DNA of 46,466 bases from Deltaproteobacteria bacterium (GTDB lineage: Bacteria > Myxococcota > Myxococcia > Myxococcales > 40CM-4-68-19): the NCBI GenBank assembly GCA_025358085.1, contig JANYKT010000003.1, positions 1-46,466 of the forward strand, written 5' to 3'. Both the position numbers and the translations under genes were made by a program. This document shows, piece after piece, positions 1-46,466 of this stretch (positions are counted from its first letter, which is position 1; every line of letters begins with the position of its first letter). Below the pieces are notes generated by a model that worked only from the letters and a program-made list of their open reading frames with translations, ran no database searches and was not told where the DNA came from.

Positions 1-1218
1 GAGCACGAGCCCTCCTACAAGCAGGAGGACCGGCTCCGCTACAACGCGCGGGACCTCGCGCTGGTGCGTGCCCAGCGGGCTCGCGCGGTCTGCGTGCTCG
101 GCAGCGCCACGCCTTCGCTCGAGACCTTGCGGCGCGCGCAAGAGGGGAAGCTCACCACGCTGCGGCTCCCCGAGCGCGTCGACGGTCGCGCGTTGCCGGG
201 CCTGACCATCGTCCGCAGGCCGGTGACCGATCGGCTCTTTACGACAGCCCTCACCACGGCGCTTCTGGAAACCCTTTCCCGCGGCGAGCAGTCCATCCTC
301 TTCCTCAACCGACGCGGCCACAGCCGCACGCTCTTGTGCAAGGCCTGCGGCGCCGCCGTGGGCTGCCCCAACTGCTCGGTTGCCCTGGTGCTGCACCGCG
401 TGCAGCGCGAGGAGCTGCGCTGCCATCTGTGCGGCCACCGCGAGCCGCCGCGCCTTGCCTGCGCCTCCTGCGGCGGACGCAAGCTGGTTGCGCTCGGCGG
501 CGGCACCGAGAAAGTGGAAGAGGAGCTGCGCGCACTGCTGCCGCTTGCACGGGTGGCGCGGCTCGACCGCGACGCGGCGGGCGGGCCCGGCGAGGCCGCG
601 GACATCCTCGTCCGCTTTGCGCGGCGCGAACTCGACGTCCTGGTGGGCACGCAGATGGTGGCCAAAGGGCACGACTTTCCCGGCGTCACGCTCGTGGGCG
701 TGCTGGACGCGGACGGGCCGCTGCACCTGCCGGACTTTCGCGCCGCCGAGCGCTGCGTGCAACTTCTGACGCAGGTGGCGGGCCGCGCCGGCAGGGGCAG
801 GCTGCCCGGTCGTGTGGTCGTGCAAGCCTTCCGCCCCGAAGAGCCGGCGATTTCTGCGTCGGGCGATTACGCCTCCTTCGCGGCAGCGGAGATGGAGCGG
901 CGCGCTGCGCTTGAGTTCCCGCCCTTCGTGCGCCTCGCGGCAGTGCGCCTGCAAGGCAACATCGAGGGGCGTGTGAAGGGAGCGGCCGAACGCCTTGCTT
1001 CCACGGCTCGCCGCCTGATCGAACAAGGACTTCCAGCGAGCGTGCTCGGACCCGCGCCGGCTCCGCTGGCCCGCTTGCGCGGCAAGCATCGCTACCAATT
1101 ATTGCTGCGGGCCCGCGACCATGGCCCGCTGCACCAGCTGGGTCGCGCCCTGACCGCGGCGCACGCAATGACCGGCGTCGAGCTCTCTGTCGACATCGAC
1201 CCCGCTGCGCTTTTGTAG
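1..1218 (+). CDS. priA: Primosomal protein N' (PriA helicase), 3' part
   Basis: This is the C-terminal part of the PriA replication-restart helicase, a superfamily 2 3'-5' DNA helicase that reloads the replisome at stalled forks. The frame is open from base 1, so the gene starts outside the window. Visible helicase motifs are the motif III region VLGSATPSLET near the start, ILFLNRRGHS, VLVGTQMVAKGHDFPG and QVAGRAGRG. Between them sits the PriA zinc-binding region: CKAC, CPNC, CHLC and CASC pairs, about bases 340-480. The end, with SVDIDP close to the terminus, is normal for the family. Peptide deformylase follows 84 bp downstream on the same strand. Family recognition is secure; only the 5' part is missing. 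Confidence 0.96.
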   Translation, partial: EHEPSYKQEDRLRYNARDLALVRAQRARAVCVLGSATPSLETLRRAQEGKLTTLRLPERVDGRALPGLTIVRRPVTDRLFTTALTTALLETLSRGEQSILFLNRRGHSRTLLCKACGAAVGCPNCSVALVLHRVQREELRCHLCGHREPPRLACASCGGRKLVALGGGTEKVEEELRALLPLARVARLDRDAAGGPGEAADILVRFARRELDVLVGTQMVAKGHDFPGVTLVGVLDADGPLHLPDFRAAERCVQLLTQVAGRAGRGRLPGRVVVQAFRPEEPAISASGDYASFAAAEMERRAALEFPPFVRLAAVRLQGNIEGRVKGAAERLASTARRLIEQGLPASVLGPAPAPLARLRGKHRYQLLLRARDHGPLHQLGRALTAAHAMTGVELSVDIDPAALL

Positions 1219-1302
1219 AATCCCCCGCCTCGCAGCGGAATCTTCCCTGCAAAGCTCGTGCGCGAGTAGTTATACTGCGCCCGGAGAGGAGCAAGCGAGC
1301 AC

Positions 1303-1866
1303 ATGGCCCTGCGTGAAATCCTGGTCTGGCCCGATCCCCGCCTGAAGCAAAAGGCGAAGGTCGTGGGCAACGTCGATGCCGCCGTCCGCAGGCTCTGCGA
1401 CGACATGGCCGAGAGCATGTACGAAGCCAATGGCGTCGGCCTCGCCGCCCCGCAGGTGGGCGTGCACCAGAACGTGATCGTCATGGACGTGCAGCAGCGT
1501 ACCGACAAGGAGGGCACGCGGCACAAGGGCGAAGGCCTGTTCTGGCTCATCGACCCGGTCCTCAAATTCGCCGAGAGCGAGTTCACTTACACGGAAGGCT
1601 GCCTTTCGATCCCGGACGAGTACGAGGATGTCACGCGCTTCGGGCACATCGTCTGCGAGTTCACCGGACGCGACGGCAAGCGGCGCGAGCTCGAAGCCGA
1701 AAACACGCTCTTGTCGGTCTGCGTGCAGCATGAGATGGACCACCTGCAGGGCAAGCTCTTCGTCGACCATTTGAGCGCGCTCAAGCGGGAGCTGATCAAG
1801 CGGCGGATGAAGAAGCTCAAGGCGCAGCGCGAAGCGGAGCGTAAGGGAGAGGCGACAGCATTGTAG
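1303..1866 (+). CDS. def: Peptide deformylase
   Basis: Removes the N-formyl group from the initiator methionine of nascent proteins at the ribosome; a metal-dependent cytosolic enzyme. All three family motifs are present in order: GVGLAAPQVG (about residues 45-54), EGCLSIP (about 98-104, with the metal-binding Cys) and HEMDH (about 143-147, two metal-binding His and the catalytic Glu). At 187 residues it has the usual length. The ATG is preceded by a purine-rich GGAGAGGAG about ten bases upstream, which supports this start. A TATACT hexamer at about 1271-1276 could be a -10 element, but I see no convincing -35. It lies just after priA, so the two may be co-transcribed. Confidence 0.96.
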   Translation: MALREILVWPDPRLKQKAKVVGNVDAAVRRLCDDMAESMYEANGVGLAAPQVGVHQNVIVMDVQQRTDKEGTRHKGEGLFWLIDPVLKFAESEFTYTEGCLSIPDEYEDVTRFGHIVCEFTGRDGKRRELEAENTLLSVCVQHEMDHLQGKLFVDHLSALKRELIKRRMKKLKAQREAERKGEATAL

Positions 1867-2037
1867 AGCCGGCGGCTCCGCTTCTGCCCGCGAGTCCTGT
1901 GCCGCTTGCGAACGCGGCCCTTTCAACTTCAGCGAATCCACGCGGGCTGCCGTCTCCGTAGACTTTGCACGGAGGAGACAGTCAGGAGGAGAGGGCCGCT
2001 TGCGTGGCGTTCACGCGCGGGATATGCGACGGCGAGA

Positions 2038-2622
2038 ATGCTTCTGCCTTTGCTGCTCGCCATTCTCGCCCGCGCCACTGCCGCCGCCGATGACACACTG
2101 TTTCGCCGTGTCGCTGCGCGCGACGCGCAGGCGCTGCGGATTCTGTATGACCGGTGCGCCGGCCTCGCCCTGGGCGTGGCGCTCCGGATCCTGCACAACC
2201 GGAGCGAGGCCGAGGACGTGGTGCAAGAAACCTTTCTGGAATCGTGGAAACGAGCGGAGACCTTCGACGGGCAGCGCGGCAGCGCCACGGCCTTCGTGCT
2301 GTCCATCGCGCGAAGCCGCGCGCTCGACCGCTTGCGCTCCCGGGTCACCTCGGACAAGGCCCTCGCCTCCCTCGGACGCGAGGCCGAGGCATCGGTTCCG
2401 CTGCCCATCGAGACCGCCGAGCACCGGCAGGACCGCGAGCGCATCCAGGCCGCGCTTTTGACCCTTCCTCCCGAGCAACGCCAGGTGCTGGAGCTCGCCT
2501 ATTTTGAAGGGCTCACCCAGCGCGAGATCGCCGACCGCCTTTCAGATCCGCTCGGCACCGTCAAGACGCGCGCGCGGCTGGCGCTCGAGAAACTTTCTGC
2601 CCTCCTCGGGGAAGCGCAATGA
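2038..2622 (+). CDS. ECF-family RNA polymerase sigma factor
   Basis: A two-domain sigma-70 family factor of the ECF type that would redirect RNA polymerase to a stress regulon. Region 2 is seen around LYDRCAGLALGVALRILHN followed by SEAEDVVQETFLESW. Region 4 is PPEQRQVLELAYFEGLTQRE with the helix-turn-helix DRLSDPLGTVKTRARLALEK. It overlaps the following anti-sigma gene by ATGA, the normal arrangement for such a pair. The start is doubtful. From the ATG at 2038 the first 19 residues (MLLPLLLAILARATAAADD) look like a secretion signal, which is strange for a sigma factor. No good ribosome binding site is visible, and the frame stays open upstream to a TTG at 1906. The sigma domains themselves begin at about residue 20. 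Confidence 0.9.
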   Translation: MLLPLLLAILARATAAADDTLFRRVAARDAQALRILYDRCAGLALGVALRILHNRSEAEDVVQETFLESWKRAETFDGQRGSATAFVLSIARSRALDRLRSRVTSDKALASLGREAEASVPLPIETAEHRQDRERIQAALLTLPPEQRQVLELAYFEGLTQREIADRLSDPLGTVKTRARLALEKLSALLGEAQ

Positions 2623-3497
2623 CCTGCGCCGAGTTCCAGGAGTCCGCCGGTCTGATGGCCGTGGGCGCCCTCTCAACGGAGGAAATGTCGCTGGCCGAGG
2701 CGCACCTCGCCGAGCCACGACACAGCGGCTGCCTGGCGGCGCTGCGGCGCGCCGCTGACGGCGTCGAGGTGCTCGCGCGGTCGCTTTCGCCAGCGCGGCT
2801 CGACGAACGTGTCTGGCGGGGCATCGAATCGCAACTCGCAGGACCTCCGCCTGTGAAACGCGCGCGACGCGCGGCACCGCCGTGGCGTGAGCGGATCGCC
2901 TGGAGCGCGGCCGCCGCGGCCGTGGTGCTCCTGCTCGCGAATCTGGCTGCGCGTTCTCACGACAACCGTCGCTTTGCGGAGCAGACCGCCACCGCAACGC
3001 AGGAGCGGGCGACCGCGACAGGGACGCTGGAGAGAGAGCGCGCCACCGCGACGGCCGTCGCAACGCGTCTCGAGAAGGAGCGCGAGAGCTGCGCGCGAGA
3101 CCTGCTGGCCGTGCGTGACGATGCGGACAGACAACGCTTCGCGCTGGAGCTGCTGCAGACGCCCGCCACCCTGGTGGTCTCGCTCGCGCCCCCCAAGGGT
3201 GGAAAGCCCGGTGCGCGTGCCCTGCTGAATCTCGAGCAGCGAAAGGGCGTTTTGCTGTCGGTCGCCCTCGCGCCGCAAGCGGGGAAAGACTACGAGCTCT
3301 GGATCATCCGCGGCGACAAGAAGCTGTCTGCCGGGCTCCTTCGCGCGGGTCCATCGGGGGGGGTTCTCGCATCGATCGATTCGGGGCTGTTCGCGAGCGG
3401 AAGGCCCGATGCCGTGGCGGTCACCCTGGAGAAAACCGGTGGCGCGCCGCAACCGACTGGCCCTATCTTGCTGGTCGGCGCACTTCCCAAATCCTGA
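2619..3497 (+). CDS. Anti-sigma factor, RskA-like, membrane-anchored
   Basis: Probably holds the preceding ECF sigma factor inactive at the inner membrane. The N-terminal cytosolic part (residues 1-45) resembles a zinc-type anti-sigma domain. However, the usual His-x3-Cys-x2-Cys is reduced to HLAEPRHSGC, with one Cys where two are expected. One membrane segment follows (about residues 92-108, AAAAAVVLLLANLAARS). Next comes a Thr/Ala/Glu-rich, probably coiled-coil stretch with imperfect repeats of the type ERATAT (about 120-160). The last 110 residues match the extracytoplasmic anti-sigma-K (RskA) C-terminal domain, for example YELWIIRGDKK and VAVTLEKTGGAPQPTGPI. The gene starts inside the sigma stop codon (ATGA), implying translational coupling. 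Confidence 0.85.
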   Translation: MTCAEFQESAGLMAVGALSTEEMSLAEAHLAEPRHSGCLAALRRAADGVEVLARSLSPARLDERVWRGIESQLAGPPPVKRARRAAPPWRERIAWSAAAAAVVLLLANLAARSHDNRRFAEQTATATQERATATGTLERERATATAVATRLEKERESCARDLLAVRDDADRQRFALELLQTPATLVVSLAPPKGGKPGARALLNLEQRKGVLLSVALAPQAGKDYELWIIRGDKKLSAGLLRAGPSGGVLASIDSGLFASGRPDAVAVTLEKTGGAPQPTGPILLVGALPKS

Positions 3498-3583
3498 TCA
3501 CCGAGGCTTCTCCATGTTTCCTGGCGTGACCGGACCACAAATCGCGGCGTCGGTGTCTTTCACCGTCCCGCAATGACCCTGCC

Positions 3584-4108
3584 GTGATCGCGCTCCTTGC
3601 CTCGCTGCTGCTGGCAACGCTGACTCTGGATTTGCGCGAGGGATCGCTCACGTACACGCTGGTGCACAAGCTCCACGAGGTCCAGGGCGTGACGCACGCG
3701 CTCGAGGGGCGCGCGCAGGTGCAGCCCGATGGCATCGGCCGCGTACAGGTGCGCGCGAAAGTCGCGACCTTCGACAGCGGCAACTCGAACCGCGACGAGC
3801 ACATGCGCGAGGTCACCCATGAAGCGGCGCACCCGTACGCGACGGTCAAGGGCACGCTCTCCGGTCTCGCCTTCCCGCTCAAGTCGCCCGCCGAGGTAAC
3901 CCTGCATGCAACAGTCGAGCTGAACGGCGTCAAGCAAGCGGCGGAGATCCCGATCAAGCTCACGCCGGAGGGGGCGCGAGTGCGAGCGAAATTTGCCGTC
4001 TCGCTCAGCCTCGACGCCTTCCAGATCGACAGGCCCGAGCTGCTCTTCGTCAAGGTGGACGACCGCGTGTTGCTGAGCGGAGAGCTCTTGTTCGAGGAGG
4101 CAAAGTGA
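3584..4108 (+). CDS. YceI-family periplasmic protein
   Basis: A 174-residue secreted protein of the YceI/lipocalin-like family, which binds isoprenoid or other amphipathic molecules in the periplasm. It starts at GTG with a short signal peptide (MIALLASLLLATLTL). Family features are the early SLTYTLVHKLHEVQG strand, KVATFDSGNSNRDEHM (cf. family FDSGNxxRDxHM), and a repeated beta-strand pattern ending FAVSLSLDAFQIDRPELL. The next gene may encode a cytochrome b561-like protein. YceI genes are classically paired with b561 genes (yceI-yceJ in E. coli), which supports both calls. Confidence 0.8.
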   Translation: MIALLASLLLATLTLDLREGSLTYTLVHKLHEVQGVTHALEGRAQVQPDGIGRVQVRAKVATFDSGNSNRDEHMREVTHEAAHPYATVKGTLSGLAFPLKSPAEVTLHATVELNGVKQAAEIPIKLTPEGARVRAKFAVSLSLDAFQIDRPELLFVKVDDRVLLSGELLFEEAK

Positions 4109-4265
4109 GGTGTTCTGCGCCGCCGTCCTGCTCTGCGCCGCTTGCCTCGGGAGGCCTCCGCCCGCCGAGTCCGTCACCGACTCCGAGTGGAGCAGCGCGA
4201 ACATGTGCCACTCGGTGTACAGCAGACTCGACCTTTCCGGCGACCAGTGGTCCACAGCACAACTG

Positions 4266-4997
4266 ATGCGCGCCCTCTGCACAGTGCTGCTTATCCTCGC
4301 TCCTCTCGCCGCGCGGGCTCAGGGGACTTCGGCTCAGGGGACTCTCGCGCAGCAAGCCGCGTCCCAGCCGCCTCCCACGCCGCCGTCGCTCGTGCCGCCC
4401 ACCCAGAAACCGGCGCGAGTTTCGCCCGCCGGCGCTCCGCCGGCCAAGACGCCCCCGCCGTCTGCCGACGCGCAAAGCCCCTCCTCCCCGTCGGACGACT
4501 TCGACCTGCTTCCGAAAGAGAAGCTCGTCGATTCAGCGCGAGTCGCCGAGATCGAGCGGAAGGCGACGCTTCGCCGGAGCATGCTGCAGCTGCACCAGCT
4601 CGGTGGCTTCTTGACGCTCGGCGCACTCTCGGTGACGGTCATCAGCGGCCAGCTCAACTACCACGACAAATATGGAGGCGGTGGGGACACCGGGCGGTAC
4701 CGAAGCTTGCACCAGATCTCGGCCTACGGCAGCGCGGCCATCTTCGCCGCGACCGGCCTGCTCGCCGTCCTCGCCCCGAATACGAGCGACAAGCCGGTGC
4801 GGCTCGATACCGCAACGCTGCATAAGATTCTCGTCTCCATCGCCACCGCGGCCATGCTGTCGGAGGTGGTACTGGGCCCGCTTACCAGCGGAGCCGAAGG
4901 CAGCCTGCGCCAGCGCGACCTGGCGCTCGCGCACCAGATCATTGGTTACACCGCGCTCGCTACCACGGCGGCTGGTTTCCTGGTGCTGACCTTCTAG
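4266..4997 (+). CDS. Four-helix membrane protein, candidate di-heme cytochrome b561-like
   Basis: No confident family match by eye, but the layout is telling. From ATG 4266 there is a signal peptide (residues 1-19). A Pro/Ala-rich linker (20-75), a charged helix and four membrane helices follow. Each helix opens with a histidine: LHQLGG (H110), LHQISAY (H149), LHKILV (H186) and AHQIIGY (H223). Because helices alternate direction, H110/H186 fall on one membrane face and H149/H223 on the other. That is the two-heme geometry of the b561 core. The upstream YceI gene supports a redox or quinone-linked role. A GTG at 4110 is also in frame and follows a strong GAGGAGG sequence. Using it would add 52 residues with a cysteine-rich hydrophobic start, so the true start is open. 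Confidence 0.6.
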   Translation: MRALCTVLLILAPLAARAQGTSAQGTLAQQAASQPPPTPPSLVPPTQKPARVSPAGAPPAKTPPPSADAQSPSSPSDDFDLLPKEKLVDSARVAEIERKATLRRSMLQLHQLGGFLTLGALSVTVISGQLNYHDKYGGGGDTGRYRSLHQISAYGSAAIFAATGLLAVLAPNTSDKPVRLDTATLHKILVSIATAAMLSEVVLGPLTSGAEGSLRQRDLALAHQIIGYTALATTAAGFLVLTF

Positions 4998-5115
4998 CGA
5001 TGGCAACGTCATCCAGCGGCCCGCGGTGGTTTCGCTCGCAACTCATCCGGTGACCGCGCGTGGCGACGGGACCATCCCCTTGCCGACGCCCTGAAGCTGC
5101 GCGACAACCTATGGA

Positions 5116-5406
5116 ATGAGCGAGCACCGCAGCGAGTCCGAACGCGCCTGTCTTGCCCGGCTGCAAGAGATGGACGATGCGTTGGCGCGCATGGAAGACG
5201 AGCTGCCGGACGACATGTTGCCGCTCGGCGCGGAGGCCCGCACACGGGTCGGCTTCTGGCTGCAGCGCATTGCCGGAGGCGGCGCCGATCTCTCGCAACT
5301 CGTGGAAGCCATGCGCGATATCTCCGGCATGATGGACTCGCTCACGGCGCGCCTGCTGCTGGTGCCCTGGGACGGACACACGGGTGCAGGCAAGCTGAAG
5401 AGCTGA
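5116..5406 (+). CDS. Small uncharacterised protein
   Basis: A 96-residue acidic, mostly helical soluble protein that I do not recognise. It begins MSEHRSESERACLARLQEMDD and contains helix-forming segments around ALARMEDELPDDMLP and LSQLVEAMRDISGMM. No signal peptide, membrane segment or metal motif is visible. Its stop is immediately followed by the ATG of the methyltransferase gene (TGAATG), so the two are almost certainly one transcript and possibly translationally coupled. A helper role for the methyltransferase is plausible but is inference only. Confidence 0.65.
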   Translation: MSEHRSESERACLARLQEMDDALARMEDELPDDMLPLGAEARTRVGFWLQRIAGGGADLSQLVEAMRDISGMMDSLTARLLLVPWDGHTGAGKLKS

Positions 5407-6309
5407 ATGGAAGACCCCACCCGAGCTCATCATCGTGCGGACCAGCTCTCGGCGCGGCAGCGGTTCGACGAAGTCGAATGCACCATTTCGCACCTCTTCC
5501 GGTGGCCCCACCCAGCGCTCGGAGGCCGCCGCTACGGGGAAGCGCTGCTTCAAAGCCTCGCGTCGCGCGGCATCGGCCCGGGAACGAGCGGCGTCATCGA
5601 GATCGGCGGCGGAGCCGGCCACCTCGCCGAGGCCGCCTTCCGCGGGGAGGCCGGGCCATTCACGCGCGCCCGCTGGACCTCGCTCGACCTCTCGCCGGCG
5701 CTGCTCGCCGCGCAGCGCCTGCGCCTTTCCGGGCACGCGGGCTGGAACGGCCTTCGCGGCGACGCCCTCGACTTGCCGCTGCGCCCGTATTCCGTCGACG
5801 GACTCGTGCTCGCCAATGAAGTGATCGCGGATTTGCCAGTCGTCGAGGGCCGCAACACAGGCGCGGTGCGCTTCGTGAACCAGCTCTCTCGCGTACTCGC
5901 CCGGGGCGGCGCCGCGGTGCTGACCGAATTCGGCGGCGACTTCGAGCCGGGCCCGGTGCGCCTCTACACCACATCCGGCAAAGGCGAGCACACCGAGTGG
6001 TCGATCGACTTCCGCACCCTTCGCGCGGCGGCCAGCGAAAATGGACTTGAGGCTGAGGAGCTGCCTTTGCACGAGCTGCTCGGGGTCGACCTGCGGATGC
6101 GCTGCGCCAGCTACACCGACCTGTGGCGGCTGCGACGCTTCACCCGCTGCGAGGTGTTCGCCGCACCGGCCGACGAAGTCCGCCGACGGTACCCGCTTCT
6201 GTCCCGATTCCTCGACCTGCCAGAATTGGGCTCGCCGCGCTGGCCCGATGCGTCGGCGCAAAGGGGATTTGCGCAACTTTTTCGCGCGCTCATCCTCCGC
6301 AAGCCCTGA
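5407..6309 (+). CDS. Class I SAM-dependent methyltransferase
   Basis: A 300-residue Rossmann-fold methyltransferase. Motif I, the SAM-binding glycine loop, is VIEIGGGAGHLAEAAF (about residues 60-75). Motif II follows at WTSLDLSPALLAAQRL with the acidic ribose-binding residue. The motif III region is RGDALDLPLRPYSVDGLVLANEVIADLP. A later LARGGAAVLTEFGGD resembles motif V/VI. The N-terminal 50 residues and the last 80 are not recognised and may carry substrate specificity. The substrate cannot be told from sequence. It follows the small gene at 5116 without a gap. Confidence 0.8.
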   Translation: MEDPTRAHHRADQLSARQRFDEVECTISHLFRWPHPALGGRRYGEALLQSLASRGIGPGTSGVIEIGGGAGHLAEAAFRGEAGPFTRARWTSLDLSPALLAAQRLRLSGHAGWNGLRGDALDLPLRPYSVDGLVLANEVIADLPVVEGRNTGAVRFVNQLSRVLARGGAAVLTEFGGDFEPGPVRLYTTSGKGEHTEWSIDFRTLRAAASENGLEAEELPLHELLGVDLRMRCASYTDLWRLRRFTRCEVFAAPADEVRRRYPLLSRFLDLPELGSPRWPDASAQRGFAQLFRALILRKP

Positions 6310-6390
6310 GCTGCGTGGCCGGAGGGCGTGTTTGTTGGCTCTCTCTTCCTTGCTTGGGTACCGTAAAGAAGTCCCTTCCACGGAGCCGAC

Positions 6391-7929
6391 ATGTCCTATC
6401 GCCTGACTCTTTTCCTTTTGTCGCTCGCAGCCCTGAACCCTGCAAGCGCGCAGGAGGACCCGCCTCCGCCTCCGAGCGGAACCGCGGGAGTCGGCGGACA
6501 GAATCAGCCGGCACAGGGACCGGGGCAGGCCTTCAGCGATCCGTCGCAGCTCTTCAGCGGCAGGTCGGGCGCGTTCTTCGGCCTCGGATTCACCAGCATC
6601 AGCGGTGAAGGCCTCTACGCCACCACGACCGTCAACACCGACTTCAACCTGGGCCCGGTCGGCCTCGGCCTCGCCCTCCCGCTCAATCTATTGGTCTGGA
6701 ACAACGACAAATGCTGTGGCGACGACCCCGACCTCGAAGGCAACCACCCGCACTCGCGCGAGTACAAGGCTTACAGCGGCATCCTGCGCAAGCGCGACTG
6801 GAACCAGTGGCAAGACTATGCGCGGCTCATTCGCTACGTGCGCTATGGCCACAAACGCGATCCGCTCTACGTGCTGGCCGGGCAGATGTGGGGCGCCAGC
6901 ATCGGGCACGGCACGCTGCTGAATCGCTACTCCAACTCGCTCAGCATCGACCATCCCAAGTTCGGCCTCGCGGTCGACCTCAACTCCACTTTTGTCGGCG
7001 TCGAGACCATCACCGACAACGTCACCGCCCCCACGATCCTGGGTGGCCGCGCTTATGTCCGGCCCTTTGGCGAGACGCCTGTCCTGCGCGGCCTCGCCTT
7101 CGGCGCGAGCCTGATCAGCGACCGCACCGCGCCGCGCAGCCTCGCCTATGTCACCAGTGCCGACGGCACGTCGACCTCGCTCAAGCAAGATACGAGCACT
7201 GGTTCCGTGATCGTCGACAACTACGACGCCATGTTCGCCGCCGGCGTGGACGTCGAATATGAGGTGCTTCGCAATTCGCTGATTCAACTCATCCCTTATG
7301 TGGATGGAAATCGCCTGCTCGGCGCAGGCAATGGCCTCCATGTCGGCGTGCTCACGAATCTGTTTCTGCCGGTGCCAATCATCGCTGTCGATATCCAGAG
7401 CCGATTCGAATACCGCTTCATGCAGCCCGGCTACATCCCGGAATACTTCGACCAGACCTATGACCTGGGCCGCATCCAGTACGCGATCAATCCGAACGAC
7501 GGCAGCAAACCGGTTTACTTGCCCAAGTACGCTGCTGCACAAATGGCCAAAGTCGCGGGCGGAAAACCGCGCAAGGGATATTACGGCGAGGTTTCTTTTG
7601 GCTTCGGCGGCTTCGTCCAGGTGGGTGGCCTTTACCAGGACTACGAGGGCGACCCGAACGGCGCCTCGCTCGGCCTCTTCGCCACGCTGCCCAAGTTCGA
7701 GCTGATCAAGCTTTCCGCTTATTACCTGCGCAAGAACATGGCCGGCATTTCCGATGCCTTCCATATCGACGAGCGCTCGCTTCTCGCCGCCTCGGCTGCC
7801 TACGAGCTGTTCGGGCCGCTTTACTTGCGCATCGATTACAAGCGCCAGTGGCAGTTGCGCCCCGGCGACAGCCAGATCAAGGCCATCGACAGCGTCAGCG
7901 CAGGGCTCGCGACCTTCCTGCCGTTCTAG
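6391..7929 (+). CDS. Putative outer-membrane beta-barrel protein
   Basis: A 512-residue exported protein. It has a signal peptide (MSYRLTLFLLSLAALNPASA) and a short Pro/Gly-rich spacer (EDPPPPPSGTAG). A long region of alternating hydrophobic/polar residues with aromatic girdles follows, typical of amphipathic beta strands. It ends with a C-terminal phenylalanine (ATFLPF), the usual terminal signature for BAM-dependent insertion of outer-membrane barrels. A CCGD motif near residue 109 is unusual for a barrel. I do not recognise a named porin family. The gene stands in its own transcriptional slot between the methyltransferase (82 bp gap) and alaS (48 bp gap). A transport or structural role is inferred, not shown. 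Confidence 0.7.
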   Translation: MSYRLTLFLLSLAALNPASAQEDPPPPPSGTAGVGGQNQPAQGPGQAFSDPSQLFSGRSGAFFGLGFTSISGEGLYATTTVNTDFNLGPVGLGLALPLNLLVWNNDKCCGDDPDLEGNHPHSREYKAYSGILRKRDWNQWQDYARLIRYVRYGHKRDPLYVLAGQMWGASIGHGTLLNRYSNSLSIDHPKFGLAVDLNSTFVGVETITDNVTAPTILGGRAYVRPFGETPVLRGLAFGASLISDRTAPRSLAYVTSADGTSTSLKQDTSTGSVIVDNYDAMFAAGVDVEYEVLRNSLIQLIPYVDGNRLLGAGNGLHVGVLTNLFLPVPIIAVDIQSRFEYRFMQPGYIPEYFDQTYDLGRIQYAINPNDGSKPVYLPKYAAAQMAKVAGGKPRKGYYGEVSFGFGGFVQVGGLYQDYEGDPNGASLGLFATLPKFELIKLSAYYLRKNMAGISDAFHIDERSLLAASAAYELFGPLYLRIDYKRQWQLRPGDSQIKAIDSVSAGLATFLPF

Positions 7930-7977
7930 GGCTTCGGCAGTGACATTGAGGAGGAGTTTCCTTATCTTCCGCCCCCC

Positions 7978-10644
<2,667 letters not shown>

Positions 10645-10675
10645 CTCCAACACGGTAGCGACGGTGGCCGCGCCC

Positions 10676-10693
10676 GCTGGCGACCCCGCCGGC
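10676..10693. terminator. Possible hairpin between convergent alaS and DUF167 genes
   Basis: A 7-bp GC-rich stem (GCTGGCG paired with CGCCGGC, one G-U) with a 4-nt loop lies in the 74-bp gap between two converging genes. No T-run follows on either strand, so this is at best a weak or factor-assisted terminator. In GC-rich DNA such a stem can arise by chance. Confidence 0.3.
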
Positions 10694-10718
10694 GAGCCCA
10701 CCGCAGGACGGCGCCCGC

Positions 10719-11030
10719 TTACCCTAGCCAGGGCACTCCCCACTCGCGCAAGCGTTGCTCCACGAGCGCGCGGTCCGGCTGCTCGATGCGCACGCGCTTG
10801 TGCCTGCTGGTCTCGCCGCTGACTAGAACGCATCGCCGCCTGGGCACTTGCAATGCAGCGGCCACGAAGTCGAGCAGCGCTTCATTGGCCGCGCCTTCGA
10901 CCGGCCGCGCCTGCAACCGGATCTTCAGCGCCCCGCCGTGAACGCCTTGCGGTTCCGTGCGTTTCGCTCCCGGCTGCGCGTGAATCCGCAGCTCGAGATC
11001 GGCGCCCTTCCAGCGGTAAGGCTCTTCCAT
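10719..11030 (-). CDS. DUF167 / YggU family protein
   Basis: A 103-residue protein of the widespread DUF167 (YggU) family, whose function is unknown. Recognisable family features are LELRIHAQPGAKRTE near the start, the central LKIRLQARPVEGAANEALLDFVA, and VLVSGETSRHKRVRIE near the end. The start ATG is at 11030. It converges with alaS and diverges from the subtilase gene, which lies 190 bp away. That 190-bp gap keeps an open frame with the subtilase but shows no clear promoter. Confidence 0.9.
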   Translation of the reverse strand: MEEPYRWKGADLELRIHAQPGAKRTEPQGVHGGALKIRLQARPVEGAANEALLDFVAAALQVPRRRCVLVSGETSRHKRVRIEQPDRALVEQRLREWGVPWLG

Positions 11031-11220
11031 AGTCGCGCGCGCGATCCTTCGGATGCCTCGAGGTGAAGGATCCCAAAACGAGATCCACGGCGCCCAGAAC
11101 GAGACCTTGCGGTACCAGAATCGGACCCCTTCGACAGCTGCCGCCTCTGAGCGCGCGACGGCACGGGCGCTGCAATCGTCCCCCGCGGCCGCACCAGGCC
11201 GTCATTTTCGGGGGACAGCG

Positions 11221-13110
11221 ATGCAACGCAAGATCAGTGAACTGCCGGTCGGGTCGGGCGATCCGCTCTGGCCGCTTGGCTTCGTGGATATCCGTTTCGA
11301 GCCGCACGACCCGCTCTTCGACGGAGACGTCGAGCCGCCGCGGCGTGAGCCCCGTCGCAGGAAGAAGTCTCGCGCCATCCTGCCGGTACTCGCCCTCGCG
11401 TTGCTGCTCGAAGTGAGCGCGTGCGGGGGCAGGCAAGACGAGGCCCGCGCGATGCACACGACGGATGCCGTGCTGGTCCAGCTTGAGCCGGGGGCGCCGG
11501 TGCCGCCGCCGCTCTTCGACGAGGGCGGGGCGCCCATCGTCGCGCTCGCTTCAATCGGCCCGGCGGACGGGGCCCCGCTGCTGCGCCTTCCCGTGCCTGC
11601 CGGGCTCGACGTCGCGGAGGCCGCGCGCCGGTTCGCGCTGCAGCCCGGCGTCGCCTTCGCGGAGCCCGTCTACCTTTACAAGACTGCGCGTGTGCCGAAT
11701 GACCCGCGCTTCAAGGACCTCTGGGGACTCGCCCGGATCGAGGCGCCCGAGGCCTGGCAGCAGATCACTGGCGACCGCAAGGTCGTGGTGGCCGTGATCG
11801 ACGACGGCATCGCAATGACCCACGCGGACCTGGCCGCGAACATCTGGAATAAGCCGCCGGAGCAGGGGGGCGACGGCGCGCATGGGTGGAGCTTTATCGA
11901 CGACAGCGCGAACCTCGCGCCGGCGCCGGGCGACCGGTGGCACGGAACGCACGTCGCCGGAATCATCGGCGCGGTTGGCGACAACCGGCTCGGCATCACC
12001 GGGGTGAGCTGGAACGTATCGCTGATGGGGCTACGAGCATTCGGGCCAGACGGCGCGCGCAGCGACGCCCTTGCGCGAGCGATCGACTACGCGGCGGACC
12101 ACGGCGCACGCGTGATCACCGCAGCCTGGGGCGGCGGGGGACGGAGCATCGCTATCGAGCGCGCCATCGCGCGAGCCGGCGCCCGAGGCGCGCTGGTGGT
12201 GGCGGCCGCGGGAAACGAGGGTGCGAGTCAACCGGCATTTCCGGCCAACCTCGCGCTCGACAACGTCATCTCGGTGGGCGCCTCGGGTCCGGACGATCTG
12301 CTTGCCTCGTTCTCGAATCGAGGAGCAATGGTCGCGGCTCCCGGGGTTGGCATTCTCTCCACTACCGCGCCCGGCCACTACGAGCGCTATGACGGGACGA
12401 GCATGGCGGCGGCTCATGTGGCCGGCCTGGCTGCGCTCTTGTGGGCCGCAAAGCCGCACGCTCCGGTCGCCCGTATCCGTCAGGCAATCCTCGCCTCTGG
12501 CACGGTCATCGATGGCGCGCAGAACGGCCGCGTCAGTGCTGCACGCGCTCTGGCCGCGCTCGATGCCGGCGACGCGGAAGGCAAGCTGCTCCTTTCGCGG
12601 CCGGTCCTGAACTTTACCGCCGCTCGTGGACGGATCCCGCGCGCGCAGACGGTGGAGTTGCGCGCTGACGACGGTGGTGCGACCGCATGGGCGGCGAAGG
12701 TCTCTGCGCCCTGGGTCGTGCTCTCGGTCGATCACGGGGTGACTCCGGCGCAGCTGGCGGTTCGAATCGATCCGGCGAAACTCGGCCCCGGAGACCAGCT
12801 TGCCCAGGTTCACTTCAGCGACTCGGCGACGCTGGAAGTGAGAGTCCGCGCGGGGCCGAGGCAGGCCATCGCCGCCGGCGGGAGCGGGTGCTCGATGCGC
12901 GGCGATGGGCTGCACGTTCGCGCGGGCACCTCTTGCTCGCTCGAAATCGAGGGCGTGGAGAGCGCTCCGACCATTCAATGGCGACTCCCCGGCGGTGGGC
13001 TGCAGAGCGGCGCGCGACTGCACGCGCAGTTCGCGCGGGCCGGACAATTCGAGTTGCTGGTGAGCTTCGACGAAGGCGAGATCGACACCGTTCATGTGAG
13101 CGTCGAATGA
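11221..13110 (+). CDS. S8 family serine peptidase (subtilase) with BACON-like domain
   Basis: A 629-residue exported protease. I start it at ATG 11221 because GGGGGA lies five bases upstream, although the frame is open to 11053. After a 50-residue charged N-terminus comes a hydrophobic stretch ending in a lipobox-like VSAC (Cys68), so it is probably a lipoprotein. An I9-like propeptide follows (about 80-160). The catalytic triad is complete: Asp in VVAVIDDGI, His in HGTHVAGI, Ser in DGTSMAAAHVAG, with oxyanion region AAAGNEG. After the protease domain (from about residue 460), APWVVLSVDHGVTPAQLAV with a following Pro-Ala-Lys-Leu-Gly-Pro-Gly resembles a BACON domain. The tail has two cysteines and a PKD-like end. 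It overlaps the next gene by ATGA. Confidence 0.9.
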   Translation: MQRKISELPVGSGDPLWPLGFVDIRFEPHDPLFDGDVEPPRREPRRRKKSRAILPVLALALLLEVSACGGRQDEARAMHTTDAVLVQLEPGAPVPPPLFDEGGAPIVALASIGPADGAPLLRLPVPAGLDVAEAARRFALQPGVAFAEPVYLYKTARVPNDPRFKDLWGLARIEAPEAWQQITGDRKVVVAVIDDGIAMTHADLAANIWNKPPEQGGDGAHGWSFIDDSANLAPAPGDRWHGTHVAGIIGAVGDNRLGITGVSWNVSLMGLRAFGPDGARSDALARAIDYAADHGARVITAAWGGGGRSIAIERAIARAGARGALVVAAAGNEGASQPAFPANLALDNVISVGASGPDDLLASFSNRGAMVAAPGVGILSTTAPGHYERYDGTSMAAAHVAGLAALLWAAKPHAPVARIRQAILASGTVIDGAQNGRVSAARALAALDAGDAEGKLLLSRPVLNFTAARGRIPRAQTVELRADDGGATAWAAKVSAPWVVLSVDHGVTPAQLAVRIDPAKLGPGDQLAQVHFSDSATLEVRVRAGPRQAIAAGGSGCSMRGDGLHVRAGTSCSLEIEGVESAPTIQWRLPGGGLQSGARLHAQFARAGQFELLVSFDEGEIDTVHVSVE

Positions 13111-13715
13111 CGGCCCCGGTGCTTGCGGGCTGTGCCATCTTCGCCGCGATGGCAGCCCGGCAACTGTGGATCTTCCTCACCGACGCGGACGTGGCGCGAT
13201 TCCTCGAGACGCTGGAAGCGCGGGAGCCCGGGCTCGTGACCTCCGGCGGTCGCTACCTGCGCGGCGACCCGCGCGCGCTGCTGACCGACCCCACCTCGCT
13301 CGAGAGAAGGGAATCAATGGCGGGCGAGCGGCGCATTTACCTGCTCCACCGGAAGCACAGCGCCGACGTCGTCGTTCACCTGCAGCCGGCCGGGCCTTTC
13401 GAGGGGTGGTCGCAGATCGACGAAGAGCGCACTGACTGCCTGATCCTGCGGCTGCAGATCGCAGAAGTGGGGAACCTGCAGCCCGCGCGGCTCTATGGCA
13501 GCACGAGCTTCTGGCGAGGCGCCGAAAAGATTCGCAAGCGGCCGATGTTCGCCATCTGGGCCAACGCCACGCTGCGGGCGCTTTCCAAAGAGCTGCCGTC
13601 CACAGCGATCAAGCTGATGCGAATCGGGCCCGATGCGCTCGCCCGCGCGACCGCGAAGGAACTGACGCTGACTTATTTGTATCGACCGATCGCGCCGATC
13701 AAAGATCCATCGTGA
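13107..13715 (+). CDS. Uncharacterised protein coupled to the subtilase
   Basis: A 202-residue protein that I do not recognise. It overlaps the subtilase stop by ATGA, which implies translational coupling; an internal ATG at 13149 (MAARQLWIFLTDAD) is an alternative start. It has no signal peptide or membrane segment beyond a weakly hydrophobic first 20 residues. A central motif-like stretch reads ERRIYLLHRKHSADVVVHLQ and a conserved-looking end reads ANATLRALSKELPS. The composition suggests a compact cytosolic alpha/beta protein. Its 3' end overlaps the converging pseudogene by 17 bp. Confidence 0.7.
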   Translation: MTAPVLAGCAIFAAMAARQLWIFLTDADVARFLETLEAREPGLVTSGGRYLRGDPRALLTDPTSLERRESMAGERRIYLLHRKHSADVVVHLQPAGPFEGWSQIDEERTDCLILRLQIAEVGNLQPARLYGSTSFWRGAEKIRKRPMFAIWANATLRALSKELPSTAIKLMRIGPDALARATAKELTLTYLYRPIAPIKDPS

Positions 13716-14099
13716 AATAGCCGAGCGGCTTTTCCAGACGCTTCAGCATTGGCAGCGCGACGTTGTAGACAGGCACGCCGCCGCGGGTGGCACCGCGCAG
13801 CGTGCCGCGGTGGGCGTGGCCGTGGAAGGCAACCATCGGGCGCAGCTGGTCGAGCGGGTTCGAGAGGCGCGTGGCACCAAGGTAGGGAAAGATCATCTCC
13901 TCGGCAGGGACGATCAACGAATCAAGTTCGAGAACGGTGGCGGCGCGCTCACGCCACTTCGCGTCGCCGATGCCGATGCCATTGCCGGAGCAGAAAATGA
14001 AGTCGATGAAATAAGGACCGTCATAGGCCTTGGCAATCCACATCGGGTCTGTGAACCCGGTGCGGTAGCCCGCGCGAGCGAGCCTGCCTGCTCGTCTTG
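13699..14099 (-). pseudogene. Fused remnant: nucleotidyltransferase piece joined to metallophosphoesterase tail
   Basis: The frame has an ATG at 14043 but stays open upstream into mutM, and neither end matches a full gene. Its first part (TDPMWIAKAYDGPYFIDFIF, then SGNGIGIGDAKW and VPAEEMI) reads like the middle of a nucleotidyltransferase-like protein. From about 13895 on, FPYLGATRLSNPLDQ, then MVAFHGHAHRGTLRG and GVPVYNVALPML, read like the C-terminal end of a metallophosphoesterase with its metal-binding GHxH. Neither half has its catalytic N-terminus. The simplest reading is an in-frame deletion joining two formerly adjacent genes. Family assignment of both halves is from memory of typical sequences; the fusion itself is inference. 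Confidence 0.6.
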
Positions 14100-14954
14100 T
14101 CAGCGGCGACCAGTCTTTGCTGTGCGGGAACGCTTCAAAGGCTGGCAGCGCGGGCAGAAGAAGGTACTCCGCCCGCCCTGCACGATGCGCTCGATCGGAC
14201 TGGCGCAGGTCGGGCAGGGCTTGCCAGCGTGGTCATAGACGAGAAAGACGTTCGCCGAAGGGTCTTCCTCCACATAGGTAATGGGCTCGGACCCGTCCTC
14301 CTCGGAAAGGGCGAACTCAATAGAAGCGGTAATGGCGGTGGCCAATCGCGAGGTTTCCTTCAAGGTCAAGGAGACCCCGGGACGCTGCGGGTGCAGCCCG
14401 GCGCGATGCAGGGATTCGCCCACGTGGATGTTCCCGAGGCCGGCGAGGGTGCGTTGGTCCATCAATGCTTCTTTGATCGAGCGCTTGGTCACAACCAGCG
14501 CGCGGTGCAGACACTCGACGTCGACGTCGACGCCGTCCACCAGCGGGTCGGGACCGAGCGACTTCCACCCAGCGTGCGCGCGAAGCTCGGCGGGCTTTCC
14601 GCGCAGCAGGCGGCCGAAGAGACGCGGATCCCGATAGTCGACCGCGTTGCCGTCGTCGAGGTGGAGCGAGGCGCGGACATGGAGGGGGGACGCCTCGTCT
14701 TCGCGCCGGCGGATCCACTTTCCGGTCATCCCGAGATGGGAAATAAGCGACTCGCCGTCGTCAAAGTCGAGCAGCATCCACTTGCCGCGTCGCTCGATGG
14801 AGACGAGCGTGTGGCCCGCCAGCCGCGCGAATCGCTGTGGACCCTGCGGGCGGATGATGCGCGACTTGGCGGCGCGAGCGCTGGTGACGCGCCGGCCAGT
14901 GAGCCAGGAGCGCAGTTGGCGGGAGGCGACCTCGACTTCGGGAAGTTCGGGCAC
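14100..14954 (-). CDS. mutM: Formamidopyrimidine-DNA glycosylase (Fpg/MutM)
   Basis: A base-excision repair enzyme that removes oxidised purines such as 8-oxoguanine and cuts the abasic site. It is 284 residues long. The N-terminus is MPELPEVEV, so after Met removal Pro2 is the catalytic nucleophile, followed by the essential Glu3. Also visible are SHLGMTGKW, DPRLFGR, the helix-two-turn-helix region (KRSIKEALMDQRTLAGLGNIH) and a C-terminal zinc finger CPTC-x(16)-CPRC. The family's usual length and order are kept. It lies just downstream of tgpA on the same strand (18 bp gap). Confidence 0.96.
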   Translation of the reverse strand: MPELPEVEVASRQLRSWLTGRRVTSARAAKSRIIRPQGPQRFARLAGHTLVSIERRGKWMLLDFDDGESLISHLGMTGKWIRRREDEASPLHVRASLHLDDGNAVDYRDPRLFGRLLRGKPAELRAHAGWKSLGPDPLVDGVDVDVECLHRALVVTKRSIKEALMDQRTLAGLGNIHVGESLHRAGLHPQRPGVSLTLKETSRLATAITASIEFALSEEDGSEPITYVEEDPSANVFLVYDHAGKPCPTCASPIERIVQGGRSTFFCPRCQPLKRSRTAKTGRR

Positions 14955-14972
14955 GGCGGCATCTTGCTGAAG

Positions 14973-17159
14973 TCACGACGGCGCGCAAGTGGCTCGTGCG
15001 CGGCCGGGACGCAGAGTGGTGTCGAGCTTGCGCAGCAGCGCGCGCGCGGCCTGTGGCGGGAGCGCGGCCCCTCCCCAGCGCGCGGCGAGACAGGTGTTTG
15101 CCAGCTCGGCGACTGCTGCGGCCGCTGCTGGACCAGCGATGAGCGCGCGCGCCGCGGCCTCTCGCGGTGTCGTCGCATCGTTCACCGCGACGCCGGCACG
15201 CGCGAGCCGCCCCCGCACCTGCCGCCACAGCTTCACCGCGCGGCGCTCATCTTGACCCAGCGTCGGCCCGCGCGAAGCGCGACGCTGTCCGCGACGCCGG
15301 CGCATGAAAAAGAACGCAACCAGCGAAAGCCCCACGCCAGCGCCGATGGCCTTCGCCCACGCGGCCTGGAACGCCGCGCCGCCGCCGCCCTTGCCGGACA
15401 GCCTTCGACCTGCCTCGGAAAAAAGCGCAGCGGCGCGCTTCAACAGCTGCGTCTGCGAGAGCAGATCATAGTCCACCACGAACACGCGCCAACGCTGCTG
15501 GATCGCGTCCCAGAAGAGAACCAGCCGCGGCCACAGCCCTTCTTGCACGCTGCCGCGGTCGGCCGCCGGCGTGGGATCGAAAGAAATGAATCCGGCGCCT
15601 GGCAGGTAGACTTCGACCCAGCTGTGCGCGTCTCCCGCGCGGACCGCGAAGTAGCCCGCATCGGTGCGGCGGCCGCCGTAAAAGCCGGTCACGTTGCGCG
15701 CGGGAATTCCGGCACTGCGCAGCAGCATCACCATGGCGCTGGAGAAGAGCTCGCAGTGGCCCTGTTTTCGCTCGAAGAGGAAAAACGCAATCGGATCGTC
15801 CTGCTCTCCCGGCAAGTCGCGCGTGTACGCGAACGTAGTGGAGAGGTAGCGCTCGACCTCGACGGCTGCGTCGACGGGATCACGCCCGCGCGTCAGCCGG
15901 TCCGAAAGCGCCTTGAGGCGCGGGTCGAGGGTCTGCGGCAGCTCGAGGTCGCCCCTGACGCTCGCGGGATACTGGCGCCCGCGGCCGCGCAGCTGCTCGA
16001 TGGGCGGCTCGTTTTGATCGACGGTGACGAGATAGCGCAGGTCGCCGACCTCGGCGGGAACGTAGAAGAGATCGCCGGAAGAGTTGTGATAGAGCCGCTG
16101 CGGGGCGCCGCGCGCCGAGAGCGGCCGCGAGAACTCGACCTGGAGCGGCCAGCCGGGTGGCGTGAGGATGACGCCGTCAGAGAAGCCCGCGACCGCCTCG
16201 ATGTCCGCGAGGAGCATGGATTGCAGCCGGTTGTGCGCCTGGGCGCGAGACGGCTTTGCCAGCTCCGGCCGCGCGACGAGATGGCCGACCGGGGTCACGC
16301 CCGCGTTGTCCGCACGCCAACCCTGCCCCGTCCACTTCGGGAGCGCTCGCGCCCGCCAATGCAGGCCAATGTTGACGCGGGAGGTGGGCGGCTGCGGGGT
16401 CAGCCGGACGCGCAGCACCACCCGCGGATCGTCGGCGATGATGCCGTGGCGCTTGAGGTCAATCTGGTCTCCGAGGCCCGCGACTGGCTCCCCGGTCGAG
16501 GGCCGGCGCAGCCCGCCGATGGTGACGCGCGGGAAAGTGAAGAACACGATCGCGGAGCCAACCATTCCCAAGAGCGACAGCGCGGCGAGCGCGCCCAGCA
16601 GTGCGGGCGTTGCCAGCCTGCGCGACTGCAGCAGCGCGGCAGATCCTTCTGGGCCGCGGCCCGCCTCGATCTCGAAGCGCAGGTGCGTCAGTGCCAAGGC
16701 CCAGGTTGCAGCGATGGAGTAGCCAAGGAAGCCGACGCCGAAGAGCAGCTCGGCAGAGAGCGCGGCGCCTGCGCAGAGCAGCAGAAGCGAGAGCAGGAGG
16801 AGCAACATCTCGTCGCGCTCGCCCTTGCGGTGCCACAGGCGATGAAGACAGAGCAGCGAGGAGAAGCGGGCCGCGGCGAGCACGATGTCGAGCTGTCCGG
16901 TGAAGACCGCGAAGGCGAAGAAGAGCAGCGCCCCCGCGAGGAAGACGGTCCAGGCCCACTCGGCCTTGCCGGCCACGCGGGCGCCGAAGAAATGCGCGCC
17001 CACCAGGGAAAGAGGAAAGAGCAACAGCAGCAGCGGTCCGAGTTCTCCCGACGCAGCGCACGCGCCGAACGCCGCGAGCACGGCCAAAGAGCCGGCCCAC
17101 TGTTGCGCCTGCAAGAGCGTGAGACCCCGGCTTCTCGAGGTGAAGATGGCCGTGTTCAG
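14973..17159 (-). CDS. TgpA-like transglutaminase with N-terminal membrane domain
   Basis: A large inner-membrane protein with a periplasmic transglutaminase-fold domain (DUF3488/TgpA family). From the N-terminus there are five to six hydrophobic segments (about residues 15-195), then the periplasmic region. The catalytic core is QGHCELFSSAMVMLLRSAGI (Cys), DAHSWVEVYLPG (His) and FISFDPTPA (Asp). One more membrane segment (AIGAGVGLSLVAFFFM) precedes a cytosolic tail. No ATG, GTG or TTG lies near the natural start. A CTG at 17159 overlaps the DUF58 stop as CTGA and gives a sensible N-terminus before the first helix. A TTG at 17114 or one at 17294 (inside DUF58) are less attractive. It is the third gene of moxR-DUF58-tgpA. 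Confidence 0.88.
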   Translation of the reverse strand: MNTAIFTSRSRGLTLLQAQQWAGSLAVLAAFGACAASGELGPLLLLLFPLSLVGAHFFGARVAGKAEWAWTVFLAGALLFFAFAVFTGQLDIVLAAARFSSLLCLHRLWHRKGERDEMLLLLLSLLLLCAGAALSAELLFGVGFLGYSIAATWALALTHLRFEIEAGRGPEGSAALLQSRRLATPALLGALAALSLLGMVGSAIVFFTFPRVTIGGLRRPSTGEPVAGLGDQIDLKRHGIIADDPRVVLRVRLTPQPPTSRVNIGLHWRARALPKWTGQGWRADNAGVTPVGHLVARPELAKPSRAQAHNRLQSMLLADIEAVAGFSDGVILTPPGWPLQVEFSRPLSARGAPQRLYHNSSGDLFYVPAEVGDLRYLVTVDQNEPPIEQLRGRGRQYPASVRGDLELPQTLDPRLKALSDRLTRGRDPVDAAVEVERYLSTTFAYTRDLPGEQDDPIAFFLFERKQGHCELFSSAMVMLLRSAGIPARNVTGFYGGRRTDAGYFAVRAGDAHSWVEVYLPGAGFISFDPTPAADRGSVQEGLWPRLVLFWDAIQQRWRVFVVDYDLLSQTQLLKRAAALFSEAGRRLSGKGGGGAAFQAAWAKAIGAGVGLSLVAFFFMRRRRGQRRASRGPTLGQDERRAVKLWRQVRGRLARAGVAVNDATTPREAAARALIAGPAAAAAVAELANTCLAARWGGAALPPQAARALLRKLDTTLRPGRARATCAPS

Positions 17160-18157
17160 ACGACCACCAGCAGCGAGGCGTGCGGAGCAAGGAGCGGCGC
17201 AGATGCGCGGGGAGCGGTCTCCACCAGTGCCAGCAAAGTCAGTGCGTGGTGCAGATGTGCCTCGCCGCTGCCGGGCGGAAGGCCACTTCCGCAAAGCGCA
17301 AGGCCGACCTCGCTGCCGGAATCGAGTTCGCGCTCGACCAGCGCCGCCGCCTGCTCGACGGCTGCATCGAGTGCCGCGCCCGAGAGGGTCCGATGATCAA
17401 GCACCACGCACACTCGCTTGCGCTGCTCCTGCTCCCGGTCCACCCCGATGAGCTTCCCGGCGCGAGCCGTACTCTTCCAATGGATGGTGCGCGCGTCTTC
17501 CCCGACGCGGTGGTCGCGCAGCGAGTGGACCTCGAGGCCCGGGCCCGCCCGGTCCTGCGGCCGCTCGCCTTCGCGCGTGAGGTGCCGCGACGCGCGATGG
17601 GCCGGTTCCACGCGGCGGGGGAAGACGATCAGCTCGCCAGGCGCATCGATGGGACGCGACTTTTCAAAGAGGCCGAAGGGCGCCCTGGTGGCCACCTCGA
17701 GCTGCACGAAGCGATGCAGTCCGCGCCGTTCCGGCGTCAGGCGATACGCGATCTCCGCCGCCTGCCCGGCAGGGAGCACGACCAAAAAACCGCGGCCCGC
17801 GACATCGCCGCCCTTCTCGCGCAGCTCCAGCGAGAACGACGGCGCGCGCGACTTCTGGTTGCGCACGAAGATACCGACCAGACCGGGCTGCCCAACGGTC
17901 GCGGCGGAAGGCAGGCGCCGCTCGAGCCGGAGCGAGCGCAAGCTTTGTTCAGAGAGGATGCCGCTGACCACGATCGACGCGAGCAAGAGCCCGAGGACGA
18001 GGAAGAGCAGGTTGTTGCCGGTGTTGATGGCCGCGAGCCCGATGCCAATAGTGAGCGCCGTATACCAGCGGCCGAGACGCGTGAAGGTGAGGTTGCGCTT
18101 CCAGGCGGGCGTCGGGCGCGTGACCACTTTAGCCAGCGGGACCGCGACCGTGCTCAC
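17156..18157 (-). CDS. DUF58 domain protein
   Basis: A 333-residue protein of the DUF58 family, which usually forms operons with MoxR ATPases and transglutaminase-like membrane proteins. The start is GTG 18157, overlapping the moxR stop as GTGA; longer versions read into moxR. Two membrane segments lie near the N-terminus (about residues 30-65, YTALTIGIGLAAINTGNNLL and FLVLGLLLASIVVSGI). The family block DARTIHWKSTARAGKLIGVD is clear at about residues 225-245, followed by a von Willebrand A-like end. Its exact role is unknown. MoxR-DUF58 modules are thought to be chaperone-like systems acting on cell-envelope complexes. Confidence 0.9.
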   Translation of the reverse strand: MSTVAVPLAKVVTRPTPAWKRNLTFTRLGRWYTALTIGIGLAAINTGNNLLFLVLGLLLASIVVSGILSEQSLRSLRLERRLPSAATVGQPGLVGIFVRNQKSRAPSFSLELREKGGDVAGRGFLVVLPAGQAAEIAYRLTPERRGLHRFVQLEVATRAPFGLFEKSRPIDAPGELIVFPRRVEPAHRASRHLTREGERPQDRAGPGLEVHSLRDHRVGEDARTIHWKSTARAGKLIGVDREQEQRKRVCVVLDHRTLSGAALDAAVEQAAALVERELDSGSEVGLALCGSGLPPGSGEAHLHHALTLLALVETAPRASAPLLAPHASLLVVV

Positions 18158-19146
18158 TCCGGCACCGGCACCTGCTCGACCAGATCGCGGATGACGCGTT
18201 CCGCGGCGAGCCGCTCGATCTCGCCTCCGCCCGGCCCTCGCCCGGCCAGGGTCACGCGATGAGCAAGGCAGGGCACGCACAGCTCTTTGACATCGTCCGG
18301 CTCGACGTAGCCGCGGCCGCGCAGCAGCGCCCGCGCCTTGGCCACACCGAGCAGCGCGATGGCGCCGCGAGGGGAGGCGCCCAGCGAGACCAGCGGTGTG
18401 GCGCGAGTTGCCGCGACCAGCGCCAGCACGTAGTCGGCAATTTCGCGCGCCACCTTGACGCCGGGCACCGCCGCCTGCAGCCGCCGCACCTGGGCCGCGG
18501 TCGCGGTCGGTTTGAGCTGGTGCAGCTCAGTCGCGGTCCCGCCGCCGAGCAGCAGCTCGCGCTCGACGTCCGGCGCGGGATAGCCAATGGAGAGCCGAAG
18601 CAGGAAGCGATCGAGCTGGGACTCGGGCAAAGGATACGTGCCCGCGTGCTCGTGCGGATTCTGCGTTGCCAGAACCATGAAAGGCCCCGGCAGCGGCCGC
18701 GCGACGCCGTCGACCGAGACCTGGCCCTCGGACATGGCTTCCAGCAGGCAGCTCTGCGTGCGCGGCGTGGTGCGGTTGATCTCATCGGCGAGCACCAGGT
18801 TCGCGAAGAGCGGGCCGGGCTTGAAGACGAATTCGCCGCGCTTCTGGTCGAAGATAGAGACGCCAGTGATGTCGCCGGGCAGCAGGTCACTCGTGAACTG
18901 GATGCGCGCGAAGCCGAGATCGAGCGAACGCGCGAGGGCCTGGGCGAGTGTGGTCTTGCCCACGCCGGGAACGTCTTCCAGCAGCAGGTGCCCGCCCGCG
19001 GCCAGCGCCGCGAGTGCCAGTTCAATCACTTCCTCCTTGCCGCGCAGCGCCCGGGCGATGTTCGTTCCGAGCCCGGCCGCGAGCCTTCGCGCCTCTTCCG
19101 GAGTGAGAGGAGGATCCGCGGCCTCGAGCCTGGTCACCGATTCCAT
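18154..19146 (-). CDS. MoxR-family AAA+ ATPase
   Basis: A 330-residue AAA+ ATPase of the MoxR group, which remodels or activates partner proteins, often together with DUF58 proteins. The Walker A motif is EDVPGVGKTTLAQ (about residue 55) and Walker B is LVLADEINR (about 118). The sensor 1 region is VLATQNPHEHAGTYPLPE and the family DRFLLRL follows. The later ASPRGAIALLGVAKARAL belongs to the lid domain with the sensor-2 Arg. It is the first gene of the operon, starting at 19146, with an unrelated divergent gene 54 bp away. It overlaps DUF58 by four bases. Confidence 0.94.
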   Translation of the reverse strand: MESVTRLEAADPPLTPEEARRLAAGLGTNIARALRGKEEVIELALAALAAGGHLLLEDVPGVGKTTLAQALARSLDLGFARIQFTSDLLPGDITGVSIFDQKRGEFVFKPGPLFANLVLADEINRTTPRTQSCLLEAMSEGQVSVDGVARPLPGPFMVLATQNPHEHAGTYPLPESQLDRFLLRLSIGYPAPDVERELLLGGGTATELHQLKPTATAAQVRRLQAAVPGVKVAREIADYVLALVAATRATPLVSLGASPRGAIALLGVAKARALLRGRGYVEPDDVKELCVPCLAHRVTLAGRGPGGGEIERLAAERVIRDLVEQVPVPE

Positions 19147-19200
19147 TGGCCGGAGAGCTTAACAAATGCCCTGCACGCCCGCCCGTGGCATACCTCGGCC

Positions 19201-20370
19201 ATGGAAGTCCCGACCGTCACCGTTTCGCCCAAAGGAGCGGCTCGCGCGCGCGCCGGGCATCCCTGGATTTTCCGCGCCGACGTCGCCTCCGCCCTGCCCG
19301 GCCTGGCCTCGGGCCAGGAGGTGCGGCTTGCCGACGCGCGCGGCAACTTTATCGGGCGCGCGTTCTGGGCCACGCAGTCGCCGATTGCGCTGCGCGTGCT
19401 CTCGCGCAAGGACGAGCCGCTCGATGACGCGCTCCTCGCCGAGCGGCTCGGGCAGGCCCTCGCGCGCCGCCGCGCTTTCTTCCCCAAAGCCGACGCCTTC
19501 CGCCTGGCACACGGCGAGGCGGACTTGTTGCCGGGCTACTTCGTCGACATCTACGGCGACGTCGCGGCGGTGCAGCATCTCGCCGAGTGGGCCGACGCGA
19601 AGCGCGCCACGCTCGCGCGATTGGTCGTCGAACTCACCGGTGTCAAAGCGGTGGTCTCCCGCGACGACGGCAGCTCGCGCGACTTCGAGGGCCTCGAGCG
19701 GCGCTGCGAAATCCTTCACGGCTCGGCGCCGATCAAGGCAATTTATCACGAGGGACCTATCGAGTTGGAAGTTGACCTGCTCGGCGATCACAAGACCGGC
19801 GGGTATCTCGACCAGGCCGAGAATCATCTACGCGCCGGCGAGATCGCGCGCGGCGAGGCGCTGGATGCGTTTTGCTATCACGGCGGCTTCGCTCTGCAAC
19901 TGGCCAAGGGCGCAACACACGTCCTTGCCATCGACCAGGACGCGCACGCCGTCGAGCGCACCCGCCTGAACGCCGCGCGCAACGGGGTCACGAACATCGA
20001 GGTCAAGGCCGCCAATGCAATTGAACAGCTGCGCGCGCTGGACAAGGCGGGCCGCAAGTTCGACACCGTCGTGCTCGACCCGCCCGCGTTCGCGAAGCGG
20101 CGCGACGGGCTCGAGGCGGCGCTTCGCGTCTACCGCGAAATCAACTATCGCGGCCTGCGCCTGCTCAATCCCGGCGGCATCCTCATTACCTGTTCTTGCT
20201 CTGGCCGCGTCACCAATGAGCTGTTCGCGGAAGTGATGGCCTGGGCAGCGCAGGAGGCTAAACGGCCGGTGCAGCTGCTCGAACGCCGCGGCGCCTCGCG
20301 CGATCACCCGCCGCTGGTGGGAGTGCCCGAGACCGAATACCTCAAGGCCTGGTTCCTGCTCGCGCCGTAA
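19201..20370 (+). CDS. Class I SAM-dependent rRNA methyltransferase, RlmI-like
   Basis: A 389-residue methyltransferase of the RlmI family, whose E. coli member makes 5-methylcytosine at position 1962 of 23S rRNA. ATG 19201 begins EVPTVTVSPKGAARARAGHP, where the PUA domain starts. HPWIFRADVA is typical. The SAM-binding part has LDAFCYHGGFALQLAK (motif I), VLAIDQDAHAVERTRLNAARNG, and the motif IV region TVVLDPPAFAKRRDG. A later cysteine stretch ILITCSCSG matches the family's (ILxTCSCS) end. An ORF frame open upstream of 19201 overlaps moxR and is not used. Target base is inferred from family. Confidence 0.88.
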   Translation: MEVPTVTVSPKGAARARAGHPWIFRADVASALPGLASGQEVRLADARGNFIGRAFWATQSPIALRVLSRKDEPLDDALLAERLGQALARRRAFFPKADAFRLAHGEADLLPGYFVDIYGDVAAVQHLAEWADAKRATLARLVVELTGVKAVVSRDDGSSRDFEGLERRCEILHGSAPIKAIYHEGPIELEVDLLGDHKTGGYLDQAENHLRAGEIARGEALDAFCYHGGFALQLAKGATHVLAIDQDAHAVERTRLNAARNGVTNIEVKAANAIEQLRALDKAGRKFDTVVLDPPAFAKRRDGLEAALRVYREINYRGLRLLNPGGILITCSCSGRVTNELFAEVMAWAAQEAKRPVQLLERRGASRDHPPLVGVPETEYLKAWFLLAP

Positions 20371-20423
20371 ATCTAGTTTCGCCGAGCCTGGCCGCAAAGG
20401 CGCTGTGGTAGCGCGCGACTATT

Positions 20424-21605
20424 TCATGGCGCCAGCCCCGGCGGCGGCTGCGAGATGGGCTGCTTCTGCTTCAGCGCTGCCTCGCGCACGATGTCGAACA
20501 CCCGCTTGGGCGGGGTCCAGCCCCATTCTTTTTCCAGCAGCGAAATCTTCTCGACGTCGCGCCGGATGCCGTTCCACTCGGCTTCCGGCAGCGAGCAAAA
20601 AGCCTCGACGGCTCGCGGGTCGAGCTGGGTCCCGGCCACGCGCTGCATCTCGGCGACCGCCGCGTCGTGCGATTGCGCCTTGCGATAGGGCCGGTCGCTG
20701 GTGATCGCGTCATAAGTGTCCGCTACCGCGAAGAGCCGCGCGCCGAGCACGATCTGGTCGCCCTTGAACCTGCCCGGATATCCGTTGCCGTCGAATCGCT
20801 CCTGGTGCTGGAGCACGACCTTGCTGGCCTCGCGCAGGAACTCGATGCGCTGGAGCAGCGCCCAACCGAGGTGCGGGTGCTCGCGCATCTCGGCCCATTC
20901 GTCGGCGTCGAGCGGCCCCGGCTTGAGCAGCACGGCGTCGCGCACGCCGATCTTGCCGATGTCGTGCAGCAGCGCGCCCATCTCGATGGTGCGCAGCTCG
21001 GCGGTATCAGTCACGCCGAGCTGCTCGGCGATGCGCCTGGTGAAGCGTGAGACGCGGCGCGAGTGCCATTGGGTCTCGGTATCGCGGTAATCGAGCACCG
21101 CCACCATGCCGTCGAGGAGGTTGGTGGTGCGCTCGTCGACCAGCGCCTCGAGGCCTTTGTTGAGCGCGGCAAGCTCCTGGTTCTGACTCTGCACGATGGC
21201 GGTCAGCTGACGATTCTTCTCGCGCAATCCATAGGTATCAAAAGCCTGCCGCACGCAGCCCAGCAGCTCGGCTCGATTCCACGGCTTGCTGAGGATGCGA
21301 AAAATATCGCCCCTGTTGATGGCGTCCACCGCGGCGCTGAAATCGTGCGCGGCCGTCAACAGGATGCGAATGGTCTCGGGCTGAAGCTCCTTGGCCTTGG
21401 CGAGGAACTCCGCGCCGGTCATTCCCGGCATCATATAATCGGCGGAGAGCACCTGATAAGGACGCTCTTTGAGCTTTTGCAGCGCGTCCACCGGATCGGC
21501 GCAGGCGGTGACCTGGTAGCCCGCAGCCTCGAAAGTCCGTTGCAACGCGAAAAGAATCGGACCTTCGTCGTCGACGATCAGGAGCCTCTCGACCTCAACG
21601 GACAT
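20424..21605 (-). CDS. Two-component response regulator with HD-GYP domain
   Basis: Likely a cyclic-di-GMP phosphodiesterase switched by phosphorylation. ATG 21605 is chosen because GAGGTGG lies six bases upstream; the longer ORF to 21770 is not needed. The receiver domain (residues 5-120) has LLIVDDEGP, phosphoacceptor Asp56 in SADYMMPGMTG and Lys107 in LSKPW. A helical linker (130-160) leads to an HD-GYP domain with LLHDIGKIG (His-Asp at 214-215) and QHQERFDGNGYPG (275-277 GYP). The usual HHE is HQE here, a variant I have seen in other family members. No sensor kinase is adjacent. Confidence 0.92.
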   Translation of the reverse strand: MSVEVERLLIVDDEGPILFALQRTFEAAGYQVTACADPVDALQKLKERPYQVLSADYMMPGMTGAEFLAKAKELQPETIRILLTAAHDFSAAVDAINRGDIFRILSKPWNRAELLGCVRQAFDTYGLREKNRQLTAIVQSQNQELAALNKGLEALVDERTTNLLDGMVAVLDYRDTETQWHSRRVSRFTRRIAEQLGVTDTAELRTIEMGALLHDIGKIGVRDAVLLKPGPLDADEWAEMREHPHLGWALLQRIEFLREASKVVLQHQERFDGNGYPGRFKGDQIVLGARLFAVADTYDAITSDRPYRKAQSHDAAVAEMQRVAGTQLDPRAVEAFCSLPEAEWNGIRRDVEKISLLEKEWGWTPPKRVFDIVREAALKQKQPISQPPPGLAP

Positions 21606-21693
21606 TGCCACCTCACGCAGGGGAGGATAGCACCCTTCTCTCAGAGACTCGGGTAAGCGCAAGATGCACACTCCCGTGGGGAGGGAGGCACAC

Positions 21694-22506
21694 ATGCGAG
21701 CACTGGTCGATTCGAATTGGGTTGTAGAGCACCGGGAGGTTCGGCTGGTCGATCTGCGCTGGAGTCCCACGGGATCGGCGCTCGCGCGCTATCAAGCGGG
21801 CCACCTGCCTTCCGCCGCCTTCGTCGACCTCGACCGGGATCTCGCGCAGCCCGGTGGGCCGGGGCGGCATCCCTTTCCCTCGGTGGAGGATTTCGCCGCG
21901 CTGCTCGGGCGCCTGGGCATCGCGCCAACGACTCCTGTTGTTGTCTATGACGATGGCCCTGGCTCTTTCGCGGCGCGACTCTGGTTCATGCTGCGGGTGC
22001 ACGGGCATCTGAATTCTGCCGTGCTCGATGGCGGCCTCGCCGCCTGGACGGCCGCGGGATTGCCGCTGTCTGTCGAGGAGCCCCACTTCGCGCCGGTCGC
22101 TCTTTCTCCGCTGGTTCGCGATGAATCACGACTGGTCGACCGCGCCGCCGTCGCCGCTCGCGCGCAGTCCGCGCTGCTGCTCGACGCGCGCGCCCCCGAG
22201 CGCTATCGCGGTGAAACAGAGCCAATCGACAAGGTCGCCGGCCACATCCCGGGAGCCGTCAATGCGCCGTTCGCCAATAACCTTGACCCCGGCGGCCGCT
22301 TCAAGCCAGCTGCCGAGTTGCGCGATCTCTATCTGAAACTCGGCGCCGGCCGCGCGACCGAAGTCATCGCTTCTTGCGGCAGCGGTGTTACCGCTTGCCA
22401 CGACTTATTGGCGCTCGAACTCGCCGGCATATCGAATGCAAAGCTCTATATCGGTTCCTGGAGCGACTGGTGTTCCTCCGGCGCCCCTGTCGCCACCGGC
22501 TCTTGA
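21694..22506 (+). CDS. Rhodanese-family sulfurtransferase (thiosulfate/mercaptopyruvate type)
   Basis: A two-domain rhodanese, 270 residues, that moves sulfane sulfur from thiosulfate or 3-mercaptopyruvate to an acceptor. The start ATG 21694 has GGGAGG just upstream; the in-frame ATG at 21664 lacks a site. The first domain has LVDLRWSPTGSAL and GHLPSAAFVDLDRDL. The second has LLDARAPERYRGETEPID and AGHIPGAVNAPF. The active-site loop ASCGSGVTACHD carries the persulfide-forming Cys. CGSGVTA is closer to the sulfurtransferase SseA type (CGSGVTA) than to thiosulfate rhodanese (CRKGVTA). It converges with the M20 peptidase gene, ending 6 bp away. Confidence 0.92.
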   Translation: MRALVDSNWVVEHREVRLVDLRWSPTGSALARYQAGHLPSAAFVDLDRDLAQPGGPGRHPFPSVEDFAALLGRLGIAPTTPVVVYDDGPGSFAARLWFMLRVHGHLNSAVLDGGLAAWTAAGLPLSVEEPHFAPVALSPLVRDESRLVDRAAVAARAQSALLLDARAPERYRGETEPIDKVAGHIPGAVNAPFANNLDPGGRFKPAAELRDLYLKLGAGRATEVIASCGSGVTACHDLLALELAGISNAKLYIGSWSDWCSSGAPVATGS

Positions 22507-22512
22507 CTTTCC

Positions 22513-24009
22513 TTAGACAGCGAGCTCGTGAAGGTATTCGACGAAGGACATGGCTGCTCCGTCGTAGCCCTGGACTTTGGGATTGGATGATTCAATCACG
22601 TAGTACTCGTCCGGGGCGTGCGCGCCGCCGCCGTGGCCGAGGCCGAAATGCCCCGCCGCCAGCTTGAGCGGCTCTCCGGTAAAGACGATACCGGGATAGG
22701 AGCCCGCATTGCGCGGCCAGAGTATCGGGTGAATTCCCGCCCGCTCCAGCACCGAGAACTGCGCGCGAATCAACGGCGCGTCGACCGAGGTGCTGGTGGG
22801 ATCATATCCGCCGCCCAGCTTGATTTCGAGGTCTCCGTAGCCGCGCTTCGCCAGGTGCGCCTTGAGCTTCGCCAGCGAATCATCGCGAGTCATATCCGGT
22901 ACCAGCCGCATATCAATCTTGGCGATCGCCTGGTGCGGCAACACCGTCTTCCCGCCGGGTCCGGTATACCCGCCGACCAGCCCTTCGATATTGACCGTGG
23001 GCCGCGAGATGAGACTCTCCAGGGACTGCTGCCAGCCCTCGTCGCGCGCCCACTTGTCCACCGAGAGCGATTTCTTCGAGGCAGCCTCGCTCTGCCGCTG
23101 CGTCGCCTCGGCGACCATGGCCTTCTCGGCCGCACTGATCGGCCGCACCTTCTCAAACCATCCGTCGATGGCCGGGTCGTTCCCGTCGGCGGTGACGAGC
23201 GTATGCAGCGCCTGGACCAGATGCCACGCGGGACTATCCACCTTTGCCTTCAGGCTGGAATGGATATCCTTGCGCGGGCCGCGGCCCCACTTCTCGCCGC
23301 TCGAAATCAATTCGATCTCGACAACCCCCTTTGAGCCGAGGCTGACTGTCACCGTCCCGTCCGGATCCTGCAACGCCGATGGCATGAAGATGCCAGTGCA
23401 GCGCTTTAGCGCGTTCAATATTTCGGGCCGGCGAACGACCTGCGGGAAGTGGGGCGAGGCGATCTCCTCCTCGCCTTCGGCAACCAACACCAGATTGACC
23501 GGCAGCTTGCCGCCCGCACCGCGAATGGCGTGCAGCGCGGCGAGGAACGCCGACTCGGGGCCCTTCTGGTTCACCGCGCCGCGGCCGACGATCACCTTGC
23601 CGAAGCCGGGCTTGTCGAGCATCCGCGCCTCCCACGGCGGCGAGGTCCACTCGCGCGGGTCGGCGTGCTTCACATCGTACATGAAGTAAAGCCCGACGGT
23701 GCGCGGCGCCCCGGCGTCATACGTTGCAAATACGCCCGGCTGGCCGTCGGTAGGAATTTTCACCGCGCTTTGGAAGCCGGCATCGCGCAGCAGCTTGATG
23801 AACAGATCGCAGCCCTCGACCACGCCGATGTTCTCGGCCGCAACGGAGGGTTGGCGTATCCATTGCTGCAGGCGCAGCACCGCCTCGTCGTGCCGCCTGG
23901 CGATTTCCTTCCGATAGCGGGACAGGTCCGGAGCCGCCTGCAACGTGCGCGGCATTGCCAATGCAGCCGCCGTCGCGGCTGCGCCTCCGAGAAAGGTTCG
24001 TCGGTCCAT
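22513..24009 (-). CDS. M20-family peptidase-like protein, Tat-exported, altered metal site
   Basis: A 498-residue exported hydrolase of the M20 zinc-peptidase/carboxypeptidase family. MDRRTFLGGAAATAAALA is a twin-arginine signal. The fold is clear, with WTSPPWEARM, EGEEEIASP, the dimerisation domain and a C-terminal GHGGGAHAPDEY. The usual metal ligands are altered: GHYDVQP becomes FMYDVKHADP (His to Met), the ADDKG block is AVNQKGP (Asp to Asn), and the later ligand Asp appears replaced in FMPSA. The final His is kept. From memory, a subfamily with this Met/Asn pattern exists. It is divergent from the M28 gene 50 bp away. Substrate is unknown. Confidence 0.85.
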   Translation of the reverse strand: MDRRTFLGGAAATAAALAMPRTLQAAPDLSRYRKEIARRHDEAVLRLQQWIRQPSVAAENIGVVEGCDLFIKLLRDAGFQSAVKIPTDGQPGVFATYDAGAPRTVGLYFMYDVKHADPREWTSPPWEARMLDKPGFGKVIVGRGAVNQKGPESAFLAALHAIRGAGGKLPVNLVLVAEGEEEIASPHFPQVVRRPEILNALKRCTGIFMPSALQDPDGTVTVSLGSKGVVEIELISSGEKWGRGPRKDIHSSLKAKVDSPAWHLVQALHTLVTADGNDPAIDGWFEKVRPISAAEKAMVAEATQRQSEAASKKSLSVDKWARDEGWQQSLESLISRPTVNIEGLVGGYTGPGGKTVLPHQAIAKIDMRLVPDMTRDDSLAKLKAHLAKRGYGDLEIKLGGGYDPTSTSVDAPLIRAQFSVLERAGIHPILWPRNAGSYPGIVFTGEPLKLAAGHFGLGHGGGAHAPDEYYVIESSNPKVQGYDGAAMSFVEYLHELAV

Positions 24010-24059
24010 GCGCGCACTGTAGCGTGCAAGAATCCGGCGCGCTGTTAGGATGCGCGCTT

Positions 24060-25649
24060 ATGCTCACTATCCTGCTCGCCGCCGCCGCAGCGCTGAACCC
24101 CTACTCTTCCGCGCTGCACAAGGTCACCCCGGCCGAGCTCTCCGGACACCTGCGATTCCTGGCCGACGACCTGCTCGAAGGCCGCAAGCCCGGCCAGCGC
24201 GGCTCGGACCTGGCGGTGCTTTATCTCGCCTCCGAGCTGGAGGCGATGGGTCTGCAGCCCGGCTGGAAGGGCTCGTTCATCCAGCCCGTCCCACTGGTCG
24301 AGCTGCGCGGCAAGCTGCCTTCCGAGATCAAGTTTGGCAATGGCGTCACGCTGCACGCAGGTCTGGGCGTCAAGTCGGACATGGTGATCGACCCGGACGC
24401 CGAGGTCGCGACAGCGAGTGTGAAGGACGCGCCGCTCGTCTTCGCCGGGTACGGGATCGTTGCGCCTGAATATGGCTGGGACGATTACAAGGACATCGAC
24501 GTCAAAGGGAAGATTGTCGTGCTGATGAACTTCAATCCGCCATTCCAAGGTGAAGGCGTGCGGCTCTGGTATGGCCGCTGGGATTACAAGTACCAGCAGG
24601 CCGCGGCGCACGGCGCGGCGGGCGCCATCATCATTCATACGACGGCGTCGGCGGGTTATCCCTGGCAGGTGCTGTCGAATTCGGCCGAAGGCGTTCGCGT
24701 CGCGCTGCCTCCCGAGCCCGGCGAAGAGCGATTGCAGTTCCGCGCCTGGGTCACCGAAGAGGCCGCGCGAAAGCTTGCCCCCAAGCTCGAGGAGCTGCGC
24801 GCAGCGGCCACGCACAAGGACTTCAAGCCGTCGAGCCTGGGGGTGACCCTCTCACTGGAGATGCCGATCGAAAAGCGCGTCATCGACAGCGCCAACGTGG
24901 TCGGCCTGTTGCCCGGCACCGACCCGACGCTCAAGTCCGAAGCGGTCATGTTCAGCGCGCACCACGATCACCTGGGCAAGGTGACGCCTAAGCCGCCGGC
25001 GACGGACGGCATCTACAACGGCGCCCTCGACAATGCTTCCGGCTGCGCGGCCGTCCTGACCATGGCGCACGCCGTAAGCTTCGCGCCGCCGAAGCGGTCG
25101 ATGTATTTCGTCTTCGTCACCGCCGAGGAGCAGGGCCTGCTCGGGTCGAAGTATTTCGCGCAGCACCCGCCCATTCCAGCGGGCCGCTTCGCGGTCGATA
25201 TCAATATCGACAGCTTCAACAAGTTCGGCAAGACCACCGACCTCTCGGTGCTGGGACTGGGCAAGTCAACCGTGGACGCGGTGGTGAAGCAGGTCGCAGC
25301 CGGACAGGGCCGCACCATCCATGGCGATGTCCATCCTGATCGCGGTTCGTTCTATCGCTCCGATCAATTTGAGTTGGCCCGGGTCGGCGTGCCGCCGCTC
25401 TATGCGCGCGGTGGGCCTACTTTCGCCGGCAAGCCCGCGGGCTGGGGCGATCAGCAGCAGTTGGCGTTCGAACAGCACGACTATCACCAGCCGTCGGACG
25501 AGTATCACGGCGACTGGGATCTCTCTGGCGCGGTGCAGGACACGCAGCTGCTGCTCGAGGTGGGACTGCGCATCGCCAATGCGAAGTCGCTGCCGTCGTG
25601 GACGCCGGGTGATGAGTTCGAGGCCGCGCGCAAGAGCGCTGCGCGCTGA
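24060..25649 (+). CDS. M28-family metallopeptidase with PA domain
   Basis: A 529-residue secreted aminopeptidase/carboxypeptidase-like protein of peptidase family M28. The start ATG 24060 gives a short signal peptide (MLTILLAAAAALN). The peptidase fold is split by a protease-associated domain (about residues 100-270, including FAGYGIVAPEYGWDDY and AAAHGAAGAIIIHTTAS). Zinc ligands are visible: HHDHLG, the bridging Asp in LDNASGCAAVL, Glu pair EEQGLLGSKYF, VDINIDSFNKFG and the final His in HQPSDEYHGDWD. It is a neighbour of a divergent M20 gene, so two exported peptidases share one short promoter region (24010-24059). Confidence 0.92.
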   Translation: MLTILLAAAAALNPYSSALHKVTPAELSGHLRFLADDLLEGRKPGQRGSDLAVLYLASELEAMGLQPGWKGSFIQPVPLVELRGKLPSEIKFGNGVTLHAGLGVKSDMVIDPDAEVATASVKDAPLVFAGYGIVAPEYGWDDYKDIDVKGKIVVLMNFNPPFQGEGVRLWYGRWDYKYQQAAAHGAAGAIIIHTTASAGYPWQVLSNSAEGVRVALPPEPGEERLQFRAWVTEEAARKLAPKLEELRAAATHKDFKPSSLGVTLSLEMPIEKRVIDSANVVGLLPGTDPTLKSEAVMFSAHHDHLGKVTPKPPATDGIYNGALDNASGCAAVLTMAHAVSFAPPKRSMYFVFVTAEEQGLLGSKYFAQHPPIPAGRFAVDINIDSFNKFGKTTDLSVLGLGKSTVDAVVKQVAAGQGRTIHGDVHPDRGSFYRSDQFELARVGVPPLYARGGPTFAGKPAGWGDQQQLAFEQHDYHQPSDEYHGDWDLSGAVQDTQLLLEVGLRIANAKSLPSWTPGDEFEAARKSAAR

Positions 25650-25657
25650 CGGGAAAG

Positions 25658-25677
25658 CGAGCCGCCATCGCGGCTTG
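25658..25677. terminator. Possible hairpin between convergent genes
   Basis: An 8-bp stem (core AGCCGC paired with GCGGCT, plus a G-U and a C-G pair) closes a CATC loop in the 44-bp gap between the M28 peptidase and the converging GAF-HD-GYP gene. No T-run follows, so it is at best an imperfect terminator for either direction. Confidence 0.35.
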
Positions 25678-25693
25678 CAGACACCGCGCTGCT

Positions 25694-27208
25694 TCAGGGT
25701 TCCTCGGAAGCCTTGCCGGCGACGTCTGCTTCGATAAAGACCGTCAACAGGTCTTTATCGACCTCGCCGCGTTTCGCCTCGTCGAGGAGGATGTCGTACG
25801 CCTTCTCCCTGGGCACCGCGCGCTTGTAGGGCCGGTCGCTGGCGGTGAGCGCGTCGAAGATATCGCTGATGGTCATCATCCGCGTCGGCAACGCGATATC
25901 CGGTTCTTTCAATGAGCGCGGGTATCCCCGGCCAGTCAGCTTTTCGTGATGGCCATAAGCAATGTCAGGCACGTTCCGCAGCGTACGAGTCCAGGGAATC
26001 TGCGAGAGGAACCGGAACGTGTGCGTGACGTGCGATTCAATCTCGCGCCGCTCGTCTTCAGTCAGCGAGCCCTTGCGGATAGAGAGCTTGAGCTTCTCGC
26101 CCTCATTCAGGAACGGCCGCGCCTCGCCGTTGAAAGGGCTGACGAAGGTGGCGCGGGCGATCTCGTCGAGCCGGCCGAAGCTGCCCTCGGCCAGGAGCGT
26201 GGGCTTGTTGCAGGTGAGGACGAAGTCGAACATGGAGTTCAATTCGAGCTTGCGCGCGGCGAGCCTTGCGTCGATTGCCGCGAGCCGCTGCGGTGCTTCG
26301 TCCGGCCGGCCTTCGAGCAGGAGCTTCACCTTCTCGCGCTCGGAATAAAGCTCCTCCTGCATCAAGATGGTCTCAAAGCGGCCGCGCAGCCCGTCCAGCT
26401 CCAGCGGCTCGAGCTTGTTCGCTTTGACGAGCACGTTCTCGCGAACGCCGACCTTGCCAAAGTCGTGCAGCAGCGCCGCATAACGAAGCTCCTGCCGCTC
26501 TTGCGACGACAGCGAGGCGCCGCGCCAGATGCCGGCGCTGCTGGAGGCGCGCGGCAAGGCATCGGCGAGTCCCACGCTCAAGCGCGCTACCCGTCCCGAG
26601 TGCCCGGCAGTGGTGGGATCGCGCGACTCGATTGCGACCACGCTGGCGCGCACGAAGCCCTCAAAAAGCTGCTCAATCTCCTGGTGCAGCAGCGCATTGT
26701 TGACGGCCGCGGCAGCCTGCCCGCCCAGCGCACTGAGCAGCTCCTCGTCTTCATCCGAGAACGGCGCCTCGCCCTTCTTGTTGAGCGCCTGCAGAACGCC
26801 GACCGTCTCGCCATCGACGGCGCGCATGGGCACGCAGAGAATGCTGCGCGTGTGGTAGCCGGTTTGCTTGTCCACCGCCTGGTTGAAGCGCGGGTCCAGA
26901 TACGCATCAGGGATATTGACCGCGGTATTGGTGGTCGCCACCGCTCCGGCGATGCCGCGATCCATCGGAATGCGGATCTCCTTCATCTGCACGCCTTGCG
27001 CGACCTTGCTCCAGAGTTCGCCGCGTTCGCGGTCCACCAGGAAGAGCGAGCAGCGATCGGCTTCGACGACTCGAGCGGCAGATTGCACGATCATCGTGAG
27101 CAGCCGGTCGAGGTCGCGCTCGGCAACCAGCGCCTTGGCGACGTCAAGAATATGACCCAGCTTGTCAACCCGCTGCTGGAGCTTGTCCACTGCCGCGGAC
27201 TGTAGCAC
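25694..27208 (-). CDS. GAF domain plus HD-GYP-type phosphohydrolase
   Basis: A 504-residue sensor/hydrolase. GTG 27208 is the longest start; GTG 27187 is an alternative. A short coiled coil (VDKLQQRVDKLGHILDVA) leads to a GAF domain (about residues 25-185), including VEADRCSLFLVDRERGELW and ILCVPMRAVDGETVGVLQALN. The HD part shows HSGRVARLS and LLHDFGKVGVRENVL. Before the second half comes an insertion of about 150 residues (FETILMQEELYSEREKVKLL and so on). The final block is YGHHEKLTGRGYP, then ISDIFDALTASDRPYKRA. The Asp of the usual HHExxDGxGYP is Thr here. It is likely a cyclic-di-GMP hydrolase or a relative, with GAF ligand unknown. It diverges from the PAS gene 77 bp away. Confidence 0.9.
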   Translation of the reverse strand: MLQSAAVDKLQQRVDKLGHILDVAKALVAERDLDRLLTMIVQSAARVVEADRCSLFLVDRERGELWSKVAQGVQMKEIRIPMDRGIAGAVATTNTAVNIPDAYLDPRFNQAVDKQTGYHTRSILCVPMRAVDGETVGVLQALNKKGEAPFSDEDEELLSALGGQAAAAVNNALLHQEIEQLFEGFVRASVVAIESRDPTTAGHSGRVARLSVGLADALPRASSSAGIWRGASLSSQERQELRYAALLHDFGKVGVRENVLVKANKLEPLELDGLRGRFETILMQEELYSEREKVKLLLEGRPDEAPQRLAAIDARLAARKLELNSMFDFVLTCNKPTLLAEGSFGRLDEIARATFVSPFNGEARPFLNEGEKLKLSIRKGSLTEDERREIESHVTHTFRFLSQIPWTRTLRNVPDIAYGHHEKLTGRGYPRSLKEPDIALPTRMMTISDIFDALTASDRPYKRAVPREKAYDILLDEAKRGEVDKDLLTVFIEADVAGKASEEP

Positions 27209-27285
27209 GCAGCCAGTTCGGTGTCGGTTCGGCCAGTATATCCGGGCTTTACTCGCGCCCCGAAAAAGCGCATTGCAGCGCGGTC

Positions 27286-28083
27286 ATGGCCGAGCTCCCG
27301 AAGCTCTTTGCAGCAAACCCCCAGCCGATGCTGATTTACCAGCTGGAGAATCTTTCGCTGCTGGCGGTCAACGACGCGCTCTGCGAGCGCTACGGCTATG
27401 AGCCGGGCGAGCTGGTCGGCAAGTCCCTCCTGGTCCTGCATCCTGAGGAGGATCACGCGCGGGTGCGAGAGGTGCTGCAGCCCGTACAGAAGGGCAGCGT
27501 GAGCGGCCTGCGGCGCGTGGCGGTCGGCCTCCGGCTCCTGCGCAAGGACGGCAGCGTGGTCGACTTCGAGGCCACCGGGCAGCCCATGGATCACGAGGGG
27601 CAAGCGGCACGCCTGGTGCTCATCAATGACGTGACGGAGCGCAAACGAGCCGACCTGGCCGAGCAGCGGTTCGCGGCCATGATCTCGCGCTCCCGCGACA
27701 TCGTGTTGTTCATCGCGCGGGACGGCCGCATCCTGGAGGCGAACCTGGCGGCGGCCCGCGCCTACGGCTATGCGCGTGAAGATTTGCTGCGCATGCGCAT
27801 CGCCGACCTCCGCGAGCCGACCACCGCGGGGGAGGTCCGGCGGCAGATGGAAAGCGCGGCTGGAGAGGGCCTCCTTTTCGAGACCATGCACCGGCGCCGC
27901 GATGGACAACCCTTTCCTGTCGAGGTGGACTCGGCCGGCGTCAAAATTCTCGGCGAGCGGGTCCTGGTGAGCGTCATCCGCGAATTGACTTCTGCGCGGG
28001 CATTGGAAGAAGAGCTGCGGCAAGCCCACGCACTCACCACCGAGTTGCAGCGGGAGCTGCACGCCCTTTCAAAGAGCGAGTAG
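27286..28083 (+). CDS. PAS-PAS sensory protein without output domain
   Basis: A 265-residue soluble protein with two PAS domains. PAS1 (about residues 1-120) includes PMLIYQLENLSLLAVNDALC and YGYEPGELVG, ending with a PAC-type INDVTERKRADL. PAS2 (about 125-245) includes SRDIVLFIARDGRILEANLA and AARAYGYAREDLLRMRI. A C-terminal coiled coil (ALEEELRQAHALTTELQREL) finishes the protein. There is no kinase, GGDEF or HD output, so it must act through a partner, plausibly by dimer coiled coil. The divergent GAF-HD-GYP gene is an obvious candidate, but that is inference. It overlaps the converging HD gene by 15 bp. Confidence 0.82.
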   Translation: MAELPKLFAANPQPMLIYQLENLSLLAVNDALCERYGYEPGELVGKSLLVLHPEEDHARVREVLQPVQKGSVSGLRRVAVGLRLLRKDGSVVDFEATGQPMDHEGQAARLVLINDVTERKRADLAEQRFAAMISRSRDIVLFIARDGRILEANLAAARAYGYAREDLLRMRIADLREPTTAGEVRRQMESAAGEGLLFETMHRRRDGQPFPVEVDSAGVKILGERVLVSVIRELTSARALEEELRQAHALTTELQRELHALSKSE

Positions 28084-29325
28084 CCGGCGCGCCTCGTCGA
28101 AGCGCTCGGGCTCGACGTAGAGCCGCGCCAGCGTGGCCGCCTCGGCATAGCGCTCATAGAGCGGCGTGTAATCGCCCACCGGCAACTCCCCCCGGGGCGT
28201 CTTTACCCAGAGCGTAGCTTCCTTTCCATACTGGCTGAGGACCCCGCGACTCACGGTCTGGAAACAGTCCACGCCGGCCTCGTCGAGCTGCAGCTTCTGT
28301 TGCCCAAGCTCGTTGCCATCGTCTCCGGGAACGTTCTCCAGCAACAGCCGATATCCCTGCCGCCGCACGATGCGCCGCGCCCAGGGATTCTTTGAATTGC
28401 GCAGGGCCGTCAGCAGCGTGACGTCGTCGTGACCCAGGTATTCATCGATATCGGAAGGCAGCTGGTATTCGTTTTCCGAGGTATCGCAATAGCGCTGCAG
28501 CAGGACCTCATATCCCACGCTCGCATGATGAAAGTAGACGCTGAGGAACATGTGATAGCGGGAGAGCAGGAAATCCTCGAAGGCGAACACCGCGCGGTGC
28601 TGCAGCGCCAGGAAGACCCGGCCGTCGCGCTCGACGTGACCCAGGTTCTGGATGATCCAGTCGGCGTCGAACTTGCCGTAGTTGACACCAGTAAAGAATG
28701 AATCGCGCTGCAGGTAATCCATCCGGTCGGCGTCCAGCTCGCCCGAGACCACTTGTCTGAGGATGGGCAGCAGGTCGCGACCGCGGCTCTTGAATGGATG
28801 TGGCCCCGGTGGCGGCCGGCCGCAGATCAGCGAGGCGATGTGCTCCGGCGCAATTCCATGGGAGCCCATGCATCTGCGGATCTCGGCGGCCAGGCCCGAG
28901 TCGAGCACCAGCTTGAGCGTGTAGTCCTCGTGATCCGCCCGCCGGTCGCGCCTGCGCTTCTCGGCCAGGGCCCACTCGGGGACGTGGAGGTCTTCGACCC
29001 GCGGCATGATCCGCTCGGTGGCGTGCGAAAGCGGCGCGTGACCCAGATCGTGGAACAACACCGCGAGCCGCAGCGTCTGGCGGAAGCGGTCCCGATCGTC
29101 GAGGTCCAGCTCCAGCCGCGGCGCGAGCGCGTCGAAGACCCTGGTGGCGACCGCCATGGCGCCAAGGCAATGCGCGTAGCGGGTGTGCGTCGCGCCCGGA
29201 AAAGCCAGGTCGGCGAAGCCCAGCTGCTTGATGTTGCGCAGCCGCTGGAATTGCGGGCTGTCCAAAAGCGCGCGCTCGTCGGCGGTGATCTCGATGGCGC
29301 CGTGAATGGGGTCGCGGATGTGCAT
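28069..29325 (-). CDS. HD-superfamily hydrolase (dGTPase/SAMHD1-like, COG1078)
   Basis: A 418-residue HD hydrolase of the group that includes bacterial YdhJ-like proteins and is related to SAMHD1 dNTPases. The N-terminus MHIRDPIHGAIEITADE and QFQRLRNIKQLG are typical. The HD site is visible as HTRYAHCLGAM (His), LFHDLGHAPLSH (His-Asp) and the downstream ADRMDYLQRDSFFTG (Asp). C-terminal segments are less conserved. Substrate is unknown; dNTP or cyclic nucleotide hydrolysis is family knowledge, not seen here. A decayed copy of its first 50 bases occurs 400 bp upstream at 29717-29764. It overlaps the PAS gene by 15 bp at the 3' end. Confidence 0.88.
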   Translation of the reverse strand: MHIRDPIHGAIEITADERALLDSPQFQRLRNIKQLGFADLAFPGATHTRYAHCLGAMAVATRVFDALAPRLELDLDDRDRFRQTLRLAVLFHDLGHAPLSHATERIMPRVEDLHVPEWALAEKRRRDRRADHEDYTLKLVLDSGLAAEIRRCMGSHGIAPEHIASLICGRPPPGPHPFKSRGRDLLPILRQVVSGELDADRMDYLQRDSFFTGVNYGKFDADWIIQNLGHVERDGRVFLALQHRAVFAFEDFLLSRYHMFLSVYFHHASVGYEVLLQRYCDTSENEYQLPSDIDEYLGHDDVTLLTALRNSKNPWARRIVRRQGYRLLLENVPGDDGNELGQQKLQLDEAGVDCFQTVSRGVLSQYGKEATLWVKTPRGELPVGDYTPLYERYAEAATLARLYVEPERFDEARRLLAL

Positions 29326-29336
29326 CGCGGCAGAAT

Positions 29337-29687
29337 CTATTCCAGAATCCCGCGGCGTGGGTCGAAGGATCTATCTATTTCTATTTGCCATCTTCCACCC
29401 CAAAGCCGTCGACCTCGGACCAGACGCGCAGCTGCAGGTCCCATTGCATCCAGGCCAGGCGACGACACGCGGAAGGACAGGCTGGGGTTCGGGCAAAGGG
29501 GTAGCGGGCTCAGCAGCGTCCCGTTGACGAAGCGGCCGTCGAAGGAGACCTCGCCGATCCACATCTCTTCATGCGGCGGCTTCCGCCTGAACAGCGAGGG
29601 AGGATCGCGGAACCCCGCCTTGACCGCAGCCAGCGCGAGACCTTTGCCGATGCGCCGCGCTTCCCAGGCCAGCTCGGCGCCGGGTTG
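29337..29687 (-). pseudogene. Decayed coding remnant, unrecognised
   Basis: Part of the 446-bp stretch between the HD gene and the CPBP gene, which contains no intact gene. On the minus strand one frame is open from 29687 to the stop at 29337, including PGAELAWEARRIGKGLALAA and MWIGEVSFDGRFVNGTLL. In a different frame, coding-like sequence continues as LAWMQWDLQLRVWSEVDGFG up to a stop at 29381. This suggests a frameshift within a former gene. No start codon and ribosome site go with either frame in a convincing way. I do not recognise the protein. Confidence 0.45.
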
Positions 29688-29716
29688 TCAGAACAGCGTC
29701 TTATCGACCCTACGGT

Positions 29717-29764
29717 GTCTTCGCTGATAATTTCGATGGCGCCATGAACGGGGTCGCGGATGTC
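29717..29764 (-). repeat. Broken duplicate of the start of the HD-hydrolase gene
   Basis: On the minus strand this short stretch encodes DIRDPVHGAIEIISED in frame. The intact HD gene begins MHIRDPIHGAIEITADE at 29325. The DNA stretches are near-identical over about 35 bases, with changes mostly at silent positions. After this copy the similarity ends and the frame runs on into unrelated residues. It has no ATG because the codon corresponding to Met-His is changed. It is a remnant of a second HD-type gene or a local duplication. Confidence 0.65.
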
Positions 29765-29771
29765 CCTTTGT

Positions 29772-30767
29772 TCAAAGCGGCGTGGCGTACGAGAGGGCGA
29801 GTGGGGAGTTCTTCGGGTCCAGCACGAACGAGACCGCTTCAATCAGGAAGTCGTACCAGAAGTGAATCGCCACCGACGGCGCGAGGCTGTAGCCGCTGGC
29901 GCGATATTCATAGCCAAGATAGCTGCCCAATAACGTTATGAACGGCACGCCGACCAATAGATAGGAGACTCGCTGGCTCGAATCCATGAAGAAGATATTG
30001 GTCGAATGGATCAGGCCGAAGGCGAGCGAGCCGTAGATGAGCCCGCGGTCTTCGCCATAGCGGCGCGCCCAGCCCGATTGCAGCACGCCGCGAAAGGCCG
30101 TCTCCTCCGCGAGCGCGACGTGCTCGAAGAGGCCGACGCCGATACCGACCGCCACCGGATATCCCCAGGACGAATTGACCGTCTGGCCGAAGAGCACCGG
30201 CCGCTTGCCGAAGCCCTGCGTGCTGAGCGGGCCGTCGGTGATGCGCGAGACCAAAAGCCCTGCCGCGAGCGTTCCCGCGATGCCGAGGAAGACGCCGGGA
30301 CGCGAGAGCACCTCGCTCGAGAAGGGCGCGGCAGCCAGCTCGCCGAGGTTCTCCTGCGGCACGAACAGAAGCTTGTCGGCGCGCTGCTGCTCCAGCACGG
30401 CGTCCATCACGCCCAGCGTCAGCAGATCGCCAAAAGCGAGCAGCGGCGCAGCGGCGGCGGGCGCGCTGATGTTCTGGTTGATGGCAGCGGTGATGGCGGT
30501 GCCCAGCTCGGCGGCGCCCAGCCCCGCCAGCAGAAGGCCGGTGCGCTCGGCCCCATAGCAGTATTGCGCGGCGCCGGGCCACAGCGAGCCCCAGCGCGGA
30601 TTGCATTGAGCTGCATGAACTTTACCCGCGGCCTCGAGTTCGCGGTCGCTGGGGGATTCAGCGCGGTCGAGCCGGGCTGGATGCATCACCGGCGCGCAGC
30701 CGGGATTCAGCAGCACGGCGACCGCCAGCAAAAGCGCAGGTGAAAGCGCCGGCGCGCAAAGCTTCAG
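29772..30767 (-). CDS. CPBP-family intramembrane metalloprotease, probable lipoprotein start
   Basis: A 331-residue CAAX-processing/bacteriocin-type (CPBP, Abi) protease. The three family motifs are EETAFRGVLQSGWARR (EExxxR), FGLIHSTN and IHFWYDFLIEA. From CTG 30767 the N-terminus reads MKLCAPALSPALLLAVAVLL followed by NPGC, a classic signal with a lipobox-like end. No ATG, GTG or TTG gives this. The CTG overlaps the TGA of the upstream hydroxylase gene as CTGA, implying translational coupling. Four or five membrane helices follow. Longer starts run into the other gene. Substrate unknown. Confidence 0.85.
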   Translation of the reverse strand: MKLCAPALSPALLLAVAVLLNPGCAPVMHPARLDRAESPSDRELEAAGKVHAAQCNPRWGSLWPGAAQYCYGAERTGLLLAGLGAAELGTAITAAINQNISAPAAAAPLLAFGDLLTLGVMDAVLEQQRADKLLFVPQENLGELAAAPFSSEVLSRPGVFLGIAGTLAAGLLVSRITDGPLSTQGFGKRPVLFGQTVNSSWGYPVAVGIGVGLFEHVALAEETAFRGVLQSGWARRYGEDRGLIYGSLAFGLIHSTNIFFMDSSQRVSYLLVGVPFITLLGSYLGYEYRASGYSLAPSVAIHFWYDFLIEAVSFVLDPKNSPLALSYATPL

Positions 30768-31402
30768 GCCGCGGCCCCGTGACCGTCTTTGCCGCCGGGC
30801 TCGGTGCCTTCCTCGGAAAGCCCCTGATAACGGTCGCGGGGATAGGTGCGAAAGACATGATCCCAGAGCGGCGTCGTGATCCCGTAGCGAACACCGGGCG
30901 TCTGGAAATGATGCACCAGGTGATACTTGCGCAGCCACTTGCCAATGGCCGTGGTTGGAGTGGCGTGGTGCAGATAGTAATGAGTCAGGTCGTACCAGAT
31001 ATAGCCGCCGACGAGACCGGCGAAGAAGGCGTGCTCGAGGTGGCCGAGGAGCGGGCGCAGCGCGTACCAGAGAATGACGGTGATCAACGCCGTGACGGTG
31101 GGCGGCATCACCAGCCGGTCGCGGTCCCAGGGATAATCATGGTGGATGCCGTGAATGAGCCAGGACGCGTCCTGCTGCAGCTCGGACCCGGGCGACGGCT
31201 CGAAATGAAACACGAAGCGGTGAAGCAAGTATTCGAGCAGGGTCCAGGCGAGCGCTCCAAAGGCAACAGTGAGAGCGAGCGTGATTGCCGGCAGCCCGCG
31301 GGCGCGCCAGAGGCAATAAAGAGTGAAGGGGCCCCAGATGCCGACCACATGCGCCGGGCGCACGCGCGAGAAGTACTTGTCCACCCAGGGAATGGTGAAC
31401 AT
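30764..31402 (-). CDS. Fatty acid hydroxylase / sterol desaturase family protein
   Basis: A membrane di-iron hydroxylase. Histidine clusters are complete: HRFVFH, HGIHHD, HYYLHHA and HLVHHF, and the loop PWDRDRLVMPPTVTA is typical of fatty acid 2-hydroxylase-like enzymes. Several membrane helices surround them. I start at ATG 31402 (MFTIPWVDKYF) because GGGAG lies seven bases upstream; ATG 31459 adds 19 residues. It is the first gene of a two-gene unit with the CPBP protease, overlapping by CTGA. The likely substrate is a membrane fatty acyl chain or ceramide-like lipid, which is inference. It diverges from the NUDIX-MBL gene. Confidence 0.9.
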   Translation of the reverse strand: MFTIPWVDKYFSRVRPAHVVGIWGPFTLYCLWRARGLPAITLALTVAFGALAWTLLEYLLHRFVFHFEPSPGSELQQDASWLIHGIHHDYPWDRDRLVMPPTVTALITVILWYALRPLLGHLEHAFFAGLVGGYIWYDLTHYYLHHATPTTAIGKWLRKYHLVHHFQTPGVRYGITTPLWDHVFRTYPRDRYQGLSEEGTEPGGKDGHGAAA

Positions 31403-31510
31403 GGTGGGACTCCCGCGGAGCGGCCGGTCGAGCTTCGGGTGCGGGGCGAGGTAGAACATCGGGCCTCGATTAACGGATCGCGCCCTGCGGCGCAAGGGAG
31501 CCTGTTGACC

Positions 31511-33001
31511 ATGCCGAGCGTGCGAACCGCAGCGTCTGTCGTGCTGCACCGCCCGGATGGACGGGTGTTCTGGGTACGGCGCGGAGAGCAGCTCAGATTC
31601 GCGGGTGGCTTCTATGCTTTCCCCGGTGGCGCCATCGATCTGGACGATGCGGCGATTGTGCTCGCGAACGGAGGGCACCTCGACGCGACCGAGGCGCCGT
31701 CCATCGTGGCCGCCGCCCGCGAGCTGTTCGAAGAGACCGGCGTGCTGGCGGTACCTGGGGCCGAGCGCATTCCGGCTGCGGAGCGGAAAGCCGTTCGCGA
31801 GTGGCTGCTCAAAGGCGAAACAAGCTTCGCCGAGCTGCTGAGGCGGCACGGGCTCAAGCTCGACGCGGGTCAATTTCTTCCCGCCGGGCGCTGGGTCACG
31901 CCGCTCGCCATGCCAGTGCGCTTCGATGCGCGCTTCTATCTGGTCGAGTTGCCGCGGGGTGAGATCGCCGAAGTGTGGCCGGGAGAGCTTTCGGACGGCG
32001 AGTGGATCCTGCCGGCCGAAGCGCTCGCCCGCTATGACGCTGGCACAGCCCTGCTCCATCCGCCGGCGTGGCATACGCTGAAGTCGCTCTCCGTCGTGGC
32101 GACCGCGCGGGAAGCGGCGCCGCTCCTGCTCGACCCGGCCCGCGCGCCCTGGAAGATGCCGATGAGCGAGCACATCGTGCAGCGCATCGAGTTGCAGCGC
32201 GGCGTGGTGCTCGTGCCGCTGCGCACGCCCACGCTCTTGCCCGCGACGCACACCAATTGCCTGTTGCTCGGGGACGACCGGCTCTGGGTAGTGGACCCGG
32301 GCTCGCCGTATCCCGAGGAGCAGGAAGTGCTGCGGCGCACGCTCGCGGCGCTGTCCGCCGAAGGCCGCAAGGCGGTCGGTATCGTGTTGACGCACCATCA
32401 CATCGACCATATCGGCGGCGCGCAACTCTTAAGCAGCGAGCTTGAGCTGCCCATCGCGGCCACGGCGGAGACGGCGGCGCTCTTGCCTGGGCTGCGCGTC
32501 GACAAGATCCTGCGCGACGGCGACCGGCTCGAGGTGGGCCCGCGCGGCTGGCGCTGTCTGCATTTGCCCGGGCATACGCGCGGACATCTCTGCTTGATCG
32601 AGGACGGGAGCTCCGCGGTGGTGGCGGGGGATTTGGTGGCTGGCACCGGGACCGTGATCATCGATCCTCCCGAAGGGGATATGACCGATTACCTGGCCTC
32701 GCTGGACCGGCTATTGAATGAAAAGCCCGGGACGTTATATCCGGCGCACGGACCGGTGGTGCCCGGTGGGGTGGCCCGGCTGCGGGGCTATGTAAAGCAC
32801 CGTCTGGAGCGCGAGGAGCGCGTGGTGCAAGCGCTCGCGGCGCAGGGGAAAGCGACGCCTGCGCAGCTGGTGCCGAATGCCTATCCGGACATCAAGCCCG
32901 AGCTCTATCCCTTTGCCGAGCGCAGTCTGCTGGCGCATCTAATCAAGCTGGTTCGGGATGGCCGCGCGGTCGAGCACGACGGCCTCTACCAGGCGAATTA
33001 A
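31511..33001 (+). CDS. NUDIX hydrolase fused to metallo-beta-lactamase fold
   Basis: A 496-residue two-domain protein. The N-terminal half is NUDIX-like: GGFYAFPGGAIDLDD begins the box and AAARELFEETGVL closes it (the REuxEExGu core), with a roughly 25-residue insertion in between. The C-terminal half is an MBL hydrolase with THHHIDHIGG, HLPGHTRGHLCL, AGDLVAGTGT and YPAHGPVV. A final winged-helix-like end is typical for LACTB2-like MBL proteins. ATG 31511 is used because the upstream frame only runs into the divergent gene. The two halves suggest one enzyme hydrolyses a nucleotide-like and a (thio)ester or phosphodiester bond. Substrates unknown. Confidence 0.9.
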   Translation: MPSVRTAASVVLHRPDGRVFWVRRGEQLRFAGGFYAFPGGAIDLDDAAIVLANGGHLDATEAPSIVAAARELFEETGVLAVPGAERIPAAERKAVREWLLKGETSFAELLRRHGLKLDAGQFLPAGRWVTPLAMPVRFDARFYLVELPRGEIAEVWPGELSDGEWILPAEALARYDAGTALLHPPAWHTLKSLSVVATAREAAPLLLDPARAPWKMPMSEHIVQRIELQRGVVLVPLRTPTLLPATHTNCLLLGDDRLWVVDPGSPYPEEQEVLRRTLAALSAEGRKAVGIVLTHHHIDHIGGAQLLSSELELPIAATAETAALLPGLRVDKILRDGDRLEVGPRGWRCLHLPGHTRGHLCLIEDGSSAVVAGDLVAGTGTVIIDPPEGDMTDYLASLDRLLNEKPGTLYPAHGPVVPGGVARLRGYVKHRLEREERVVQALAAQGKATPAQLVPNAYPDIKPELYPFAERSLLAHLIKLVRDGRAVEHDGLYQAN

Positions 33002-33003
33002 AC

Positions 33004-33068
33004 CGGGGACACCATACGCATTTCCCCTGGCCAGCCTCGCGGCGCAGGAAATCCGTATGGTGTCCCCG
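33004..33068. repeat. REP/MITE-like palindrome between convergent genes
   Basis: Two 22-bp arms (33004-33025 and 33047-33068) pair with one mismatch around a 21-nt loop. The outer part reads GGGGACACCATACG and, on the other side, CGTATGGTGTCCCC followed by GTATTTT. I recall very similar GGGGACACCATAC palindromes in many bacterial genomes near RAYT (REP-associated tyrosine transposase) genes; no such gene is in this window. It fills almost the whole gap between the ends of the NUDIX-MBL and fadL genes, so it may also act as a two-way terminator. Confidence 0.8.
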
Positions 33069-33074
33069 TATTTT

Positions 33075-34304
33075 CTATTTCAGGCGGTAGGCGAGGCCGA
33101 CGCTCAAGATGTTCGAGTGCGTGTCGTACGAGCCCTGGAAAGTGTCGGCGCTGGTGGTGGTGGTGGTGTCTTCCTTGTCGAAGAAGTATGCCGCCGACAG
33201 CTCGAGGTTCCTGGTCAGGTTGAAGGTCGCGCCCACCGTCACCGCGGTGGAGTTGGCGTCGGGGATGGACGGGTTCAGCCGATCGGTGTTGGTCGGCGAG
33301 ATGTCGCGCAGCACGCCGGCGCGAACCTTCAGTGCCGGCAGCACCGTGTACTCGGCGCCAAGCCGATAGGTCTGGCCGTTGTGGTAATCGCGCGGCACGA
33401 TCACGCTGGTACCGAGCGTGCCGACGAACGCGTCCTGGCGATAGACGACGAAGCGCTCGAAGGTGAAGCCTGCCGAGACCAGCAGCGGCGCGATGGGCCT
33501 GAATGCGACGCCAGCGCTGAGCTGGTTCGGGAAGGTCAGCGCGTGATTGACGCTCTGGTCGAGCGCGCTGGGCTTCAGCGCCGCCGGGGCGTTGTCGAAG
33601 TGAGCAAAGCCGCTGAAGTTGATGGCGGCCTGGTGCTTGTAATCGATGCCGATGGTGAGCGGCAGATCGGCAACCGGCGTGATCTCGGTGGAGAGGTCGA
33701 AGCTCGGCGCGCCGCCAGCGGTGCCCAACTCGGCGCCGCCGGTTTGGCCGAGGAAGTTCACGTCCTGGGTCAGGTGCTCGGTGCCGCGGTAATAGACGAG
33801 ACCGCCGCCGAGCTTGATCTGCTTGATCGGCTGGATGGCGAGCATGGCGTAGATGCCATAGATGCGCCGGTCCACCGTGGTGACCTGGGTGGCGCCCGTC
33901 CAGCCGCCCGGCCAGTACACCTGGCCGCCGCCGGGGACGCTCAGGCCGACGCCCAAGCCGTAGCCCATATCGTTGTACTTGCCGCCGTAGCTGACGAAGG
34001 CGGTGGGCGGATACGCGGGGCGCGTGTTCATGCTCGAAGAGTCATTGATTTTGGGCGAGATCCTGAAGGTGTCGTTCCAGGTGCTCTCGAGGTCGATGAG
34101 CGACCCCGACACCGAGATGTCGAATCCTTCCTGTCCCGCCAGCGCCGCCGGGTTCCTGACCGTGGCGGCCGCGCTGTTCTGGGCGGCGATGGCCGAGTCG
34201 GCCATGCCCATGTCGCGCGGGTTGGTGTTGGGGACGACGTAGCCACCGGCGAAGGCCGAAGCCGGGCCGAGGAGCACCGCTGCTGCGAGAAGGGAATTGC
34301 GCAT
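33075..34304 (-). CDS. OmpP1/FadL/TodX family outer-membrane transporter
   Basis: A 409-residue long-chain fatty acid or hydrophobic-substrate channel. ATG 34304 is used because GAGGA lies seven bases upstream; ATG 34316 is also possible and overlaps the lipase stop (TAATG). The signal peptide is MRNSLLAAAVLLGPASAFA. The mature start, GGYVVPNTNPRDMGMADSAI with the following NPAALAGQ, is the FadL hatch signature. The rest has barrel strands. A VolA-like lipase gene lies just upstream on the same strand. In Vibrio cholerae, VolA and FadL are partners: the lipase frees fatty acids that the channel imports. The pairing supports both calls. Confidence 0.9.
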   Translation of the reverse strand: MRNSLLAAAVLLGPASAFAGGYVVPNTNPRDMGMADSAIAAQNSAAATVRNPAALAGQEGFDISVSGSLIDLESTWNDTFRISPKINDSSSMNTRPAYPPTAFVSYGGKYNDMGYGLGVGLSVPGGGQVYWPGGWTGATQVTTVDRRIYGIYAMLAIQPIKQIKLGGGLVYYRGTEHLTQDVNFLGQTGGAELGTAGGAPSFDLSTEITPVADLPLTIGIDYKHQAAINFSGFAHFDNAPAALKPSALDQSVNHALTFPNQLSAGVAFRPIAPLLVSAGFTFERFVVYRQDAFVGTLGTSVIVPRDYHNGQTYRLGAEYTVLPALKVRAGVLRDISPTNTDRLNPSIPDANSTAVTVGATFNLTRNLELSAAYFFDKEDTTTTTSADTFQGSYDTHSNILSVGLAYRLK

Positions 34305-34315
34305 GTTCGTCCTCA

Positions 34316-37300
34316 TTACGGGGTCTCGGCGGGCGCGGGGTGGATATCGGAGTAGAGGAACTTCGCGGCGTCGTCCTGCGCGGCCTTGGTCAGCGTCGCG
34401 ATGTCGGTCTGGTACGTGGCCGGGGTACCTGCCGTCAGCGGCGCATTCTCGGCGCCCCAGTTGGTGATGAAGCCGTGCGGCACCGGGCCTCCACCCGAAA
34501 TCGCGCAGGGCGCGCGCGGCGTCGCGGCGGCGTTGCCTGGGTAATAGAAGACGGTCTGCGTGGCCGCGCTGGCGGACTCCGGACCGAGGCCGGTCAAACC
34601 GTACAGCAGCAGATTGAACGCATTCGGAACGGTCGCGTCGCAATTGGCAAGCTGGCCGAGAACCTTCTTCGGCGCCTGCTTCGTGCCCGCAACTGGCGAG
34701 AGGGGATTGGGGAGCGGGTCAGCGATCATGTGCGAGGCAAAGTTGATCGGGTCGGCTGGGTCGAGGATCCACTTGGCCACGTTGATGAACTGCAGGTAAG
34801 CCGCGGTGCCAGGCGCGATGCCGAGCCCGAGCAGGAGCTTGTTGAGATCCGGAGTCAGCGAGGGCGAGTTCGAGAACACATCCACGATGGTGCCGCCGCC
34901 GACGTTGAGCACTGCCTTTCCGATGCGCGGGTTCGCCGCCACGTCGAGCACACCCTGGATAGAACCGAGCGACTGGCCGAGGAAGTAGATCCTGGTCGGA
35001 TCGATCACCACGCCGAAGTTGCCGGCCAGCGAATAGAAGATGCTGTCTTGCGGCTGCGCGGTCGCTGGCGGGTGCGTCGGGTCGAGGCCCAGTACGTGCA
35101 CCAGCTGGCTTTGATCGATGATGTCCTGCCGGAAGGTGTCGCGGGTGCGGAAGAGGTTTCCGCTGATGAGGAAGTTGCTCGAAACGGCCGGGGTGCCGGC
35201 GTTGGGGAGGTAGTTCGCGCCACTGCAGCGGGTGGTGGTGGGATCACAGTACGGCTTGTTCAGGTAAAAGCTGCCGCCGTTGGCTGGAACGGCCAGCAAA
35301 GCCGCGGGGCCGGTGCAGGTGCCGGGCGTGGCGCCCGCGGCATCGCCCTGGCCGGCCGCGACCGGATCCTGCACGCAGCTGGCGCCGGTGACGCACTGGT
35401 TGCTGTTGCTGCAGAGGCTGCGGTCGCCCTGCTTGGCGGCGTCGATGGCGGCCACCGCGATGCCGTTGCGCGCCATCTCGTTGGCGACGGTGAGCATGGC
35501 GGCGCGGCTGCTGCCGATGCCGTGGCGGAAGATCACCAGCGGCACCGCGCACGGCGCGCCTGCCGCCGGGATGCAGCCGGGCCCGCCGCCGGGCACCGGC
35601 ACCGGGACCTGCGGCATCGAGATCAGGACGCGAATCGGGACCGGGTTCGGCACCGGCGGATTGGTGAAGGCGCCCGTCTTGAGGTCGAGCAGCTCCGGGG
35701 TGACGATGACCGACTCGATGATGCCGCCGATCTTGTCGTTCGGGATCACCGCCGGGTCGAGGCCGTAGCGGCCCCACACGGCGTTGACGTCGGTGCCGCC
35801 GGTGTTGGGGCCGAAGCCGGCGCAGGTTCCGCCACTGACGGTGTTGGTGCAGAAGCTCGCGGTGTGGCCGGGGACCGGACCCGCGAGCGCCGCGGTCAGC
35901 GCAGGAGGGAAGGCCAGATTGTACGGCAGCGCGCCCAGCTGCACTGCCGTCGCGGTGATGCTCTGGGTGCGGAAGGTGTACGCCATCGCGACGTGCTCCT
36001 TGGAGATGCCCTTCTCTGCGGCGAGCGTGCCCACGGGCAGCTGCAGCAGCTGGCGGAACTGCTCCAGCGTGGGCGCCTGCGCGTCGCTGACGCCGGCCAC
36101 GGCCGAGTGGCCATTGGCGACGAGGGGGTTGGTGAAGAAGAGCAGCTTCGCCAGCGTGCTGCGCACGAGGCCGGCTCCGGTCAGGTCCTTCACGCCATCG
36201 GTGATGAGCACCGCGTACTCGGTGGCTTCCTTCAGCGGCGGCAGTATGGCGAGCTTGCCGGCGGGCAGCGGAACCGGAATGGCAGGCTGCAGGCCGATCG
36301 CGGTCGAGACTTTGACGTTGCTCACCGTCTGCGTGATGGCCGGCGGCTCGGCGACGAAGCGCGGGGTCTTGCCCGCCGCGATCTCGGTGATCTCGGCCAG
36401 CCGGGTGGCGGTGGGCGGAGAGGTCTTGAGGTTCAGCTCATAGAGGAAGACGGTGCCCGCGTTGACGGTGCCGGCGTTGATGGGCGCCGAGGTCTGAGAG
36501 AGGATCATCGCGGTGGTGCTGAAGCCGTCGAGCGTGGCGATGCCGGCGGCGAGCGGGCCGAAGGCCGGGTTGTTCACCACGGTCTTGCCGCCAGTGGCCG
36601 GGTCGAGCAGGAAGTCGGAGGGCAGCGGGATCAGGCCGGCGCCGGGGTCGGTCTCGACGTGGGTGGCGGCCGGCGCGATCTTGAAGGTGCCGAGAACCGC
36701 GATCTCCTGCTGGGGGAAGGTGCCGTTGATGGCGGTGAGCGGCAGGAGATAGCCCTGCCGGATGTGCTCGAGCTGCGCGGCGGCGGTGGCCTTCTCCGCG
36801 GCGCTGTTGCCCGGGATGATGGCAACGTTGGCCGGGTCGGTCAGCGTCTGGCCCTGAAGCAGCAGGTACATGGTGGGCGTGGGGTTGATGCCCGCGCTGC
36901 TGCCGGTGACCTGGACGCCGCTTGCGCCGCCGCGGACCGCGACCACGTACTGGCCAGGCGCGAAGCGGCGGCTGCCGGTGGCGTTGGGCTTCTTGTGCAG
37001 GGTCAGCGTTCCGGTCGAGGTGCCCTTGACGTAGTCGGCCGCGGTGGGCTGCTCGATGGCGACCTTGGGGAAGCCTGCCGTCAGGCTGATTACCACCACG
37101 TTGGGCGTGGCGCCGGCCTTGTTGATGCTGGTGACGTCGAGGTCGGGAGCGCTGGCCGTCAGCGCGCCGGTGTTGGAGTCGATGGTCTGGCGAACGAAGT
37201 CCACTGTGATGGGGACCTCCTGGTCATTCGGGAAGCCGCCCGCGGCCTGGAATGCCTGCAGCAGCTCCTTCTGCGCGCCGGTCTGGCTGGCGACAGTCTC

Positions 37301-37504
37301 CGGCAGCAGCGCCAGATCATTCGGCAGCGGGATGTCGGGCACCGCGCTGGTCAGATCGAACGCGGCATAATCGAGCGTGGCCGGGTTGAACACGCCTTTG
37401 CACGCGGCGTCGGTCGAGCTGGCGGAAGTGCAGTGCGGCACGCTCGGCTCGCAGGCGAGAGCGAACGCCGCGAGGGCAATCGGTAGGGTACGGCGCAGCA
37501 ACAT
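34316..37504 (-). CDS. VolA/Pla-1-like lipoprotein lipase
   Basis: A 1062-residue lipoprotein (signal MLLRRTLPIALAAFALAC with lipobox ALAC at Cys18). The early DIPLPNDLALLP and PITVDFV and the repeated beta-domain match the bacterial virulence-factor lipase N-terminal domain and VolA/Pla-1 family. The catalytic Ser lies in FLGQSLGSIQG (about residue 843); an upstream IFRHGIGSSRAAML is the typical oxyanion block. A cysteine-rich loop (CSNSNQCVTGASC, and CDPTTTRC further on) is an odd insertion. It is 11 bp from the FadL gene, which it probably feeds with fatty acids. A -35 TTGACA and a half operator precede it (37531-37575). Confidence 0.85.
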   Translation of the reverse strand: MLLRRTLPIALAAFALACEPSVPHCTSASSTDAACKGVFNPATLDYAAFDLTSAVPDIPLPNDLALLPETVASQTGAQKELLQAFQAAGGFPNDQEVPITVDFVRQTIDSNTGALTASAPDLDVTSINKAGATPNVVVISLTAGFPKVAIEQPTAADYVKGTSTGTLTLHKKPNATGSRRFAPGQYVVAVRGGASGVQVTGSSAGINPTPTMYLLLQGQTLTDPANVAIIPGNSAAEKATAAAQLEHIRQGYLLPLTAINGTFPQQEIAVLGTFKIAPAATHVETDPGAGLIPLPSDFLLDPATGGKTVVNNPAFGPLAAGIATLDGFSTTAMILSQTSAPINAGTVNAGTVFLYELNLKTSPPTATRLAEITEIAAGKTPRFVAEPPAITQTVSNVKVSTAIGLQPAIPVPLPAGKLAILPPLKEATEYAVLITDGVKDLTGAGLVRSTLAKLLFFTNPLVANGHSAVAGVSDAQAPTLEQFRQLLQLPVGTLAAEKGISKEHVAMAYTFRTQSITATAVQLGALPYNLAFPPALTAALAGPVPGHTASFCTNTVSGGTCAGFGPNTGGTDVNAVWGRYGLDPAVIPNDKIGGIIESVIVTPELLDLKTGAFTNPPVPNPVPIRVLISMPQVPVPVPGGGPGCIPAAGAPCAVPLVIFRHGIGSSRAAMLTVANEMARNGIAVAAIDAAKQGDRSLCSNSNQCVTGASCVQDPVAAGQGDAAGATPGTCTGPAALLAVPANGGSFYLNKPYCDPTTTRCSGANYLPNAGTPAVSSNFLISGNLFRTRDTFRQDIIDQSQLVHVLGLDPTHPPATAQPQDSIFYSLAGNFGVVIDPTRIYFLGQSLGSIQGVLDVAANPRIGKAVLNVGGGTIVDVFSNSPSLTPDLNKLLLGLGIAPGTAAYLQFINVAKWILDPADPINFASHMIADPLPNPLSPVAGTKQAPKKVLGQLANCDATVPNAFNLLLYGLTGLGPESASAATQTVFYYPGNAAATPRAPCAISGGGPVPHGFITNWGAENAPLTAGTPATYQTDIATLTKAAQDDAAKFLYSDIHPAPAETP

Positions 37505-37530
37505 CGGCTGGCTCCTCGAAGAGGGGGCGA

Positions 37531-37552
37531 CTGAATGAGGGCCTGCATTTCG
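37531..37552. promoter_or_regulatory. Candidate operator half-site before the lipase gene
   Basis: CTGAATGAG at 37531-37539 is followed by GGC and a degenerate right half (CTGCATTTC). The 13 bases 37530-37542 (ACTGAATGAGGGC) are identical to 44092-44104, the left half and centre of the palindrome before tetR. The right half does not match well and would need a one-base insertion. It sits just downstream of the putative -10 of the lipase promoter, a position where a repressor would block initiation. Confidence 0.5.
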
Positions 37553-37575
37553 TCCGGACCGGGCGGCGGTGTCAA
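37547..37575 (-). promoter_or_regulatory. Putative promoter of the lipase-fadL operon
   Basis: On the minus strand a perfect TTGACA (37575-37570) is followed after 17 bases by CGAAAT (37552-37547), a weak -10. It points towards the lipase gene, whose start lies about 43 bp beyond the -10. Only the -35 is strong. Confidence 0.5.
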
Positions 37576-37619
37576 GCTTGTGTGCGTGAATAGGCTGGAG
37601 TGAGAATTCGGATTACAGG

Positions 37620-38582
37620 TTAAAAGCCGGGGAGCGGGAGCTGGTGGTGGTGCTCGCGGATGGAGCGCGCATCGAGACCGCGCTCGCGCAGCGCCTTCGC
37701 CAGTTCCTCGGCGTGGCCATGAACGGTGAGCACCCGGCGCGCATCGGACGCGAGCGCGTAAGCGACCAGGCCGGAAAAACCTGCGTGATCGGAGAGCGGG
37801 ATCACCGCGTCCGTGGCGCCGTCCAGAGCGCGCCCCGAGACCAGGCAGCTGCGGTGCTGGCCGAGCGAGAGCCGGCCTGGCCGCGCCGTGGGTGGCAAGA
37901 CGATGATGTCGCCGGGGCCGTCGAGCGGCGAGACCTCGGGGAGCCGGACACCCAGCTCGCGATACACCGCGCAGGCGCGCACCGCGGTGGGGTGAAGGCG
38001 CAGCCGGCGGCGCTCGCCGAAGTAGCGCGCAAGTTCCTGCGTGGCGCCGACGGCGGCGGCGATCAGGAGCGGCGTCGCCTTGCGCGCGAGGGTCTCCTCG
38101 ACGAAGCGGCTGACGAGCTCGAGCGATTGCTCCCGCGGCGGGAACGAATAGCGGGGATGGCCATAGGTGGCGCGGAGGACCAGCGTGTCGCATTGGAGCT
38201 GCTGGAACGGCTCGGCGGTGAGAGAGTCGTGGCCGAGGTCGCCGGTATAGACGAGGTCGAGATCGTCTGCCTCGCAGCGGATTTGCGCGCTGCCGAGGAC
38301 GTGCCCGGCCGGGTGCAGCGTGAGCCGCAGCGAGCCCAGCGCAAAGGACTGGCCATACGCAGCGGGCAGCGCCGCGGCCTTGCGCAACGCGCGCGGCTGG
38401 GCAGCAGCGAGCAGCGCGACGGTGGGTGCGGTGGCCACGGTGCGCTCGGGCAACACGTGCGCCGCGCCGCGCGCGTGGGCGAGGAAGCCCAGCTGCGGAC
38501 GGCCGAGTGGATCGAGGTACAGCTGGTGATTGCGGACGCGCAGACCGTTCGCGGCGCGCTCGACTTCGTAGCGCTCTTGCAC
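37620..38582 (-). CDS. MBL-fold exonuclease-like protein with altered metal motif
   Basis: A 320-residue protein of the MBL-fold exonuclease / mRNA 3'-end processing group. Family blocks are LHPAGHVLGSAQIR, DLVYTGDLGHD, ATYGHP, LSDHAGFSGLVAYA and VLTVHGHAEELAKALRERG. The first motif, normally HAHxDH, is HARGAAH, so a His and the Asp are missing while the C-terminal His residues remain. GTG 38582 gives MQERYEVERAANGL, matching where homologues start; no ATG is available. A 70-bp AT-rich gap upstream (38583-38652) is the only such patch nearby and may hold its promoter. Activity may be lost or changed. Confidence 0.75.
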   Translation of the reverse strand: MQERYEVERAANGLRVRNHQLYLDPLGRPQLGFLAHARGAAHVLPERTVATAPTVALLAAAQPRALRKAAALPAAYGQSFALGSLRLTLHPAGHVLGSAQIRCEADDLDLVYTGDLGHDSLTAEPFQQLQCDTLVLRATYGHPRYSFPPREQSLELVSRFVEETLARKATPLLIAAAVGATQELARYFGERRRLRLHPTAVRACAVYRELGVRLPEVSPLDGPGDIIVLPPTARPGRLSLGQHRSCLVSGRALDGATDAVIPLSDHAGFSGLVAYALASDARRVLTVHGHAEELAKALRERGLDARSIREHHHQLPLPGF

Positions 38583-38593
38583 GCGCGGGTTTC

Positions 38594-38632
38594 TATCGCA
38601 TTTAAACTTTCGACTGTTCCTTAAATAATTAG
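38594..38632 (-). promoter_or_regulatory. AT-rich patch, possible promoter of the MBL gene
   Basis: This 39-bp patch is strikingly AT-rich against the GC-rich surroundings and lies just before the GTG of the MBL exonuclease-like gene. A TTAAAT (possible -10) is present on the minus strand, but the hexamer 17 bases upstream (TTATTT) is a poor -35. A GGAAC in the same patch could instead serve an ECF sigma factor. No element is certain. Confidence 0.3.
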
Positions 38633-38652
38633 CCGCGAAGTATGCCGCCGGT

Positions 38653-39543
38653 TCACGCGGAGCGGGAGCGGAGAGCGGCACCCAGCTCTCCGACGGCCAC
38701 GCCCGAGACGATGAGTGCGCCGCCGCACAACTCGCGCACGCTGAGGCGCTCACCCAAGAGCAGCGCGGCCCAGAGCGCGGCGAAGACCGGCTCGAGCGAG
38801 CTGAGCAGCGCCACGCGAACCGCCGGCAATTTCTGCTGGGCCCAGGTCTGGATGCCGAAGGCGAACAGCGTGGCAAACAGTGCGAGGAAAACGAGTGCGA
38901 GCCACAGACGCGCCCCGCCAGCGAAGTGCTGCGCTTCGACCAGCGGCCCGGCCGTCGCGGAAATGGCGGCGGTGACAAAAAGTTGCAAGAGGAGCAGCGG
39001 CAGGAGCGGGTAGCGCGCGGCCACGCGGCCGAGGAAGACAACGTGGCCGGCGAAGACCAGCGCGCAGCCGACGGTGAGCCAGTCGCCCACGAGCGTGGCC
39101 GCGGAAGCCTCGGCCCACGGTGCGCTCAGTAGAGTCATGCCGGCGAATGCCAGCACGACGCCGGCCAGCGCGGGCGGGGCCGGGCGCTTGCGGAACAGCA
39201 GGAATTCGAGCAGTGGGACCAGCACGACGAGGAGTCCGGTGAGGAAGCCGCTGCGGGAGGCGGTGGTGCGCTGCAGGCCTTCGCTCTGGAGCAGGAAGCC
39301 GAAGCCGAGCAATGCGCCGCAGAGCAGGCCGTCGCGGACGAGCCGCGCGCTCATGCGGAGCTGCGGGCGCTTGATTGCTGCCATGAAGCCGAAGAGGAGC
39401 GCGGAGGCGAGCGCCATCCGCACCGAGACCAGCGCGAGCGGTGTGGCCGACGGTTGGGCGCCTGTGCCACCCATCAGGAACCGGAGGATGGAGAAGCTGC
39501 TCCCCCAGATGGCCATGATCAGGACGAGGGCGAGGTCGGCCAT
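38653..39543 (-). CDS. EamA/DMT-superfamily transporter
   Basis: A 296-residue inner-membrane protein with ten hydrophobic helices in two repeats of five, the layout of the drug/metabolite transporter superfamily. The first helix is LALVLIMAIWGSSFSILRFL with the family's WGssF motif. Each repeat ends with a Pro/Glu-containing segment (FLTGLLVVLVPLLEFLLFRK, LLSSLEPVFAALWAALLLGE). Substrate cannot be told. The ATG at 39543 follows the Ca2+/H+ antiporter by 8 bp on the same strand, so the two may be co-transcribed. Confidence 0.9.
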   Translation of the reverse strand: MADLALVLIMAIWGSSFSILRFLMGGTGAQPSATPLALVSVRMALASALLFGFMAAIKRPQLRMSARLVRDGLLCGALLGFGFLLQSEGLQRTTASRSGFLTGLLVVLVPLLEFLLFRKRPAPPALAGVVLAFAGMTLLSAPWAEASAATLVGDWLTVGCALVFAGHVVFLGRVAARYPLLPLLLLQLFVTAAISATAGPLVEAQHFAGGARLWLALVFLALFATLFAFGIQTWAQQKLPAVRVALLSSLEPVFAALWAALLLGERLSVRELCGGALIVSGVAVGELGAALRSRSA

Positions 39544-39551
39544 GCTTTTAG

Positions 39552-40604
39552 CTACCTCAGGTAGAAAAAAGTCAGCGCGAGCACCACGTAGGTCGCGATC
39601 AGGAAGGCGCCTTCGAGCCAGTGGGTCTCGCCATCGAGCGCATAGAGAGCGGTTGAAATCACGGTGAGCCCGACGGCGACCACCTCGAAGGGGCGGAAGG
39701 CGAGGTCCATCGGCGCACCGACCGCGAGGCCGACGAAGACCAGCACCGGAGCGACGAAGAGCGCAATCTGCTTCGAGGATTCCCAGGGAATGCCGAGCGC
39801 GACGTCGAACTCGCCACGCCAGCCGAAAGCGATCGCGCTCGAGTGCTCGGCCGCGTTGCCGACCAGGGCTACGATGACGACGCCGACGAACATTTCGGGC
39901 AGGTGCGCGGTGACGCCGTGCAGGGAAGCCACCAGGATTTCGCTCGCGACCGCGGTGGCGGCGCCGGAGAGGAAGAGCTTGCCGAGCGCAACGCCCGGGC
40001 GACTGAGGCGTCTCTTCTCTTTGGCCGGCTCCTCCGTGGGCAAAAGGACATCGGCGTGCGTGTGCAGTTGGAAGAGCAGCGACAGGCCGTACATCACCAG
40101 CAGCACCACCGAGATGCCGACCGACAGCTGGCGGATCTGCAAAGCGGACGTCTCGTGCAACGAGGCCAGCAGCGCAGGCGCGGCCATGGCGGTGACACTG
40201 AGGAAGAGGACGGTGACGCTGGCGCCGGCTGCGAGGCGGTTGAAGCGCAGCGTGCGCTGGCGCAGACCGCCGGCGACGATGGACCCGCCAGCGACCAGCA
40301 GCAGGTTGCCGAGGATGCTGCCGGTGAGGCTGCCCTTGACCAGGTCGATGTGGCGGTGCCGGAGCGCGACGACGCCGACGATGAGCTCAGCGGCGTTGCC
40401 GAAGCTGGCGTTGAGCAGGCTGCCGGCAGCGGGACCGAGGTGCCCGGCGAGGGTCTCGGTGGCCTTGCCCATGGTGTTGGCAAGCGGAATGAGCGCGAGG
40501 CATGCCAGCGAGAAGGCCGCGAGGTCGTGGCCGGGCAGGAAGAGACGGACCGCTGCTGCGAGCGGGACCAGCAGCCAGGCGGCGCGCCAAAGCCACTTCA
40601 CCAT
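39552..40604 (-). CDS. Ca2+/H+ antiporter, CaCA superfamily (Cax)
   Basis: A 350-residue inner-membrane exchanger that probably expels calcium in return for protons. The two alpha repeats with their ion-binding acidic residues are clear: SFGNAAELIVGVVALR (about residues 68-83) and ALVGNAAEHSSAIAFGW (about 248-265). Eleven or so hydrophobic helices surround them. A charged loop (HTHADVLLPTEEPAKEKRRL) lies in the centre, as in other Cax proteins. The ATG is at 40604. A 78-bp gap without recognisable signals separates it from the MBL gene upstream. Confidence 0.93.
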   Translation of the reverse strand: MVKWLWRAAWLLVPLAAAVRLFLPGHDLAAFSLACLALIPLANTMGKATETLAGHLGPAAGSLLNASFGNAAELIVGVVALRHRHIDLVKGSLTGSILGNLLLVAGGSIVAGGLRQRTLRFNRLAAGASVTVLFLSVTAMAAPALLASLHETSALQIRQLSVGISVVLLVMYGLSLLFQLHTHADVLLPTEEPAKEKRRLSRPGVALGKLFLSGAATAVASEILVASLHGVTAHLPEMFVGVVIVALVGNAAEHSSAIAFGWRGEFDVALGIPWESSKQIALFVAPVLVFVGLAVGAPMDLAFRPFEVVAVGLTVISTALYALDGETHWLEGAFLIATYVVLALTFFYLR

Positions 40605-40682
40605 GAGATCAACAGTCGCAATTTCAGCGGGTCCAGGCGAACGCTCTCGGGGAAAACAGAGCCCTCGCTTGTAATCGGCGCT

Positions 40683-41669
40683 TCAGATCGGGTCAAATCG
40701 CAGCCGCCCCGCGACTGTCGAGCGGACCACCCGCCCGGCCTCCTCGAGAACCTCCAGGTTCCCCATGACTTCCGAGAGCGTGAGGAAGTGCTGCGATCTT
40801 TTCGCCATCGGAAACACCTGCGCCGACAGCTCGGCCGGGGTCTGCGCGCCGCGCGCGGTGAGCAGCGAAACGATGCGCTCCTGCCGCCGCGCATAGAAGC
40901 CCAGCAGTCGATCAATCAGCGCGACATGCCCCGAGAATGGAGCGTTGTGTCCCGGCGCCACCAACTCAACAGGTAGCTCGCGCACGCGCTTTGCCGAGCG
41001 AATGTATTCGACGAGCGCTCTGTGCACCGGCTCGAGGTTGCCCTCGAGGTCGAGCAGCGGATTGGGACTGACCACTTCCAACAGGTGGTCGTCACTGAAG
41101 AACACCCGCTCGCGCGCGGCCCACAAACTCACCAGGCCTGGCGTATGCCCGGGCAGGTGCAGGACTTCCGCCGAGAAGCGCGCGAACTGCAGCACCGTAG
41201 AAGGCTCGAGCGGCAGCACCTCTTCCACCGGCCGCGCCATCCGGCCCGTGTCCTGCCAGTGCACCCGCACATGACTCAGCAGCTCCGGCGCGGCACCCAG
41301 CTTCTCCAGATAGGCGGCGTATTGGTCCAATCGAAGGGCGGTGCGCTCGCGCCCGGTCAGCTTGTCGTGGTCGCGCACGTGCGCATAGACCGGCGCGCCC
41401 GACGCCTCCTGTGCGGCGCGCGCATATCCGTAATGATCGATGTGTCCATGCGAGATGAAGATACGCCGTATATCGCCGAGCTTGAGCCCGAGCGCAGCGA
41501 ACCCCGCCAGCAGCGCATCGCGCCCCTCGCGGGTGCCGATGCCGGCGTCAAACAGCGCGACTCCGCCGCCTTCCTCATCAATCACATAGACGTTCGCCGG
41601 CCCACCCGCCTCGATGAATGGAACCGGCACCGGGATCCGGCGAACGCCCAAGGCGTCAAGAGCTGTCAC
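40683..41669 (-). CDS. MBL-fold metallohydrolase
   Basis: A 328-residue MBL hydrolase with an intact site: ISHGHIDHYG (HxHxDH), LHLPGHTPGLVSLW, FFSDDHLLEVV and APGHNAPFSGH. The C-terminal end (VMGNLEVLEEAGRVVRS) is a winged-helix-like part as in LACTB2/glyoxalase-II relatives. It starts at GTG 41669, overlapping the etfA stop as GTGA, so it belongs to the tetR-etfB-etfA transcript. A thioester hydrolase acting on acyl-CoA or similar would suit a beta-oxidation setting, but that is inference from context. Confidence 0.9.
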   Translation of the reverse strand: MTALDALGVRRIPVPVPFIEAGGPANVYVIDEEGGGVALFDAGIGTREGRDALLAGFAALGLKLGDIRRIFISHGHIDHYGYARAAQEASGAPVYAHVRDHDKLTGRERTALRLDQYAAYLEKLGAAPELLSHVRVHWQDTGRMARPVEEVLPLEPSTVLQFARFSAEVLHLPGHTPGLVSLWAARERVFFSDDHLLEVVSPNPLLDLEGNLEPVHRALVEYIRSAKRVRELPVELVAPGHNAPFSGHVALIDRLLGFYARRQERIVSLLTARGAQTPAELSAQVFPMAKRSQHFLTLSEVMGNLEVLEEAGRVVRSTVAGRLRFDPI

Positions 41670-42607
41670 CCCTTTACTTTCTTGATCTCCTCGCTCAGCT
41701 CTGGAAGCGCTTTGAAGAGGTCGGCCACCAGTCCATAGTCGGCGACCTGGAAAATAGGCGCGTCCGCATCCTTGTTGATTGCGACAATGGTCTTCGCGCC
41801 CTTCATTCCAGCCAGATGCTGAATGGCGCCTGAAATTCCCGCGGCAATATAGAGCTTGGGCGCGACCACCTTGCCAGTCTGGCCGACCTGCATATCGTTC
41901 GGCTGCCAGCCCGCGTCCACCACGGCGCGCGAAGCGCCGACTGCCGCATTGAGCACATCCGCGAGCTGCTCAATCGGCTTGAAGTCTCCTTTGGTTCCGC
42001 GTCCGCCGGAGACCACCGCGCTCGCCTCGGTCAGCTCGGGCCGCGTGCTCTTGACCTCATTGAACTCGACGAATCGGGTCTTCGCGACCGGCGCCTGCAC
42101 CGCGAATGGCTGGACCGTCCCGAGGCTCGCCGCCTTTTGCGCCACCGCGAACTCGGTCGCGCGCACACTGACCACCTTCACGGCGGTAGTGATTTCGACG
42201 ATTGCAATCGCATTACCGGCCCACATGGCGCGCTTGAATTGCGACGGACTCACGACCGCGAGCACGTCGGAGGCGACGCCGGCACCGAGCTTGGCCGCGA
42301 TGCGCGGAGCGATGTCCTTGCCATAAGCCGTGGCCGCGATGACCACCTCAGTTGCATTGCAGGCCTTGGCCGCCGCCGCCGCTGCTGCTGAGTGCGTTTC
42401 GGCCAGTGCATGCTCAAACCCCGCGCCCTCGACCACGTGCACCTTGCTGACGTAGGTCGCGAGCTCCTGCGCCGAGGTTCCCGCGCCTGCGCCAATCAAC
42501 ACCGCTTCAATGGTGCCGCCAATCTTCTGCGCCGCACCCAGCGCCTGCAGCGTTGCCTTCTTGAGGTGTCCCGCCGCCTGCTCCGCGACCAATAGAATCG
42601 TGCCCAT
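41666..42607 (-). CDS. etfA: Electron transfer flavoprotein, alpha subunit
   Basis: With EtfB it takes electrons from acyl-CoA dehydrogenases and passes them to ETF-quinone oxidoreductase. It is 313 residues. The FAD-binding C-terminal half is typical: VVSGGRGTKGDFKPIEQLAD, then VGQTGKVVAPKLYIAAGISG and IQHLAGMKGAKTIVAINKDA, then PIFQVADYGLVADLFKALPE. The N-terminal half forms the adenine-nucleotide-alpha-hydrolase-like fold. It follows etfB with a 2-bp gap and overlaps the MBL gene. Confidence 0.97.
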   Translation of the reverse strand: MGTILLVAEQAAGHLKKATLQALGAAQKIGGTIEAVLIGAGAGTSAQELATYVSKVHVVEGAGFEHALAETHSAAAAAAAKACNATEVVIAATAYGKDIAPRIAAKLGAGVASDVLAVVSPSQFKRAMWAGNAIAIVEITTAVKVVSVRATEFAVAQKAASLGTVQPFAVQAPVAKTRFVEFNEVKSTRPELTEASAVVSGGRGTKGDFKPIEQLADVLNAAVGASRAVVDAGWQPNDMQVGQTGKVVAPKLYIAAGISGAIQHLAGMKGAKTIVAINKDADAPIFQVADYGLVADLFKALPELSEEIKKVKG

Positions 42608-42609
42608 GT

Positions 42610-43410
42610 TCAGACCACCTTCGCTTCTTCGTGGAGTTTCTTGACCAGCGCCGCGACATCAGGAACCTTGATTCCTGCGGTCCTGAGCGGCGGCGGCTCA
42701 ACTTTGACTACTTTGACTTTGGGCGCGATATCCACGCCCAGCGCGGCCGGCAGCAGCTCTTCAATCGTCTTCTTCTTCGCCTTCATGATGTTGGGCAGCG
42801 AGGCATAGCGCGGCACATTCAGGCGCAGGTCGACGGTGACGATGGCCGGCAGCGAGACCTCGAGCACCTCGAGGCCGCCGTCGACCTCGCGGGCGCACTG
42901 CAGCGACTTCTTGTCCGCGGAAAGCTTGAGTCCAGCCTTTTTCCCCTTCTCCTCCGGCGACTCGAGCGATTCCTTCTTGGAAGCAAAAGTCACTTGCCCA
43001 TAACCCAGGTACTCGGCAAGCAGCTGCCCGCAGACGTTGTCGTCCACGTCCACCGCCTGCTTTCCCATCACGACGAGGTCCGGCTTTTCCTTCTCGACGA
43101 TCTTGACCAGGATGCGAGCCACCGCATCGCTGTCGAGAAAGCCGTCATGCTTGACCAGGATGCCGCGGTCCGCGCCCATGGCGAGGCCGCTACGGATCTC
43201 CGCGCCGGCGGCGGCGGGGCCGATGCTGACCACCACCACCTCGCTGGGCGCGTTGGCGTCGCGCAGCCGCAGCGCTTCTTCCACACCGATCTCGTCGAAC
43301 GGATTGGCGCGATAGTTCACACCCTCCGTGATGATCCACGATTGGTCCGGCCTCACCTTGATCTTTGATTCCCAGTCTTCGACCCGCTTCACCGTCACAA
43401 GGATCTTCAT
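42610..43410 (-). CDS. etfB: Electron transfer flavoprotein, beta subunit
   Basis: The partner of EtfA; it carries an AMP and shuttles electrons between dehydrogenases and the FAD. It is 266 residues long. Family features are MKILVTVKRVEDWESKIKV, GVNYRANPFDEIGVEEALRL, VVMGKQAVDVDDNVCGQLLA and the end VDLRLNVPRYASLPNIMKAK with a KKKTIEELL recognition-loop-like sequence. It is the second gene of the tetR-etfB-etfA-MBL unit, 22 bp from tetR. Confidence 0.97.
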   Translation of the reverse strand: MKILVTVKRVEDWESKIKVRPDQSWIITEGVNYRANPFDEIGVEEALRLRDANAPSEVVVVSIGPAAAGAEIRSGLAMGADRGILVKHDGFLDSDAVARILVKIVEKEKPDLVVMGKQAVDVDDNVCGQLLAEYLGYGQVTFASKKESLESPEEKGKKAGLKLSADKKSLQCAREVDGGLEVLEVSLPAIVTVDLRLNVPRYASLPNIMKAKKKTIEELLPAALGVDIAPKVKVVKVEPPPLRTAGIKVPDVAALVKKLHEEAKVV

Positions 43411-43432
43411 TCGCTACCTCCGATTAAAATCG

Positions 43433-43987
43433 TTAGGGCCTGGGCAAGAGTCCGCGGACCAACCACTCCGCGACTTCCGCCGAGGTCTTCTTCAAGCTCG
43501 TCCGTCGCCCTGACAACAGCCACCCCAGGGCGAGCTCGTCGAGGGCGCCGAAGATGGCCCGCTTTACCGTTGCGGGTGAGATGGATTGCAAAAGCTCCCC
43601 GCTCTCCTGTCCAGCTCTGACCATTTCGGCAATCAAGTCCACGTAGGCGGCCAACTTGACCCGGTCGGCCGCCTTGAGGAACTGCGCGCTTTGCCGCAGC
43701 TCCACGATCAGCACGCTGGCGAGATCCGGATTTTTCTCCACCAGACTGAAGTGCAAGGTGATGAAGCGCTTCAGGCGCAAAGCCGCCGTCGGCTCCTCGG
43801 CGATGGCGGCCCGCGCCTGCGCCAGGAGGCCCGTCATTTCTTCGTCGAAGACCCGCAGGAGCAAATCGTCCTTGCTCTTGAAGTAGAGATAGATGGTGCC
43901 GTCCGCGACGCCGGCAGCGCGCGCGATCTCGGCCACCGTCGCGCTGTGGAAGCCGCGGTCGGCGAAGACCTTCACGGCCGCGTCCAT
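43433..43987 (-). CDS. TetR-family repressor, candidate fatty-acid regulator
   Basis: The helix-turn-helix is clear: DAAVKVFADRGFHSATVAEI followed by ARAAGVADGTIYLYFKSKD. The rest is a helical ligand-binding domain. From ATG 43987 the protein has 184 residues but lacks a few residues before the first helix. The frame continues upstream (AQARENQRQDKRARI) to a stop, with no ATG, GTG or TTG. An ACG at 44038 has AGAGAGG five bases before it and might be the start. It lies before etfB and etfA, and B. subtilis fadR has the same neighbours. A FadR-type palindrome lies at 44093-44112, in its promoter. Confidence 0.88.
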   Translation of the reverse strand: MDAAVKVFADRGFHSATVAEIARAAGVADGTIYLYFKSKDDLLLRVFDEEMTGLLAQARAAIAEEPTAALRLKRFITLHFSLVEKNPDLASVLIVELRQSAQFLKAADRVKLAAYVDLIAEMVRAGQESGELLQSISPATVKRAIFGALDELALGWLLSGRRTSLKKTSAEVAEWLVRGLLPRP

Positions 43988-44092
43988 GATGCGCGCGCGC
44001 TTGTCCTGCCGCTGGTTTTCGCGCGCCTGGGCGACCGTAGTGACCTCTCTTGTCCGGCCGGAGTCCGGTGACTACCGGCACCCCGCACGGTA

Positions 44093-44112
44093 CTGAATGA
44101 GGGCTCATTCAG
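44093..44112. promoter_or_regulatory. 20-bp perfect palindrome, candidate TetR/FadR-type operator
   Basis: CTGAATGAG and CTCATTCAG are perfect inverted 9-mers with a GG centre. The core TGAATGA-N4-TCATTCA has the form of the Bacillus subtilis FadR box as I recall it. It lies 106 bp before the tetR ATG and overlaps the end of the putative -10 of tetR, the usual place for autoregulation. Confidence 0.75.
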
Positions 44113-44138
44113 ATAGGTGCCGGGCAGCCCGGCGTCAA
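44110..44138 (-). promoter_or_regulatory. Putative promoter of the tetR-etfBA operon
   Basis: On the minus strand TTGACG (44138-44133) is followed after exactly 17 bases by TATCTG (44115-44110), directed towards tetR. The -35 matches consensus in five of six positions; the -10 shares its first three bases. The spacing and the operator just downstream mirror the lipase promoter at 37547-37575. Confidence 0.5.
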
Positions 44139-44181
44139 GTGGATGACGCCGCGAAACAGCCGTGGTACGGGACCCGCGCAG

Positions 44182-45204
44182 ATGGTCACTCCGAAACGTC
44201 AGTCAGCCAGCCTCTCCAGCGTTCCGATCACGAACGACGATCTCGTCGAGTACGCGCGCGACGTCATTCGCCTCGAGTCCGAGGCCATCGCCCGGCTCGC
44301 GGGCCGCTTGAACGGCGCCTTCGGTCTCGCGGTCGAGATGGTGCTCAATTCCACCGGCCGCGTGGTGGTCACCGGCATGGGCAAGCCGGGCTTCATCGCG
44401 CAAAAGATCTCCGCCACCTTTGCCTCTACTGGAACGCCGTCCCTCTACCTGCACCCCGCCGAGGCCCTGCACGGAGATCTCGGCAGGCTGGTGCCCGGCG
44501 ATCTGGTTCTTGCCCTGTCCAACAGCGGCGAGACCGACGAGATCGTTCGCCTGCTCCCGTCCTTGAAGCGCCTGGGCGCGCCGATCATCGCGCTGACCGG
44601 CGGCTCGCGCAGCGCTCTTGCGGGCGCGGCCGATATCGTGCTGGAGATCGGACCGGTCCCGGAGGCATGTCCTTTGGGCCTCGCCCCCACCACCAGCACC
44701 ATTGCTTTGTTGGCGCTGGGCGACGCGTTGGCGATGGCGGTGCAGCACAAGCGCGGCTTCTCGCCCGAGCAGTTTGCCTCGCTGCACCCGGGCGGTTCGC
44801 TCGGCAAGCAATTCCTCCGCGTCCGCGACGTCATGCGCACCGGCGAAGCCAACCCCACCGTGCAGCAGGATGCCTCGCTGCGCGATTGCGCGGCGGTGAT
44901 GACCCGCACCGAGGGCCGGCCGGGCGCTGCCAGCGTGGTCGACAAGAGCGGCAGACTCGCCGGCATCTTTACCGACGGGGACCTGCGCCGCATGGTGCAG
45001 AACGGCGACACCGACTTCTCGCGGCCGGTCTCGAGCGTGATGGGCAAGAGCCCGCGCACCGTCGCGGCCGACGACCTCGCCACCAGCGCGGCCGAGGTCA
45101 TGCGCGAGGGCCAGTTCGATCAGCTCCCGGTGGTCGATTCTTCAGGCCGCCCCATCGGACTGCTCGACGTACAGGACCTGCTCGCGGCGCGCCTGCTCGG
45201 CTAG
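44182..45204 (+). CDS. KpsF/GutQ-family D-arabinose 5-phosphate isomerase
   Basis: Converts ribulose 5-phosphate to arabinose 5-phosphate, the precursor of the Kdo sugar of lipopolysaccharide. An SIS domain (about residues 35-170) has VVTGMGKPGFIAQKISATFA, STGTPSLYLHPAEALHGDLG, LALSNSGETDEI and LAPTTSTIALLALGDALA. The LHPGGSLGKQ block joins it to two CBS domains (about 210-340; for example GIFTDGDLRRMVQ and FDQLPVVDSSGRPIGLLD). The start could be ATG 44182 or ATG 44143, which adds 13 residues; homologues begin near DDLVEYARDVI. It diverges from tetR and is followed 6 bp later by an aldolase gene. Confidence 0.94.
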   Translation: MVTPKRQSASLSSVPITNDDLVEYARDVIRLESEAIARLAGRLNGAFGLAVEMVLNSTGRVVVTGMGKPGFIAQKISATFASTGTPSLYLHPAEALHGDLGRLVPGDLVLALSNSGETDEIVRLLPSLKRLGAPIIALTGGSRSALAGAADIVLEIGPVPEACPLGLAPTTSTIALLALGDALAMAVQHKRGFSPEQFASLHPGGSLGKQFLRVRDVMRTGEANPTVQQDASLRDCAAVMTRTEGRPGAASVVDKSGRLAGIFTDGDLRRMVQNGDTDFSRPVSSVMGKSPRTVAADDLATSAAEVMREGQFDQLPVVDSSGRPIGLLDVQDLLAARLLG

Positions 45205-45210
45205 CTTTTG

Positions 45211-45906
45211 ATGGAGCTTTCTTATCCGACCGAGCGCAACGCGCGCACCTGGATGGTTGAAGTCGGTCGCCGGCTTTATGCGCGCCAGCTGGTCAATGGT
45301 GGCGAGGGAAATCTCTCGACGCGCCTCGGCCCGCGCCGGCTCCTCTGCACGCCCACCGGCGCGAATAAAGGCTTCTTGTCGGAAGACCAACTGGTCATCA
45401 CCGATCTCGATGGTTCCGCGCAGGGCTTGCGCGCTCCGTCCTCTGAGCTCTTGTTGCACCTTGCTTGTTATGAAGAGAGGCTCGATTGCCTCGCCGTCGT
45501 GCACGCGCATCCGCCGCACGCGGTAGCGCTCACGCTCGCGGGCGACGAGCTGTTGCCCTGTATGCCTGAAGCGATCACCGCGCTCGGGGAAGTTCCTACC
45601 GCTCGCTATGCCACTCCGGGCACCGAGCGCGTCGCCGAGGCGGTGCGGCCCTACCTGCGCTCTGCCGATTGCGTCTTGCTGGAGCGGCACGGCGCGCTCG
45701 CCATGGGCTTTGGTCACCGCGCCCTCTTTGACGGCTGCGACAAGCTGGAGATGCTGGAAGGCGTCTCGCGGGTGCAGCTCCTGGCCAGCCTGCGACGCGT
45801 CCCCACGCCGCTGCCCGCGGAGGAGCGGAAGATCCTGAATGACCAGCGCCTGGCCGGGCAAGCACGGCTTCGCCTGTCGCCGCGCCCCTGGGACCGCGAC
45901 CGCTGA
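45211..45906 (+). CDS. Class II aldolase/adducin-family protein
   Basis: A 231-residue zinc-dependent sugar-phosphate aldolase relative (fuculose/ribulose phosphate aldolase and epimerase group). Visible are GGEGNLSTRL, VVHAHPPHAVAL with two zinc-ligand His, and LERHGALAMGFG with the third. Asp/Ser residues in SELLLHLACY fit the phosphate-binding region. ATG 45211 follows the kpsF stop by 6 bp, so the genes are probably one operon, suggesting a role in sugar-phosphate supply. The exact substrate is unknown. Confidence 0.9.
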   Translation: MELSYPTERNARTWMVEVGRRLYARQLVNGGEGNLSTRLGPRRLLCTPTGANKGFLSEDQLVITDLDGSAQGLRAPSSELLLHLACYEERLDCLAVVHAHPPHAVALTLAGDELLPCMPEAITALGEVPTARYATPGTERVAEAVRPYLRSADCVLLERHGALAMGFGHRALFDGCDKLEMLEGVSRVQLLASLRRVPTPLPAEERKILNDQRLAGQARLRLSPRPWDRDR

Positions 45907-45941
45907 AAAGGGTCGCCGAATCAATTGCTGGAGGTATTGAA

Positions 45942-46424
45942 ATGAAACGCGCCGATCTCTTTCGTACCCTGTTGACGAATCCAATCAGCACCAGCGCGTT
46001 GCTCTGGGCCAAGCTGCCTCTCGCCGCCTTCGCCGGACTGCGCGTCACGCGACTCGATGCCTCCGGTGCCGAGGTCTCGCTCCCGGCGGGGTGGAAGACC
46101 CAGAATCCATTTCGCTCGACCTATTTCGCGGCGCAGGCCATGGCCGCCGAGATGTCCACCGGCGCATCGGCCCTGCTCCTGATTGAAGAAAGCGGCGCCA
46201 AGGTATCGTCGCTGGTGACTGCCGTATCGGCAACCTTCACCAAGAAAGCGACCCGGCGAACCGTCTTTACCTTTTCTGAGGGCGCCGCAATGAAGGTCGC
46301 TGTTGACGAGGCAGTCTTGACCGGCGACCCTGTGGTGTTCACCGCGCGCTCTCTCGGCCGCCAGGACGACGGTACCGAGGTGGCGTCTTTCGAGATCACC
46401 TGGTCCTTCAAACGAAAGAGCTGA
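45942..46424 (+). CDS. DUF4442 (hotdog-fold thioesterase-like) protein
   Basis: A 160-residue protein of the DUF4442 family, which has a hotdog fold related to acyl-CoA thioesterases. The family core is PAGWKTQNPFRSTYFAAQAM, followed by AAEMSTGASALL. No signal peptide. A GGAGG site sits about 10 bases before the ATG (45942). It lies 35 bp after the aldolase gene on the same strand. The enzymatic role is not established for most members. The last 42 bases of the window show nothing recognisable. Confidence 0.88.
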   Translation: MKRADLFRTLLTNPISTSALLWAKLPLAAFAGLRVTRLDASGAEVSLPAGWKTQNPFRSTYFAAQAMAAEMSTGASALLLIEESGAKVSSLVTAVSATFTKKATRRTVFTFSEGAAMKVAVDEAVLTGDPVVFTARSLGRQDDGTEVASFEITWSFKRKS

Positions 46425-46466
46425 GGTCGCAAAGAGCTGCCTTGATTAGCCAGCCCTCTGCGTCTT

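Follow-up and report, generated by a model that had tools for sequence, protein, structure and literature searches.

YceI proteins are widespread, and the source of their electrons is an open question in the field. The association of a YceI gene with a gene for a b561-type cytochrome is already known. In Burkholderia, the LcoA-BcnA system (yceJ-yceI in E. coli) is described in PMC9113575 as protecting membrane lipids from peroxidation; the authors of that study propose that the b561 protein re-reduces quinone bound to the YceI protein. Eukaryotic b561 proteins carry one histidine per helix: those of helices 1 and 3 (H1 and H3) hold the non-cytoplasmic heme, and those of helices 2 and 4 (H2 and H4) the cytoplasmic heme, the latter being surrounded by a Gln at H3+14, a Gly at H3+18 and a Gly at H4+4 (PMC10691727). 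Other reference points are CybB, in which superoxide on the P-side is coupled to quinone reduction on the N-side (as outlined in PMC11869295), and the designed di-heme proteins 4D2 and CytbX, in which histidines of alternating helices bind two hemes (as outlined in PMC10120048).

Here, we describe a bacterial gene cluster in which another type of di-heme core would hold the place of LcoA beside YceI. What is new is the ligand order of this core, its signal-like N-terminus, a DFDLL motif and the linkage to genes for Rieske or CxxCH proteins. No description of YceI combined with such a b561 core and with Rieske or CxxCH proteins was found in the literature outside subscription papers and preprints.

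Gene limits and segments

The features of the locus are collected in Table 1; the window is the whole stretch of DNA analysed, 46,466 nucleotides in length. The YceI gene matches PF04264 above the Pfam cut-off (E 2.7e-12, 47.7 bits, cut-off 23.7). It is one of 8 YceI matches in the window's genome (G000) and a divergent one, the best copy of this genome reaching 1.7e-53. The sigma/anti-sigma pair adjoins YceI directly upstream, the same pair precedes YceI in locus L067, and these proteins are possible regulators. As a separate observation, ECF sigma factors of more distant homology occur in the vicinity of b561-like family members in L082, L084, L093 and L094.

For the b561-like gene, an alternative GTG start at 4110 is preceded, 9 bases upstream, by GAGGAGG. 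The homologous locus L066 (66% identical, same gene order) leaves room for only 61 codons between a stop and residue 93, and the short N-terminus is therefore favoured. An in-house hydrophobicity rule (not SignalP) found a signal-like N-terminus in 36 loci of a hand-chosen sample of 38, in agreement with the secretory signal proposed by an earlier reading of the letters and open reading frames (hereafter the sequence-only reading). The Pro-rich spacer of that reading did not hold as a fixed feature, as L066 has only 40 residues between its likely start and residue 93. The DFDLL pattern is present in 32/38 loci, with F79 and L81 nearly invariant in alignment A1, which holds 25 of 32 aligned loci.

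Table 1. Features of the YceI/b561-like locus (positions in the window)
Feature	Positions	Strand	Remarks
ECF sigma factor (ORF 1906-2622) and RskA-type anti-sigma factor (2619-3497)	1906..3497	+	Pfam (RskA_C)
YceI-family gene, divergent	3584..4108	+	GTG start, 174 aa; N-terminus short, hydrophobic
Four-helix b561-like protein, proposed two-heme	4266..4997	+	243 aa from ATG 4266, best start; next same-strand gene after YceI
Signal-peptide-like segment MRALCTVLLILAPLAARAQ	4266..4322	+	boundary set by eye
Pro/Ala-rich spacer	4323..4496	+	length varies among homologs; pLDDT ~45-62 over most of the spacer
DFDLL motif, residues 78-82	4497..4511	+	conserved, ahead of helix 1
H110 (H1)	4593..4595	+	65/67 rows; proposed non-cytoplasmic heme ligand with H186
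H149 (H2)	4710..4712	+	65/67 rows; proposed cytoplasmic-side heme ligand with H223
H186 (H3)	4821..4823	+	67/67 rows
H223 (H4)	4932..4934	+	66/67 rows
Rieske-gene remnant candidate (weak)	4996..5064	+	directly after the b561-like stop

Four conserved histidines in a predicted four-helix core

The sequence-only reading had singled out four histidines, one per helix, and proposed to check in an AlphaFold model and in homologues that they face the core and are conserved. Both checks bore the claim out. Over 67 distinct homolog rows the four positions are near-invariant (Table 1), and no other core column exceeds 20% His in these rows. The departures are a gap in L097 (truncated) and an R in L098 for H1, a gap in L097 and an E in L099 for H2, and a gap in L014 for H4; L098 and L099, the two most distant rows, thus hold both non-His letters, all other departures being gaps. 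R103, R104 and K/R187, which adjoin H1 and H3, are also conserved.

The AlphaFold model of residues 93-243, made with a 56-row alignment, consists of four helices (mean pLDDT 94.8, pTM 0.86). Each helix bears one of the histidines, at a depth of 16, 3, 4 and 8 residues in its own helix for H1 to H4, helix 1 beginning well before its membrane part. The conservation moment of each helix, calculated with its own histidine excluded, points within 17-45 degrees of that histidine, and all four histidines therefore face the conserved side. H1 and H3 occupy one end of the bundle and H2 and H4 the opposite end, which is the arrangement, shared with b561 proteins, that had been read from the sequence for H110/H186 and H149/H223. 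The signal-like N-terminus, the one feature used for this placement, would place H1/H3 towards the periplasm and H2/H4 towards the cytoplasm. The side remains a prediction, because loop charges fail to confirm it and, if anything, speak against it: the segment before H1, supposedly outside, is the most basic one (mean K+R 4.5).

Comparison of folds did not single out a relative. Foldseek with the predicted fold gave no match at E <= 0.001, and the PDB searched with profile A1 gave none up to E 10. VIA-align did align the b561 structure 4o6y_A (Z 10.9, rmsd 3.2, 132 aligned), soluble or designed bundles scoring as high or higher (top Z 14.2); its rows are mostly generic bundles, from which b561 is not separated.

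Relationship to known b561 families

By curated cut-offs, the b561-like protein belongs formally to neither PF03188, the eukaryotic b561 core, nor PF01292. The window protein has no Pfam family above cut-off and no match to PF03188; its sole Pfam match is PepSY_TM, at 0.025 for the whole protein and 0.0092 for the core alone. Across 56 members of the family, weak matches were found to PF03188 in 18 (best 5e-4), to PF01292 in 13 (best 1e-4), to PF01794 in 11 and to CtaA in 3. In 189 genomes, PF03188 matched at 2 places, a number too small to build a profile, and neither of them belongs to the b561-like family. One of these, L106:1144-1887 (genome G066), encodes a 247-aa protein over the cut-off (2.2e-6) with an N-terminus that looks signal-like by eye. 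A phmmer search of the PDB with one PF03188-matched bacterial protein returned nothing relevant.

The core nonetheless carries the signature of the eukaryotic cytoplasmic heme site. Among the 67 rows, H3+14 is Q in 49 and E in 13, H3+18 is G in 63, and H4+4 is G in 62; the window protein has E at H3+14. Of the 22 positions that follow H3, no other reaches 80% Q/E, and all three offsets would be matched by chance with a probability of ~5e-4. In E. coli YceJ and 26 PF01292 proteins (alignment A3, 27 rows, i.e., YceJ with 26 of 30 fetched PF01292 loci), the invariant histidines are H18, H52, H145 and H159; as read from the sequence, H145 and H159 of YceJ fall within a single hydrophobic segment, and none of the invariant histidines is in the third segment. 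Since the ligand order of YceJ/LcoA differs, it is the eukaryotic-type core that the family matches, and we conclude that the b561-like protein functions in the manner of a b561 core with eukaryotic ligand order, a likeness made up of the order of the histidines, three residue positions and weak Pfam matches. The E. coli YceI-b561 pair invoked by the sequence-only reading is a parallel for the YceI partner and not for the ligand order.

The locus could also be a standard bacterial LcoA/YceJ-BcnA/YceI pair that has merely diverged. The adjacency of YceI and the weak PF01292 matches would fit, as would profile comparison, which speaks equally for a di-heme b561-like core in general: hhalign of A2 (55 of 66 listed segments plus the window, 56 rows) with the PF01292 alignment scored 28.0, none of 30 shuffles exceeding 16.3, at a probability of 23% (5.6% with A1), the controls being shuffled and reversed versions of A2. 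This origin is nevertheless improbable. The four invariant histidines of A3 are distributed otherwise than one per helix, no PF01292 place coincides with a b561-like place in 60 genomes, and a search of limited sensitivity found YceI within ~1.5 kb at 0/30 PF01292 loci. PF01292 itself has no match in the window protein or anywhere in the window's genome. CtaA was considered as a related di-heme family and rejected, its hhalign score (19.2) being below that of the best shuffle (21.6). DsbB, the intended four-helix negative control, was found in 0/40 genomes.

Distribution and linked redox genes

The b561-like family occurs at 96 places in 87 of the 195 genomes of the window's phylum, and also in two Bacteroidetes single-cell genomes, where both loci are YceI-linked; the plasmid collection contained no match. 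Neighbours were counted at 97 loci, i.e., the 98 scanned minus L223, a contig-end fragment with no core match at 1e-6. At 84 of them, a YceI gene of the same orientation is no more than 2 kb away, which, together with the PF04264 match and the four-helix model, upholds the pairing recognized by the sequence-only reading. The two-gene cluster described there was incomplete, in that it missed the same-strand Rieske or CxxCH gene seen at 80/97 loci: a Rieske gene at 63, a CxxCH-motif lipoprotein at 14 and another CxxCH protein at 3. At 7/97 loci, neither YceI, Rieske nor CxxCH gene is present on the same strand. Out to 3 kb, every YceI and Rieske match shares the strand of the b561-like gene, and two opposite-strand CxxCH-profile matches were left out of the counts.

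The loci are not independent, because 48 of the 97 come from three genera; by genus group, the YceI link is found in 23/27 and the redox link in 21/27. Genomes have exactly one YceI-linked copy, except G188, G018, G119 and G116, and the copies without YceI are mainly second or third copies in genomes that also have a YceI-linked one. Neighbouring genes at 40 of the loci had served to make the Rieske and CxxCH profiles; among the 55 fetched loci that did not contribute to them, 51 have a Rieske gene and 2 a di-CxxCH gene. With a background of 8 YceI matches and 5 Rieske homologues in the 5.4 Mb of the window's genome, a same-strand neighbour within 2 kb would be expected, as a rough estimate, in well under 1% of cases.

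PF00355 matches the Rieske neighbours in 3/3 tested, in two stretches each, and two Rieske motif pairs are present in 8 of 9 neighbours examined. Two CxxCH motifs were likewise found in 10/11 lipoproteins, for which Pfam matches are sub-threshold only. The third partner type is called a cytochrome on the basis of a single CxxCH motif, and the two such proteins scanned have no Pfam match. A Rieske gene ~4 kb away in L069 was left uncounted, as its partner is a PSCyt2/DUF1549-like gene; L224 shows the same pairing. At these two loci (L224:2737-8032 and L069:3171-8344), a double-Rieske gene follows a large CxxCH protein and precedes a small lipoprotein-like gene; the PSCyt2/DUF1549 match of the large CxxCH protein of L069 is sub-threshold, and in the window's genome this double-Rieske/large-CxxCH context is unlinked to the b561-like family. 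In one of the Bacteroidetes loci (L037), a gene for a SOUL heme-binding protein (5232-5777; PF04832, 1.6e-34) directly precedes the pair, and a catalase-peroxidase that looks KatG-like by eye is encoded ~2.2 kb upstream (894-3071).

The window locus

No intact linked Rieske gene was found at the window locus. In L067, the order is ECF sigma, RskA-type anti-sigma, YceI, b561-like, Rieske and methyltransferase, and the window has this same order minus the Rieske gene. An intact Rieske gene stands at the corresponding place in L066, L067 and L222, 18-61 bp downstream of the b561-like gene. There, in the window, the Rieske profile scores 10.5 bits, the top of 6468 window segment-frames (next separate place, 9.6). 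With tblastn, Rieske and CxxCH proteins gave only weak matches in the window, the best (E 0.008) lying elsewhere, at 31784-31930; the case for a remnant is therefore one of profile score and place, and the segment may, on weak grounds, be what is left of a Rieske gene. Elsewhere in the window's genome, a double-Rieske homologue (44% identity) is found beside a gene of a different cluster.

Further downstream, a SAM-dependent methyltransferase-like gene (5407-6309) also follows the cluster in L067, L068 and L070. The next gene noted (6391-7929) encodes 512 aa with a match to NF047543 (ImpL63) at 2.2e-43, 148.7 bits against a cut-off of 1000, and L068 has a homologue at the same place.

Proposed function

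We propose, with moderate confidence, that the gene at 4266-4997 encodes an inner-membrane di-heme b cytochrome that serves as a transmembrane electron wire for YceI and for periplasmic Rieske or cytochrome c partners; we infer its heme binding, its membrane side, the ligand of YceI, the direction of electrons and the physiological role. H110 and H186 would hold a heme near the periplasm and H149 and H223 one near the cytoplasm, and electrons would cross the inner membrane via these two hemes. As a YceI-family protein, the YceI partner would be expected to carry an isoprenoid quinone or a similar lipid. In most relatives, the other periplasmic partner would be a double-Rieske protein or a di-CxxCH lipoprotein; the linkage suggests that these are extra periplasmic electron partners. 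Most likely, the protein would shuttle electrons between the quinone pool of the membrane and the periplasmic partners. The YceI-bound quinone might then be kept reduced and oxidised envelope lipids quenched, as proposed for LcoA-BcnA. By analogy, the b561-like/YceI pair probably does the same kind of work as LcoA-BcnA (PMC9113575), most likely with a different cytochrome core. Because the cluster adds Rieske and CxxCH partners, it makes the electron path concrete and testable.

Electrons could instead flow inward, from the Rieske or cytochrome partners, superoxide or YceI quinol to the periplasmic heme and on to a quinone on the cytoplasmic side, as in a superoxide oxidase. CybB provides a precedent (as outlined in PMC11869295), and the conserved R103, R104 and K/R187 could form a positive patch if their end of the bundle is periplasmic. 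However, with only four His-rich columns in the family, the quinone-site histidines of CybB have no conserved counterpart, and we regard inward flow as unlikely. That the four histidines bind another metal or are structural, the protein serving the cluster as a membrane anchor or as a sensor, agrees with the lack of a curated heme family match and with a heme b that is only predicted, but is highly improbable given that diagonal helices carry a pair of histidines at either end, that the residues at H+4 and H+18 are small, that the weak matches concentrate in di-heme b families, and that Rieske/CxxCH genes are linked.

Extending the electron-wire proposal, the whole cluster might be a minimal, independently evolved Rieske/cytochrome-b-like oxidoreductase. 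A di-heme b561-type membrane core with one His per helix, a Tat-type double-Rieske protein (or di-CxxCH lipoprotein) and a quinone-delivering YceI would allow electron exchange of the quinone pool with acceptors in the periplasm, dispensing with a classical bc1 cytochrome b, and the window would show a pared-down version from which the linked Rieske gene has disappeared. We offer this extension as a speculation of doubtful standing. The electron-wire proposal itself points to a compact, little-studied redox system of the envelope.

Comparison with known systems

LcoA-BcnA, or yceJ-yceI in E. coli, likewise sets a gene for a di-heme-type membrane protein beside a YceI gene. Unlike LcoA/YceJ, the b561-like protein has one His per helix and a signal-like N-terminus, and its cluster contains Rieske/CxxCH genes.

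The likeness to bc1 and b6f complexes lies in a four-helix di-heme-type b protein that is accompanied by a Rieske protein at 63/97 loci, the window not among them, and at some loci by a c-type candidate. In bc1 and b6, the four heme ligands are on two helices, whereas the histidines here are on four helices, one each. Cytochrome b6 (7r0w_A) aligns with the model (VIA-align Z 12.1, rmsd 3.3, 128 residues), a fit that is not above that of unrelated bundles and does not imply homology.

With the eukaryotic b561 core (PF03188; Dcytb, AtCytb561-B, CYBDOM), the family shares the four-helix core, one His per helix and the three signature positions. CYBDOM has its N-terminus outside and its core in TM1-TM4 (PMC10691727). 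The bacterial family differs in that Pfam similarity is sub-threshold only, no helices flank the core and the partners are YceI, Rieske and CxxCH proteins. Through it, the ligand pattern of eukaryotic-type b561 would be a common feature of a bacterial lineage (87/195 genomes). Finally, 4D2 and CytbX share with it the histidines on alternating helices, these proteins being designed and without sequence relation; 7ah0 aligns with Z 11.8, rmsd 2.1 over 104 residues (VIA-align), a Z within the range of generic bundles. In the b561-like family, designed di-heme bundles would have a counterpart in nature.
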